Source: Ophiura sarsii
Taxonomy: Eukaryota > Echinodermata > Ophiuroidea > Amphilepidida > Ophiuridae
Direction: 5' to 3'
Assembly (NCBI GenBank): GCA_035610835.1
Contig: CM069447.1
Location: 17,131,992-17,195,991, forward strand
DNA: 64,000 nt
In this document: piece after piece, positions 1 through 64,000 of the stretch
Layout: every line of letters begins with the position of its first letter
How positions within the stretch are numbered: position 1 is the first letter of the stretch
The notes under the pieces: model-generated
Told to the model about the DNA's origin: nothing
Database searches by the model: none
Seen by the model: the letters and a program-made list of their open reading frames with translations, nothing else
Position numbers and translations under genes: made by a program

Positions 1-2
1 TA

Positions 3-1250
3 ACACATTTAACATGGGGACGGGTCACCAAACATGATTATATATAAGGGGTTAAAATATCAACTGTCCTTAATGTTCTACATAGGGCGAGAAAAGGGGA
101 TTTCTTTTGGGGGCAAATTTGCGTTAGCAAAAGTGGGGATTTGTATTTTTTGGGGGGGGGGGGGGGGGGAAGAAGAAGGAAACATTTTTTAATGTTGATA
201 TTTGACACGATTTTCCGTGCCCCGTTCCCCGTGTGTAATGTGTTATTTTCATAGAACGGGGCACGAAATTGATTTACCATGCCTGCATAATGGAAAATAC
301 CGATATGATCAAGAAGAAACAAATCCAGACTGGTGACTGTCGAAAAAACAAAAAAACAATTGTATCAAATCAAATAATACTGATGACTTAGGCAAAATAA
401 AAATAAAAACATGTTTAGCGTCTGGACCGTTTTCTAATAAAGGAAGGAGAAGGCCCTTTTGATTTTTTATTTGTTCCCACTTTTAGTGCAAAATCGCCCT
501 AGTAAGCAATACAATTTGCGAAGCTGAAAAAGGAGATCTATTTTTAATCTGTTTTATTTCAGGGTTCTGGGGGGTTGATCACTACAAAACTTATTTAAAA
601 TACACGTAAGGAAGATACAAATTTGTTACAAACATCTCAACCTCTGAAACACCAACAAAAAAGTTATATGACTGAAATTAAGATGGGAAAAAAGAAAATT
701 GAAGTGGACCCAAAAAAGGAAGCGGGAAGGGGACGCTAAAGAGGTTTTTATTTTTTATTTTGCCTATACTACTCGTATAGGGAACACAATGTGAATTGTA
801 CCTGACACATTGTACAAGAATGAAACCAATTCTACTGGGATGTGTGTGAACTTGGCCTATGGTGGTATACAGCTACTATAGTGCATTCATCATAAGATGG
901 AACGTGACCTTTTGATTAAATGCTTTGTATTGGTGTTGTAGAGGTTTTAAATTCATGTTTAACAGAATATTTAGATCTGAAAATTGTCCATTTACCATAG
1001 AAGGTATCATTTGACATTGTGGATTAAGTTTAGCATTGCAAAAGATAAAAGTCATGTTCCATCTTACACTGAAATCACCATAGTATAGAGAGATTCAAAA
1101 GGCAAGCATCTCAAGTTTTTTAAAAAGGTGTACATTTTGTGCGGTTAAATGTTCGCGCTTGCCAATTTTTTAATCATTGGCTTGTTTTTATATTCCGATT
1201 TGAAAGTTCCTTATATTCAATGACTTACACACAAAGGAAATATTGTCAAG
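3..1250 (+). repeat. Duplicated block, copy 1
   Basis: Positions 3-255 match 35681-35948 and 268-1250 match 37159-38187 almost base for base. The 1.2 kb present between these in copy 2 is absent here. No coding exon is recognisable; ORFs are short. Confidence 0.85.
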
Positions 1251-1737
1251 CATTCTTATTTTCGCAGTAGTTGCTTGAAGCGCGAAAGGAATCTAGTGCG
1301 AAAATATCCACGTTTACAATAACATGCTGGCATTAACTTTTAGAAATGACTGATTACTGTAATTAATTATTGTCAGTGATATCATACCTTCACTGTCTGT
1401 TTGACTGCATTATATTTAATTTTTCAATAAGGTTGAAAACTATAAAACTTATTTTCATTTTGTACCATATCCACATTTAATAAGTGTGTGCATAGATTTT
1501 AGTGTGTGCCCTCTTTTATGTGTAGGGAAAATTTGGTTTTACTGGGTCATATGCAGGTTAATTGAGTAGCCAACCATGGTCGCGATAGAGTCAATTTTGA
1601 CCTCTGCCCTGTGCTGTCACTATCACTAACTGTAACAGCTCTTTATGAGTAATTGATATGCCAAAAGGGGGTAGATTGATTGAAATGAAAAAGCACTACT
1701 TTGTGCGTTGGATTCTTGGCAGCATAGGAATGATTTT

Positions 1738-1985
1738 TAAAACGGAGTAAACCGCATCATAGAAAAATCTTAGCTTTACTCCGTAAAAATAATCAGAAAG
1801 TAGGTTTTATAATAATTATTAGGAATCATTTTTAAATAGTTTTTAAAACGAATAAACCGCATAATAGAACAATACTAGCTTTACTCCGTAAAAGTCATCT
1901 GAAAGTAGGTTTTAAAATGATAGAAATCATCTTCAAAACGGAATAAACCGCAGCATAGAACAATATCTTAGCTTTACTCCGTATT
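1738..1985. repeat. Tandem palindromic repeat, GGAGTAAA/TTTACTCC units
   Basis: Three units of about 85-90 bp, each with AACGGAGTAAACCGCATCAT and AGCTTTACTCCGT, which pair with each other. Related clusters are at 3255-3487 and 36015-36355. Confidence 0.75.
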
Positions 1986-2062
1986 AACAAAGTAGTGAAA
2001 CGTTAGTTGGGTCTTGCCTTGTTTTTCTTATTGTGTTAAATATCTCTTAAACCCGTTACCTG

Positions 2063-2852
2063 TAGGGGAAGGTGGGGTAATGGCGGACACCTTTTGTCAG
2101 AGAGGTATAACACACATATAATACGTCATATAACAATAAAAATCATGTAAACACAAAGCACTGTGATGGTTCTACCTTTTATCAAGTTTTTATCAACTCA
2201 TCATTTTGAAATTCGAAGCTACGACGTAATAAAAAAAAATGGCGTCGTCCGGCATTACCCCACACTCTGGGGGTAATCCCGGACCGTATTTTTCAATGGC
2301 AGCCCTCTTTTTATTGGAATACAGTATTTCAATGGGAGTTAAAAAATACCCTTTTTAAAAGTGTAGCAGAAATCAAAGAACAATGTCACATATTTATATG
2401 GTCAACAACTATTACCGATTTATGATGTTAAATTGACCACGCCCATATTGGTTACCATGGAAACGGTACATGTCCGGGATTACCCCAATCCATGTACAAT
2501 GTATGGGCACATCCTCTCTTATTATTATGCTCATCATTGTGACTCCGAATTCATTTCTTTTTATCAGAAGGTATCATACATTAAATAAAAAAATAATAAG
2601 ACTTTGTTTTCCTTGATGTAGAAATACCAGTTTCAAAGAGAAAGTAATGCACACAAATATCAACTTGCCCAAAAGTGATTTTTGTCATTCTCGCGAGAAT
2701 TTGCGAGACAACCGTCCCATTTAGGTTTTGTGCGATTTCAATGGAGAGGCACCTAACATCATAGGGTGGCAAAATACCACCTTCTTTCACCTGCCTTTAG
2801 ATACAGCCCTGTCCGCGATTACCCCGCGTCCGCCATTACCCCACCTTCCCTA
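2063..2852. mobile_element. TIR element with GGGGTAAT repeats
   Basis: The left end TAGGGGAAGGTGGGGTAATG and right end CATTACCCCACCTTCCCTA are near-perfect inverses over about 25 bp. Further GGGGTAAT/ATTACCCC motifs occur inside (2258-2275, 2477-2488, 2818-2826). No transposase is present. Short minus-strand ORFs inside are not convincing genes. Confidence 0.7.
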
Positions 2853-3254
2853 TGTGTAACCCTAACCAGTTGTGCAACTGCGACACATCACGGGAAAACG
2901 CGCCATAAAAGAGAGCTCGAGCAAGCCCGCATAGGCGGCTCACGTCACCCTAACTTTAACCCCAAATCCTAACTCCTTGGTGATCATCATTATATTTTGG
3001 ATTTGTCACATAAAAATGGACCAAAATGGCCACATTTCAGCTAGTAAACGTATTTATTCTCTCTCCTGCCCTGTCTCTCTTTGCCATTTCAACCTTTATA
3101 TCATAATAGGCTGTTTGGTGCATGCGCCGTTCCCATGTTAATTGTACTAATTTTCCATAGGACGGGGCCGCGAACGTTCATCCGAGGTAGCCCTGCGGGG
3201 ATGATCTCGGCTATCCGTGTATCGGCCTTCGGCTCGCAGGCTGGTTTCTCATTA

Positions 3255-3487
3255 TTTTTACGGAGTAAAGCCAAGGTATTTCTATGATGCGCTTTATTCC
3301 GTTTTGAATATGATTCCTATCATTTTAAAAGCTACTTTGTGAATACTATGACGGAGTAAACAACATTAGCTTTACTCCGTCACTAGTAATCACAAAGTAG
3401 CTTTTAAAATGATAGGAATCATCTTCAAAACGGAATAAAGCGCATCATAGAAAAATATTAGCTTTACTACGTCAAAATAATCAGATT
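3255..3487. repeat. Tandem palindromic repeat, second cluster
   Basis: Units with ACGGAGTAAAGC, TATGATGCGCTTTATTCCG and TTTGAA-GATTCCTATCATTT in both orientations, related to 1738-1985. Confidence 0.7.
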
Positions 3488-3780
3488 GTAGTTGTGCCCG
3501 TCCCATGTTAATTGTACTAATTTTACATAAGCCGGGGCACAAAATTTTCGTGTCCCGTTCTATGAAAATAACACATTTAACACGGGGAACGGGGCACGGA
3601 AATCGTGTTAAATATCAACATTAACAAATGTTTCCTTCTTCTTCCCCAAAAATACCAACCCCCGCTTTTGCTAACGCAAATTTGCCCCAAAAGAAATCCC
3701 CTTTTCTCGCCTACGGGCCGGTAGAACATTAAGGACAGTTGATATTTAAACCCCTTATATATAATCATGTTTCGCGCCCC
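3488..3780 (-). repeat. Inverted partial copy of the 1-260 / 35640-36010 repeat
   Basis: The reverse complement matches positions 3-255: the same cccgttccccgtgttaaat, aacatttgtttccttcttct and ataatcatgtttcgcgcccc phrases. It includes the palindromic GTGCCCCG/CGGGGCAC ends. Confidence 0.75.
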
Positions 3781-3835
3781 AAAATATGTGGAAAACTCCA
3801 TGTTTACCAGTAGCGTATCTCATCTCCCGGGGACA

Positions 3836-3837
<2 letters not shown>

Positions 3838-3882
<45 letters not shown>
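3838..3882 (+). repeat. G homopolymer, 45 nt
   Basis: Uninterrupted G-run, the longest of many G or C runs in the window. A polyglycine ORF across it is an artefact. Confidence 0.9.
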
Positions 3883-5029
3883 CGTTAATAAATTCGCGAC
3901 CGGGACGGACAGCTCAAACTCAACTCAACTGGGCTAGAGGGAAGGAACGGGAGAAGAGGAAGATAAATGCAAAAGGAAATAGAAAATATAAGGGATTTAC
4001 TTAATTCCAATCTAAATGACAACTTTGCCCTTTGCCCGGTTTGATGATGGGCAATTTAGTATAACAATGGCAATTTTTTTTCGGGCTACGCGCGGTAATT
4101 TTACAGGAATATCATTATAAAAGCCCGTTTGAAAGAAAAATGTACCTTAATGGCCAGATTCGTGTAGATATGCTGTTACAATTTCGCGCGCATCAACTGC
4201 AAGATGCAACGTCATTTCACTGGAATAAACAACGCAGCTGCGCATTTTTTACTTTAAACTTATTTAGGGTGTCGAACTACTCTTCACCGGGAAAAAAATA
4301 CACTTTGCCCCCACACACCCCCTGAAAAAGACCCAGATACGCCACTGATCTTTACCTTTTTTAAATCCAGCGAAAAAGAAAGAAATGGGCTGGGATGTAT
4401 TCACTAATGTCTAACTAACCACACACAAGCAACTGGACAACATGAAAGTAAAGCCGATTTAGGCTAAAATGGTTTAAAATGTCCATGACTATAAGCAATA
4501 TATTAACAGGGCGGATCAAGGATTTCTCAATAGGGGGGGGGGGGGGGGATATGGGCGCCAAATCCCCGACTCAGATTCTTCTCAATTCCCACGACGTACC
4601 AACAAAGCAACAAAACAATAGTAAAAGGTAGCCCCAATTTTTTGCCGTCACCTCGTGAATTTCATATAAGTGGGGGGGGGGTCAACAAATTGCGCACAGT
4701 CCCAAGAAAAACAAAAAAACCATTCAACAACTAATGGCCCCTTGACGATTTTTTAAACGTTTTCGCACGTATTTACAGGTTTTTACACGTTTTTTACAGG
4801 TTTATACAGGTTTTTATCGTTTTCGTCCTGTCAAATAGGCGCCCTGTCAAAAATAAGGGGAAGGGCAAGCGCCCTGTCAAAAAGGCGCCGTTTCAAATTA
4901 AGGGGGTGGGGCGGCACCCTAAATCCGCCTCTGATTAAGGCAAACTACTTTCGGTTATAACTTTGTGATTATTCAGCCTGCAGACTATCCAGGGAAATAC
5001 TATACTAAGATAGAATATAGAAACACTGA

Positions 5030-5505
5030 GTCAATTTGCATATGTCAGTGCTGATTTCCCATTAATCCACTCTAGCTCTTGAACGCAGTGAATGTTAATC
5101 TTCACATTTTGTGGTGTGATAGCCCAGGTTGAGTACTGGTGCTGTATACTTGTGTGACAAAATGCATGCATATTAATTAGTATTTTAATCACTTGCTGAA
5201 TTCTCATTAATCTCACATAAATCCACTGTTACTAGAGCATCAATGCAATGACAGGTGTTCATCAAACTTGGTAGTGTGATAGCTCCTTGTGAGTTCTGGT
5301 GCTGTATAGTTTGGGGATGGAATTCATGCATATCAATAAGTATTTTAATCACTTAATTTGCACATTTCAGTGCCGATTTCTCATTAATCCACTGTAGCGC
5401 TTAGACGCAGTGACTGTTAATCTTCATATTTGGTGGTGTGATAGCCCATATTGAGTACTGGTGCTGTATAGTTTGGTGACAAAATTCATGCCTATTAATT
5501 TCCAG
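5030..5505 (+). repeat. Tandem repeat of about 155 bp, three diverged units
   Basis: Shared phrases include gtcagtgctgatttcccatt, aatccactgtagcgctt, gtggtgtgatagccca, gagtactggtgctgtata and aattcatgcatattaat, repeated at about 5030, 5195 and 5340. Confidence 0.7.
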
Positions 5506-5907
5506 CTCAATTGTATACTTGCTTTTGCGCACGCACACATTACGTGTGGGTTGTTCGGCACACAAACTATCATTTAAAAATACATTTTGACAACATTAAA
5601 TTTGATGAAATAAAACATCTGTTATTTTACCTGTACACTACTTCAGCAATACAATACAAACGTGTACAAAATGTAATTAGCGTAGTGTGAGAAAAAACAA
5701 ATCGCCTGTTGCCATTGATGCACGTAACATAGCCTGTTGTAGAATAAAAGATGTAAATCAGTGACATTACATTCAGGAGTGGGAAAGTCTTCCCCGTGCC
5801 CCCTTGACCGTCGTACTGAGTCAGCGAAGTTAAACAGAACAATTAAGGGACATTAATTAGTGTCCCATCTCCACCTTCCAAAAAATGCAGTCCTTCTCAA
5901 AAATCCC

Positions 5908-6007
5908 AAAATATTAACCGCCCAGGTTTACTCATCGAACCCAAAATAGTAACCGCCCAAGTTTACTCATCAAACCCAAAATATTAACCGCCCAGGTTTA
6001 CTCATCT
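5908..6007 (+). repeat. Tandem repeat of about 40 bp, three units
   Basis: CCCAAAATATTAACCGCCCA followed by GGTTTACTCATC is repeated nearly exactly three times. Confidence 0.75.
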
Positions 6008-6095
6008 AGCGGGTCCCGCCCGCGCGGGTGCCCGCTAGCATGCAACAAAAAATGGCCAAGATGTTCACTTCTATCTGGCAGGAAGCATGAACATT

Positions 6096-6613
6096 CGGCG
6101 TGTTTCCACAGAAAAGGGCTAGATAAACGGTTTATCTTACCCGGAATGAAAATTCCGTGTCGGCGCTTAACCGGCACGTTTCCACAGAGCGCAATACACC
6201 GTTTATCAGCTCCTACCCCTCCTGACTTAAACCGTTTTGTTTGTCAAACGCACCGCGTCTCTGCTGTCATAACAAGGCTGCGTAGAACCGAGCGTACTAC
6301 TGCGATTGCCGTAAGGCGCACAATTAATGCGCGCGAGAAAGGTAGGGCGCACTACCGGGCGCGCATCGACAGGCGCGTTATGATTCCAATTTTAGCTTAA
6401 ACGGTTTATCATAAACCGGTGTGTTTCCACAGCGCAGTGGTGCTGATCTTGAGCGGGAATAACCACCAAGAAGAAGGTTATAATAAACCGTTTATGGGTG
6501 ATAATCGGTTTATCATTAATCCGATTATTGTGTGTTTCCACAGGAGAACTTACCGGAATTGCAATTTCATACACGGCAATAACCGGAAAGTTCAGTTCTG
6601 TGGAAACACGCCG
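6096..6613. mobile_element. TIR element CGGCGTGTTTCCACAG
   Basis: Starts CGGCGTGTTTCCACAGAA and ends TTCTGTGGAAACACGCCG. The phrase GTTTCCACAG recurs internally beside AAACGGTTTATC/GATAAACCGTTT palindromes (6125-6200, 6400-6540). A possible ATT target duplication flanks it. GC content is higher than its surroundings. Confidence 0.75.
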
Positions 6614-7642
6614 ATTGGCACATAGGGGTGTTTTGATGCACTGATTTCAAAAGCCAAGAACCCACATTTTTTAGCAATGGCGCGGCGGCCATCTTGGATT
6701 TCAAAATGGCCGCCATTCAAATATAGGAGATTTAGTAACAATTCTCTAAATCAACTATTTTTGAGATTTACACTCAGAGATTTCACCAATATGTTCATTA
6801 TAACATCATGAACTTGGCGCATAATTTTAGATGGATCGGTTGTGCCAGTTGTACTTTGAGTATTACTTGTTACCATGGAAACCGTAAAAATCGAGATTTA
6901 TGGGCAAAAATACCCCTAAAATCACAAATATTCACCAATCTACGGTTTGTAAACCACTACAGTTCTATAGATATTCCAGTCATGCATAATTTTCCATATA
7001 GAACTAACCAGATGCAGATTCCATAACTTGAGGAGCCCAACTGCCCAACATTCTTTGGACAATAAGTATATTTTTGAAAATAGTAGGTAACATCTCTTAT
7101 ATTGTCTAAAAATGTCTACGTTTAATCAATATCGTAATACTGACTGCACTTTTGATCAATCAGCACGCAAGTATCGCTTTCAATGAGTGACCTTGCCGAT
7201 TTCTAACCCACGCAAAGATCGATTTCAGGATGTCAACCTTGCGCCAAAACCTTACAAGAAGTTTGTTTTAATTGAATTAATTGAGTTCATTTTTGTTTTT
7301 TGATGAGAAAAATGAGTCTCATTTTCACCGATTTTCGGTCAGAAAAAGTCCTTTTTTTGTATCAATGTACCTTTTTTGTGTACAAATGTACCCTTTTTAA
7401 CTTTTTTTTGTGCCCCCCCCCCCCCTCCCCCACCCTTATTTCCGAAAAAGCTCCTCTTTTCCATCATTGTGTAAAGCATTTTTTCGGGCCGTTTTGGACT
7501 GAAATATGTCCTATACCCCCCCCCCCCCCCCCCACACCCCGTTCAAGAAAAGACGCCCCCCCCCCCCCAAACAAAATCCTGCTTACGGGCCTGAGCCTAA
7601 GCCCTAGTAGGCTAGTACATATAGTAATTTAACTTAAAAGTA

Positions 7643-7850
7643 TTATCTACTACTAGAAAGAATAAGACGTTGAAGTTTATTGAGATTTCGTTCAGTGATC
7701 CCATATAATAAAGCATTACCATTGTCAAGACGTGATGTGACTAAGGCGTGAACAAGTGTAGCAGCAGTATCATCATCAAGCACTTGGCTAATTTCATCTA
7801 TGTGGAAATATGTTGATTTGCACACATTTTTGATGTGGTTGTCCATTGAC
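7643..7850 (-). mobile_element. LINE reverse-transcriptase fragment
   Basis: The minus-strand peptide VCKSTYFHIDEISQVLDDD, then TLVHALVTSRLDNGNALLYG and NLNKLQRL is the well-known thumb/connection segment of CR1/L2-like reverse transcriptases. Only about 70 residues are present and the reading frame stops on both sides, so it is a dead fragment. A short deletion is evident between FHI and the LDDD block. Confidence 0.75.
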
Positions 7851-7859
7851 AGCGTGTTA

Positions 7860-8422
7860 TCAACTATAATTAAGAATTAATTAGTAAACAAGAAGTCATG
7901 ATAGTTTTAATTTGACTTGCTGTATGCTTACAAAACGTTTATGATAAAAAACTTAATAATAATAAAACTTAATTTCTATAGTCATTACTATATAATTCAA
8001 ATTTCAAAACAAATAACTGTCGATCATCAGGAAATATTACTATGTTTGCATTACTAGTATTCAAATAATACCACCCAGTTTGTTAATTTCGTTACTTGGG
8101 TTTAATTTCATTGATTCACTTATGCAATTCAAGCCCATATGAGACTGAGTGATAATATTTCCATCCAGAACAATGAAATAGTTAAATTTCAGGAAAAAAC
8201 ACACTTTTGAACGCCATGGAAATAGTGCAGTTGATATACTGTGTTCACACAATCACTGTAAGGATTTGGTTTAAACTGTTTGGAAATTTTAAAAAGGTGC
8301 CCCACTCCACTTCAATATAATGCGCACACCACTGAAATCAATCCTGGAAGTATTTATTGTTTATTACATTTTTTTAATGAGCTCCCTTGCTCATAACCTT
8401 TCTCCCACCTCATGCCCGACCG

Positions 8423-8456
<34 letters not shown>

Positions 8457-9700
8457 ATGAGATCGGAAAAAGTAGCAGAGAGGAAAAGAAAATCCACTCG
8501 ACCCGCAAATATCAACGTAATAAGTTAATTATATATAAGTCACTAACATTGCCTTTTTGTAAAGTAACGACACTACAAGGGGGAGGGGCTCCAAGCTCCA
8601 AGTCATGACATTTGGTCTCCCCTCCCCAAGTCAACACAACCCCCACTCTAGTTTGTCCCAAACAATCTTGAACATTTTGGGGGATAAAACTAGCTTAATT
8701 GGTCGAAAATGTCTAAATCAGAGCAAATCCAGGCAAGTTTTACACACATTTAAAATATTTCTGCGCATATTACCTATCCCCCTCCCCCGATTTGTTTTCT
8801 TGCCCACAACTAAATAATACATTTCCTTTTTAATCATGACATGTTTCATCAATTTCATGCAAGGGCCGAAGTTTAGTTGGGCTTTAGTTATGATTATTCA
8901 GAAACATAATCTGTTGAAATTTCGTACGTTCAGGTTTTTTTAATTGATATTATTAACATGAATTTAAATAATACTGTAGTAGAAAGTTATTTAATCATTT
9001 TTGGAACAACAATGCTTGATTTAGTAAAAAAGAAATAAACCACAATACCAAATCTAAAATTTAACTTAAAGCAATCACGAACGACCTTGTCTGAACGCGC
9101 ACCATGTGATCAGTAGCAACCCATCGTCGCTACGAAATGAATTTAGCTCGAGACCAGATTCGGACACCTACATGTATATTATAACCATTCACTTGACCGG
9201 ACTAAATAATGTTATAATATTTTAAGCATGTTTCTAGTTACAAAAGACTATGAATATTATGATACCATGGATAAAATTGGTGGCTGATTCTTCAAAAGTG
9301 AATAATTTACCGCTGACTTGGCTTTAGTTTCGTCAAGTTTTTCTTGAATTCGGGTTTGTGTGATGGCAATAATTTGCACCGAAAATACAACATGCACATT
9401 AATTTTGTTTTCTCCACACAATATTATATAAAAATACAACATGTCATGAAGTTCACAGATAATATTAGATATATTATTTGCATCACATGCCTTTTTATTT
9501 TACAATTTCATGGCAAATATTTTTGAAATGGGTGATTATAATCATGAAAAGAGCTCATTTACATCGTCCTATCATTGATCATGAGGTCAACTTTAACTTC
9601 GAAGTCGTATCGCTACGGGTGTGTACTTCCGGGTCGCTATATGTGTGTTAGAAAAACAACGGTTTTGAGCGCGGCTGCATACTGACTGTGATAGTGTATG
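7860..9700. other. AT-rich stretch without recognisable genes
   Basis: Apart from the C-run at 8423-8456, no repeat family, RNA gene or conserved coding sequence is recognised. ORFs are short and overlapping on both strands. Confidence 0.4.
8423..8456 (+). repeat. C homopolymer, 34 nt
   Basis: Uninterrupted C-run. The polyproline ORF crossing it (8387-8608) is an artefact of the run. Confidence 0.9.
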
Positions 9701-9929
9701 TTTTCCTGGCTAATTTGCCCATGTTGCTGCTACAAGTGGACACCTGAGTGGAGCCAAGAGGAACCAGTGCCGTATCTGGGCAAACGGTATTTCCCCTGTT
9801 GAACACTTGACACTAAGGTTGCAAAAAAGCGCGCCTGGGCTGGGCTCTATTCCACCGAATGACTTCGCATCATAAACACAGTAGTACAAAAAAAACATAT
9901 TAACACACATCCGGCCATCATTAAGGTAC

Positions 9930-10175
9930 GTACGACAATAACGAACAAATATAAACATTTACCACATTTATACAAATATGCCCGTCAGGCCGGGCAAGTG
10001 GCAAATTGTGAATAGATCCCCCAAATGTGCGCAATTCATCAAAATTCAAATGGTGTGCATGTGGGGGAGTCCCTTTAACGGTCCTATAAGCTTGATAAAA
10101 GTCACTGAAGTTACGTAATACACGCTCATGCAAATCATCCAGTGGTTTGAAGGTTAAATCACTCTTCTTCTCCAA
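9930..10175 (-). other. Unassigned ORF, possible exon or element fragment
   Basis: The minus-strand peptide KSDLTFKPLDDLHERVLRNF and SDFYQAYRTVKGTPPHAHHL looks less random than other ORFs (few low-complexity residues, balanced composition). A GTAAATG donor-like site follows at about 9956. I do not recognise the family. It may be a fragment of a mobile element, or an exon of an otherwise unseen gene. Confidence 0.25.
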
Positions 10176-10370
10176 ATTTCTTTTCGATTTTCACTTATTT
10201 CCCCTTATTTTATCTTATTTAACAACTATACTTAATTCTTCTCCCTTCCTTTTCCTTTCTTTTCCCTTTTCCTTCCCTCTTTTATCTTCTTCTTCTTCCT
10301 TTCTTCCCTTTTCCCTTTCCTTCCCCTTTTTCGCTTAATACTTTTATTCCATTTTTCTCACTTCGCCTTT
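10170..10370 (+). repeat. Pyrimidine-rich tract
   Basis: About 200 bp of almost pure C/T (ttcctttcttttccctttt type). It may be the purine-rich tail of a minus-strand element; ORFs across it are artefacts. Confidence 0.6.
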
Positions 10371-11342
10371 TTTTTAGCCCGGTAGTTTGAGCTGGCCTTT
10401 CCGGTCAAAGCCGTTGTGGGGCACTTTTCCCTCTGGGAAATACCCTAATGAGAGGAACAAACTGGTATGGTAAGGGCTTGCCAAAAATTCAACGTTCCAA
10501 TAAAGGTGGGAAGCTAGCAGCGGTCAATGCAACACAACAACTACCATTGGCCAGGTCACCCAAATTGGCCAAGTACAAATTAGTGTAAAATGCGATATGT
10601 GTAGTATGGACAGAGGTTAATGAATTTGTGGGTAAGGCATTTTTTATAGAAATTGGACAGTATTTGCGGCGGGATTTTCAGAGCATTGTCAATACATTTT
10701 CTGAGTAAAAATAAAGGTTCATACACGAGGATTGAGAGGCAGTATACGAAAGCATCGATGATAGCCAGTACACATATAGAGGCAAGAAGGCGCCTAGACT
10801 GAAAGATAGTCATCTTTCATTTATGGTGCCTAGACTTGCAACCCTACACTGAAAGCTTAGAGCGTGTTTCTACAGAGGCATTTCGGCTAAAGGCTCTGTA
10901 ACAATAATACATGGGTAAACACGTGCACAGTTCTTTTTGGGACACCCTGTATTTAGGAATCTTTTTTTTTCTGGGTTTTTTACTAGGCGTGAGAAAATGT
11001 CAAAACTACTGCTTCAGAATTCTGAATATTTGCCTTAAGAATGCCTAAAACCCACTTTAATGGGGATACTGTTTAAGTTAGAATTCACTCTTCTTACCTA
11101 ATACAGGGTGTCCCAGAATAATCTATATCGAGGTAATACGATTCTTTTTGGTATGAACTTTATTGACATTGTCCAAACCGTTTCCATATATATCTTGCGC
11201 AAACGACCAGCTTTCTTAGGAATGTTAGATTTTGAAAATCGGACATTTCTGATAGAAAATACAGACTCTTTTGTAACGAAAGTATATTTCAATTTTTTGT
11301 CGAAATTATTCATTATGAAAATCTATAAAGTCACTAACCTTT

Positions 11343-12207
11343 TTAAACATTAAATTATATCTAACAACCAAGGCACGGTCGTCTCCAATATCATCTCGAT
11401 GAATTAAGTACCTGGTGCGATCGCAATGATATGTTGCCCAAACCTTCCAAATGCCATATAATGAATGTTTCTTTTTCAAAAAATCTTTCCGTTTATCCAT
11501 CATACATGTTGTCTGGTGAAACACTTAACCCTGTCGACAATTTAAAACTCCTTGGTGTCCATATACAGGCAAATTTAAAATGGGACAAGCAGGTGACTGA
11601 TATGATCAGCAGAGCATCAAGAAGGTTATTTTTGTTGTATGCCCTTAGAGGATTTGGTGCTCCAGTTGAGGACATTCTGGCCGTGTATCAAACCTATGTT
11701 AGACCGCTCCTCGAGTATGCCTGCCCGGTGTGGCATCCATCCATCACCCGTGAGCAAAGTAAGCATATTGAAATGCTGCAAAAAAGATCTTGTCGACTCA
11801 TGCTGGGCAGTAGGTACGCACACTATGACACTGCCCTCCTCGAATTAGGTATTGATAAACTTAGCGACCGCCGGGAACAACTGGTTTTGAAATTCGGCCA
11901 GAAGCTCCTCAATTCAGAGCGCCACCAACATCTGCTCCCTGCAAAACCCGCAATAACGTATTCCCTCAGGAACCAGAAAAAATACCAGGAGCCAAAAACA
12001 AGAACTGGCAGATATTACAACTCAACTATCCCATATGTCATTCGTCTTTTAAATCAATGTTAGCTGTTTATAATATTATATATATATATATATATTTCTG
12101 TATTTTTACTATGTATGATATGTAACTTGTAAGCCCGTGTCATCAGCTGTGCTGTTTTGCTGGCATTTGTATACCATGAATAAATAAATAAATAAATAAA
12201 TAAATAT
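11343..12207 (+). mobile_element. 5'-truncated non-LTR retrotransposon (CR1/L2/Jockey-like), 3' end
   Basis: The open frame from about 11350 (LQYHLDELSTWCDRNDM) through the ORF 11431-12063 encodes the end of a reverse transcriptase: KPSKCHIM, LKLLGVHIQ, LKWDKQV, YQTYVRPLLEYACPVWHPS and LQKRSCRLMLG. It stops at 12061-12063, followed by a short 3' UTR with a TA microsatellite and a terminal (AATA)n tail at 12178-12207, the classic end of a LINE insertion. Coding sequence is intact in this part, so the insertion is fairly young. 5' truncation is usual for target-primed reverse transcription. Confidence 0.85.
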
Positions 12208-12798
12208 CTGAAATGTAATTCGCATTATTATTGCACCCTTTTCATAGCATATCGCAATAATTACTTGTTCTACTCCATAAAAAGTATATATTTTCTGAAC
12301 GGTAATCCAAATATGCTATTGGAATTTAGATAGGGCCTAATGGTAACATGTTGTGATTAAGAATGTTAAAAAAATATCGATTTTGTTTTCATATTTTGAT
12401 TTACCCCCAATTTTCAACAATAAATTAACACAACAACTAGTACTAAACAGCAGCTTCTTTTCCAGTTTATTTGTTTTCAAACAAATTATTATTGCTATGA
12501 ATTTCTGTCTAATATCAAAATGGGTAGCACACATTAGGAAGTGGTGTCGCCCTCTATTGCTGGCTTCGGTACAAAGTACAATGCCATCAACCAAATGGGT
12601 AGCACATTAATTCATCCTAAACAATTACCTTACTGGAAAACTAAAATTGCTGTTTCTAAATCGTTATTTACCCCAATCTTCAACAATAGATTAACACAAC
12701 AGCTAAATACTAAACAACAGCTTCTTTCCCAGTATATTTGTCTTCAAAGGAATAATTGCTGTGAATTGCTTTCTAATATCAATATGGGTAGAACATAT

Positions 12799-14067
12799 GG
12801 GGGGGGGGGGCTACCGCGCCATTTTGCGATATTTTGCGAAAACGATCGTGGTTATCACGTGATATTTACGCTGTTTTAACGAAATGTACTATAATGGGAT
12901 TTTGTTACCAGCCTAAAATCAAAGAGGTCGCAAACTTGCTTACAATTGTATATTACGCGGCCTAGCTATAGCAAGCTAAAAGTGACATCTTTGAATGTTT
13001 AAACAAAGTGTGCAAAGGAGAAATTGTTGGGCACACTGGTAAAATGGTTTTACAACAAGTTTTGCTATCATTATCAAACTGAACTCAATTTAAATCACTT
13101 ATTTATCGAGCAATAATATAATTGTTTACGCATTTTAATTGTTTAGATACAAAGTTAAATAAATCAAGAGTTAAATGATAAATAAATAAATAAAAAGACA
13201 ACTATAAACGCATGGGCGGTCTTTATAATTTATAACAATTTACATAAAAATGATGTTACATTAATCCACCATCAAGTTTAAAAGATAGACAAATAAAAGG
13301 ATGACAAGCAATTTCCGGGAATCGAACCCGTGATTGCCGATTGCCAATGACATGTCCAACGTATGCACGCCACAGAGACCGATGAGTATAATTGTGATAG
13401 TTTTATTATTTAGCCATATCTATTTTATTTATAACGAACGCATTTTTATTGTGCCATTTTTGCCAAATTTGTGTGTTTCTCTCGCACAAAATGTGTTTGT
13501 AATGTGATTATACTCCTTATTTTTGAAATAACGGTAAAAAACGTTGACAATTTCGAACACAAGAAATGGCGTCATTTATACGGTCCAAAAACATTGGTAG
13601 CGGTATGGTGTAGAAGTCCCAAGTATGCAAATGATCTCACTGAATACAATGTCATGCTCACATCTACCCAGTAAGTCCATACCCTTACCCAATCATACGT
13701 GTTGCATTATTCATGTTACGATCTGTTATACACAGCGAACATGCACCGGGGTCATGGGTTAATGCACGTGTAATTCTACATTCCCGACAGACACTCCGTT
13801 CAAAGGCACAAAAAGTCGACTTGTTTAAAGCATTTTTGTTTGCAATTCTGAGGTGTGTAGTTCGATTTTCTTTCTCGAATTGTTTAGAAAACCATCCATT
13901 TTAGAATATCTGAAATTAAAAAATGAACTACACACCTGGGAATATGATGCCAAGGGCATACTTTTTGCACGTAAATCCAATACAAGAGTTCTGAAAAACG
14001 ACAAAATATGACGTCATAACCATTGCTTCGGGACAAAATGGCGCGGTACCCCCCCCCCCCCCCCCCC
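12799..14067. mobile_element. TIR element with G-run ends, inserted into a satellite
   Basis: The left end (G-run, then CTACCGCGCCATTTTGCG) and right end (CAAAATGGCGCGGTACC, then C-run) are inverses over about 60-70 bp including the G-homopolymer. The element separates a satellite unit (GGTAGAACATAT on the left, GGTAGCACACAT on the right), consistent with a diverged target duplication. It carries a tRNA-like sequence (13305-13385). Confidence 0.7.
13305..13385 (-). other. tRNA-like sequence (SINE head or tRNA pseudogene)
   Basis: On the minus strand TGGCGTGCATACGTTGGA (A box) is followed by CACGGGTTCGATTCCCG (B box and T-arm), with a short acceptor-like end. The anticodon arm does not fold convincingly. 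It sits inside the TIR element 12799-14067, so it was carried or acquired there. Confidence 0.5.
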
Positions 14068-15628
14068 ACTCGGTAGCACACATGAGAAAGTGGTGTCGCC
14101 CTCTATTGCTGGCTTCGGTACAAAGTACAATGCCATCAACCAAATGGGTAGCACAATAATTCATCCTAAACAATTACTTCTCTGAAGTATTAAAATATCT
14201 ATTTCTAAATCATAATTTCCCTCAATGTTCAACAACAGATTAACACAACTAATAATACTAAACAACAGCTTCTTTCCCAGTTTATTTGTCTTCAAACGAA
14301 TTATAATTGCTGTAAATTCTTTCTAATATCAAAATGGGTATAGCACACATGAGAAACTGGTGTCGACCTCTACTGCTTGTTTCGGTACAAAGTGCAATGC
14401 TATCAACCAAATGGGTAGCACATTAATTCATCCTAAACAATTACTTCTCTGAAGTACTAAAATAGCTATTTCTAAATCATCATTTACCGCAATTTCAACA
14501 ATAGATTAACACAACTAATAATACTAAACAACAGATTCTTTCCCAGTTTATTTGTCTTCAAACGAATTATGATTGCTGTAAATGTGTTTCTAATATCAAA
14601 ATGGGTAGCACAAATGAGGACATGATGTCGCCCTCTATTGCTGGCTTCGGTACAAAGTACAATGCCATCAACCAAATGGGAAGCACATTAATTCATCCTA
14701 AACAATTACTTTAGTGGAGAACTGAAATTGCTGTTTCTAAATCGTCATTTACCCCCAATCTTCAACAATGGATTAACACAACAGCTAAATACTTAACAGC
14801 AGCTTCTTTCCCAGTATATTTGTCTTCAAAGGAATAATTGCTGTGAACTTCTTTCTAATTTAAAAATGGATAGCACACATGAGAAAGTGGTGTCGCCCTC
14901 CCACAAGGCTCAAATGTTGGCTACCATCAAAAAACAAAAGAGTATGGTATGAGCAACATATGGGACAAATTGTATGCGTTTATAAGAATGTGAACCAAAT
15001 ATCCCTACGCCCCCTACTTTTTTTCTGAGAACAAATGAGAATTGCTTAAACATGCTTAGCTGTTTCAAAATGAAATGTATGATTCTCTATACAATAAATT
15101 GGACATTGTTTAATACGATATTCTGTAGCCAACTTACAAATTTACTTTAAAGTTTTCTTCGTTAATTATGACACTCATTACTAGATATTTTTAATATGGA
15201 CTAAATTAAGTCCAGAAATATTTTTGAAAGACAACATTTTTGCCTAAAACTGTTTTCTTCTCTTTTTTATCATTAAATTGCATCAGCACACACGCATTGC
15301 TTTTAACCCGCCAATGAAAACTTCTCAAAACCTTATCTACCCCGTATGTATCGACTGCCTCCTCACAAAACAAAATACCTATAGGCATATAACCTGGCAT
15401 TACTAGTCGCCGATTTGCGTACAGGGGTACATTCACAAATCTTAGATTTCTCTTCATAATATGTGACTGTTTCGATCTGATATTTAGTAGGCCTACATAC
15501 ATGTAAGATGCTTTAAAATATTTTCAAAAATTGAATATTTTTGCAACATTTTCAACAATTCACTAAAATGTTCACAAAAATGTAGTGAAAGAAAATAAAC
15601 TGCCTGAACGACCAACCCTGTGTGAGAG

Positions 15629-16217
15629 GTCCGTGTCAGGGGTAGCACTGGCTCAAAATTGTGAGGAGTCCCATTTGCATTTTTCAGGACCCTTTAAGGA
15701 CTGCAAAAACTAAATTTAAGGGGTCCCCCAGAAATATAAGGGGTCCTGAAGTTTGAGCCTTTGAAAATGGTCAATTTTGTTTTAGAGACAAACAGTCGCT
15801 AACACAGATACGCACACTAGCGTAAGATCATTTAACTCATATACCTATGTCGGGTCCATGTTAATCAGTAGAAGATACTTATATATAGAATGTTTTGGAA
15901 ATCGCTTGAAACTTTTGCGGAAGCAATTCGGAAGCGATTTAGTGTGTTTAACAACTTTTAAAATTACAGGATTTGCATTTATCTTTTACGGACATTAATA
16001 AATTCAAAATGTAGGCACAGGATGGAGATTGACAATTTCCAGAATGTCTTAAGGTTTCCACGTCCATACATCGTCAGATTTAAGGGGTCCCTTTATTTTC
16101 GATTGGGACCCGTTAGTGAAGTTCAATATGTAAACTTACGCGTCCATTATCGTCCAACAAGAAAATAAGGGGTCCTAGGACGCGAGGACGCGCAAGAACG
16201 CGAGCCCTGGTCCGTGT
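15629..16217 (+). mobile_element. Non-autonomous hAT-type element with 8-bp target duplication
   Basis: The element at 15637-16209 begins CAGGGGTAGCACTGG and ends GCGAGCCCTG. It is flanked on both sides by the identical octamer GTCCGTGT (15629-15636 and 16210-16217), as expected for the hAT superfamily. The interior repeats the phrase aaggggtcc several times and has no transposase ORF. A second, opposite-oriented copy is at 34384-34821. Confidence 0.8.
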
Positions 16218-17115
16218 GCACGTCGAACAGTTTTTTTCTCGTCGCCTTGCTCTTCATAATGCTGTTTTGTGGTGTGGATTTCTTGTTAAAGGTTTATTGA
16301 GTGATGTCTAATTTTGATACACACTGGGATTTGTACATTTTTACAATTGTATTACGTGTATGAACTTGTACACTTGTAAGGATTAAGAAAAATTAGCCCT
16401 CGTTGTGCAACAAAACATAAATTCAAATATTTTGATCTACGGCTTAGACACGAATTTCACATAGTAGATGGGGAGCAGGGGGTTTCGGTCCCGGTCGAGG
16501 GTGACACAGGGAGTTATAAACCAAAATGATCTTTGAAGTTGGTAGAATGAAAACCTAAGTGGACATCCTTGTCAACTCGGGTGGTTGATTGACATTGACC
16601 TTGATTTCAGTCAGAAGGTCACATGTGTTTCAAAGAGCTTCGAAACTATAGGTGCTCCCTAGCTATAAAGATCTTTAATCAGTCACAATATAGATATCGG
16701 CATAAAGGCTGCTTTCGAGATTTCGTGAGTGGTAACAGCAAAAATGACCATCTTGAATTCTGAATATAAAACACAGGTGTAAACTTATCTTAAATCATTG
16801 CTGTACGATATATCATCAAATTTGAAAGTGTTTCCGGGATGGGGGAATATATTTGAGACGACAACCGGGAACGCCAAGGTGTCGGTCCTTCACAACAACT
16901 AGTGCGTTTTTTAATTGACATCAAATGAGCCACATTCTATAACATCAAACAGTCATTGCAAAATTAGGTTATAATTATATTTTATTTAATACGTCTCTGC
17001 ACAGCAGATGTATACTAAGTATTTTACGCAAAACTGATTAATATATAGCCATTACAAATACAACCTACTTATTATGAGCTTATAACGCAGGAAGAAAATT
17101 GAGGAATACTAAGTG

Positions 17116-17492
17116 TTAAAGGCATATTATGTGATCTTTTCCAGGGGCGCCCACTATTCATGATTTTTTTAGAAAGTTGATTTCCTTGTAGATTTACATT
17201 TCTGATCATAAATCATAAATATATTCCGAGTTACAGAGCGATACGATTCCTAATTACTTCAAAATCATTTTTGTTAGAACAGAATTTAGAGTGAAAATAA
17301 ACTGTCCTGCTCTATTTCCCCCTCTTGAAAAACCATGATTTTGAAACAATTAGGAATCGTATCGCTCTGTAACTCAGAATATATTTATGATTTATGATCA
17401 GAAATGTAAATCTGCAACAAAATCTACTTTCTATATAAAAAAAACATGAATAGAGGGCGCCACCTTGAAAAGATCACATAATATGCCTTTAA
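17116..17492. mobile_element. Fold-back element with arms of about 150 bp
   Basis: TTAAAGGCATATTATGTGAT at the left is the inverse of the right end. The arms continue through atcataaatcataaatata and gagcgatacgattcctaatt to a short central loop near 17310. Flanks are consistent with TTAA or TA target use. There is no coding potential. Confidence 0.75.
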
Positions 17493-17777
17493 CTATTAAT
17501 TTCTACGTATTCTTATGTCAATTACACACGGGTGTATCATACGTACGATCAGTTAACTGCGCATGCCTGAAAGTCAAGATCCAAATGATCATGATCACAA
17601 CAAATCAGTTCTTACAGGACCCCATTACGAAATTCGACGTCACCCAATGATATATGTGGGAAAAGTTGGAGCCCAACCCTTGGTATTTACGTACACAAGG
17701 TCAACCATAATGGCGCCCCATTGTAGGTAATCGGTAGTAAACATGTTAAATTCTTTTAGTTTCGTTTATGTTTACTT

Positions 17778-17995
17778 TTAACATTTTCCACGCGGCTGGC
17801 GTCTGCAGACGACATTCCAAAATGTCACAAAATGTTTATAAATGTCAAAATTATTTAATTTCATCACCATTATTTTAAACACCATGAGTCATGCATTGAA
17901 ATAAGTACAAACATGCCTAGTATTGGTTCAGTAATCCTTGAAAAATCAATTTTATATAAAAATGGTAAAATTAATAGCCTCGTGGAAAGTATTAA
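17778..17995 (+). mobile_element. MITE of the TTAACACTTTCCACG family, copy 1
   Basis: Begins TTAACATTTTCCACGCGGCT and ends cgtggaaagtattaa. The interior includes CTGCAGACGACATTCCAAAA and aacatgcctagtattggttc, shared with copies at 21906, 31039 and 33997. Confidence 0.7.
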
Positions 17996-18589
17996 CATAA
18001 CTCATTCAGTCATATATACCTCTCCTCTGGTCAACAACCGTTGACAATGTCAACCAACTTTGATTTCTTTGGATTTCTGGGTATATCAAGGGTTTAGTGC
18101 AACATACATGTAGTGCATTTCGGTCATTCTGAGAAAAAGTGAATTAAAGATTTGTACTCATCATTGTCACCTTGACAAGTTAAAATATATGCCATGCAAA
18201 CCTTTTTGATTAGGTGAGTTTACTATTTTCTCATAATCAGGTTCCTGATCTTGTGCGGATCATTTTGATACCAAAATCTAATTTTGGCCAAAAATGCAGA
18301 AAGCCCTTTGTTGCACTAAACCCTCGTTATTATCTGCTCCATCAATCATTTTTTATTTCCGGGTATATTTTCTGGTACATCAAAAGCGGGTTTCTGAGTA
18401 AATACACCAATCTCAGCGAATAACAGTAACGTATTTATAATAATTTGGAAGTCTATAATACGCTACAGAACTGGAAATGATTTAAAATTCGGCAAATCTA
18501 GGCATAAAGCGGCATAAAAATGTTTCATCAACCATCATTTCCCTTATAGGCCTACTACTTAGTAATGTATAACATGCTAGTAATGTATA

Positions 18590-19430
18590 ACATATGATTA
18601 TACTACAGCGTTACTGTTTACTTAATATACACTTAGAATTTTGTTACTTACATGTACCCAGCATTCAGCAAATATAGAGAATAACTATTTGCATATTTTT
18701 ATCAATAACTTTATTCTATATAGACATTAAATGATGGCAATTTATTCACCGACTTTAGACACCTTTATTCTCTGAAGAGATTCAACTGTGTAGGCAATAA
18801 CTATCGTATTTTATATAATTTGTTTAAAACTTCGTTTCACTGTAGTGGCATTGTATAATAGGCTAAAAATAGTATTGTAGACCAATAATTTTGCTCGATA
18901 CTTGAGGCATATTTTAAAAGAACAACTTAGACGGTCGTATTGGTAGGTTACATTAGATACATGGTGTTCATCAACGCTCATTTCATACTTCATACCTAAC
19001 AAAAGGTCCCTACAAAAGGTCAATGTATACATGGCTGGAAAAGAATAATGTGATATCATGATATAAAACAAATATTGAATGCTGTTTGCTTGTGCAATAG
19101 TAAGACTATATCACTCGGTCTAATTCTCGTGCATTCAATATTTGTATAATAATATATGATTATACTACTACTAAAGTATTGTTACTGTTTATTATACACT
19201 TAGCATTTTGTTACTATTTACTTAAGCCCCAGAAGCTTCATAAAGAACGCATTCATGATTAATATAGAGAATGATTATTTGAATATTTGAATATCTTTAC
19301 CAATAACTACCCACTAACGACACCCTTTCCTCCTAAATAACTGAGTGTGTGAATATCATTTTTTTTATCGTATTTTATATCATATTTCATTGAACCTTAT
19401 TTTCACTGTAATTATAGTATTAGCAATCAT
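18590..19430 (+). repeat. Direct duplication of about 270 bp (18590-18860 and 19165-19430)
   Basis: Both copies have gttactgtttacttaatat or its variant, cacttagaattttgttact, aatatagagaataactattt, a stretch ending in the Leu-type tctgaagag/cctaaata region, and tatcgtattttatat. They are diverged and AT-rich with no coding signal. Confidence 0.55.
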
Positions 19431-20482
19431 CCCCAGGCAGGCACTGGCTGGCTAAGCATATCTGTCTAGCTCAGCTCTACATCATACACTATTTGGACGT
19501 GAAAGGTGATGTTATATTTTGTCGGTAAAATCAATACTTTGTTAATACTGGACCGATTTCCACCATTCAAACGTCAAACTATACCAACATTGGCACATTA
19601 TTTTCAATGTTTGCTCTTAAATCCCGTAAATCTTTATCTTGAAATATAATAAACTTGTTTAAAATGTTGAGCAATATTGTTTAAAATGTTAAACAACGTT
19701 GAGCGATTCACTGGTTAACTTGTGGTTGTTTAAAATTTAAACAACTCTTTTAACAGTGTACGCCCTAATCCTTATCACTAACCGCATGCTGTGATCATCA
19801 ACTCCCGCAAATAACTACAATAGATCATATAGCATTGATCGTGTTGATGACCGCCCTGATCCACCAATGTACAGCAAACAAGAAACGTTTCTTTTTCATA
19901 ACTTTGGATATATTTGACCGATTTTGAAAATCAAATTATGGTAACTTTACACCTCATTTGTAAACCTTAAAACACGAAAATCAGCAAAAACTGCAATAAT
20001 TATGTTTCTAAAAACCCCATTAGTACCAACTCTTTCCTACAAAAAGACCCAAGTCAAAACCTGGAAGAAAGCATAGCCAAACTCTTACCCCAAGCGCCAT
20101 ACGCAATACACAGTTAGTGTAATAAATCACAGAAATGTTGATAGAAGAATATTGCCCTGGTAAATAGTTAAACGGGGGTTAGAATGGCCCACTTCACAGG
20201 GCATGGAATCGTAATGCCACTTTTGGGAACAAACTCGTCATATAGTGATTGCTTCAAATTGTCCACCTTGGATTGTTATCATCCCTTTTCATCACTTGGC
20301 ACTTTTAGAAACAGGGTCTCTAAATTAATTGACTAAAGCTACAACGAACCATAGACGGTCCCTTTTTACCGTCTATGAACGAACCGATTTCTAATCTAGA
20401 ATATTTACAAGAGGTTTGGTTGACTTAAAATTAGTTAACAACCCAAGTTTGCTTGTTAGACCGCCTATGCCTCTTTCAGATT
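19431..20482. other. Intergenic sequence downstream of the hemocyanin-like gene
   Basis: No convincing ORF, repeat family or RNA gene seen. A small hairpin lies at about 20348-20377 (ATAGACGGT/ACCGTCTAT). Any 3' UTR of the minus-strand gene would fall here. Confidence 0.4.
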
Positions 20483-20943
20483 TCACTTAAACCTAACGGT
20501 GATCGAAATTGTCATCATGTTATCAAAGCCCTTGGCAAATGCAACAATATCTTCTTTTGCTTCGTCATCAGAATTGAATCTGCGGTCGAAAGGGAACCCC
20601 ATGTCGCGCTTGTCGGGGTACTTCTCATTCTTGACGCCGCAGTAGCTCGTACCTTGATCCAAATCATCAGTGTTGACTCTGTCCGCAGCCCAATCCGTTA
20701 GCATGACAAACAGGTCAAAGGTCATTCCATCAGGGGTACCACGGGGTACCAGCATATGAAGCGGCCAACCACAGGTACAGTATCGTTGGTCTCGATCACA
20801 TCCACAAGCGTCGTCGCCAGGTTTATCTGTCGCGTCTGTTGACTTCTTCAACAACTCAAGGATTTCGTCGTATGACTTACCAGGTGGCTTGATGACGGAC
20901 GATAAATTGGAGGAACGTTGGATGTCGTTTTTGCCCTTTGTGA
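20483..20943 (-). CDS. Hemocyanin-like gene, last exon (C-terminus, stop at 20485-20483)
   Basis: 461 nt; with the single carried-over base it forms 154 codons including TGA. It contains [61 protein letters not shown] and ends ISITVRFK. The GWPxHMLxPRG and KYPDKRxMGFPFDR blocks are typical of the family. No consensus poly(A) signal was found close downstream. Confidence 0.95.
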
Positions 20944-23900
20944 CTGAAATTAAAATGTAGATACTTTTTAATCATATTATCGGCATGATTGATAATGGCA
21001 GTAGTTTTTGAAACCGTTTCAATTTAAAATGCAATATGATTAGTTGATAATATAAAAGGAACCTAACTTTAAATTCAGTTATATTTCCCTTAAGGGGGAA
21101 CTCATGGACGTTTTTTATTTGATTTATTTGAATTGTGTGAGTGCTGTAATTATTTAACTATTAATCAAATGCATATAAAGGTATGCATTTTTGGAAAGGT
21201 GAATCCAAATTTGGTATCAATTTTAAACACAAAATGTTGATTATTTGAGAAAATAAAAAATAAATCACTTTTTGAACCAACATTTTTGAACAAAGCTAAC
21301 AAAAATAATTTTTAGTAAAAAATGTCCAATTCGCTTGATTATGATGTTAAGACACTAACAAGTGATTTTTCTAATTTATTTTTCATTTTGTTCGCACTTT
21401 TTAGTCAAAATTTCAAAAAAAATATTAGATTAGGATAAGATATTTAAAAAATTCGTCCCTGAGTTAGTGTCTCTACAATTAAAAAAAATTACATCCTTGA
21501 GTTCCCCCTTAAATAGCTAGACTTACGTGGTTTTACAAACGAATCCATTTCAATGAACATTCGTCGTTGATCGTTGAGTTTCATACGTTTGCCATGGTGG
21601 TCAAGTTTTGGCGCCATAAACACGCGAAATGCTGCTGTAACAGGTGAGTCACTGGTAACTGTGAATTGGTATGTGAATTCGTCGTGATGCACTTGCTGAA
21701 CTTTGACCTACCGCGAGGGAAAACATAGCGTGGTAAAACAAGGTGTCACCAAGGGTTTTCATACTAAATTCTATATTTTTCTGTGAAATCCTTAGAATTA
21801 CTCATGGCTGTATCCTTAAAAGTTACCAATAAAAATATTATTACTATCAGTTTGTGCCAACGTCCTATATAGCATAGCAACTATTAATATGTGACACATC
21901 ACGTCCTAACACTTTCCACACAGCTATGAGTTTTACCATATAAAAACAGAATTTCAAGAATTACGGAACCATTACTAGGCATGTTTGTAATTATTTCGAT
22001 GCATTTCTAATGGTGATTCCAAATATGGTAATGAAATTCAACAAGTTTTACATTTTTGAAACATTTTGGTATGTCGTCTGCAGACGCCTGCCACGTGGAA
22101 AGTGTTTAGGGACACTGAGAGATAAGTATGGGTGTGCACCACCTGTTTTTTAATGGAAATCAGGGTTGTTGCACATACGCCTATGGAACAATTCATTTCC
22201 CTCCAAAATGTAAATATCATCGGCATCAGTGCAACTCAAATAAAGACGTCGTTGAAGCTACGCTGGCATCCTTATCCAAAATCCAGCGTAACATTCAAAA
22301 CCAACCCTGCTCACGACGCTTATTGAAGCCAACTAACGCATAGTCGAACCATGAGAACAACAAATACTTCTACAAAAATTACTCCTAAGCGGGTGTCCGT
22401 TTTCGTATAGTGATCCCGCGTGTTGACATTAAACGTTCAACGCACAAGCTGCACCAGGAAAAAGAAAAACTACTTATGCAATTGACCGTCGTCATGACGA
22501 TATTGTACTTTAGCTTTAACGCCCCCGTGTGCATCACCTCTAAAAACCACCATTTAATGAAAATTCAAAAATCTTGCAAATATGCGTTCCAAAGCCACAA
22601 ATATAAGCGTTAGGCCCCAAAGTTTCGATAATATGCGTTCTTACTAAACAAATCGGATTGGGGGAATTATGTTCTAAAGACCCTACATCTTGAAGAAAAT
22701 CAGTTCACAAGACCCTTGATGGCATACCCCTACCCCAAAATGGTTGAGTCCCACCCCGGGGGTTGAGCTCAGCAGATAGTTTGAATGTCGACTTTTCCCC
22801 ATGATGCACTTCGGATATTTGTTCATCCCAAGCAACCGCTGGCAAGGCATCGTTAAGTGAATTCCGAAAATTACTGTCGACAGCAATCGACGGTGAAACT
22901 GTTATTATGGTATTGTTTATATTCCTATGCCGTATGTAATTTAATTCAAACTAGATCATTGAATATATTATTAATTCAATTTTAAGAGAGGCTAGGGTGC
23001 GTACATTAGAATACTTATGAAGCCTAAAGCAACACTCACATTGACCGCAGTGTTTTCTTTACTTTTTATTTTTGATCTATCGTACAGAAACATGTCCTCA
23101 GCGATATTAATTGTTCTTTCCTGCATGCGAGTAGTCAGGACATCCTCATCTTGGTTTGTCTGTGGTTAAAATTTGATAAAACGTGAAGATTTACACATAT
23201 TAAAAGTCTGATTTACTAAAGTTCCCACCACCAAATAACACATTTTACATTCAAATTCAGACGGGCGCAAAGCGGACTTCTTTTACTCGTCAAGAAGTCG
23301 AGGGTAGGGTTGAATATTAAGAACAGTTGAACTTGAATAACAAGCAACACTAATCATAAATCAAACAGAGTATACATAAGTCCTTTCATCCTCCTAATTT
23401 AAGACTTCGTTTTTAATAAGATAAGTCATAACGATAAACCTAAATTACGAGGAAAATGAAAGAGCCGTTACTATACCTGAATTATCTTCATTCCTTGTAC
23501 AGAAATCCCTTTGAAAAGTAGATCTTTATTGACATATGGCTTGAGTGTTTTTTTGTACATGACAAATATGTTATCAACAAACTTGTGCCAGCGAAAAAAG
23601 ATTGGATCTCGAACTGCTGTTCCAGTGTCTCCCATTACGCCATATGCCTGTTATAAATGAACAGAAGGTGCCGTATGATTCTGTTAAATACTTAGAGAAA
23701 AAAGGGGAAAGTGTGCTTTAGGTCCCAAATACTGGTAAACCAGTATCGTGCAATACTGGAACATAAATATTGTCAGTATCCGTCGATACTGGTACGATTT
23801 TACTGTTTCAGTATCGGTCGTTACTTGTGTTCCAGTAGCGCCCAATAATGGAACATTTTATAGGTGCCAGTATCGGCCGATACCAGAACACTGACTTTGT

Positions 23901-26900
23901 ACCAGTATCTAATGATACCGGGTGTTCCAGTATCGGACAATAGTACAGTCCAAAAAGAAGTTGTCAGTAGTCTTAGTAATCACTGACTTGTCTTGAACAG
24001 ATAGATTGTGGTAACCACTACTGTATAACCTCCTCTGAACGTATAGTGAAGTAACTCTATGTGGGTAGTATTTAGCACGCTTGGAGCCTCCGTCTTTATA
24101 TGCTTGTGTGCATACGTAGATTTTCGAGGAGTTATAGCACTGTAATCAGTTAAGTGACTGTATAAGTGATGTGAAATTTTGTTTGAGGCGTCTGTCTAAT
24201 GGCAGCGAAATTGGTTATAATAAAACTCAGCCGTAAGCTTATTCTGTTCTGGGTATCACTGTCTGATATATAGAATTGATACTAAAACCTCAGCTTATTT
24301 AGTTCAGGGCGTTAATGTAGACATTGGCGAACTTGCGACCTACCTGCTGGTAACGTCCGTCTGGATCAGTAATGATGGAAAGCAAATCATGTCCGTAGTT
24401 GTGTAAACTGCCGTACATATCTGGGTTTGGCGAACTGATGCTGGATTCAATGGCGACGCCCAGGTTTACGATATTCACAGGCACATTTTTTGCCGGATGT
24501 GGCTGTGAATATAAAAATATTGGTTTCCCACATTTTTATTATATGATATTTAAATTTACAACAATTTGTTTGAAACATTAGTATAGAATTGTAATAGGGC
24601 AATGAAATGGATAACACTATTCATTTTCTTTCACATGGGGCCGATTACTACGTTTTCGGGTTTTACATAGCCAGCTACTTTCAAGTTGATTTTTATAGGA
24701 TGTCCCAATGCATTTAGTACTGACTCCCCTTCCCAGTAACGTTTATGATAGCACACTCATGCAGTATAAATCTGCCACACACAAATGACTATTTAAGGTG
24801 AATTTCAAATCTAATCTATCAACAAATGAAAATTTATTTAACATCCTAGAAATATTTTAAATGAAATTATGTTTTTAAGTATATACGAGGGTCATTCAAT
24901 AAGTTCTACCTCCTACCTCCTAACTTTATGATTATAAGAGCCAGTCTTATCAAATATCACACGATTGTAGCTTGGAACCTCAGCTACAAATCCAATGTAA
25001 ATTGATTTGAGTACTGGTTGTACTTTTCCGGACATGCAGTGAGAACCAAACCCCGATTTAATGTGACGGAAACGGATGAAAAACAGCAAAATATCGCCGA
25101 AGTGCTTTTCTATTGGCCTATTGTTAGATGCAAAACATACCTATCGATCAATTATAACCGTTCTAAATGTCAGATATCTCTTTAACAGACTATAAACAAT
25201 AAAGTTGACGGATTGGTTTGGAAAAATATGCCCTCTGAATAGCCAGATCCAGGTCAGGACAACCATTTAGCTTACCCCTCCCCTAGCATGCCTAGAGAAC
25301 CCTGTAAAAGTTATATTTTACTTTCATGATAACTAAGCGATCTTCAGTGTATCGAACTAAATGGAGGGATTCGAAGTCTGTCAAAGCGATAATTTTCTAC
25401 CATTGACTACCTGAGTGACTATTCTGAAGGTTGCACATAAGTAAAACTCATAAAGTGACTATTATGGTAAAGATTTTACATTCGAGGCATCATTGTGGCT
25501 ATAAGTTGTAACAACGAAATTTGACTAATGGCAGTATTCTGGTATGTCAGCCGAGAAATGAAAAATAACCGACAAGACTTTTGTGAGTCAAGAAATGCGC
25601 GCGTAGCTCGCGAAATGTTTCGACTCTACACCTATTTTTGGCACGAAATAAAAGAACGTTCCCGTCACTTTTGAGAAATGCATGGGAGCTCATTTTCTTT
25701 TAAAATGGTTCTAGTTGACAAATTCACTAAGAAACTAAGGTAGGAAGAAAATGGTCACGGAATCCAAAATAATGACTCTTCTAACATGCTCGAGGAAAGG
25801 AGGGAGGTAAAAAGTTACGTACGCTATGTACGTAAGTGAAAATGGCGAAAATTTGGACGACCCCTTAGTAATTGGTGCTTACCGTTGTAAAAGTGCCCTT
25901 GTTGATAGCGTCCAAAATCTTGTGATGGTGGTAGACCAATCTATCGACAAGTACGGGGTTGTCTGGGTCGTCTACGAAGTTGTCTGTAAGGGTCATTCCA
26001 GATGGACGGGCACTGTACTGGTGTGTGCCATAATAATCCGTCAAATGAGAAGCATATCCTTCCTGTGTATACAGATGTTATTAGGAGCGATGTTTCGTCA
26101 AAATGAAAATATATCAAGGACAAACATAGGCATATAACAATATGAATGCTAAAATATCAATTCATTGTTTCTTTTATCCACGTGTTTAAAACGCTGAGTT
26201 ATCATTTCCCTTCCTTTCCTATTCCATTTCTTGGATTTCTTCCTCTTCCTCTCTCACCTTCGGTTTTCACCATGCCTTTCCCCTCTACCGCTTCTTCACC
26301 TTATCTCTTTCCCTCTACTTCTATCCCCTCTCTCCGTTTTTCTTCTTACGCCAATGGGTTGGGGCGTGTACTCACTGGTATCGGATCACTCCAATTATCA
26401 TAGGGACGAACTCTTGGCAATCCCACTGCTAATCTCTCTGCATCATAACGGGCCAGCATCTGCTGATGCATGTAGTAGAATATTTCGCCTTGTCTGTCCT
26501 TCGTTTCGTTGGCGGCACCTTTTCGTTCGACACCTTTCCATGGGTACACCTTAAAACATTGCAAAAAATACACTAGCATTATAATTCTTTTAAACATTGG
26601 ATACATCAGAATCTAAAAATAATCAAGATTGTTAATTGGACCTCAAACATGTCAAATAAACGCGATTTAGGTTTGTTTTGACAGAATATGATGGTGCTGC
26701 TTTGCAAACTCTCAATTCATCAATTCAATATGTTATGGGATAGACTAGCTTGTGCCGAATACACGCGTCACGTCACAATCACGTTAGTCACACTTCACGC
26801 TCGTGTTAGAAAATCAACACTTCAGTCGCGTTAACGTTAATCACACTTCACGCTCGTGTTAAAAAATCAACACTTCAGTCGCGTTAACGTTAATCACACT

Positions 26901-28689
26901 TCACGCTCGTGTTTATAAATCAACACTTCAGTCGCATTAATGTTAATCACACTTCACGTTCTTGTTAGAAAATCCACAATTAGTCTTCAATCACGTTAAT
27001 TAATCACGCTTCACTTTCACGTTGAATAATCATGATTTTAGCGTCAGCATTAGTGGAATCCAGACATATGTTACCATATCTGTGTGCTCAAAGTACCGTC
27101 TTTGACTTGCTTCAACGTAAATGTCAATGTATGTACCATGTGTACCGATGGTCAATTGGTTTCCGCCGTGGCCGAAGCCTTGACCCGTAGGCAAACAGTT
27201 TTACCCCACAGATGCCATATTACATAAAGTTACATATTCATACAACCAAAGATCCCGGGCAAAGATCTGCATGATTCCTGCACAGATCTGTGCCATAGTG
27301 CATTATAAAAATTAACTGTATAATTATGATCTGACTGGTATGAAACTGCCCTGCAAAAGTTTAAATCGCATTTTGATTTATAGTCTCAGTTTATACATAA
27401 CGTAAACGCACATGATTTTTAAACACAAATGTGAAGCGTGATTAACATGAGCGTGATTTACAAACACCAACGTGATTGATAAACATCAGCACAGCGTGCA
27501 GTGTGATTAACACCAACGTGATTAACACCAACGTGATTAACACCAACGTGATAAACAGCAACGCGATTAATACTAACGTGATTAACATTAGCGTGAAGTG
27601 TGAAACGTGACGCGTGTATTCGGCACAAGCCGATAGACTAGTTACCTGCTGTCTCATCTCAATACATGCCATAGGCATGGTAGATCAACCTTTGATATAA
27701 TAGCTTATAAGATTATTATAGTGGTAACTTTAAGCATTTCCTATATATCAACTCTACAAACCAAATTAAGTTTTAAATGCTTGGATTTTAATAATCTGTT
27801 TGCATCCGTTCATTCGGTGTTATATTTTTTAGTGTTAGAGCTCAACAACAAAATGTATTATTAACATTTTGGATATTGCTTGGAATAAAAAAAAATAGCA
27901 TACTATGGTTTGTTTTGGATTTTCTCCATAAATACATGTAATGTAAAATTCAAATGTTTCTCAAATAGTATTTTCAGTGATTATGATTATAAGACTATAC
28001 CTGATGGAAGTGGTAGTGATGAGCATTCAACTCGATATCCTCTCTCCACCAAGAGACTTTAAACTCCGGGTCCAGTTTATTTCCGGTGAGGAACTGTTGT
28101 ATATCCTCGTCTGGCGAAGGCAGGACAGATCCACCCTTCTCTTGGATAATAATAATGACTAGCGCATTATGGATTGCTGTCGCAGTGAAGAAGCTCCTAA
28201 TATTCATTTGCCATAGTGGAGGCACGAGACTATCCGGCATGTCCGGGCGATGTAGCATGGCCACGGTAATCGCATACAGGTATATCCCTTCGTTGAGAAT
28301 CGATTTTAAGAGCTCCGCAGCGAGAAAAAAATTATCATCGTTATCCAAAGAGATCAAGTAGTTGTACGTGGTGGCAGCTTCATCTGCATGAGCTTTCTTG
28401 AAGATGGAAAAATGTTTCCCCTTTGGTAACACACCAATACCTGAAGGGCGAGGAATTCCTGTTTGCTGAGGGCGAGGAACTTCCTGGGGTTTTTTCTTAT
28501 CTTTTTTTTTGCCGGAGACGTACATCTGCATGCCGGGGACAGGGAACTCCAGTTTGCCAGTGGCGACGGGTTTCAGTCGGCCCCCACCATGCTGCCCACC
28601 GGGATGGAAATCGTCGTTAATGTCGTGATAGCGGAAGAGAGAAAGGAATTTTTCTTGTTTGATGGTACCCATAGCAAAATCTCGAAACT
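20483..28689 (-). CDS. Arthropod-type hemocyanin / prophenoloxidase-family gene, 8 coding exons
   Basis: Joined exons (minus strand, 5' to 3'): 28689-28001, 26549-26376, 26062-25883, 24502-24344, 23647-23477, 23159-23040, 21707-21527, 20943-20483. Every junction is GT-AG and the frame stays open, giving about 705 residues from the only in-frame ATG in the first exon (28672-28670), the usual length for this family. Family features seen: N-domain (about 1-200), copper domain with CuA ligands His219, His223 (HHYHFH) and His252 (YYMHQQ), CuB ligands His376, His380 (YGSLHNYGH) and His416 (FRWHKF), then a C-domain with a VFMAPK strand and the CTCGWP and [12 protein letters not shown] motifs. All six copper ligands are present, so dioxygen binding is expected; the protein could be a phenoloxidase or an oxygen carrier. 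No signal peptide follows ATG 28672, as in insect prophenoloxidases, and no clear Arg-Phe activation site was seen. An AG acceptor at 28691-28690 leaves room for an upstream 5' exon. Family assignment is very strong; the enzymatic role is inferred. Confidence 0.93.
21527..21707 (-). CDS. Hemocyanin-like gene, exon 7 (C-domain beta sandwich)
   Basis: 181 nt, acceptor cggtag and donor gtaagt, ending in phase 1, the only non-phase-0 junction of the gene. It encodes [22 protein letters not shown] and [13 protein letters not shown], matching the HxPFTY, RIFMAPK and DQR-MIEMDKFV blocks of hemocyanins and phenoloxidases. Confidence 0.93.
21906..22108 (-). mobile_element. MITE of the TTAACACTTTCCACG family, copy 2 (intron 6)
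   Basis: Reverse-oriented relative of the 31039 copy, with GTCGTCTGCAGACGCCTGCC and ACGTGGAAAGTGTTTA at the right end and aacactttccacacagc at the left. It lies in intron 6 of the hemocyanin-like gene. Confidence 0.7.
23040..23159 (-). CDS. Hemocyanin-like gene, exon 6 (start of C-domain)
   Basis: 40 codons, phase 0, acceptor accacag and donor gtgagt. The sequence [20 protein letters not shown] occupies the place where relatives have a Trp-rich segment such as FWQQSDVDLSRGLDF, and is less conserved. It was placed by splice signals and frame. Confidence 0.85.
23477..23647 (-). CDS. Hemocyanin-like gene, exon 5 (second half of CuB)
   Basis: 57 codons, phase 0, acceptor ataacag and donor gtatag. 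It reads [19 protein letters not shown], one of the most conserved stretches of the superfamily, with the third CuB ligand in RWH followed by KFVDNIF. The remainder ([18 protein letters not shown]) leads into the C-terminal domain. Confidence 0.95.
23725..23945. repeat. Array of CCAGTATCGG-type palindromes in intron 4
   Basis: The motif CCAGTATCGN and its inverse NCGATACTGG recur about ten times with spacers of 10-25 bp, such as gtatcggccgatacc at about 23871. It lies wholly within the 696-bp intron 4 of the hemocyanin-like gene. Confidence 0.7.
24344..24502 (-). CDS. Hemocyanin-like gene, exon 4 (first half of CuB)
   Basis: 53 codons, phase 0, acceptor ttcacag and donor gtaggt. It carries [15 protein letters not shown], with the first two CuB histidines in the spacing H-x3-H, and ends in DPDGRYQQ, equivalent to the conserved DPDHRY segment. 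Confidence 0.95.
24893..24913 (+). mobile_element. Mariner-like terminal sequence in intron 3
   Basis: TACGAGGGTCATTCAATAAG is a typical mariner-type terminus. The matching opposite end and any transposase were not found, so only a remnant is claimed. Confidence 0.45.
25883..26062 (-). CDS. Hemocyanin-like gene, exon 3 (inter-copper region)
   Basis: 60 codons, phase 0, acceptor acacag and donor gtaagc. It opens EGYASHLT, matching the EGYFPHL-type sequence that follows the PIP motif in family members. It then has [27 protein letters not shown] and NKGTFTT before the donor. The three consecutive histidines are not copper ligands by position. Confidence 0.93.
26155..26345 (+). repeat. Pyrimidine-rich tract in intron 2
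   Basis: C/T-rich low-complexity stretch (ttcctcttcctctctcacct type) between exons 2 and 3 of the hemocyanin-like gene. On the coding strand it is purine-rich, so it is not a splice polypyrimidine tract. Confidence 0.6.
26376..26549 (-). CDS. Hemocyanin-like gene, exon 2 (second half of CuA)
   Basis: 58 codons, phase 0 at both ends, with donor gtgagt. It begins VYPWKGVER, directly continuing the HHYHFHQ of the previous exon as in the family consensus. It contains [13 protein letters not shown], which carries the third CuA ligand, and ends with the [11 protein letters not shown] and DPIP stretch that is conserved across hemocyanins and phenoloxidases. Confidence 0.95.
26739..27641. mobile_element. 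Mutator-like MITE in intron 1 of the hemocyanin-like gene
   Basis: Terminal inverted repeats of about 25 bp (CTTGTGCCGAATACACGCGT on the left, its inverse on the right) are flanked by the same 9-10 bp GATAGACTAG (26739-26748, 27632-27641). Duplications of 9-10 bp point to Mutator-like elements. Inside each end lie oppositely oriented tandem repeats: TTAATCACACTTCACGCTCG units at about 26790-27030 and GTGATTAACACCAAC units at about 27430-27600. No transposase is encoded. Confidence 0.8.
28001..28689 (-). CDS. Hemocyanin-like gene, first recognised coding exon (N-domain and first half of CuA)
   Basis: It codes for residues 1-224 if translation starts at ATG 28672. The open frame reaches further upstream but holds no other ATG, and a pyrimidine-poor tttatag acceptor just precedes the exon, so this may be either the start exon or an internal one. 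Visible motifs are KQEKFLSLF near the start, a Lys/Pro-rich linker (about residues 53-80), [18 protein letters not shown], and WWREDIELN followed by the first CuA histidines. The exon ends on a complete Gln codon with donor gtatag (phase 0). Confidence 0.9.
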
Positions 28690-29193
28690 CTATAAATTTA
28701 AAAACATATTTTGATATCAAATTTCAAAACTGATAAAGCTGAATTAATACTAGTATTTTTAAATTTATCATGTCACCTGAGCACGTGAAACAGCAAGTGA
28801 CCACTGGGTACCACTGGTTTATTGGCCAGAATGTTAATGTAAAGGACCACTAGGGGACCTCATCCAGATTCATACGGATTAAAAAACGTCCGACGCTTTG
28901 ACAAAACGCACTGGCTGTCCGTACTAGGGAGTTGTTTATTGCGTTCGCTGACCATGGCTAAATACATTTCCCAAAACACCGAATTGACACACGGGGTAGT
29001 AAGCAAACAAGCGGTGAGAAGTGGCCTATTGTTATCCAATAATTGGTTTGCTTTACTATTGACTGCGTAACAAAGCCATAGCGAGTACCGCTGTACTATA
29101 TCGATCGATCAATACCTTCAAGTGGGCAACTACGACGAAGCAAGCTATATTTTTCGTATTGGCGGTTTATTATTATTTAACTGCATTCCGTTC

Positions 29194-29414
29194 ATCTACA
29201 CCAGTGGTTCTCAACCTTTTTGGCCCACGACCCCTTTTGAAATTCTTGGTTAGTGCCGTGATCCCCCCCCCCCCCCCAAAAATGGAAAAAACAACCCGAT
29301 TTATTCAAACTGAAACTCCTTATAACCAATATGATGCTAGCGTAGCAAGCAGGAAATTTAGCATTTGAAAGTTTCTTATGAGTTTTTAAGCCTTTTAGAA
29401 CCCCTGATCTACAC
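29194..29414. mobile_element. Short hAT (Charlie-like) MITE with 8-bp target duplication
   Basis: 29202-29406 starts CAGTGGTTCTCAACCTTTTT, the terminal sequence typical of Charlie-type hAT elements, and ends with its degenerate inverse AGAACCCCTG. The flanking octamers ATCTACAC (29194-29201 and 29407-29414) are identical. A C homopolymer lies inside. Confidence 0.8.
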
Positions 29415-31038
29415 AAAACGGGTGCGTTTACCCTCTCCGTCCGATGGTTTTCAATCCATACGAATCTGGACCTCATCCCTAAATTGACACTATCCGACGT
29501 AGCGTAAATTTGTTGTGGACTTTTTTTTGGGGGGAGGGGGGGGGGGGTTGATTGCCTGAGGCGTTATGATCATGCCCCCTCAGAAGATTGAAGATTTTGT
29601 ATTTTTGAAGCTCCATTCATGCAATTTGGCGACTATTTTTATGTCACAATCTAGAAAAACGCCTTTGGCCCATTGAAACACCATGTCTTACCTAAAAAGG
29701 GATTTTTGTTTCCCGTTGACAATATTTGATCATAAAATACATCGATTTGGATTAGATCATGAAATACACACATTTTGTACAAAACAAATTGGTCACTGAT
29801 CATATAAATGTGGGGTGGGGTGATTATATAGCAGCCCCCTCCTGGTCAAATATTGGGTGGGGGTTGTCACTCCATCCCCCCGGATTTACGCTTACAATCC
29901 GACATATTCATACAAAATACGCACTCGTTATTTACGATACTATATTTAGGCACGTTTGTGTGCTGATTTATTAAATAAAATGACTCTTCCTCCCCTTTTT
30001 AACTCTAGACAAATGTGTAGCAGTAATAGGCCTAGTTCTTATGGCTTGAACCATCGGTTTAGCCAGGCTTTTGAAATAAGGGGCGCGGCCGAAAGTTAGC
30101 AAGTAAGTAGTGCTGACAAAATGCGCGTGGAAGGAAAGAGGGATTTCGTAGCGTTTTTACCTAAACAAAGTTGCAAAAGAGTATAATATCGATAATACTT
30201 ACCTTTTTAAAGACGAAAGAAATCAATACATTTACGTGCATGACCAGAGAGCACTGCATGTAACACATCCGTCTTACTGTCACATTGGGCCTTAAATGAT
30301 AACAAGAAAGTTTGTACCTTCAGCAAGACTACAATGACGAATCCAGTCAGAACCAGTCAAAACTAGTTAAAACCAGCCTTAAGTCATTGTGTTTTGAAAT
30401 CGAAAGAATTTGTCAGCATTATACTATGCAAAATTCCCTAAATTCGGTTCTGCTGCGTCAACAAGATAAATAGAATGTTAAACCTATATATGAACTTTTG
30501 GTGATTCTGTTCATTCATTGAATCGAGTTTAATGAATAGGACCAAATGAAATTATATAGCAAATAAGAATCAGGCGTGTAGATATTATAGAAATGCTATT
30601 GATTGAGAGAATTTATTAAACATGATTAGGTAAACTGTAAAGTTCATTTTGCACTCAATGCAAAATTGGTTTGGGGTATGCCATCCAGGGTCTCAAATAT
30701 GGGGTCTTCGGAACGGACCGCAATTTTCGCGATTCTTGAATTTTCAATTAACCGGGGTCTTAATAAGATCTGATATAGGCTTGAGCAAATAGAAGGCTGT
30801 GAAACGTGGTCCGGACCACTACGGTACGGTGTTGCTCCGTCATACCGAATCGTTCAGGCCACGCAGTGTTTTAGAGTCACCGATTTAGTTCAAGGGAATT
30901 CCAAAATGTTAATGTTCACAACAAAGCATAGGCCTATTGTAAAGTAGGCCTACATAAATAGCTTGAAACTTTTAATTTTCCGTAGAGAATTTATGTTTGA
31001 GTGATACAGATCAGCTGTTTTATATTCATGTAGCTAGC
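29415..31038. other. Stretch without recognisable genes upstream of the hemocyanin-like gene
   Basis: G-run at about 29529-29547 and otherwise unremarkable AT-rich sequence. A non-coding or very short first exon of the minus-strand gene could lie here or in 28690-29193, but none can be picked out. Confidence 0.35.
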
Positions 31039-31283
31039 TTAACACTTTCCACGCGGCAGGCAGCTGCAGACGACATTCCAAAATTTCACAAAATGTTAAA
31101 AAAATGTCAAAATTACTGTATTTCATTACCATTTAGAATAACCATGAGAAATGCATTGAAATAAGTACAAACATGCGTAGTGTTTTGTCAATAATCTTTG
31201 AGATAGACTTTGAAAATTATGAAAGGTTTTTGAAAAGTCTTTTTTGTTTATAGTAAAACTAATAGCCGCGTTGAAAGCGTTAA
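31039..31283 (+). mobile_element. MITE of the TTAACACTTTCCACG family, copy 3
   Basis: TTAACACTTTCCACGCGGCA at the start and GCCGCGTTGAAAGCGTTAA at the end form imperfect terminal inverted repeats that contain the TTAA boundary on both sides. It is about 245 bp with no ORF. Confidence 0.75.
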
Positions 31284-33267
31284 GGGTCATTCTCTTAAAG
31301 GGTCATTCCTATTGGAATCCATTTAGTTGGACAAATTTTGATGGGTGGAACAGTTTTTAAACTGTATCTGCGACGTAAAATAAATGACAGGCTTTTCCGA
31401 TGTTATTTTGTTTTTAAACATGAAAAATCATGGTAAACTGTACATTTTGCATACAATTGTAATTGTGTGCGGTAAACTGTTAATTGTAGACAGCATACAC
31501 TTATCATGATTATACTTGGAATTCCCATTATTTGCCCACCTGTGTTTTCGACCTACAGTAAAATGTACATTGTACGGGTATTGTTGGCATATAACTGCTG
31601 CTGCCAGTCTTTTGACCTTAAAATTTATGAGCATGAACATTAGTGTGGAATTACTATATATATTGACAATGAATACCATTGTGAATAATACTTGTTGTTC
31701 TAGTTATAGACCTGGTTATCAGTGACCTGAAAATGGAAGCAGACGGAAAAGTACTGTAGCTGTAATTTTGAAGTCAAGGACTAGTGATCCACATTTACAT
31801 GATTTACCATGTTTACTCAGGAATTTGTAATTTACTAATAATTCTGCTACCAAAGGTGTCTTTTATCATCTTGATCCTAATGAACTGTTAAAATTGAAGG
31901 GCTGCGATTTCCTATATGCTTATTATTTCGTTTCATTTCTATACTATTCTTCGTTGCAGCACTAACTATGCTAATACCTACCGAGTGTCGCACTACCCCC
32001 ATCTTGCTAGTTTCATAGCTCATAGCTCTGCTTGCATCGCCTAGAGTTCCCATTATATGCCCACCTTGTGTTTTCGACTTTGAATCCAAGTTCTAGAAAC
32101 ACTTTAGCAGGTCAATCATCTACCAACACTCTATGCAGTCACTGATAGTCTATACCGGTGTGTGCGTGTGTGTAGTGTCATTTGAGTATTGATAATTGCA
32201 AATCGTTGGTTTTTGCTACTAAAACCCCAAAATATACTCGTATGTATACAGATTGCATGAAAATTATAAACATGATTATCGATATAAATATACCTCAGCC
32301 ATGTCTCACTTTACCCCACACGCGTAAATGGGGTAAGTGGGACAGTTCGATTTTATAGCTCTGCAAATTATAAGCTCTTTTCTGCACAACGTGCCATCGT
32401 GGAGCTATTATAGTATATTTTATAAGCTCATCAAGCCTTAAGTGTCCCACTTACCCCTTGTTACCCTACTGTTGTTCAAATCCTCACAGAAACACTGTTC
32501 CAGCCAAAATGGTTGTATTCGAATGATTGAAGTACTCCACAAAGTGCATCAGTCCAATATTTGGACTGTATAGTAATGAGAGTGTAATTTCCATGCTATT
32601 TTACATTAAATTGCACATTAGCAATTAATAAATGTTGCACCAAAGTTTGAGAAAACAAATCTCAAATTAATCCAAATGTTATTTAAATGTGAGTGGTTTT
32701 TTTTTTGCGCCAGACACCAGAGATTTAGCAAATCCCTGATTGTTCCTTCCATATACATGGTGTATGATAGTAAAACAGGTGGATATGAGATCTACATGTA
32801 CATCCACACTTTGTAGAATATTCTAGATTGGTACATTTGAGTAAAAACAGGTCAGATTTTACACGAAAAGTAATTCATTGAAACCACTATGCATGACCAC
32901 TATACAATCCATTCAGACATGATAGAAGTTGACAAAATCGCGTGACTCTCGATTTACAATGATACAGACTGTGGCATGTTAGTAGTTTAGAATTATGACA
33001 TCATGTTCTAAATGTTACCATGTCATAATTCTTAAACTCTGCGTCGAGAGTGCAAGTGTAGAACACACATTACAGTGATTATATTTGGACCATACACACA
33101 TTATATTCAATGAAATAATATATTAGCGTTTAGAGATCATCCAGACCTTTAGATTAAAAATTCCAAGATGGCCGCCATCCGTCATATCGAGAATCATGTC
33201 ATAAAATGTATTTGTTCCGTGTGTTTTCCCCTGGGTTTCCACCGGTTTATCTCCAAAAGCTTATTGC
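31284..33267. other. Stretch without recognisable genes
   Basis: Contains the small GGGGTAAGTGGGACA element and a modest inverted repeat at about 32975-33045 (tagtttagaattatgacatc, mirrored). Otherwise nothing is recognised. Confidence 0.35.
32313..32470. repeat. Small inverted-repeat element with GGGGTAAGTGGGACA
   Basis: GGGGTAAGTGGGACAG near 32332 is mirrored by GTGTCCCACTTACCCC near 32440-32458, with outer TTACCC/GGGTAA-like ends. It is short with an A/T-rich centre and no ORF. Confidence 0.5.
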
Positions 33268-33575
33268 TTGAGTGGCGTAGCGGATAGAGAACTAGATTAA
33301 TAATCAAAAGGTTGTGGGTTCGAGTCCCGCTGTGGTCAACATGTTGTGTTCTTGAGTAAGGCACTTAACCGCAATTACTTCTCTCCGCCCATGTGTAAAA
33401 TGGGTAGCTGTTTGGGGATTACGCGCCATCATTAGAATTTATAAGATATGCCGCAATAACCTAGGTGAAGCGAACTGATTCTGATGTATCCTATACTGAG
33501 CAGCGGAATATATGTAAAGCGCTTCGATTGAGCATACTTATTTTGATAAAGCGCTATATAAAAACTAACATTTAT
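33268..33575 (+). mobile_element. tRNA-derived SINE
   Basis: It starts with a tRNA-like head: A-box-like GTGGCGTAGCGGATAGAG and B box GGTTCGAGTCC at 33318-33328. A body with GTTCTTGAGTAAGGCACTTA, the common core of many metazoan SINEs, follows. It ends with AAGCGCTTCGATTG and GCGCTATATAAAAACTAACA and an A/T-rich tail. Such elements are transcribed by RNA polymerase III and mobilised by LINEs. Confidence 0.8.
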
Positions 33576-33996
33576 TTTATTTTTTGCTAAATATAATTAT
33601 TTTACAATGCTGTGTCATTGAATTAAAGAAGGAACTAACACGACTAACTAAGGACGATATTCTTAGATAAGTTAGTATATCAATCACAAACCTACGCATG
33701 TGAAAGACTATTGTATTTAATACCCTATTCATGATATTAGTGATCCGAATCGGTATTGAAAATCTTGAATAGCGCTGTGTTAACAGACGGTAATTTGAAA
33801 TATAAAGATGTTTGAATAGGGTCGGCATAAACCTGTAAGGCATTTACTACAGACAAAGAGTAATAATGTTTGTTTGAATATGCTATCCTTTTGAAATCCT
33901 GGTTGAAAAAGACATAGGTTAAAGGTTATTCTGTGTGTCTGCTTCTAACAAATTTTAGGATTTGTTTGATATATAAAATATATTATAACTTATTTC

Positions 33997-34243
33997 TTAA
34001 CACTTTCCACGCGACAGGCAGCTGCAGACGACATTCCAAAATTGTACAAAATGTTTAAAAAATGTCAAAATTGTTAAATGTCATTACCATATTTGGAATC
34101 ACAATAAGAAACGCATTGAAATGAGTACAAACATGCCTAGTATTGGTCCAGTAATCCTTGAGGTAGACCCTGAAAGTTGGTAAAGGTTTCTGAAAATTCT
34201 GTTTTGTATTTGGTAAAACTAACTGCCGCGTGGAAAGGGTTAA
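33997..34243 (+). mobile_element. MITE of the TTAACACTTTCCACG family, copy 4
   Basis: Starts TTAACACTTTCCACGCGACA and ends GCCGCGTGGAAAGGGTTAA. It is immediately followed by taacactctccatgcggca, the start of a further partial copy. Confidence 0.75.
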
Positions 34244-34375
34244 CACTCTCCATGCGGCATTTACTTACGTTATAAGTGGAGCGGATATGTAACAAAAAAT
34301 AGTTTATAGTTTTACGAAATGTGAATTTGCGTATACTATTAATTTGCGTATTAGGTATTTCATACTTCTTCACCA

Positions 34376-34829
34376 ACGGTAATCAAGGGTCGCATTATGA
34401 CGCGTCTGCGCGTCCTAGACCTCTCACTTTTGAATAGTGACGCGTCAGATTTCAAATTGGAAAGCCTTGCGGGTCCCGATCAAAATTGAAGGGACCCCTC
34501 AGTATTTGACGATGTATGGAAATGGAAACCTTAAGAAATTCTGTAAATTATATACATACCATCCTTTGCTCACAATATAAATTCAATAAAACTGTCCTCA
34601 TCATCGATCATACCCGTCGACCCCTAACTAACCAAACCATAAGTCATCGACTCATAGTGTGGCCTCTAATTTTCCTAAATCAGTTTCGTCCATTTTCAAA
34701 TACCCATACTTCGGGACCTCTCATTTTCTTGAGGGACCCCTTAAATTTGTTTTTTGAAGTCCTACGGGGTCCCGAAAAATTTCATGGGACCTCTCACATT
34801 TTTGATCCAGTGCTATCCCTGACGGTAAT
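34376..34829 (-). mobile_element. Second copy of the CAGGG hAT-type element
   Basis: The element 34384-34821 is related to the one at 15637 in reverse orientation: on the minus strand it begins CAGGGATAGCACTGGATCAA and carries the aggtccc/gggtccc interior. Identical octamers ACGGTAAT flank it (34376-34383, 34822-34829). Chance ORFs inside are not genes. Confidence 0.8.
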
Positions 34830-35061
34830 GGTGTATGACGTGCTGGCCAAGTGGGTTAACCCCCTGAGAACTACCGGCCGATTGGTTAAAAAGATGGATA
34901 CATCATTTATTGCACCAATGAGAGACATTATTAGAATAATTGTATCCCTGATAAAGATGGGAGTGAAACATTTTACAAGCTGCATTTGAATTGGCTATTC
35001 ATATGAGTACATCTTGTAATAAACCAATCAGAACCACTGTAAGATAGACTGGTAGACCCCA

Positions 35062-35145
35062 GTGGGTTAAGGCGCTGGCATTGGTCGTGATGAATGTCTA
35101 CTGTTGTAAATAATATTATTATCGTAAGTTCGAATCACACTAGGG
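35062..35145 (+). other. tRNA-like sequence (SINE head remnant)
   Basis: GTGGGTTAAGGCGCTGGC resembles the D-arm of a long-variable-arm tRNA (Leu/Ser type) and AAGTTCGAATCAC resembles the T-arm. The variable region is A/T-rich and the acceptor ends do not pair cleanly. Most likely a SINE head. Confidence 0.45.
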
Positions 35146-35250
35146 ATTTTACTTTTGTCTTCATTTCTGTAATAAATGACGTTGTTTAATCGGTTAAACA
35201 TTGGAAATTTAATTTATACTATACAAATGCTTTGGGCAATATCATGTTAT

Positions 35251-35289
35251 ACCAGGGAGGTGTCAAATTCTATTTGACACCTCCCTGGT
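35251..35289. repeat. Perfect 18-bp hairpin
   Basis: ACCAGGGAGGTGTCAAAT pairs with ATTTGACACCTCCCTGGT around a 3-nt loop. No U-run or gene adjoins it to suggest a function. Confidence 0.7.
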
Positions 35290-36014
35290 TAAACGTACCC
35301 GAGCTCTGGCGTGACATCATCATACGTCATCAGACTCCCTAGCTTACTAAAAAATAATTACGCCCTCATGTGGCGTAATAATAACGTATCGTATAAAATA
35401 GCAACACACTATTGATGGCGCGCTATCATCTTACTAGCGCAGTTTCTCAGATATAACCGGAGATGGATTGTCGATGTTATTTTACTAGATTTGTTGAAAC
35501 GTTGAAATAAATGTTGAAATAAATAAAATAATCAATGATAAATAGACAATATGTAACTTGTATGATTTTTTGTTGTTCTTGTAGTCCAATCCGTGTGTAT
35601 GTATATATATATAATCATGTTTGGCGCGAAACATGATTATATATATAATCATGTTTCGCGCCCCGTTCTATGGAAAATTTACACATTTAACATGGGGACG
35701 GGTCACCAAACATGATTATATATAAGGGGTTAAAATATCAACTGTCCTTAATGTTCTACGTAGGGCGAGAAAAGGGGATTTCTTTTGGGGGCAAATTTGC
35801 GTTAGCAAAAGTGGGGATTTATATTTGTATTTTTTTTGGGGGGGGGGGGGGAAGAAGAAGGAAACATTTTTTAATGTTGATATTTGACACGATTTTCAGT
35901 GCCCCGTTCCCCGTGTTAAATGTGTTATTTTTATAGAACGGGGCACGACATTTTGTGCCCCGTCCTATATGTAAAATTGGTACAATTAACATGGGAATGG
36001 GCACCAAACAGTCT

Positions 36015-36355
36015 GATTATTTTGATGGAGTAAAGCTAATCTTTTTCTATGATGCGCTTTATTCCGTTTTGAAGATGATTCCTATCATATTAAAAGCTAC
36101 TTTGTGAATACTATGACGGAGTAAAGCTAATGTTGTTTATGGTGTTTATTCCGTTTTGAAGATGATTCCTATAATTATAAAAGCTACTTTGTGAATTTTT
36201 TTACGGAGTAAAGCTAATAATGTTCTATGATGCGGTTTATTCCGTTTTAAAGATCATTCCTAAAATTATAAAAGCTACTTTCTGATTATTTTGAGGGAGT
36301 AAAGCTAAGATTTTACTATGATGCGGTTTATTCCGTTTTAAAAATCATTCCTATG
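36015..36355. repeat. Tandem palindromic repeat, third cluster
   Basis: Four units containing GGAGTAAAGCTAA, GATGCGGTTTATTCCGTTTT and ATCATTCCTA, in the opposite orientation to 1738-1985. Confidence 0.7.
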
Positions 36356-36364
36356 AAGAGTTTT

Positions 36365-36520
36365 ATAGGGTTGGTGATATGGGCGGGTTAGGGTTAGGGT
36401 TAGGGTGTTAAGGTTAGGGTAGGGTTGTAGGGTTAGGGTTAGCCGTTAACCCTAACCCTAACTCTAACCTTAACCCTAACCCTAACCCGCCCGTTCATAC
36501 ACTCTACACACCAACCCTAT
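36365..36520. repeat. Head-to-head telomere-like repeats in a palindrome
   Basis: GGGTTAGGGTTAGGGTTAGGG-type repeats (about 36383-36442) are followed by CCCTAACCCTAACTCTAACC-type repeats (about 36448-36488). Outer ATAGGGTTGG/CCAACCCTAT and GGCGGG/CCCGCC also pair. Confidence 0.75.
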
Positions 36521-38187
36521 GAGAAGAATGCACTGCACAAACTAGTGATTTTCAGACCGGCAAATTTTACCGGCTTATGACGCGTATGACGTAGACAGCT
36601 GTCGAATTGTACAGTTGAATTTACAGTAGGTTAATAACTTTGACCTATATGGTAATGTGGCTGTCAACACTGCAGCTATTAGTTTGTGGGTAGGTTTGTC
36701 TGACATCAGAACTGTAAGGTCAAGTGTGTGGTGGTATATATGTGTGGGACCTAAATAGTAATGTGGATTTAAAGTATGATTGAGTATTCATAGTGCATTT
36801 TAATAGCAAAACTTCAACCGGCTGGTACACTACTTTTGGAAATATTACTGGCTTCATATTTTATAGCTAGAAGCTAGCACTTTTCTGTTCTGAGCTGTTT
36901 ATGAGCATCTGTAGCTAATTGTTGAAATAGCTTTTTTAAAAGGAGATTCAGTAGCGTGTCCAAAGGGGGTGGTGGGGGGGGGGGGGGGGGGATGGGCACG
37001 GCTATGCTATCATTCGATTGAAACAGCATACATTCGGTTAAATAGCTCCCCTAAGGCATTTTGTGAAGCAATTTATTTTTTCCAGACAAATCAGCGTTTC
37101 TAGGTATGATTTCAATGTTACTAAAAATGATTGCAATAAAATATCATTCATGACATTCATTGATTTACCATGCCTGCATAATGGAAAATACCGATATGAA
37201 AAAGAAGAAAAAAATCCAGACTGGTGACTGTCGAAAAAAACAATTGTATCAAATCAAATAATACTGATGACTTAGGCAAAATAAAAATAAAAACATGTTT
37301 AGCGTCCGGACATTTTCCTAATAAAGGAAGGAGAAGGCCCTTTTTTATTTTTTCCCACTTTTAGTGCAAAATCGTATTTAGAGTACTTTTAGTACTTTTA
37401 GTACTTTTAGTGCAAAATCGCCCTAGTAAGCAATACAATTTGCGAAGCTGAAAAAGGAGATCTATTTTTAATCAATTTTATTTCAGGGTTCTGGGGGGTT
37501 GATCACTACAAAACTTATTTAAAATGCACGTAAGGAAGATGCAAATTTGTTACAAACATCTCAACCTCTGAAACACCAACAAAAAGTTATATGACTGAAA
37601 TTAAGATGGGAAAAAAGAAAATTGAAGTGGACCCAAAAAAGGAAGCGGAAGGGGACGCTAAAGAGGTTTTTATTTTTAATTTTGCCTATACTACTCGTAT
37701 AGGGAACACAACGTGAATTGTACCTGACACATTGTACAAGAATGAAATCAATTCTACTGGGATGTGTGTGAACTTGGCCTATGGTATACAGCTACTATAA
37801 TAGTGCATTCATCATAAGATGGAACATGACCTTTTGATTAAATGCTTTGTATTGGTGTTGTAGAGGTTTTAAATTCATGTTTAACTTTACACTGAGCAGA
37901 ATATTTAGATCTGAAAATTGTCCATTTACCATAGAAGGTATCATTTGACATTGTGGATTAAGTTTAGCATTGCAAAAGATAAAAGTCATGTTCCATCTTA
38001 CACTGAAATCACCATAGTATAGAGAGATTCAAAAGGCAAGCATCTCAAGTTCTTTAAAAAGGTGTAAATTTTGTGCGGTTAAATGTTCGCGCTTTGCCAA
38101 TTTTTTAATCATTTGGCTTGTTTTTATATTCCCGATTTGAAAGTTCCTTATATTCAATGACTTACACACAAAGGAAATATTGTCAAG

Positions 38188-38320
38188 GTGAAATTATTGG
38201 ATTTCATCACAACATTTGGAATCACCATGAAAAATGCATTGAAATAAGTGCAAACATGCCTAGTATTGGTTCTGTAATCCTTAGGATAGACCTTGAAAGT
38301 TGGGAAAGGTTTCTGAGTGC
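38188..38320 (+). mobile_element. Partial MITE of the TTAACACTTTCCACG family
   Basis: Internal part only (gaaataagtgcaaacatgcc and tagtattggttctgtaatcc), without either terminus. It fills the junction between the duplicated block ending at 38187 and segmental block A. Confidence 0.65.
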
Positions 38321-39540
38321 TTAGCCATTTGCTTGGAATACAGAGTGTGTCACAAAAAGTGTCCAATGAGTTAGAAAATTAATTGAAATACATCCCATGT
38401 CTTCGGACTGTTGATAAGCCCTGTTAGTCCTCTATCAAATACACTTTATCCCATTGAATTTGACCACCTAACATGCTTAACTTCCGATACATTATATGAT
38501 CAATTCAGTAACAAAAGTGCTAATCCAACTTTGGCCACTTTTGATCAAGAAAAATACTTTCAACTGAAAAAGATTGCCTTTGTGATTCCGATGATGATTT
38601 TAAAATGCCGTTTAAAATTTTTATAATAATTATGTCATGGATGAAAATATAATTTGGTTCAAATTTAACTTACTATCAACATTTTGGTGGTAGAGTATTA
38701 TTGATTTGATTGATTATGTTCAATGAGGATTCTAATAAAGAGCTCCCTTCACACGAAAAGTGGCTAAAGGTGAATTTGAACATCCCAGAGTAGATTGGGC
38801 ATAACTTGATAACGGAAGCGCCAATATGAATAGAATAAAAATCTTATTGCATAATCAAGATTGCTGAACATGATTACTAGTATTTCGAGAAACAATGTTT
38901 GTATTTTTCATGGCAACAAAATATCATGTTTCACACGGGACACTTTTTTGACACACCCTGTATAGGGAGGTTTCCTTCTGAATGTGCCAAAATCACCACT
39001 ATTTGTTGTCAAAAGGTAATAGAACATCACTCTACCCTGTAGTTGTCAATGAAAATTGAACAGACGACAGAGTTGTTCTTTTGAGCGCGAAATAGTGGTG
39101 AATTTGGCACACTTTGAATGAGACCACCCCACACTCTCCAGCAAGAGGCTAGGCACTGAGACAATTGATTGATATGAATGAGGTATCGTTAGAAAGAAGC
39201 ACACATCAGCTTTTTATTCATTGATATAAAACACAATATGAATACAAAATGAAATATTAAAAACATGATGATTGACAAAATTTCTTTTTAGCAGTTTAAT
39301 TCAATGGTGAAGGGATATTCAATGTCAATTACCAATACGTTTCGGTATTTGGTTGTAGCATATAATGAACAAGATCTGTATATATTACACATCAGTGGAT
39401 TGCTGGAGGGATAAACAAAAACATTCCAATGTTTGAAAGACAATTTGGTGAAGGTATAAATACCTGTATAGTCAAAATAGCAGTGTAGTTATATTTTAGA
39501 TTCCATTGTTTTGATATATGAAAGCAAATATAAGGGTTAG

Positions 39541-40688
39541 CAGTCAGCTCTGGAACGAGAGCCCGTTTCAGTTAAGGGCGCTACAAATTTGTGCCATCAT
39601 TTCATTTTCGCCTGTCATCCCTAAATAATTGCATACAAACTAACATCTTAACAAATTGAGTGCAGCCTAGCTACCAGAATTCCTCGCGGTAGTTGGTCCT
39701 GATGATTGTATCTCACCTTTGACCCCAATATCTTAATAATAATAATAATAATAATAATATTAATAATAATAATATTTATTTCTTATATAGCGCAATTACA
39801 TCAAAAAGAACTCAAGGCGCTTTACAAATATACATTAAAAGCGTAAAGCACACGTAACAGGTAGCAATATTAAATATACAATATTAAAAACACACTCTAC
39901 CGATAACAACAAGATAAAATATATACTGTATGAATATTGCACAGTTAAGTCTAAATAAGAAGAGCCAACACAGACAACGGAGATAACTGTGAAATATACA
40001 TAAGTAAAAATGGGAATAGTTAAAAAGCGTGATGCACAGAACACATATTGCACAATCAGTATTGCATCAATATTAAAGCACGAAAAAAGAGTGAAATGTG
40101 CATTGCAATTACAATATTCCGAATTAACAACCTTAATACATACACCAGCAAAATATTAAACACAGGCTAAATTTATATTAAAACACAGGGAAACCCAACT
40201 GTAAAGTGATACACAGGATGTCATAAAACATAAAAACGCCTAAAAGTCGACTTTTCACAAAACTGGGTAACAGATGTAGCAGACCTGATATGATCCGTAA
40301 GTTATAGGTCAAAATACCGCGATAAGACTACCATTTTCTAGGCGAGTTTATACCATTTTAATGATTTTTAGGTCAAGTGTGATAATTTATACATTAAAAA
40401 TAATCCTTATAGTATCATATTATAATGATAGATTTTTTAACATTATCTCATAGATAATAGAATTATGTTATGGCTAAAAATCTGCAAAATGGGATTTATG
40501 TTTGATCTGTGACGGGAGGTCGTTCCCTTGGCCCAAGCCCGCACTCTATTGAAATATCAAACTTTATCGTCACCCAGCTGAAGACGGTCTCCCGTCACTT
40601 AATGCATCGCATGTGTCAACATTGACGGCAGTGCGTCACTAAATAGCACGCCCTCAAGCCGAACGCGCTCCCGTTCCGGAGCAGACTG
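39541..40688. mobile_element. CAGTCAGCT-family TIR element in block A (with nested SINE)
   Basis: Begins CAGTCAGCTCTGGAACGAGA and ends CCCGTTCCGGAGCAGACTG. It contains the SINE-like insertion 39735-40303, without which it matches the block-B copy. Confidence 0.75.
39735..40303 (-). mobile_element. SINE-like element inserted in duplicated block A
   Basis: On the minus strand it ends TTGTAAAGCGCCTTGAGTTC, then GCGCTATATAAG and an (ATT)n tail, the same tail type as the SINE at 33268. Block B has no such sequence at the equivalent point (about 50815), so the insertion is specific to A. No tRNA head is obvious at the other end, so it could be another short element sharing a LINE tail. Confidence 0.6.
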
Positions 40689-40898
40689 ATAAAATGTGTA
40701 TGACTTAAAAAAGTATAACATCTCCATCAGTGGAGAAATTTAACCTTTCCCCAGTCGTCCGAGGAGGATGAAGACTTATTGTCAATGTTTGTGTTTACAT
40801 TATCGCTGTATGGGGGGAGGGGGGGGGGGGGGGGGGTGGGGGTGAATTATGTGATATTACGGGATCGAGTGCGGTTTTTCTTGGTGTTGGGGTATAAT

Positions 40899-40981
40899 GT
40901 TGTTTATATTTGAGCTCCTAGTCGTAGCCGCTTTTGTGGAGGGCATAAAGCTACGACTACGAACTCAAATATAAACAACAT
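40899..40981. repeat. Inverted repeat in block A
   Basis: GTTGTTTATATTTGAG and TAGTCGTAGC pair with GCTACGACTA and CTCAAATATAAACAAC. The same structure is retained in block B at 51412-51496. Confidence 0.7.
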
Positions 40982-41817
40982 CAACCAGGGACTGCGGGGG
41001 ATCATTGTGAAGAGCTTACATACACTTCTACATTTTACTCATTTTGCATTATTGAATTTGCATTGACAAGTCCATGGAATTAATCAAATTTCCAAATAAT
41101 GTTAGCTTTAACTGTGGAATACCTCAAATCAAAGTAATTACAATAGGAAGAAATTGTTTGAACATTTGATTAATTCCATGGAATTGTCAATGCAAATTCA
41201 ATAATGCAAAATTAGTAACATGTAGAAGTGGATGTAAGCCCTTTTGCAAAACAGCTCTTCATATGTGGGATAAGAAACTATGAAGGGATAACATGTATAT
41301 GTGGTCAAAGATTTAACATTTGTATAGGGGTACCATATACTCTGAATTGCCTTATATTGTTTATAAAGTGATATTGTATGGTTGTAGCATTAAATCAGCA
41401 AGATTTAATATGACTTGCCTAAATTAGTAAGGGTGATTGAAAAAGTTTCACATTTTTGACAACCATTTTCAGCTCTTAGTAATACAAACTTTTAAAATTA
41501 CTGAGCAAAAATCAAAATACTTGTGGAAGTTCAAAGTTTAAAGATGATATGTGCCTTAATGAAGTGCAAATAAATGTTTAAAAGTCTATTATTAGAAAAT
41601 GGCTGGCAAAAGAAAAAAGTTATCTTTTTTAACCACCCTGTATTACATATCAGTAAACGGCTGCAGAAAAAGATACTGTAATGTTTGTGAAAACAGAAAT
41701 GAATGGGTATAACTCAATAATTAATAGCTATGTATTATAAGGCACAACTGTCAAATTATTCAAGTTTTAGCACTAAATGATCAAACTTTGACTTGCCTAC
41801 TATTTATTATAGATCAT

Positions 41818-42882
41818 ATATATATATGGTCACGCGTTATGAACTCGCCTCCCAATAGGGTGGTGCCGTTACATTTTTTAGCTTCATGCTGTCATTTTCC
41901 TCAAATATTTTTAAAACCACAAAAGCTATCACAACAAATTTGGTATCATTTTAAAGCCCTAATAACAGGCTATCTGCCTGCCAAATGGCATTGGTATAGC
42001 TAATACAGAAAAGGAGATACAGCTGTTTGATGTTTGGGGACCAGGGGTGGTGCTGGAAGGGGTGCCGCTGGAAGGGGTGCCGCCTGTACAAAATCAATGG
42101 GGATAATCCCATGATTTGTTCTTTTTATAATAACTAGTCATCCCCTAATGTTACAAACACAATTTTGGTCCCATTTCAAAGGATATTTAGTAGTCTTTAA
42201 GTATGTGGTTCAACAGACTTGTCAACTATTATTAACAACTAATTAATTATGGATAAGACAATGATCATCAGCTTTCTTCCTATTCGCTACACAGTCAACA
42301 TGAATAATCAGCCTCAATTTACCGGATTTATAAAAATGACTATAACAGAAAAAGTGTTCAACCTATGATAGCAAAAGTATACATTTTTGGAAAGCTTGTA
42401 ACTAGAGGAATTCAGAAATGCAGTTTATATCAGAGAAGGGTTCATCCTTAAAGAAATAATTCTGAAAATTATAAAAATATATAAAATAAAAATTGGAGAT
42501 ATTCACTAGCCGGTATAATTACCATACCGACGTAGTAACTTTGAAAATTATCTAATGGGTAATTTCATGAGGAATTCAAATATGTAAAAAAAATAATGAT
42601 AATGTTAGGTATAAAAAATATATGGATCTCAAATTAAAAATTAAAAAACTCTGATATTTTCCGAACATTTCCGATCATACCATTTTAGTTCTTGGTCGTA
42701 CTGTAATTTTAATGGCATATTTGGTTTCCTCATGCAATTTCCCTTCAGAAAATGTATACTTTTACTACCCCAGGGGGGTATACAAGCAAATATAAATGTG
42801 TAAAGTTAAAATCATGTCGCGAAAGCCAAAATCCGTGTGTAACGCGAAAGGAGGCGAGCTTAAAACACATGACCATATATAT
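41818..42882. mobile_element. TIR element of about 1.06 kb found only in block A
   Basis: Left TATATATATGGTCACGCGTT and GAACTCGCCTCC mirror right GGAGGCGAGC and ACATGACCATATATA, imperfectly over about 30 bp. Blocks B (about 53165) and C (about 63300) have an uninterrupted TATATAT sequence here, so this is an insertion. Confidence 0.75.
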
Positions 42883-43375
42883 TGGTGACTTTTGGAGGGA
42901 CAATCTGAAGTATGTGAGACAAAAAAAGAAGGGATTTTTGAATATTTATGGTTTAAAAAGGTTATATTATTTTAATTGTAGCATTTACTTGGAGAAACAC
43001 ATCTAGCTTGCCTGATATTGTAGATAAATAGATTGCTGGTGGGATTATCCAATGTTTGAGAGAGATAATCCAATGCATGCCAGAAAATCCAATGTTTGTG
43101 AGAAAATAAAAAGGTTTGCCAGATAAATCTGTCATGATACTTTATTTCAGCTAAATTTCACAACTGGTCATAACTTAGCCTAAATTTCAATTAATTTACC
43201 TTCTTATTCTCAAGAGACAATTTCAATGAAGTTGTTCATTGCGATCCCGAGGAACGATATGCCGCTGGAAGCTTGAATTCCAGGACCAACACGCATGTCT
43301 TTCTCTACCTCAAAATAGCTGGGACCTTATTGGTGTTTTAAAATAGATTTTATGTTACTTTTTGTTGGGAGTGTC

Positions 43376-43402
43376 GGGGGGGGGGGGGGGGGGGGGGGGG
43401 GG
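43376..43402 (+). repeat. G homopolymer in block A, 27 nt
   Basis: Same position relative to neighbours as the 27-nt run at 53625-53651 in block B. Confidence 0.85.
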
Positions 43403-43458
43403 TGCTATAGAATTCTGAATGCAACAATCATCACAAAACTAATAACAAAACAATTTCA

Positions 43459-43725
43459 TACTCTCTAAATGTAAAACGAGTGGAAAGAGTGGAAATTCAC
43501 TCAAAAAGGAGTGAAGGGGGTGAAACGCAGGACAACCCGTTTTAGAGTGGAACATTTCCACTCTAAAATGAGTGTGAAAGTTAATTTTCACTCTCAATAG
43601 AGTGGAACATTGTCATATAAAATCCCCTTTCACTCCTTTTAGTGTGTTTTCCACTCAAAAACGTGTTGTCCTGCGTTTAACTCCTTGAACGAGTAGGAAA
43701 ACCATTCTTTTACATTTAGAGAGTA
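43459..43725. mobile_element. GAGTGGAA hairpin MITE in block A
   Basis: TACTCTCTAAATGTAAAACG is mirrored by TTACATTTAGAGAGTA at the right, with pairing continuing through caggacaacccgtttt and the gagtggaa motifs. The same element is present in block B, so it predates that duplication. Confidence 0.75.
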
Positions 43726-44682
43726 CATTGATCATGATACAGAAGATACTACCCACAAACCAAATCAACACTGACATAATTGTTCAATGTGGATTCGTGC
43801 ATGTTAATCAAATATTGGTAAAAATCATCAATTCATTAATATTAAAGAGAGTGCGACTCTGAATCAAGTACATGTTCAATTGTGTAGTTGATATTTATGG
43901 CAAGACCAACCTATTGCCATTGTTCCTTGTATGTAAAACAACACTTTAACAAACAATAAACACTTTATTCACAAAATGCAGACGTGCTTACCACAATCCA
44001 TTTCGATTTTATTGGCAGGATGTGCATGATTATACCCTATATATCCACAAACAACAGTTAAAGGTACATTCATTGATTTCGAAGTAAATTGTTGTTTTTT
44101 TCTGGATTTTTCTTCAAACAGAGAATACATTACAAAAATGAAAATCTCAGTTTGTTATTCATTATACGCAAAACAGATTAATATTACAACATTTTAAAAA
44201 TTGTTAAACAAATCCTGATAATTCATACAAATCCTATAGTTCAATAAGTTCCAAATTGGCAAGAAAGATTCCTTTTTTATCTATCCGCACGCAAAATTAA
44301 TCCAAGCGTAAAAGCGCGGTTTTGACATATGCAAGCGTCACGCATACAATATGACACTGCGACATTGCGCGCCACATTGCGCCATGCGAGCGTTTTGCAC
44401 GCGACGCTCTTCTGAATCCATTCGCTGCTGTAAACAGGTTTCTTTTTCTTTTTTCTCTCTTTCTCTCTCCGTTTTCAATTTTTCTGTGAGCTTGATTGAT
44501 TTTTATTCAGTGTGTCCTGTCCCCCTACCCCTGTTGTGGTCAGATTCAAATGGTCTTGGTTGACACAGGTTTAAAAATAGTTTTAGTAAGTTCCCGGCAA
44601 AGGCAAATAAAAAAATCCACCCAATCCCAACATTCTAACCCCCCTTGAAGTCTAAGCTTGCAATTTTATGCTGCGCATATGA

Positions 44683-45046
44683 TGGGCCCCTCATCCGTGT
44701 GAGCTGGGCGGCACCTTACCGTGTGAAAAATGGGTGCGGACGGCGGCACACTGCTTGAGCGGCGAGCTTGAGCGCTCAACTTATACAGGGCAGTTTGATG
44801 ACGTTATCAAGGCGGTTCGGTCGGTACCCAAGCGTTTCGGCCGGTGAGGACCTGGTGAGGAGGTGGTATTAGCCCGGTTCCAGGCCGATAAGGACCCGGA
44901 ATAGAACAGTATGAACCCGGTAACAATTTTTTTTTAATGCGGCCGTTGACATTTTTTGCTGATTGTTTACCGTGTTGGACTCTGTTGTTTTTCTATAAGA
45001 TGGTAAGGGGTCGCCCAGCTCACACGGATACATGTGAGGGGCCCAT
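44683..45046. mobile_element. TIR MITE TGGGCCCCTCA upstream of the FReD gene
   Basis: TGGGCCCCTCATCCGTGTGA and AGCTGGGCG at the left mirror CGCCCAGCTCACACGGATAC and TGAGGGGCCCA at the right, about 30 bp with one small indel. It lies about 0.6 kb upstream of the FReD reading frame. Confidence 0.75.
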
Positions 45047-45711
45047 GAGCCTGTCTGGACGCGACCGGAGATAGACTGAGAGAACCACATGCTACCACCA
45101 GCACGTGGTAGAGTAGTATTTTTTAGTTCTCTGGGCCGTAAAGGGTAATAAACTCAAATTATTGACCAAACAGCACAACTCTCTCCTACTTGAATGACTA
45201 TAGGTAGAAAAGCATTACCAAATGAAAAAACATCCCACAATTTTGTAGAAAGATGAAGACACTTCCCGATACCAAATGACTATGAGTGTGTCTTTAATGT
45301 TTCAAGCTGTAGTGTAGCAAGTGTGAACTTGTGAACCAGGATAAAATGGCTTTAAACACGTAGGTATTTATTGTTAAGTTCAGTGTTGCAAACACTGCGA
45401 TAAAGTGATGGAATTGGGCTACTTTTGATTGGTGCTCTGTTTGCAAAAAAGATAGGTACCGAGCTGATGATGTATCATATTGTATCACGTATTTCCTTAG
45501 GTTCACTAAACATTTGGGCTACCTTTTTAGTTAGGGCGCAGCCTAGATGGTGCTTACACCATACTTTAAAAAATCTAGGTGGCAAGCCTGACAAAATACT
45601 CCATACTCCATACGCTCACTCGCGGAATTTAGCTTGACAAAATCGGAACAGAATTTGATGTTTGATGTCAAGAACTTTTACACTTTTTCAAGAGATCAAC
45701 ATTTCCGCATC

Positions 45712-46863
45712 ATGGCTATGATTATATGTACTACCAAGCATGCCTTGCTATTTACCATCATTTTGGTGTCAATGCACAACATCAACAGTCAACTTCTAAC
45801 CACAATATTTGCTGTGCGAGATATAACCGCGTTGCTGGAAAATATCACAGACACATCTACTGTGACGTCTATGTTCCTGACACACATTTTGAATCGGAGT
45901 ACCGACACTCAAACGCGCATGGACGGTAGCCTTGTTCAACTCGCAAATACTCAAACTCATATGGCGTCAACTCAATCACGCATGGAGAGTACCCTTGATC
46001 AAATGGTAAATACACAATCACGCATGGAGGTTACCCTTGATCAAATCGCAAATACTCAAACTCAGATGGCAGACACCCAATCTGAAATCGCTAATACTCA
46101 AACTCAGATGGCAAATACCCTCACTCAAGTAGTTCAACTCTTGCAGATGCAAAACCAACAGCTGCATAATGTGACAGACATACTGAGTAACATGAACACA
46201 CATAATAATGCTATTTCTCGGCTACCAAGCGATTGCTATGATCTTGCTTCAAGAGGGCAATATTCATCTGGATATTACACTATACAACCATGGGATGACT
46301 TGGGATACCTTCGTGTGTACTGTGATATGGACACAGATAACGGTGGTTGGACAGTCTTCCAAAAGAGATTCGATGGATCAGTTGACTTTTTCTTAGGATG
46401 GGAATCTTATGAAGACGGATTTGGCAGACCAGATGGGGAATTTTGGATTGGACTGAGACAGATACGGCGACTGATTGAACAAGGCACTTGGATGTTACGC
46501 ATCGATTTAGCCGACTTTCAGGATAATACTGTGTATGCAGAATATGGATCGTTTTCTATTGGGGACGCTGCTTCAAATTATCAGCTGTCCATAGGAGCAT
46601 ACAGTGGTACTGCAGGAGACTCATTGACCCTTCATAACAATTATGCCTTCAGTACCAAGGATAATGACCATGATACCTGGCCTGGTAACTGTGCTGAAAC
46701 CTACAAAGGTGGATGGTGGTACACTCACTGTCACCCATCCAACCTGAATGGCCTGTATCTGGGAGAATCACAGGACAATCCTGCAGGCATGGTGTGGGAG
46801 TACTGGAAAAACTCTTGGGAAGTACTGAAGCGCTCAGAGATGAAAATACGTCGAATCAGATAA
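45712..46863 (+). CDS. Secreted fibrinogen-related (FReD) lectin-like protein with heptad stalk
   Basis: Single-exon ORF. The frame is open from 45634 (409 aa), but ATG 45712 puts a hydrophobic segment (ALLFTIILVSM) directly at the N-terminus as a signal peptide, so I prefer it (383 aa). In 409-aa numbering, residues about 92-187 are a run of seven-residue repeats of the NTQTQMA or STLDQMV type, predicted to be a coiled-coil oligomerisation stalk. Residues 199-409 form a complete fibrinogen C-terminal domain: Cys201/Cys230 and Cys353/Cys366 for the two disulfides, NGGWTVFQKRFDG, DGFGRPDGEFWIGL, STKDNDHD at the calcium site, NCAETYKGGWWY at the ligand pocket, SNLNGLYL and the C-terminal WEVLKRSEMKIRRIR. 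The family includes ficolin- and tachylectin-like pattern-recognition lectins; the ligand here is unknown. Paralogues lie at 58658 and 59312. Confidence 0.9.
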   Translation: MAMIICTTKHALLFTIILVSMHNINSQLLTTIFAVRDITALLENITDTSTVTSMFLTHILNRSTDTQTRMDGSLVQLANTQTHMASTQSRMESTLDQMVNTQSRMEVTLDQIANTQTQMADTQSEIANTQTQMANTLTQVVQLLQMQNQQLHNVTDILSNMNTHNNAISRLPSDCYDLASRGQYSSGYYTIQPWDDLGYLRVYCDMDTDNGGWTVFQKRFDGSVDFFLGWESYEDGFGRPDGEFWIGLRQIRRLIEQGTWMLRIDLADFQDNTVYAEYGSFSIGDAASNYQLSIGAYSGTAGDSLTLHNNYAFSTKDNDHDTWPGNCAETYKGGWWYTHCHPSNLNGLYLGESQDNPAGMVWEYWKNSWEVLKRSEMKIRRIR

Positions 46864-47017
46864 GCGTCTTCTATCTAACAGACTATTATAATCAATGGTA
46901 AATAATCTATATGAATCCGCGAATATTGAGATAGAAGAAAAAAGAAACATTTTACTTGTTATTTTTCTTTAAAAAAAAGTAAAATCTACACAAATTAATT
47001 AACTTGATTTCTGTTTA

Positions 47018-47023
47018 AATAAA
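47018..47023 (+). other. Poly(A) signal AATAAA of the FReD gene
   Basis: AATAAA about 155 bp after the stop codon. The same sequence context (gttcaaataaaagacat) recurs after the paralogous FReD stop near 59286, so it belongs to the duplicated gene unit. Confidence 0.6.
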
Positions 47024-47150
47024 AGAAATATGATTTAGCCAGTATGTAAACAATTCAAACATGTTAACCATTTTCTATTGATAAGCGCAGTTGCACAATA
47101 TCACCATATCCCAACTCATGTTGTCATATGGGTATTAGCTTGTCAATGTC

Positions 47151-47432
47151 ATATACACCTAACACAAAAAGTCCCTGAACAGGTGCTTTGATGTTGGCTA
47201 ATCCAACATCAATAATCGGTACGAAAAGTTTGAGATATACATTTAATGAGGAAATTTTCTTCTCTGTAGTTTGGTACCTCAATCATAAAAATCGAGTGGA
47301 TAGTTTTGATTTTTGAGACGGATTGTTTCAATGACCATACTGCCAACAAGAATGTTGCACTAACATTGGGTTTCTATGGGACATCATTGCTTAGTGTGTG
47401 ATTACACAGGGACTTTTGTGTTAGGTGTATAT
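47151..47432. mobile_element. TIR MITE CCTAACACAAAAGTCCCTG downstream of the FReD gene
   Basis: The ends atatacacctaacacaaaaa gtccctg and cagggacttttgtgttaggt gtatat are inverse over about 27 bp. It is 282 bp long with no ORF. Confidence 0.75.
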
Positions 47433-47674
47433 TGTTTGTAATTGTTATGCACCACCCTGCTCATCTGCGGAAGTTGTACTTATGTAACAATATTCATTAG
47501 TAACTAATCAAAATATGTTTAGCTATAGCAAACAATAACCAACACATAGAAATTGACTTATAAAATGTTCTATTCTAATGTTTCGCTATAGGGATAAGGT
47601 TTGTGGGTTAATCATATGTACATTTTGTAAAATAAACTGCTCTAAAACCTTTGGAAATTTATTGTCATATAAAC

Positions 47675-48860
47675 TGCTAAAAAAGTTCGGAAGTTATTTT
47701 CAAGCACAACATTTTCAAATATATCTCGGGATATGTTTATTCAGTGTTATATATCAGTTTAAAGCTGATGTGTTCATCTTTAAAATGATACCTAATTCAA
47801 AGCAATCCCTTGTTCCAATCCTCTGCCACTTGCTTGAGAACATGGGTAGGTCACAATCCGAATGTGCCAACACTAATTTATGCTCAAAAGAACAAATTTG
47901 TCATCTGTTAAATGAAGTGTTGCATTGACCAGTACAGTGTATAGTGATGCTCTATTGTTGACTTTTAGCATAAACTAGCGTTGATTTTGCCTCATTCAGA
48001 TAACGACCTACCCATTTCTCAAGCAAGTGGCTGAGCACATCAAATGTGGTACCATTGTAAAGATGAACACGTCAGCTTTACCAGTCAGCTGTAGGACGGG
48101 CCCCGTTTCAATTGAGGGCGTTCTATTTAGTGACGCACTGCCGTCATTTTTTACACGGCTATTCATCAAGTGACGGAAGTCCGTCGCCCGCCGGAATACG
48201 AACAAAAAACACTTTTCAATAGAGGGCGGGCTTGGGAACGGAACTACGTTTCCAAGGGTACGGCCTCACGTCACAGTTATTTTCAAAATTAATAAAAAGC
48301 CGATTTTGGCGATTTTAAACAACGAAATAACTCTCTTATCACAAAGATAACCGTTACAACATGTACAAAGGCATCACTTCTGAATACTATAGTGCTTATA
48401 TTTAATGTAAAAATTATCTCACTTACCCTGAAAATTCTATAAAATGGTGTAATCTCGTCTAGAAAATGGTGGTCTCGTCGCAGATAACCGGTCAAAAAAG
48501 ACATAATTTTAGCTTGTGTCGTGTGATGTTGGGGTCAAAGGTTACATTAAATCATCGAACTGGATGTCGCAAGGAGTTCTGGTACCTTATGCTTCCCTCA
48601 ACCTGATGGATAGTTACTTTTTATGCAGATAATTGGGAGTAAAAGGCGAAATTTCAATCATTGCGCAAATTGACGGGCGTGCGTTACCTTGGTTACGTAC
48701 ACCCGTCGTATTAGAGCGCCCTCAATTGAAACGGGGGCCCGTTCTACAGCTGACTGTTTACAGCGATATAAAACACTGAATTAACATATCCCGATATACC
48801 GTATTTGAAATGTTTGTGATTGAAAAAAAATTCCGAACGTTTTTGAGCAGTTTATTTCGT
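47675..48860. repeat. Large inverted repeat, right arm split by a transposon
   Basis: 47675-47853 (gttcggaagttattttcaag through cacttgcttgagaacatggg) is the reverse complement of 48001-48080 joined to 48759-48860. The CAGTCAGCT element 48082-48756 splits the right arm. The 116-aa ORF over the left arm (47578-47928) is therefore repeat-derived. Confidence 0.75.
48077..48761. mobile_element. CAGTCAGCT TIR element, 675 bp, with TTTAC target duplication
   Basis: The element 48082-48756 has TIRs of about 40 bp (CAGTCAGCTGTAGGACGGGC and CCGTTTCAATTGAGGGCG, mirrored at the right). TTTAC flanks both sides exactly (48077-48081, 48757-48761). Related elements lie in duplicated blocks A (39541) and B (50590). 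Confidence 0.8.
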
Positions 48861-49046
48861 GAGACATTTATATGAAAAGTGAATGTGTTCTTCTCACTAA
48901 CTATACATTATTTGTAGCAATCACTTATTCCAGCGCTTAGTCATTTACTTGAGAATATAGGGTGTGTCAGAAAATTAATTACAAATACATCCCATGTCTT
49001 TTTGTTTAAATAATACAAACTGTTGGTAAGCCTGGTTAGTCCTCTA

Positions 49047-49452
49047 TTAAAGGGGCACTAAGAGATGTGTTGGAGGCTGCGCCCTCAATTATGATAAAAA
49101 CTGAGATTAGTATATTTTTATAATTGTATTACATGTATGAACTTACACCTATAAGGATTAAGAAAAATCAGCTCTCTTTGTACAAGAAAACGTCGATTCA
49201 AAAATGCTCGTACAGCCGCGATGAGCATTTTACGTTCGACAGTATCCCCTGCAGTACGCGTGATACATAACGCGAACCATATTTGCATAGAGGGCGTTTT
49301 TCAATAAGTAGCGATGATATTGTTTTAATCAAGTTTTGCTGTGTTTTTGTTAGTATAAACAACAATAATGGCAATTTTTAATGTTCATCTTGAATTCTGA
49401 AGTAAATTTTTTAAACATTTAAAATTTTCAACACCACTTAATGTCCCTTTAA
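49047..49452. mobile_element. TTAAAGGGGCAC MITE found only in block B
   Basis: TTAAAGGGGCACTAAG and CACTTAATGTCCCTTTAA are inverse ends. Block A is continuous at the equivalent site (about 38436). A relative of its interior (ttgtattacatgtatgaact and aaggattaagaaaaat) occurs near 16340-16400. Confidence 0.75.
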
Positions 49453-50589
49453 TTACACTTAATTCCATTGAATTTCACCACCAAACTACCGAGATATGAT
49501 CAATTCAGTAACAAGAGTGCGAATCCCACTTTGGCCTCTTTTGATCAAGAAAATGACTTTCAACTGAAAAAAGATTGCCTTAGTGATTCTGATTCTGATT
49601 TTAAAATATCGTCTAAAATTCAAATATTTTATGATATGTCATGAATAATATTGGTGAAAATTTGTTTTTGTTCAAACTCAACTAACTATCAACATTTTGT
49701 AGGTAAAGTAGTATTGATTTTATTGATAATGTTCATTTACGCACTGAATGACGATTCAAATAAAAGAGCTCTCTTCTCACGAAAAGTGGCCAAAGGGTGA
49801 ATTTGAACATGCCAGTGTAGATTGGGCATTATTTGATAACGGATGCTCCAATATGGATAGAAACAAATTCTTATGCCACATTAAAGATTGCTATGAACAT
49901 GATTACTATTTCGAGAAACAATGTTTGTATTTTTCATGGCCAAAAATTAATAAATCATGTTTTACACTGGACAATTTTTTGACACACCCTGTATAGGGAG
50001 GTCTGCTTCTGAATGTGACAAAATCACCACTATTTTTGCGGGTCAAAAGGGTATAGAAAATCACTCTACTCTGTAGTTGTCAATGAAATGTGAACAGACG
50101 ACAGAGTTGTTTTTTTGAGTGCGAAATAGTGGTGAATTTGGCACACTCTCTTACCCGCCAGCAAGAGGCTAGGCACTGAAACAATTGATTGATATGAATG
50201 AGGTATCATTAGAAAGAAGCACACATCAGCTTTTCATTGATATAAAACAAAATATGAATAATGAAATATTAAAAACATGCTGATTGAAAACAAATTTCTA
50301 AACTTTTCTTTTTAGCAGTTTAATTCAATGGTGAAGGGATATTCAATTTCTTCAATTGCCTATACGTTTTGGTATTTGGTTACTTTGGTTGTAGCATAAT
50401 TATAATAAACAAGATCTGTATAATATTACACATCAGTGGATTGCTGGAGGGATAAACAAAAACAATCCAATGTTTGAAAGACAATTTGGTGATGGTAAAA
50501 ATACATGTATAGTCAATATAGCAGGTGTAGTTATATTTTAGATTCCATTGTTTTGATATACAAAAGCAAATATAAGGGTTATCACTTAT

Positions 50590-51197
50590 CAGTCAGCTCT
50601 GGAACGCGAGTCCGTTTCACTTGAGGGCGCTACAAATTTACTGGTGTGCGTCACCTTGGTAACGTGTATCCGTAAATTTGTGCCATCATTGCATTTTCGC
50701 CTTTCAACCCTAAATATTTGCATACAAACTCACACATTGAGTGCAGCCTAGCAACCAGAATTCCTCGCGGCAGCTAGTCCTGATGATTGTATCTCACCTT
50801 TGACCCCAATATCTTGCAATACAGGTCAAAATACCCCTTTTTACCGAGTTTATACCATTTTAATGAGTTTTTAGGTTAAGTGTGATAATTTTTGCATTAA
50901 ATGTATCCTTGCAGCATCATATAGTGATTTTTTTAAACATTATCTCATATGTAATAGACTTATTTTATGGCTCAAAACCGGCAAAATTGGATTTGTGTTT
51001 TACCTGTGACGGGAGGTCGTTCCCTTGGAAACGCAGAACCGTTCCCAAGCTCGCCCTCTATGGAAATATAAAAACGTATTCGTCACCCAGCTGAAGACGG
51101 TCTCCCGTCACTTAATGTATCGCATAGAAATTGACGGCAGTGCGTCACTAAATAGCACGCCCTCAAGCCGAACGCGTTCCCGTTCCGTAGCAGACTG
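50590..51197. mobile_element. CAGTCAGCT-family TIR element in block B
   Basis: 608 bp from CAGTCAGCTCTGGAACGCGA to CCCGTTCCGTAGCAGACTG. It holds paired GTGACGGGAG/CTCCCGTCAC and GAGGGCG/CGCCCTC motifs. Block C lacks any such element at the corresponding point (about 61635). Confidence 0.75.
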
Positions 51198-51411
51198 GTT
51201 ATGGTTTCCTGATAAAATGTGTATGACGCTTTGTCACCATAACATCTCTATCAGTGGAGTGATTTAATTTGTTTCCCCAGTCGTCCGAGGAGGATGAAGA
51301 ATTGTTGTCAATGTTTGTGTTTACATTGTCGCTCTATGGGGGGGGGGGGGGGGGGCGGTGAACCATGTGATATTACGGGATCGAGTGCGGTTTCTCTTGG
51401 TGTTGGGTAAT

Positions 51412-51496
51412 GTTCTTTATATTATTTGAGTTCATAGTCGTAGCCGATTTTGCGGAGGGAATACGGCTACGACTACGAACTCAAATATAAACAACG
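51412..51496. repeat. Inverted repeat in block B
   Basis: Colinear counterpart of 40899-40981: TAGTCGTAGCCG/CGGCTACGACTA with outer TTGAGTTC/GAACTCAA. Confidence 0.7.
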
Positions 51497-51535
51497 TCAA
51501 CCAGGGACTGCGGGTGTATAGTTGTATGTTGATCC

Positions 51536-51989
51536 AATATATCGTCAGCCTGCTTCGATAATTGCCTAACTCACTTTTCAGCGAAATTGAGTTTTTTGCA
51601 TAAATTATGACTTCATTACATTATGCACATGCTGTAATAATACCTAAGTCATTGACAAATCAAAAGTGTTAATAAATGCACAATTGCAATTCTGCCTAAG
51701 TCAGCATTGTGAGTTAGCCAGATTGTAATAATTATGTAAAATGTTTAAAATGGGTCATATTAACTCGTATTAGGCCTATATAAGCCACATTTCACTTAAA
51801 GGTATATCCCCAACCTAATTATATCCAACATGTTCTGCTCCTGTAAGAATTCACCTTTCCTATTCATGATGCAATTCAACATATCGTCAGCCTGCTTCGA
51901 TAACTTCCTAACTCACTTTTCCCATTTTTGTTGTTTTCTCAAAACTAGAAAAAATGAGTTAGGCAATTATTGAAGCAGGCTGACAATAT
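51536..51989. mobile_element. ATATCGTCAGCCTGCTTCG MITE found only in block B
   Basis: AATATATCGTCAGCCTGCTT and CGATAATTGCCTAACTCA mirror TGAGTTAGGCAATTATTGAA and GCAGGCTGACAATAT. A third copy of the terminus sits inside at about 51878-51920. Block A has no such sequence near 41005. Confidence 0.75.
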
Positions 51990-52655
51990 GAAGAGCTTAC
52001 ATCCACTTCTATTGCATTGACAAGTCCATGGAATTAATCAAATTTTAAAATAATTTTAGTTGTAACTGTGGAATACCTCAACTAAAAGTAATTTACAATA
52101 GGAAGAAATTGTTTGAACATTTGATTAATTCCATGGACTTGTCAATGCAAATTCAATAATGCAAAATGAGTAACATGTAGAAGTGGATGTAAGCCCTTTT
52201 GCAAAAAAGCTCTTTATATGTGGGATAAGAAACTATATATGAAGGGATAACATGTATGTGGTCAAAGAGTTAACATTTGTATGGGGGTGCCATATACTCT
52301 GAATTGCCTTATATTGTTTATAAAGTGAAATTGTATGGTTGTAGCATTAAATCAGCAAGATTTAATATGACTTGCCTTATTTAAGGGTGGTTGAAAAAGT
52401 TTCACATTTTTGACAACCATTTTCAGCTCCTTACTAATACAAACTTTTAAAATTACTGAGCAAAAATCAAAATACTTGTGGAAGTTCAAAGTTTAAAGAT
52501 GATGTGCCTTAATGAAGTGCAAATAAATGTTTAAAAGTCTATTATTAGAAAATGGCTGTCAAAAGAAGAAAAAAAATAACTTTTTTAACCACCCTGTATT
52601 ACATATCAGTAAACGGCTGCAGAAAAAGATACTGTAATGTTTGTGAAAACAGAAA

Positions 52656-53059
52656 TTAAGGGGGCTGTGGACTCTCAGGTACAGCCTCCGTAAAACTGCC
52701 GTAACTTCTTCAATATTCATTTAATCTTTATAAACGTATACAGTTTTTTGCACGAAAGGGTTCAATTAATCCAACCATGATAATGAAATTGACCATTTTG
52801 GAAAAAATTATAAAAAACACGTTTTTTGACCCATTTTAGGTTCTGCAAAGATAACTCAAAATATATTTTGTTAAATTTTGTCAGACTAGTTTTATGTTAA
52901 TCCTGAGAACATTCCCCAGGAGAGTTTTTTTATTTTTTTAAAAATCTTATTTATTTTTTGAGTTAGAGACCAAAAAGTGCCAAAAATGTGATTTTTTCCC
53001 AAAAATGTGAATTTTCATGATTTTGGCGGTAAAAATCACATTTTCCACAGCCCCCTTAA
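52656..53059. mobile_element. TTAAGGGGGCTGTGGA MITE found only in block B
   Basis: TTAAGGGGGCTGTGGA at the left and TCCACAGCCCCCTTAA at the right are perfect inverses with TTAA at both boundaries. Block A is continuous at about 41700 (gaaaacagaaatgaatgggt). Confidence 0.85.
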
Positions 53060-53624
53060 CGGGTATAACTCCATAATTAATAGCTATGTATTATAAGGCA
53101 GAACTGTCAAATTGTTCAAGTTTTAGCACTAAATGATCAAACTTTGACTTGCCTCCTATATTATATATATATTTTGGTGACCTTTGGAGGGACAATCTAA
53201 AGTATGTGAGACAAAATGTATATGGTTTAAAAAGGTTATATTATTTTAGCATTTACTTGGAGAAAAACATCTAGCTTGCCTGATATTGTAGTTAAATAGA
53301 TTGCTGGTGGGATTATCCAAAGTTTGAGAGAGATAATCCAAATGCATGCCAGCAAATCCAATGTTTGTGAGAAAATAAAAGGTTTGCCGGATAAATTGTT
53401 GTCATGATATTTTATTTCAGCTAAATTTCACAACTGGTCATAATTTAGCCTAAATTTCAATTAGAGATAATTTCAATGAAGTTGTTCATTGCGATTCCGA
53501 GGAAGGATATGCCGCTGGAAGCTTGAAATCCAGGTCCAACACGGATATGTCTTTCTCTACCTCAAAATAGCCGGGACCTTATTGGTGTTTTAAAATAGTT
53601 TTTAGGGTACTTTTTGTTGGGAGT

Positions 53625-53651
53625 GGGGGGGGGGGGGGGGGGGGGGGGGGG
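53625..53651 (+). repeat. G homopolymer in block B, 27 nt
   Basis: Counterpart of 43376-43402, followed by the same tgctatat and ttctgaatgcaacaatc sequence. Confidence 0.85.
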
Positions 53652-53706
53652 CTGCTATATTTCTGAATGCAACAATCCACACAAAACTAATAACAAAACA
53701 ATTTCA

Positions 53707-53974
53707 TACTTTCTAAATGTAAAACGAGTGGAAAGAGTGGAAATTCACTCGAAAAGGAGTGAAGGGAGTGAAACGCAGGACAACCCGTTTAGAGTGGAAC
53801 ATTTCCACTCTAAAATGAGTGTGAAAGTAAATTTTTCACTCTCAATAGAGTGGAACATTGTCATAAAAAAATCCCCTTTCACTCCTTTTAGAGTGTTTTT
53901 CTACTCAAATACGTGTTGTCCTGCGTTTAACTCCTTGAAAGAGTGGAAAACCACTATTTTACATTTAGAGAGTA
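53707..53974. mobile_element. GAGTGGAA hairpin MITE in block B
   Basis: Orthologous position and sequence to 43459-43725. The 138-aa ORF that spans it arises from the repeat and is not considered a gene. Confidence 0.75.
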
Positions 53975-54732
53975 CATTGATCATGATACAGAAGATACTA
54001 CCCACAAACACAATGCAAACACTGATATAATTTGTCAATGTGGATTCGTGCATGTTAATTAAATATTGGTAAAAATCATCAATTCATTAATATGAAAGAG
54101 AGTGCGACTCTGAATCAAGTACAATATGTTCAATTTTGTAGTTGATATTTATGGTAAGACCAACTCATTGCTTTGCTATTGTTCCTTATATGTAAAGCAA
54201 AACTTTAATGAACAATGAACGCTTTATATTCACAAAATACAGACGTGCCTACCACAATCCATTTCGATTTTATTGGCAGGATGTGCATGATTATACCCTG
54301 GAACAATAACGCATTTTCAATAGCAATATTATATTTATACACAAACATCAATTAAAGGTACTTTCATTGAATTCGAAGTAAATTATTTTTTTCTGGATTT
54401 TTCTTCAAACAGAGAACACATTACAAAAATGAAAATCTCAGTTTGCTATTCATTATACGCAAAACTGATTAATATTACAACATTTTAAATATTGTTAAAC
54501 AAATCCTGATCATTCATACAAATCCTATAGTTCAATAAGTTCCAAATTGGCAAGAAATATTCCTTTTTTATCTATCCGCACGCAAAAGTAATCCAAGCGT
54601 AAAAGCGCGGTTTTGGCATATGCAAGCGTCACGCATACAATATGACACTGCGACATTGCGCGCCACATTGCGCCATGCGAGCGTTTTGCACGCGACGCTC
54701 TTCTGAATCCATTCGCTGCTGTAAACAGGTTT

Positions 54733-54800
54733 TGGAACTGACTGAACTATAACGATTTGACCTGAATTTGGAACTGACTGAACTATAACGATTTGACCTA
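54733..54800 (+). repeat. Direct repeat of about 35 bp, two units
   Basis: TTTGGAACTGACTGAACTAT followed by AACGATTTGACCT occurs twice in direct succession at the end of block B. Confidence 0.75.
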
Positions 54801-55022
54801 TGTGAGCTAGCATGAATGATATTTAATACAATACAAGTATCAAATGGCCTGAAAATGATTGAGTAGGCTGCAAGTATTGTGCAATAATAAAGGGCCTGCT
54901 AAATTTGTTATTAACTCTAAACCTGGCGGCATGTTTTAGGAATAACTATCAGGGGAGAAAAAAGGGTCAAATTTGGGCGGAAAGATAGACGTTAATATTA
55001 TACAAATATTTACTGCAATGAG

Positions 55023-55122
55023 GGGCATGGTTCAAATTATTGGCCCAAGGTGATCTCGAAACCAGACTATAGCATAGTCTGGTTTCGAGATCACCGAGGG
55101 TCTATCATTTGAACCGTGACCC
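55023..55122. repeat. Palindrome with 22-bp perfect core arms
   Basis: GGTGATCTCGAAACCAGACT AT pairs perfectly with its inverse around 3 nt, and pairing continues imperfectly outward (GGTTCAAAT/ATTTGAACC, GGGCATG/CGTGACCC). Confidence 0.75.
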
Positions 55123-55774
55123 GAATGAAAGAGGTCAATATTTGATTTGTATACCAAAATATACAGATTGTTGTCATTTGATTGGTTAAAAGAACATTTT
55201 CTATCAATATATTCACCTTATAGGCCAACCAAAGTTTCATAAAATGAAGGTACACGAGACCAAACCCGCCTTTTACCCGCCCAATAAGACCCAGTTTGCG
55301 CCACGAACGCGTACGCACCTTATGGTCTGCGCCATTACGCGTGCTCCATGTTTTGTTTATACGCGAGCGCGCAGCAACAGTGCAAGCGTTTGTTACATAT
55401 AGAAAAGTTCGTAAAATATTGTATTTGTCGGTCGAATTATCCTGTATAAATGCTTATTGCGATGCGATCTTTAAGGATAACAAACAGACACATATACAGG
55501 AATGTAGCTATGTCCATAATGAAAATATTTTGGGTGAAGACCATATGGCATCACTCACTCCGTAAGCCACATTTTGAGTCCAAATAGTAGCTACCGGGGT
55601 TAAAGAAAATCAAAATTTCGGTAGCGGGCCGTGCGTGACACTTTGGTGACTGTTGCGGGGCACTGGTTGCCACGTGGGGCGAAGATCCCTGCGCATAGCG
55701 ATTGCACGGACAGATGGGCAGGAATCCACACTCGGAGTCATTGGACAGCCTGACAGAATCGCCACAAATAGTAT

Positions 55775-56361
55775 TTAGATAAGTTTTTTTACTAAAGATA
55801 GCATCAATCATATTGTTATAAGCATTGCTTTTTACTAAAGATAGCATCAATTATATTGTTATAAGCGTTGCTTTTTACTAAAGATAGCATTACTTATATT
55901 GTTAAAAGCGTTGCTTTTTACTAAAGATAGCATCAATTATATTGTTAAAGCGTTGCTTTTTACTAAAGATAGCATCATTTATATTGTTATAAGTGTTGCT
56001 TTTTACTAAAGATAGCATCAATTATATTGTTATAAGTGTTGCTTTTTACTAAAGATAGCATCAATTATATTGTTATAAGCGTTGCTTTTTACTAAAGATA
56101 GCATCAATTATATTGTTATAAGCGTTGCTTTTTACTAAAGATAGCATAGATTATATTGTTATAAGCGTTGCATTTTTACTAAAGATAGCATCAATTATAT
56201 TGTTATAGCGTTGCTATCTACTAAACAGGATCAATTATTTTGTAATAGCGTTGCTATCTACTATAGATAGCATCAACTATTGTTATAAGCTTTTTACTAA
56301 AGATAGCATCAATTATATTGTTAAAGCGTTGCTTTTTACTAAAGATAGCATCAATTATTTA
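55775..56361 (+). repeat. 43-bp tandem repeat, about 14 units
   Basis: The unit is TTGCTTTTTACTAAAGATAG followed by CATCAATTATATTGTTATAA and GCG. Most units differ by one or two bases; units near 56217-56290 are more diverged (ATCTACTAAACAGG, ATCTACTATAGATAG). Confidence 0.9.
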
Positions 56362-56509
56362 GGGGTTCAACAAGGTTTCGGAGTTGTTTATCTTAAATCG
56401 ACAACGGTAAGACGGGTTTATTTTGCGAGGGCAAGCTGCCCGAGCAAAATAAACCCGTCTTACCGTTGTCGATTTAAGATAAACAACGACGAACACCTTG
56501 TTGAACCCC
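56362..56509. repeat. 148-bp near-perfect palindrome
   Basis: GGGGTTCAACAAGGT, GTTGTTTATCTTAAATCGAC and AACGGTAAGACGGGTTTATT are mirrored on the right. The centre (GGGCAAGCTGCCC) also pairs, so almost no loop remains. It directly abuts the 43-bp tandem array. Confidence 0.85.
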
Positions 56510-57505
56510 GTTCAACAACGACCAAACATATTTATATTATTCATATGTGAATATCGTTTTGGAAAATTAATGGGAAAATGGTTTTAATAGGCTTCATTTG
56601 ATACCAAAAAAATAGCTGCTTTTTAAAAAAGGAAAAAAATACTTTGTTTTCGTTCATGTATTATTATAATTAGATGTCCTTATTTGGACAAATCCGTTCC
56701 CTTTAAACGGTCGAGGGAACTTATGAATGGGGTGGGTTACGAAAGGTAAACACCGAGGTAAACACTACAGACAACAAATGATTTCGTTTATTAATTGTGA
56801 CATTTAATATATTTTGTATATAGAATTTTATTCACACACCACCTTTAACATTTAGAAAAGAATTAAACCACGAATACGTTTAATTTATATAAAACATTTT
56901 GGTACTTTAAAGATTTATAATCATATCAATTAAAAAACACCCTCCATTTCAATAGTGTAGCGGTCCTAAAAGTTCAAAGCGAACACATTTCGCCGCGACC
57001 CGCCTAAAATAATAATTTTCCGATCCGGGGTACGGTGTGTGTGATGTGAGCAGTGCAGTGATCAACCGTGAGCATTTTACGAAAAGGCTATCGCACCGCC
57101 ATTGAAGAGTTCAATGAAATGGCTTTGTTTTCATGGGATATTGTATTCGGAAATGTTCATGTCATTTACCAAGAGCACCATGGAGGATATGGAATAACAT
57201 ACCAGACATTTGGAATTATATACTGCAAAGAATTTTAAATGCATGAGTGTTTTAAAATGCAACTGTTTACTGTGGAAATGCAACGCCGCGCCATGTTGCA
57301 ATGGACGCCTACGGGAGGCCCTTATGTATGGGTTTGTGTGTTTTGTATACAGACGGGTGCAAAAGCACGGCAACGTCTCGATATGTTATCCTTTTTCATA
57401 AGAAGGTGAGTGGTTTACCATGGGCACAGGCCTAGTCCATAAATAGGCCTTTCTTGGTACAAAGGTTTTAAAGAAATATGAACTGAAATAGGGCTACTTC
57501 TGGGT
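56510..57505. other. Gap between palindrome and recombinase ORF
   Basis: Downstream side of the minus-strand recombinase. No gene recognised; the 63-80 aa ORFs on either strand at 57131-57401 overlap each other and lack known motifs. It could contain the 3' part of the Crypton element, whose end I could not define. Confidence 0.4.
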
Positions 57506-58660
57506 CTATTTATGATTGAAATTGATGACTACAGGGGACTTGAATTTGCATCCCTGAAAAAGATGCGCCATTGCATTGCTAGGTGTGATCATGTTTACAG
57601 CTGTTTCCTGCCGTTGAAACTGAACATTGTGAAATTTAAATGCGCGAGTTTGATCAGGTTGATTAGCATGATTCATGTACGCTGCCGAGCTTGTTGTTGC
57701 CACTGATTTAACCGATAGGCCTACATCTTGCGCAATCATCATTGGCTGTGGGTTCGGTACTGCATTGCCGAGCGCATACTGAAGCGCATTTGAAGTTTGG
57801 CGTTTTTGTGTTTGATTTATATCCGTACAGTAGCTCCTAACGCTTGCCTCTGACCTATGGCCACTAACTGCCATTATTACTCTAGTTTCGAACCCGGCAT
57901 CATTTAGTGCGGTTATTGTGGTTGCCCTCACGCTATGATTAGTATAAATACGTGACAGTTCACACTCTTTACTAATGTTTTTTAACATTGACCCCAGTGT
58001 ATTAACACCCACGGGCTGTTTGGTGTACCACTCTTTTTCATCTTGTTTAACATGTTGTTTTGGTCTTTGAAATAGGGCATTTGATTGTGGTGACAGTTTA
58101 CTTAAATACAATTCCATCGCTGCAACCGGGCAAGTGTTGTTTCCGGTTTCATACATTCTTTTTAATGTTGTTTTCCCCCCGATACTAGTTTCCCCACCGT
58201 GATGATTTTTTGTTTTTTCATTGTAACTCATCGTGAAGTACCGCACGTTCATGTCATCTGTCTTGCACACGAATGAGTCTTTCCGAAGTTCCCTCAGCCC
58301 CTCTGATCCTCGTCTACAGAAATGAAATTCCAAATAAAACCACACAAGTCGCTGGAGACTTTTGGGGTTGTCCTTGCTTAGTTTTTCCGAATTGAACATT
58401 TTCTGAAGATCTCCAGTGGCAATGGGTTGATGCGAAGTAGATACATCGAGCCCTTCGTTTTTCAGGCTTTTAATAATGCCATCGTAGACGTGGTTTGCTC
58501 TCGAGAAACGAGGGTCACTGATGATATTGAGGTTTAGGTTAAAAGGTGGGTTAATTAAATGGCGTTGGATCGCTGCCCTTAATCCTCTGTAGCTTGGTAA
58601 CGAATATAATTGGCCATTTTTCTGGCGTACCGCACCGTAAAATTCTCGGAGGTGCATCAT
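57506..58660 (-). CDS. Crypton-type tyrosine recombinase ORF, probably 5'-truncated
   Basis: Uninterrupted 384-aa ORF starting ATG-ATG at 58660. Tyrosine-recombinase catalytic residues appear in order: Arg116/117 in FCRRGSEGLREL, a Lys at 149-151 (NEKTKNH), His242-x-x-Arg245 in NHSVRATTIT, His268 in VSGHRS and the nucleophile Tyr277 in VRSYCTD. The sequence resembles the Crypton/KIAA1958-like (DUF3504) recombinases common in marine invertebrates, including the C-terminal GCKF..VVIN tail. The ORF opens at LREFYGAVRQKNGQLYS, which in relatives is preceded by more N-terminal DNA-binding sequence, and its first codons sit exactly where FReD homology begins on the other strand. It therefore looks truncated by, or joined at, a rearrangement. 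The absence of stops and the intact catalytic set suggest recent arrival or retained function. Family call is strong; activity is unknown. Confidence 0.85.
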   Translation of the reverse strand: MMHLREFYGAVRQKNGQLYSLPSYRGLRAAIQRHLINPPFNLNLNIISDPRFSRANHVYDGIIKSLKNEGLDVSTSHQPIATGDLQKMFNSEKLSKDNPKSLQRLVWFYLEFHFCRRGSEGLRELRKDSFVCKTDDMNVRYFTMSYNEKTKNHHGGETSIGGKTTLKRMYETGNNTCPVAAMELYLSKLSPQSNALFQRPKQHVKQDEKEWYTKQPVGVNTLGSMLKNISKECELSRIYTNHSVRATTITALNDAGFETRVIMAVSGHRSEASVRSYCTDINQTQKRQTSNALQYALGNAVPNPQPMMIAQDVGLSVKSVATTSSAAYMNHANQPDQTRAFKFHNVQFQRQETAVNMITPSNAMAHLFQGCKFKSPVVINFNHK

Positions 58661-59119
58661 GAAGACGGATTTGGCAGCCCTGACGGAGAATATTGGTTGG
58701 GACTACGACAGATACATCGGCTGACTCATCAAGGCTCTTGGATTTTACGCATTGATTTAGCTGACTTTCAGGACAATACCTCATATGCAGAATTTGAATC
58801 GTTTTCTGTTGGAGATGCTGCATCTTTTTATCAGCTGTCCATAGGTGCATACAGTGGTACTGCAGGAGACGCATTGACCGCTCAGAACAACCAATCATTC
58901 AGTACCAAGGATAATGACCATGATACATTTCCTTATAACTGTGCTCAATCCTACAATAGTGGATGGTGGTTCAAACATTGTACCAGATCCAACCTGAATG
59001 GCTTGTATCTGGGAGTATCACAGACTACTTCCCCTGCTTACGGCATGTCGTGGTTTGATTGGAAAGGCTATTGGGAAGTACTGAAGCGCTCGGAGATGAA
59101 AATGCGTCGAATCAGATAA
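58658..59119 (+). pseudogene. 5'-truncated FReD gene copy 2
   Basis: Homology to the intact FReD gene starts abruptly at DGFGSPDGEYWLGL and runs without interruption to the same C-terminus (WEVLKRSEMKMRRIR) and stop. By eye about three quarters of the residues are identical. Signal peptide, stalk and the first half of the domain, with the first two cysteines, are missing and were not found upstream within the window. The remaining part keeps the STKDNDHD calcium site, NCAQSYNSGWWF and SNLNGLYL. It could be a dead fragment or a 3' exon of a new chimera; the open frame runs a further 48 bases upstream into recombinase-side DNA (from 58610), which is probably chance. Confidence 0.85.
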
Positions 59120-59285
59120 GCTACTTAGACAGACTTTAATTAATATATTATCATAATTAATGGTAAACAATTATAAAAAAGTGAATATTTACGACGGAAG
59201 AAAATGGACAAATTGCTTGTGTTATTTTATTCTAAAATATTAAATATTACACAATTCAAAAATTCATTAACCTCAATCCTGTTCA

Positions 59286-59291
59286 AATAAA
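59286..59291 (+). other. Poly(A) signal AATAAA after FReD copy 2
   Basis: AATAAA about 167 bp after the copy-2 stop, in the same context as the signal of the intact gene. In copy 3 the equivalent place (about 60149) has AATAAG. Confidence 0.5.
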
Positions 59292-59311
59292 AGACATACA
59301 AATCCAATCAA

Positions 59312-60030
59312 TCATGCTACCCAAACCTTGATCAAATGGCAAAAAATTCGGATGGCAAATACCCTCATTCAAATGCAAAGTTAACAATCGCAGATGCAAA
59401 GCCAACAATTGCAGAATATACCGTACACTATGAGTCACATGGTTGAGCAAATGAACACACAAAACAATAATAATTAGATGACTCAACTACTCCAAGAGAT
59501 TGCTCAGATCTTGTACTGTGATATGAACACAGATAACGATGGTTGGACTGTCGTTCCAAAGGCGATTTGATGGATCAGTTGACTTTTTCTTAGGATAAGA
59601 TGCTTATGAAGATGGATTTGGCAGAGGGTCAATATTGGACAATACTCATAATGTAGCTAGGACATGAATGTTTTTTTGTTGGGGATGCGTCATCTAATTA
59701 TCAGCTTTCCATAGGTGCATACAGTGGTACATCACGAGACACATTGACCTATCATTACAACCAAGCCTTCAGTACCAAGGGAATCGACCATGATAGCTGG
59801 CTTTTGTATTGTGCTGAAACCCGCAAAGGTGCATGGTGGTTCAACGCCTGTCATCGGTCCAATATAAATGTCCTGTATTTGGGAGCATCACATTGACTTT
59901 GGAATCCAATGTATGAGTTTATGTACAAGCTCCTTGGACCTCTGAAGCAGTGTCCAACAGGCATGGCGGCGCTGGAAATACCTTGGAGTACTGAAACGCT
60001 CAGAGATGAAAATGCGTCGAATCAGAAGCT
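59312..60030 (+). pseudogene. Decayed FReD gene copy 3
   Basis: Remnants of the heptad stalk (caaatggcaaaaaattcgga and following, to about 59470) lead into a FReD domain. It contains GGWT-, DGSVDFFLG- and YEDGFGR-like pieces with frameshifts, an in-frame stop after TTCTTAGGA and an internal deletion near 59625. It resumes with GDASSNYQLSIGAYSGT-like sequence, a CAETRKGAWWF-like stretch and a mutated SNLNGLYL, then the KRSEMKMRRIR end after a small insertion. It is clearly non-functional. It lies immediately downstream of copy 2, so this locus carried two tandem FReD genes. Confidence 0.8.
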
Positions 60031-60479
60031 ACTTCGACAAAATCTTATTATAATTAATAGTGAATAGTTCAACAACAAAAAAGGAAAAAAATGCATTTGT
60101 TATTTTTCTCTAAAAAAGGTAAAATTGACACAATTCAAGAGATGTTCAAATAAGAAATATCTTAATATTTCTTTTTAGCCAGTATGGTATGTAAACAAGC
60201 ACCGTAACCATTTTTTATAACTAAGTACAGTGGCACAAAAAAGTAACAGTGACACTTTCCAACTCATATTGACATTTGGGTTTTGGCTTGTCAATGTCAT
60301 GTATATTGGTTTGTAAGACACCAGCCTGCACATCATTGGATGTTGTATTTAAGTAACAAAAATCAGTAAAAGATGTTTCACAAGGGTAAGAGGGGAGCCC
60401 CACCAGAACACACAAACTAAACCGCAAGGATCCCAAAGGAATACAAGAGGGAAGTGATAAAATTTAAAAGTAGCATGGG

Positions 60480-60660
60480 ATATCTAGCCCAACTTTCAGT
60501 TTCAGTTTATTCACCACAAATGAGATACAATACAATAAATATACTATGGTCCGGTTGACCAAATCTAGCCAAACTGTGTCGATGGGGAGCAATACAAATC
60601 GGGAGGGAGGGGCAAACACACACAGATAAGAAAAGAGAACACCCAACGAGATAAAAACTC
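60480..60660 (-). mobile_element. 3' end of a LINE (AATAAACTGAAACTGAAA tail)
   Basis: Read on the minus strand, the sequence ends in gtggtgaataaactgaaact gaaag, the typical 3' terminus of CR1/L2-like LINEs. Only 3' UTR sequence is recognisable; no coding part was found. Confidence 0.55.
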
Positions 60661-61346
60661 GCCTTTTACAAGTAGAAAATATAAAGATTTGTATATATAC
60701 AGAGAATGTACAGGATAAATGGGCAGGGCTCTTTTAAGAAAAAAATCATTTTAATTTTTTATAACATAGATTAAAATTATGCTCAAATTTTGAATTTTGA
60801 TTTGTATATTGTTATGTATGTTTTGTTTTTCGAAAAATTAGACAAATCAATGCACTTGCGCAAATGTTGATATGCTAAGGCGATAGCACTCTCCTGCGGG
60901 GTCGTGCCATTATTCACACATTTTCATCAGCGCGCGTGCATTAATTTGTCGAATTTCCCTCGAAAAAAACATACGTATTTATTGACCTATAATCACAATA
61001 TCGACCAATAAATCAGCACTTCCAGTAATCATTAAGCCCATTTTAGTCCGTGTGTAGAAAAGCAAAAAATGTGATAATGGGAATCATACTTTATCTTACC
61101 ATTACTTTACCTCCGTTGATATCAAACCATTCTTCACACACAATATCTCTAATTACTGAGGATACATTTTCTCAACAAGATTTGATAACTTTATGTAGGA
61201 GTTACACTTTTAGAGTTTTAGCACATTTATTACCTGGTCAGTTACCTTTATTAGTGATGACTTTGAAATATACCTATATAATCCAGTACATTCATGAAAG
61301 AATAGGGTTTGTGAGATAATCTTATGTAAATGATCTCCGAACAATA

Positions 61347-61740
61347 CTATGGTGAACGGATTTTCAATGTCAATTGTCAATATGTTCAGTTGTTTGGTTG
61401 TAGCATATATTAAATGAACATGGATGGCTTGCCTATAAATAGTACACATCAGTGGATTGCTGGAGTGAGTAAATCAAAATCAAAATTCGCGAGAAAATCC
61501 AATGTTTGACAGACAATTTGGTGAAGGTATAAATACATGTATAGTCAAACTCGTAGTTGTAGCTGTAGCTGTATAATTATATTACATTTCATTGTTTTGA
61601 TTTATAAAAGCAAGTGAAGGATCAGGGTTACCTCATAAAATGACACCTAGTTAATGGAATCATAGTTGTTGAGCTTGCGATGTCACCACAACATCTCCAT
61701 ACATCTCCATCAGCGGAGTGATTTAAACTCTTCCCCAGTC
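61347..61740 (+). repeat. Segmental duplication block C, first part
   Basis: Matches 39306-39540 plus 40716-40760 of block A (cacatcagtggattgctgga, cggagtgatttaaactcttccccagtc) with more divergence than A to B. It lacks the CAGTCAGCT element at about 61635. Confidence 0.75.
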
Positions 61741-62222
61741 CTGGGACTATTTTTTTGGCAAAAGGAAGCTATGAAAACCAAGACACAGAAGCTATCTCCC
61801 TCTCAATTGAAATGCCTGATATGACCTGCCTGAGATATTTGGTGATCTCCTGTCATATAACTGCTGACAAAATGTGGTCATATGACTTGGGGGCGCTCAC
61901 TGATGGGGACATTGTGGTGCTGATCAGTTACGATTCCAAAACTGTATATATTACGCGTACGTGCTTAGGCAACACCCTCTTATATGGGCCCAATCAACAA
62001 CAGCAACAACAACAACAATTGAGAAAGAAAGAAAAATTCTGAAATGTGTTTACAACAAAATATGAATATTTGGGTACATTTATTTGAAATGTTTCGAAAA
62101 TTGCAATAATTGCAGGGCCGTCAGATAGGGGGGGGTGCGTTGGGTGGGGATGCACCCCCCTTGAGAATTTGTTTTTTGTTTTTTGGGGGGGGGTAAAAAT
62201 TGCGTTTTGCTTAGTTTCAAAG
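61741..62222. other. Sequence interrupting block C, no gene recognised
   Basis: A 95-aa plus-strand ORF (61755-62042) ends in a short polyglutamine run caused by a CAA/CAG microsatellite. It shows no recognisable domain and no counterpart elsewhere in the window. G-runs occur at about 62130-62195. Confidence 0.4.
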
Positions 62223-62735
62223 TTCAATCCTAACGGATCATCACATCCTCTCAGACGCCCAGCATGGCTTTAGAAAACGCCGTTCATGTGATACTCAACT
62301 GATAGTCACCTTAGACGACCTGGCCAAAGGAATTGACAACAAATCACAAACCGATGTTATCCTTCTAGACTACGAGAAAGCGTTTGACAAGGTTTCTCAC
62401 CGCCACCTCTTCCTGAAAGTCAAGTACTATGGCATACATGGTAACACCTACCAATGGATCAGTGACTTTCTTCACTCCAGATCTGAAGTCGTGCTCGTTG
62501 ACGGACCAAAAAGCTCCCAATCCTCAGTGACATCTGGAGTTCCGCAAGGCAGTGTCTGAGGACCCTTACTTTTCCTGATCTTCATTAATGACTTGCCCCA
62601 ATGTGTTAAATCTTCCACTTCCAGATTATTTGCTGACGACAGTGTCCTATACCGCCAGATCTCTTCCACGGATGACTGCAGTAAACTCCAAGAAGATCTT
62701 GACGCCCTCCAAGTCCTTCCATGTGACAACACATG
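62223..62735 (+). pseudogene. LINE reverse-transcriptase fragment with premature stop
   Basis: Translation gives ILTDHHILSDAQHGFRKRRS, TDVILLDYEKAFDKVSH, YGIHGNTYQWISDFL, SGVPQGSV-stop-GPLLFLIFINDLP and RLFADDSVLYR. These are reverse-transcriptase blocks including the FADD catalytic motif. The stop (TGA at about 62558) replaces the Leu of GSVLGP. The homology ends near 62735. It lies in a stretch (61741-62893) that interrupts duplicated block C and has no counterpart in blocks A and B. Confidence 0.85.
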
Positions 62736-62893
62736 CACACACCACGCAGTGCGTCATTCTTCGTTTACATGAAGTCTACACTTTGCAGGGAGAAAGTTAA
62801 GCGTTCGTCCCATTCACTTGATCACGTAACCTCGTTCGCACATTTTAACCTGAACATTCGTGAATACGCCCGTGTCCAGCGTCGTCTGTCTCG

Positions 62894-63740
62894 TTGAATA
62901 TGACTTGCCTAAATTCAGTGTGGTTGAAAAAGTTTCACATTTTTGACAACCATTTTCAGCTCCTTACTAATACAAACTTTTAAAATTACTGAGCAAAACT
63001 CTCAATACTTATGGAAGTTCGAAGTTTAAAGATGATATGTGCCTTAATGAAGTGCAAACAAATGTTTAAAAGTCTATTATTAGAAAATGGCTGACAGAAA
63101 AAGTTAACTTTTTTAACCACCCTGTATTACATGTCAGTGAACGGTTGCAGGGATAGATACTTTGTGAAAACACAAAATGAGCGGGTATAACTCAATTATG
63201 AATAGCTATTATGTATAGCTATATATATGTATTATAAGGAAAAAGTGTAACAAATTCAAGTTTTAGCACTAAATGATCAAACTTTGACTTGCCTACATTA
63301 TAGATATATATTGATGACTTTTGGAGGGACAATCTAAAGTTTGTGAGACCAAAAATAGGGACTTTTTATGTTTATGGTTTTAAAAGGTGATATTATTTTA
63401 ACTTATAGCATTGTAGATAAATAGATTGCTGGTGGGATTATCCAATGTTTGAGAGAGATAATCCAATGCATGCCAGAAAATCCAATGTTTGTGAGAAAAT
63501 AAAAAGGTTTGCCGGATAAATTTGTCATGATATTTTATTTCAGCTAAATTTCACAACTGGTCATAATTTTAATAGCCTCAATTTCAATTAATTTACCTCC
63601 TTTATTTGCATGACGTAATTTTAGTGAAGTTGTTCATTGCGATCCAGAGGAAGGATATGTCGCTGGAAGCTTGAAATCCAGGTCCAACACGCATGTCTTT
63701 CTCTACCTCAAAATAGCCGGGACCTTATTGGTGTTTTAAA
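62894..63740 (+). repeat. Segmental duplication block C, second part
   Basis: Matches block A from 41408 (atatgacttgcctaaatt) to 43340 (gaccttattggtgttttaaa), without the 41818-42882 insertion. It is separated from the first part by unrelated sequence holding a LINE fragment. Confidence 0.8.
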
Positions 63741-64000
63741 CTAAAGACATCAAAAAAAGTAACTCGGCTGTTGTAAAAGCACCTATAATTTTAAAATTGT
63801 TACTCATTGTCGCATATAAAAGGTTAAACATGTGTAGTGTCCTATACTTATCTATTTTAAGGACTTCAAGGGTGATCCCAGTTAAGACCTATAAGGTTTT
63901 GGTGATTCCTCATTCTGTTACTACACTGCGGGAAATTAATAATGCAGATTGATTTAAAGTGATACAATGTTACAGATGAGATATAATGCAACTAAATAAA

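What the first reader, a model, noticed from the sequence alone, without database searches (positions are those of the whole stretch)
20483..28689. Complete arthropod-type hemocyanin/phenoloxidase gene in a genome that does not look arthropod
Eight exons join in frame into a protein of about 705 residues with all six copper histidines and all three family domains. Members of this superfamily are classically arthropod and onychophoran, with phenoloxidase-like relatives described in tunicates (Ciona). The surroundings (SINE types, Crypton, FReD cluster) suggest a marine, probably deuterostome, invertebrate. If so, this is an informative early-branching member for the origin of arthropod hemocyanin.
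Basis: partly seen in the sequence, partly recalled or inferred. Interest (0 to 1): 0.75.

Follow-up and report, generated by a model that had tools for sequence, protein, structure and literature searches.

The report
Echinoderm hemocyanin-type phenoloxidase gene
This is an intact gene for a copper protein of the arthropod blood-pigment family, very probably in an echinoderm genome that carries many relatives of it, some of which appear to have lost half of their copper site; it is a good candidate for the unassigned gene behind the melanin-forming activity of echinoderm blood.

Summary
Confirmed: eight minus-strand exons (ATG 28672 to stop 20483) join with seven GT-AG introns into 705 residues with Pfam Hemocyanin_N/M/C, six copper histidines, the Phe placeholder and the catalytic-type Glu. 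A profile that leaves the gene out recovers the same splice sites. Nearest named relatives are crinoid, sea-cucumber and sea-star proteins (43-54% identity for six of them). Trees place it in an echinoderm clade apart from a panarthropod clade; grouping its cluster with arthropods is rejected (AU p 4.8e-43). The genome is therefore taken to be an echinoderm; species and class were not identified. The genome has 42 Hemocyanin_M exon matches on nine contigs. Loci read include class-1 genes (10 of 11 rows with six His) and a secreted-type class 2 that has lost two CuA histidines and the Glu but looks like working genes. Most likely function: latent coelomocyte phenoloxidase (inferred). A 2013 survey found no type-3 copper protein in the sea urchin draft genome, and the papers I read assign no gene to echinoderm phenoloxidase. 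New member of a known kind; the class-2 branch is the more surprising part.

The parts
28001..28689 (-). exon 1: 28689-28673 before the ATG, ATG 28672, residues 1-224; N domain (81-145), placeholder F91, CuA ligands H219 and H223
26376..26549 (-). exon 2: residues 225-282, CuA ligand H252
25883..26062 (-). exon 3: residues 283-342
24344..24502 (-). exon 4: residues 343-395, catalytic-type E361, CuB ligands H376 and H380
23477..23647 (-). exon 5: residues 396-452, CuB ligand H416; the Hemocyanin_C match begins at 432
23040..23159 (-). exon 6: residues 453-492, C (ig-like) domain
21527..21707 (-). exon 7: residues 493-552 and first base of codon 553, C domain
20483..20943 (-). exon 8: rest of codon 553 to residue 705 and stop; C domain, cysteines C608, C610, C654

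Best explanation
The feature is an intact member of the hemocyanin/prophenoloxidase superfamily in an echinoderm (shown by sequence and trees). It most likely encodes a latent phenoloxidase: a binuclear copper protein without signal peptide, stored in coelomocytes, kept inactive by the N-domain placeholder Phe (F91), and, once released and activated, oxidising phenols for melanisation, encapsulation or cross-linking. Copper binding and general-base catalysis are inferred from conserved residues; storage, activation and melanin formation are inferred from the family and from reported echinoderm phenoloxidase activity. The genome carries a large family of it, including secreted-type derivatives with a broken CuA site.
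For: Three Pfam domains; full-length homology to solved hemocyanins and phenoloxidases. Six His, the placeholder Phe and E361 are kept. E361 aligns with E364 of mosquito PPO8, whose E364Q mutant lost nearly 89% of oxidase and 93% of hydroxylase activity (PMC4700666, passages); mapped through the 4yzw alignment, where the numbering shift of 9 fits all six residues I counted. A start Met without signal peptide, judged by eye, as in P0003, P0005 and P0002. dN/dS 0.35-0.55 against six paralogues by two methods. Echinoderm clade 97/95, window cluster with Antedon 98/94. [quoted passage not shown]
Against: E361, the placeholder and the six His are equally present in the oxygen-carrying hemocyanins of the alignment, so they do not separate enzyme from carrier. 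The closest PDB matches are hemocyanins, ahead of phenoloxidases. No expression, copper or activity data. The position of E395 of Manduca PPO2 is T403 here. R244, which salt-bridges E364 in PPO8, corresponds to Q244 here.
Confidence: 0.68

Rival explanations
1. A respiratory hemocyanin: an extracellular oxygen carrier of the coelomic fluid.
For: Closest solved structures are hemocyanins; chelicerate hemocyanins and this gene share the copper ligands, placeholder, E361 and N377; the gene is multiplied.
Against: No signal peptide seen (also true, from recall, of chelicerate hemocyanins, so weak). No paper listed is about an echinoderm hemocyanin pigment, judged from titles and abstract starts; four of these lists were capped below the number of papers found.
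Confidence: 0.12
2. A copper protein recruited to a non-respiratory, mainly non-enzymatic role (immune effector, metal or protein storage) although its site is intact.
For: Paralogous genes of the same genome have lost ligands and still look like working genes, so enzyme loss is tolerated in this family.
Against: The window gene and 9 of 10 own class-1 paralogue rows keep six His.
Confidence: 0.12
3. Arthropod contamination or recent horizontal transfer from an arthropod.
For: Only the family name points that way.
Against: The window lies in a 79-Mb contig with four further copies within about 0.3 Mb and others on other chromosome-size contigs; its cluster grouped with arthropods to the exclusion of other echinoderms is rejected, AU p 4.8e-43.
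Confidence: 0.01
4. A decaying pseudogene.
For: In the neighbouring paralogue A the exon-5 region with the sixth copper ligand was not found.
Against: Open frame through eight exons, intact splice sites, dN/dS well under 1.
Confidence: 0.03

Closest known systems
Antedon mediterranea 'hemocyanin AA6 chain-like' (P0002) and homologues in Holothuria leucospilota (P0003, P0007), Asterias amurensis (P0004), Acanthaster planci (P0005), Patiria miniata (P0006)
   Same: N, M and C domains, six His and E361 (the Patiria record has a gap over part of this), 43-54% identity over 89-90% of the query
   Different: The window gene's N-terminus is 32-43 residues longer than in five own-genome paralogues, by a K/P-rich stretch; the database names are automatic
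Chelicerate hemocyanin (AA6 chain 3ixv; Limulus subunit II 1oxy)
   Same: Full-length homology, E 8.8e-129 and 3.4e-114; same copper ligands; F91 aligns with chain position 49 of 1oxy
   Different: In a different, supported clade; oxygen carriage not shown here
Arthropod prophenoloxidase (Manduca 3hhs, Anopheles PPO8 4yzw)
   Same: Copper ligands, catalytic Glu, placeholder
   Different: Not within the arthropod clade; activation cleavage site not identified
Tunicate, hemichordate, sponge and fungal hemocyanin-like proteins
   Same: Reported as similar to the arthropod proteins and probably phenoloxidases (PMC6034248, passage); a hemichordate hemocyanin is tabled in PMC3658974 (passages)
   Different: Only two chytrid sequences were in my trees; the others were not compared
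Insect hexamerins / crustacean pseudo-hemocyanins (for the class-2 paralogues)
   Same: Hemocyanin N/M/C domains with lost copper ligands
   Different: Class 2 matches hemocyanins (2e-56) better than insect storage proteins (9.5e-31 at best; which rows are storage proteins is partly from recall) and keeps the CuB His; no hexamerin was in the trees

Membership tests
Hemocyanin/prophenoloxidase superfamily (three-domain) | Hemocyanin_N, _M and _C domains in order | tested here: met
   all over the curated cut-offs
Hemocyanin/prophenoloxidase superfamily (three-domain) | Two copper sites with three His each | tested here: met
   H219, H223, H252; H376, H380, H416
Hemocyanin/prophenoloxidase superfamily (three-domain) | N-domain placeholder Phe | tested here: met
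   F91
Hemocyanin/prophenoloxidase superfamily (three-domain) | Assembly into dimers or hexamers | not testable with these tools
   needs protein
Arthropod hemocyanin (oxygen carrier) | Phylogenetic place among panarthropod hemocyanins | tested here: not met
Arthropod hemocyanin (oxygen carrier) | Reversible O2 binding in blood | not testable with these tools
   needs protein
Prophenoloxidase (by function) | General-base Glu at the PPO8 E364 position | tested here: met
   E361; also present in hemocyanins
Prophenoloxidase (by function) | No signal peptide | tested here: inconclusive
   Start Met context shared with nine own paralogues and some orthologues, judged by eye; an upstream coding exon is not excluded without RNA
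Prophenoloxidase (by function) | Activating cleavage site | not tested
   -
Prophenoloxidase (by function) | Phenol oxidation after activation | not testable with these tools
   needs protein
Hexamerin (for class-2 paralogues) | Loss of copper ligands | tested here: met
   H223->S and H252->Y, with E361->F/I/G, in 4 of 4 loci so read; CuB His kept, so the loss is partial
Hexamerin (for class-2 paralogues) | Descent from arthropod hemocyanins | tested here: inconclusive
   class 2 held with arthropods p 0.025 and on the echinoderm side 97/95, but no hexamerin row was included and class 2 has a long branch (warning)

The most novel reading that the evidence does not exclude
In this echinoderm the superfamily has repeated the arthropod story independently: from copper enzymes it has produced secreted-type hemocyanin-fold proteins without a working CuA site (class 2: F, G, N and the C1 copy; a more degraded class 3 on C10), kept by selection. 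That would be a deuterostome parallel of insect hexamerins and crustacean pseudo-hemocyanins, next to an expanded set of phenoloxidase-type genes that includes the window gene.
Probability: 0.5. Interest if true: 0.65.

Novelty: new member of a known kind. Interest (0 to 1): 0.5.

Why it matters
A 2013 survey found no type-3 copper protein in the sea urchin draft genome, and echinoderm phenoloxidase activity has no assigned gene in the papers I read. A multi-gene family with intact sites, shared by crinoids, sea stars, a sea cucumber and this genome, makes the question 'which gene melanises in echinoderms' directly testable, and, if descent was vertical, puts the three-domain hemocyanin before the split of echinoderms and arthropods. 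The class-2 branch would be a second, independent case of enzyme-to-non-enzyme evolution in this fold.

Tried and rejected
Species identity: my first guess, the published Amphiura filiformis assembly, fits the total size (1.57 Gb) but not the layout: 20 chromosome-size scaffolds, 93.5% of the length, N50 68.8 Mb (PMC11310086, passages), whereas here 19 contigs of 63.1-159.6 Mb sum to 1,529.8 of 1,573.7 Mb (sum done by hand). A paper search for an echinoderm genome note listed four papers, three on sea stars and one on a sea anemone. A brittle star remains my guess by elimination only (identities of 43-54% to the crinoid, sea-star and sea-cucumber proteins of its clade; chromosome number); a crinoid is not excluded, because the nearest relative outside this genome is a crinoid protein. 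A 16-kb contig (C747) tried as mitochondrion showed no long mitochondrial reading frame in the 8 kb read.

A search of the protein collection with a class-2 protein gave 0 hits among the 7,998 candidates scored; the word filter may be to blame, since the same protein matches PDB hemocyanins at 2e-56. That the K/P-rich stretch of exon 1 is an unspliced intron was considered by eye only: the one candidate I looked at would shift the frame. My early idea that the Glu just before GVMGD was the catalytic base was dropped after reading PMC4700666 passages.

Trees, results that cut against or limit the reading: ctenophores lie outside the echinoderm + panarthropod pair with weak support only (83/61; unresolved). 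A single origin of all own class-1 rows was not rejected in the first set (p 0.206) and was rejected with one more C4 gene and other rows dropped (p 0.023), both groups named after a tree was seen; own rows plus sea-star and sea-cucumber rows without Antedon: p 0.116. Class 2 with the class-1 echinoderm rows but without Anneissia: p 0.176. Class 2 with the crinoid EGF-type protein (94/79) was unresolved, and one search warned that long branches meet there. Rows dropped: one search left out the bacterial, fungal and other-eukaryote rows, Bolinopsis, P0029 and own copies A and K; one search left out eleven rows of the first set (own A, C, I, K; two bacterial, two chelicerate, two crustacean and one other-eukaryote row), added own P and ten proteins, and used only the first 750 residues of P0121.
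Full report
OBSERVATION. Pfam finds Hemocyanin_N (2e-11), Hemocyanin_M (1.2e-54), Hemocyanin_C (5.1e-61) and, weakly, Tyrosinase (2.9e-6). The best solved structure is hemocyanin AA6 (3ixv, 8.8e-129), then Limulus hemocyanin (1oxy) and Manduca phenoloxidase (3hhs) (organism names of 1oxy and 3hhs from PMC3658974, passage). I wrote a spliced protein-to-DNA aligner; with a profile of seven other sequences and without the window gene it returned the same 14 splice boundaries. Of those seven, six are from named echinoderms and one (P0001) is unnamed but groups with Holothuria. Chance is not an issue.

ACTIVE SITE. In an alignment of 45 rows, 40 have all six copper His; the exceptions are own-genome copy A, the three class-2 rows, and the Patiria record, which has a gap there. 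The window gene has H219, H223, H252, H376, H380 and H416, the placeholder F91, N377, and E361. E361 aligns with E364 of Anopheles PPO8, reported as the general base, with nearly 89% (oxidase) and 93% (hydroxylase) loss in the Gln mutant, and F91 with its placeholder F99 (PMC4700666, passages). I mapped them through the 4yzw alignment; one numbering shift of 9 fits F99, E364, V406, R244, F248 and F415. R244 corresponds to Q244 and V406 to T403 in the window protein. Ligands, placeholder and E361 also occur in oxygen carriers, so they support a working type-3 copper site, not enzyme against carrier.

RELATIVES AND TREE. The nearest proteins among 331 found (120 listed) are from Antedon mediterranea, Holothuria leucospilota (two), Asterias amurensis, Acanthaster planci and Patiria miniata (43-54% identity), plus one unnamed (52%); Anneissia japonica follows at 36%, below chelicerate hemocyanins. 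In the widest tree (45 rows, 623 columns, rooted by me on bacteria and chytrids), the echinoderm rows including this genome form one clade (97/95) and panarthropods another (100/99, with four unnamed rows inside). Ctenophore Bolinopsis with two rows of unnamed organisms lies outside these two, but weakly (83/61). Holding the window cluster together with arthropods, other echinoderms outside, is rejected (p 4.8e-43). The gene is therefore neither arthropod nor contaminant. Tunicates, hemichordates and hexamerins were not sampled.

THE GENOME. The window lies at G000:C7:17131992-17195991 of a 1.574-Gb assembly in 748 contigs; a Hemocyanin_M search gave 42 exon matches over nine contigs. I modelled 13 regions and three more loci; the rest of the matches were not modelled, and 42 counts exon matches, not genes. 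I distinguish three classes. Class 1, with no evident signal peptide: the window gene, A-E on C7, H-K on C9, and the more divergent M on C14 (51% over the aligned part) and P on C4 (52%). Paralogue E returns eight exons in the window gene's pattern; in others the aligner added small extra splits that I take for artefacts. Class 2, with signal-peptide-like starts judged by eye: F and G on C7, N on C13, a copy on C1; a C5 locus looks alike. Class 3: one locus read on C10.

Of 11 own class-1 rows, counting the window, 10 keep six His (A does not) and 10 keep Glu at 361 (I has Asp in a poor stretch of its model); 9 have Phe at the placeholder (E has Tyr, M has a gap). Incomplete models: A, where exon 5 was not found; H, I and K, which stop after exon 5 about 2.5-2.8 kb before the end of the fetched stretch, so that the missing exons may lie beyond it; M, without N-terminus and C domain; P, cut by the fetched stretch. 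The modelled parts of H and K are identical proteins, possibly a recent duplicate or an assembly duplicate.

CLASS 2 AND 3. In F, G, N and the C1 copy, H223 reads S, H252 reads Y and E361 reads F, I or G, while the three CuB His remain. In the class-3 locus only H219, H380 and H416 remain, and its first exon frame holds a stop. The models of F, G and N have no stops in 575-580 residues. N against G gives dN 0.376, dS 2.04 (near saturation; one of two methods failed), N against the C1 copy dN 0.086, dS 0.262, and the recent pair F and G dN 0.039, dS 0.062, a ratio of about 0.6 (NG86). Class-2 genes are thus probably working genes. A class-2 protein matches the three Pfam domains and hemocyanin AA6 at 2e-56. 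Crinoids have a second type, P0016 with EGF repeats and P0122 with a signal-peptide-like start, both with six His; whether class 2 is related to that type is open.

SELECTION. Against paralogues B, C, D, E, H and J the window gene has dN 0.158-0.201 and dS 0.329-0.520 by two methods, a ratio of about 0.35-0.55.

FUNCTION. I commit to a latent phenoloxidase of coelomocytes (0.68 including identity). Shown: intact gene, domains, ligands, selection, place among echinoderm sequences. Inferred: copper loading, storage in cells, activation, melanin formation. [quoted passage not shown] limited proteolysis in vitro raises phenoloxidase activity in echinoderms (PMC9395347, passage); phenoloxidase activity is listed for sea-cucumber coelomic fluid (PMC4519954, passage).

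NOVELTY. The draft sea urchin genome was reported to have no type-3 copper protein, and a hemichordate hemocyanin is tabled (PMC3658974, passages). [quoted passage not shown] In the listings, read by title and abstract start and partly capped, I saw no paper on hemocyanin-type genes of echinoderms; hemocyanin, haemocyanin, phenoloxidase, tyrosinase and hexamerin do not occur in the main text of the Amphiura filiformis genome paper (PMC11310086). The library is open-access only, so this is weak evidence of absence. Database entries for other echinoderms exist, hence 'new member of a known kind'.

Mended: six, not five, echinoderm species; ctenophore placement is weakly supported; hexamerin descent set to inconclusive; incomplete models described one by one.

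Noticed in passing
window 45592-46860 (+) and 58610-59116 (+): Two fibrinogen-C (FReD) reading frames, stop to stop; the first is 423 residues with a repeated N-terminal part; E 7.8e-69 and 8.9e-44.
   Followed up: partly
window 57509-58702 (-): Crypton-like tyrosine recombinase frame: DUF3504 5.6e-15 and Phage_integrase 1.5e-7; the open frame overlaps that of the second FReD piece on the other strand by 93 bases.
   Followed up: partly
window 62215-62556 (+); 11365-12060 (+): Reverse transcriptase fragment (RVT_1 5e-11); the second frame looks like the end of a retrotransposon polymerase by eye but has no Pfam match.
   Followed up: no
G000:C9:18906001-18916000 and 19171001-19181000 (L021, L025): Two class-1 genes whose modelled parts (372 residues) are identical, about 265 kb apart: recent duplication or assembly duplicate.
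   Followed up: no
window exon 1, about residues 44-77: K/P-rich stretch; residues before the conserved IGVL motif are 78 in the window gene against 35-46 in five own-genome paralogues.
   Followed up: partly
L029 (G000:C10:18018001-18024000): Third, more degraded hemocyanin-like class with a signal-peptide-like start; its first exon frame is interrupted by a stop.
   Followed up: partly
P0016 (Anneissia japonica): Crinoid hemocyanin-like protein with EGF repeats at the N-terminus and Q/G at positions 361/377.
   Followed up: partly
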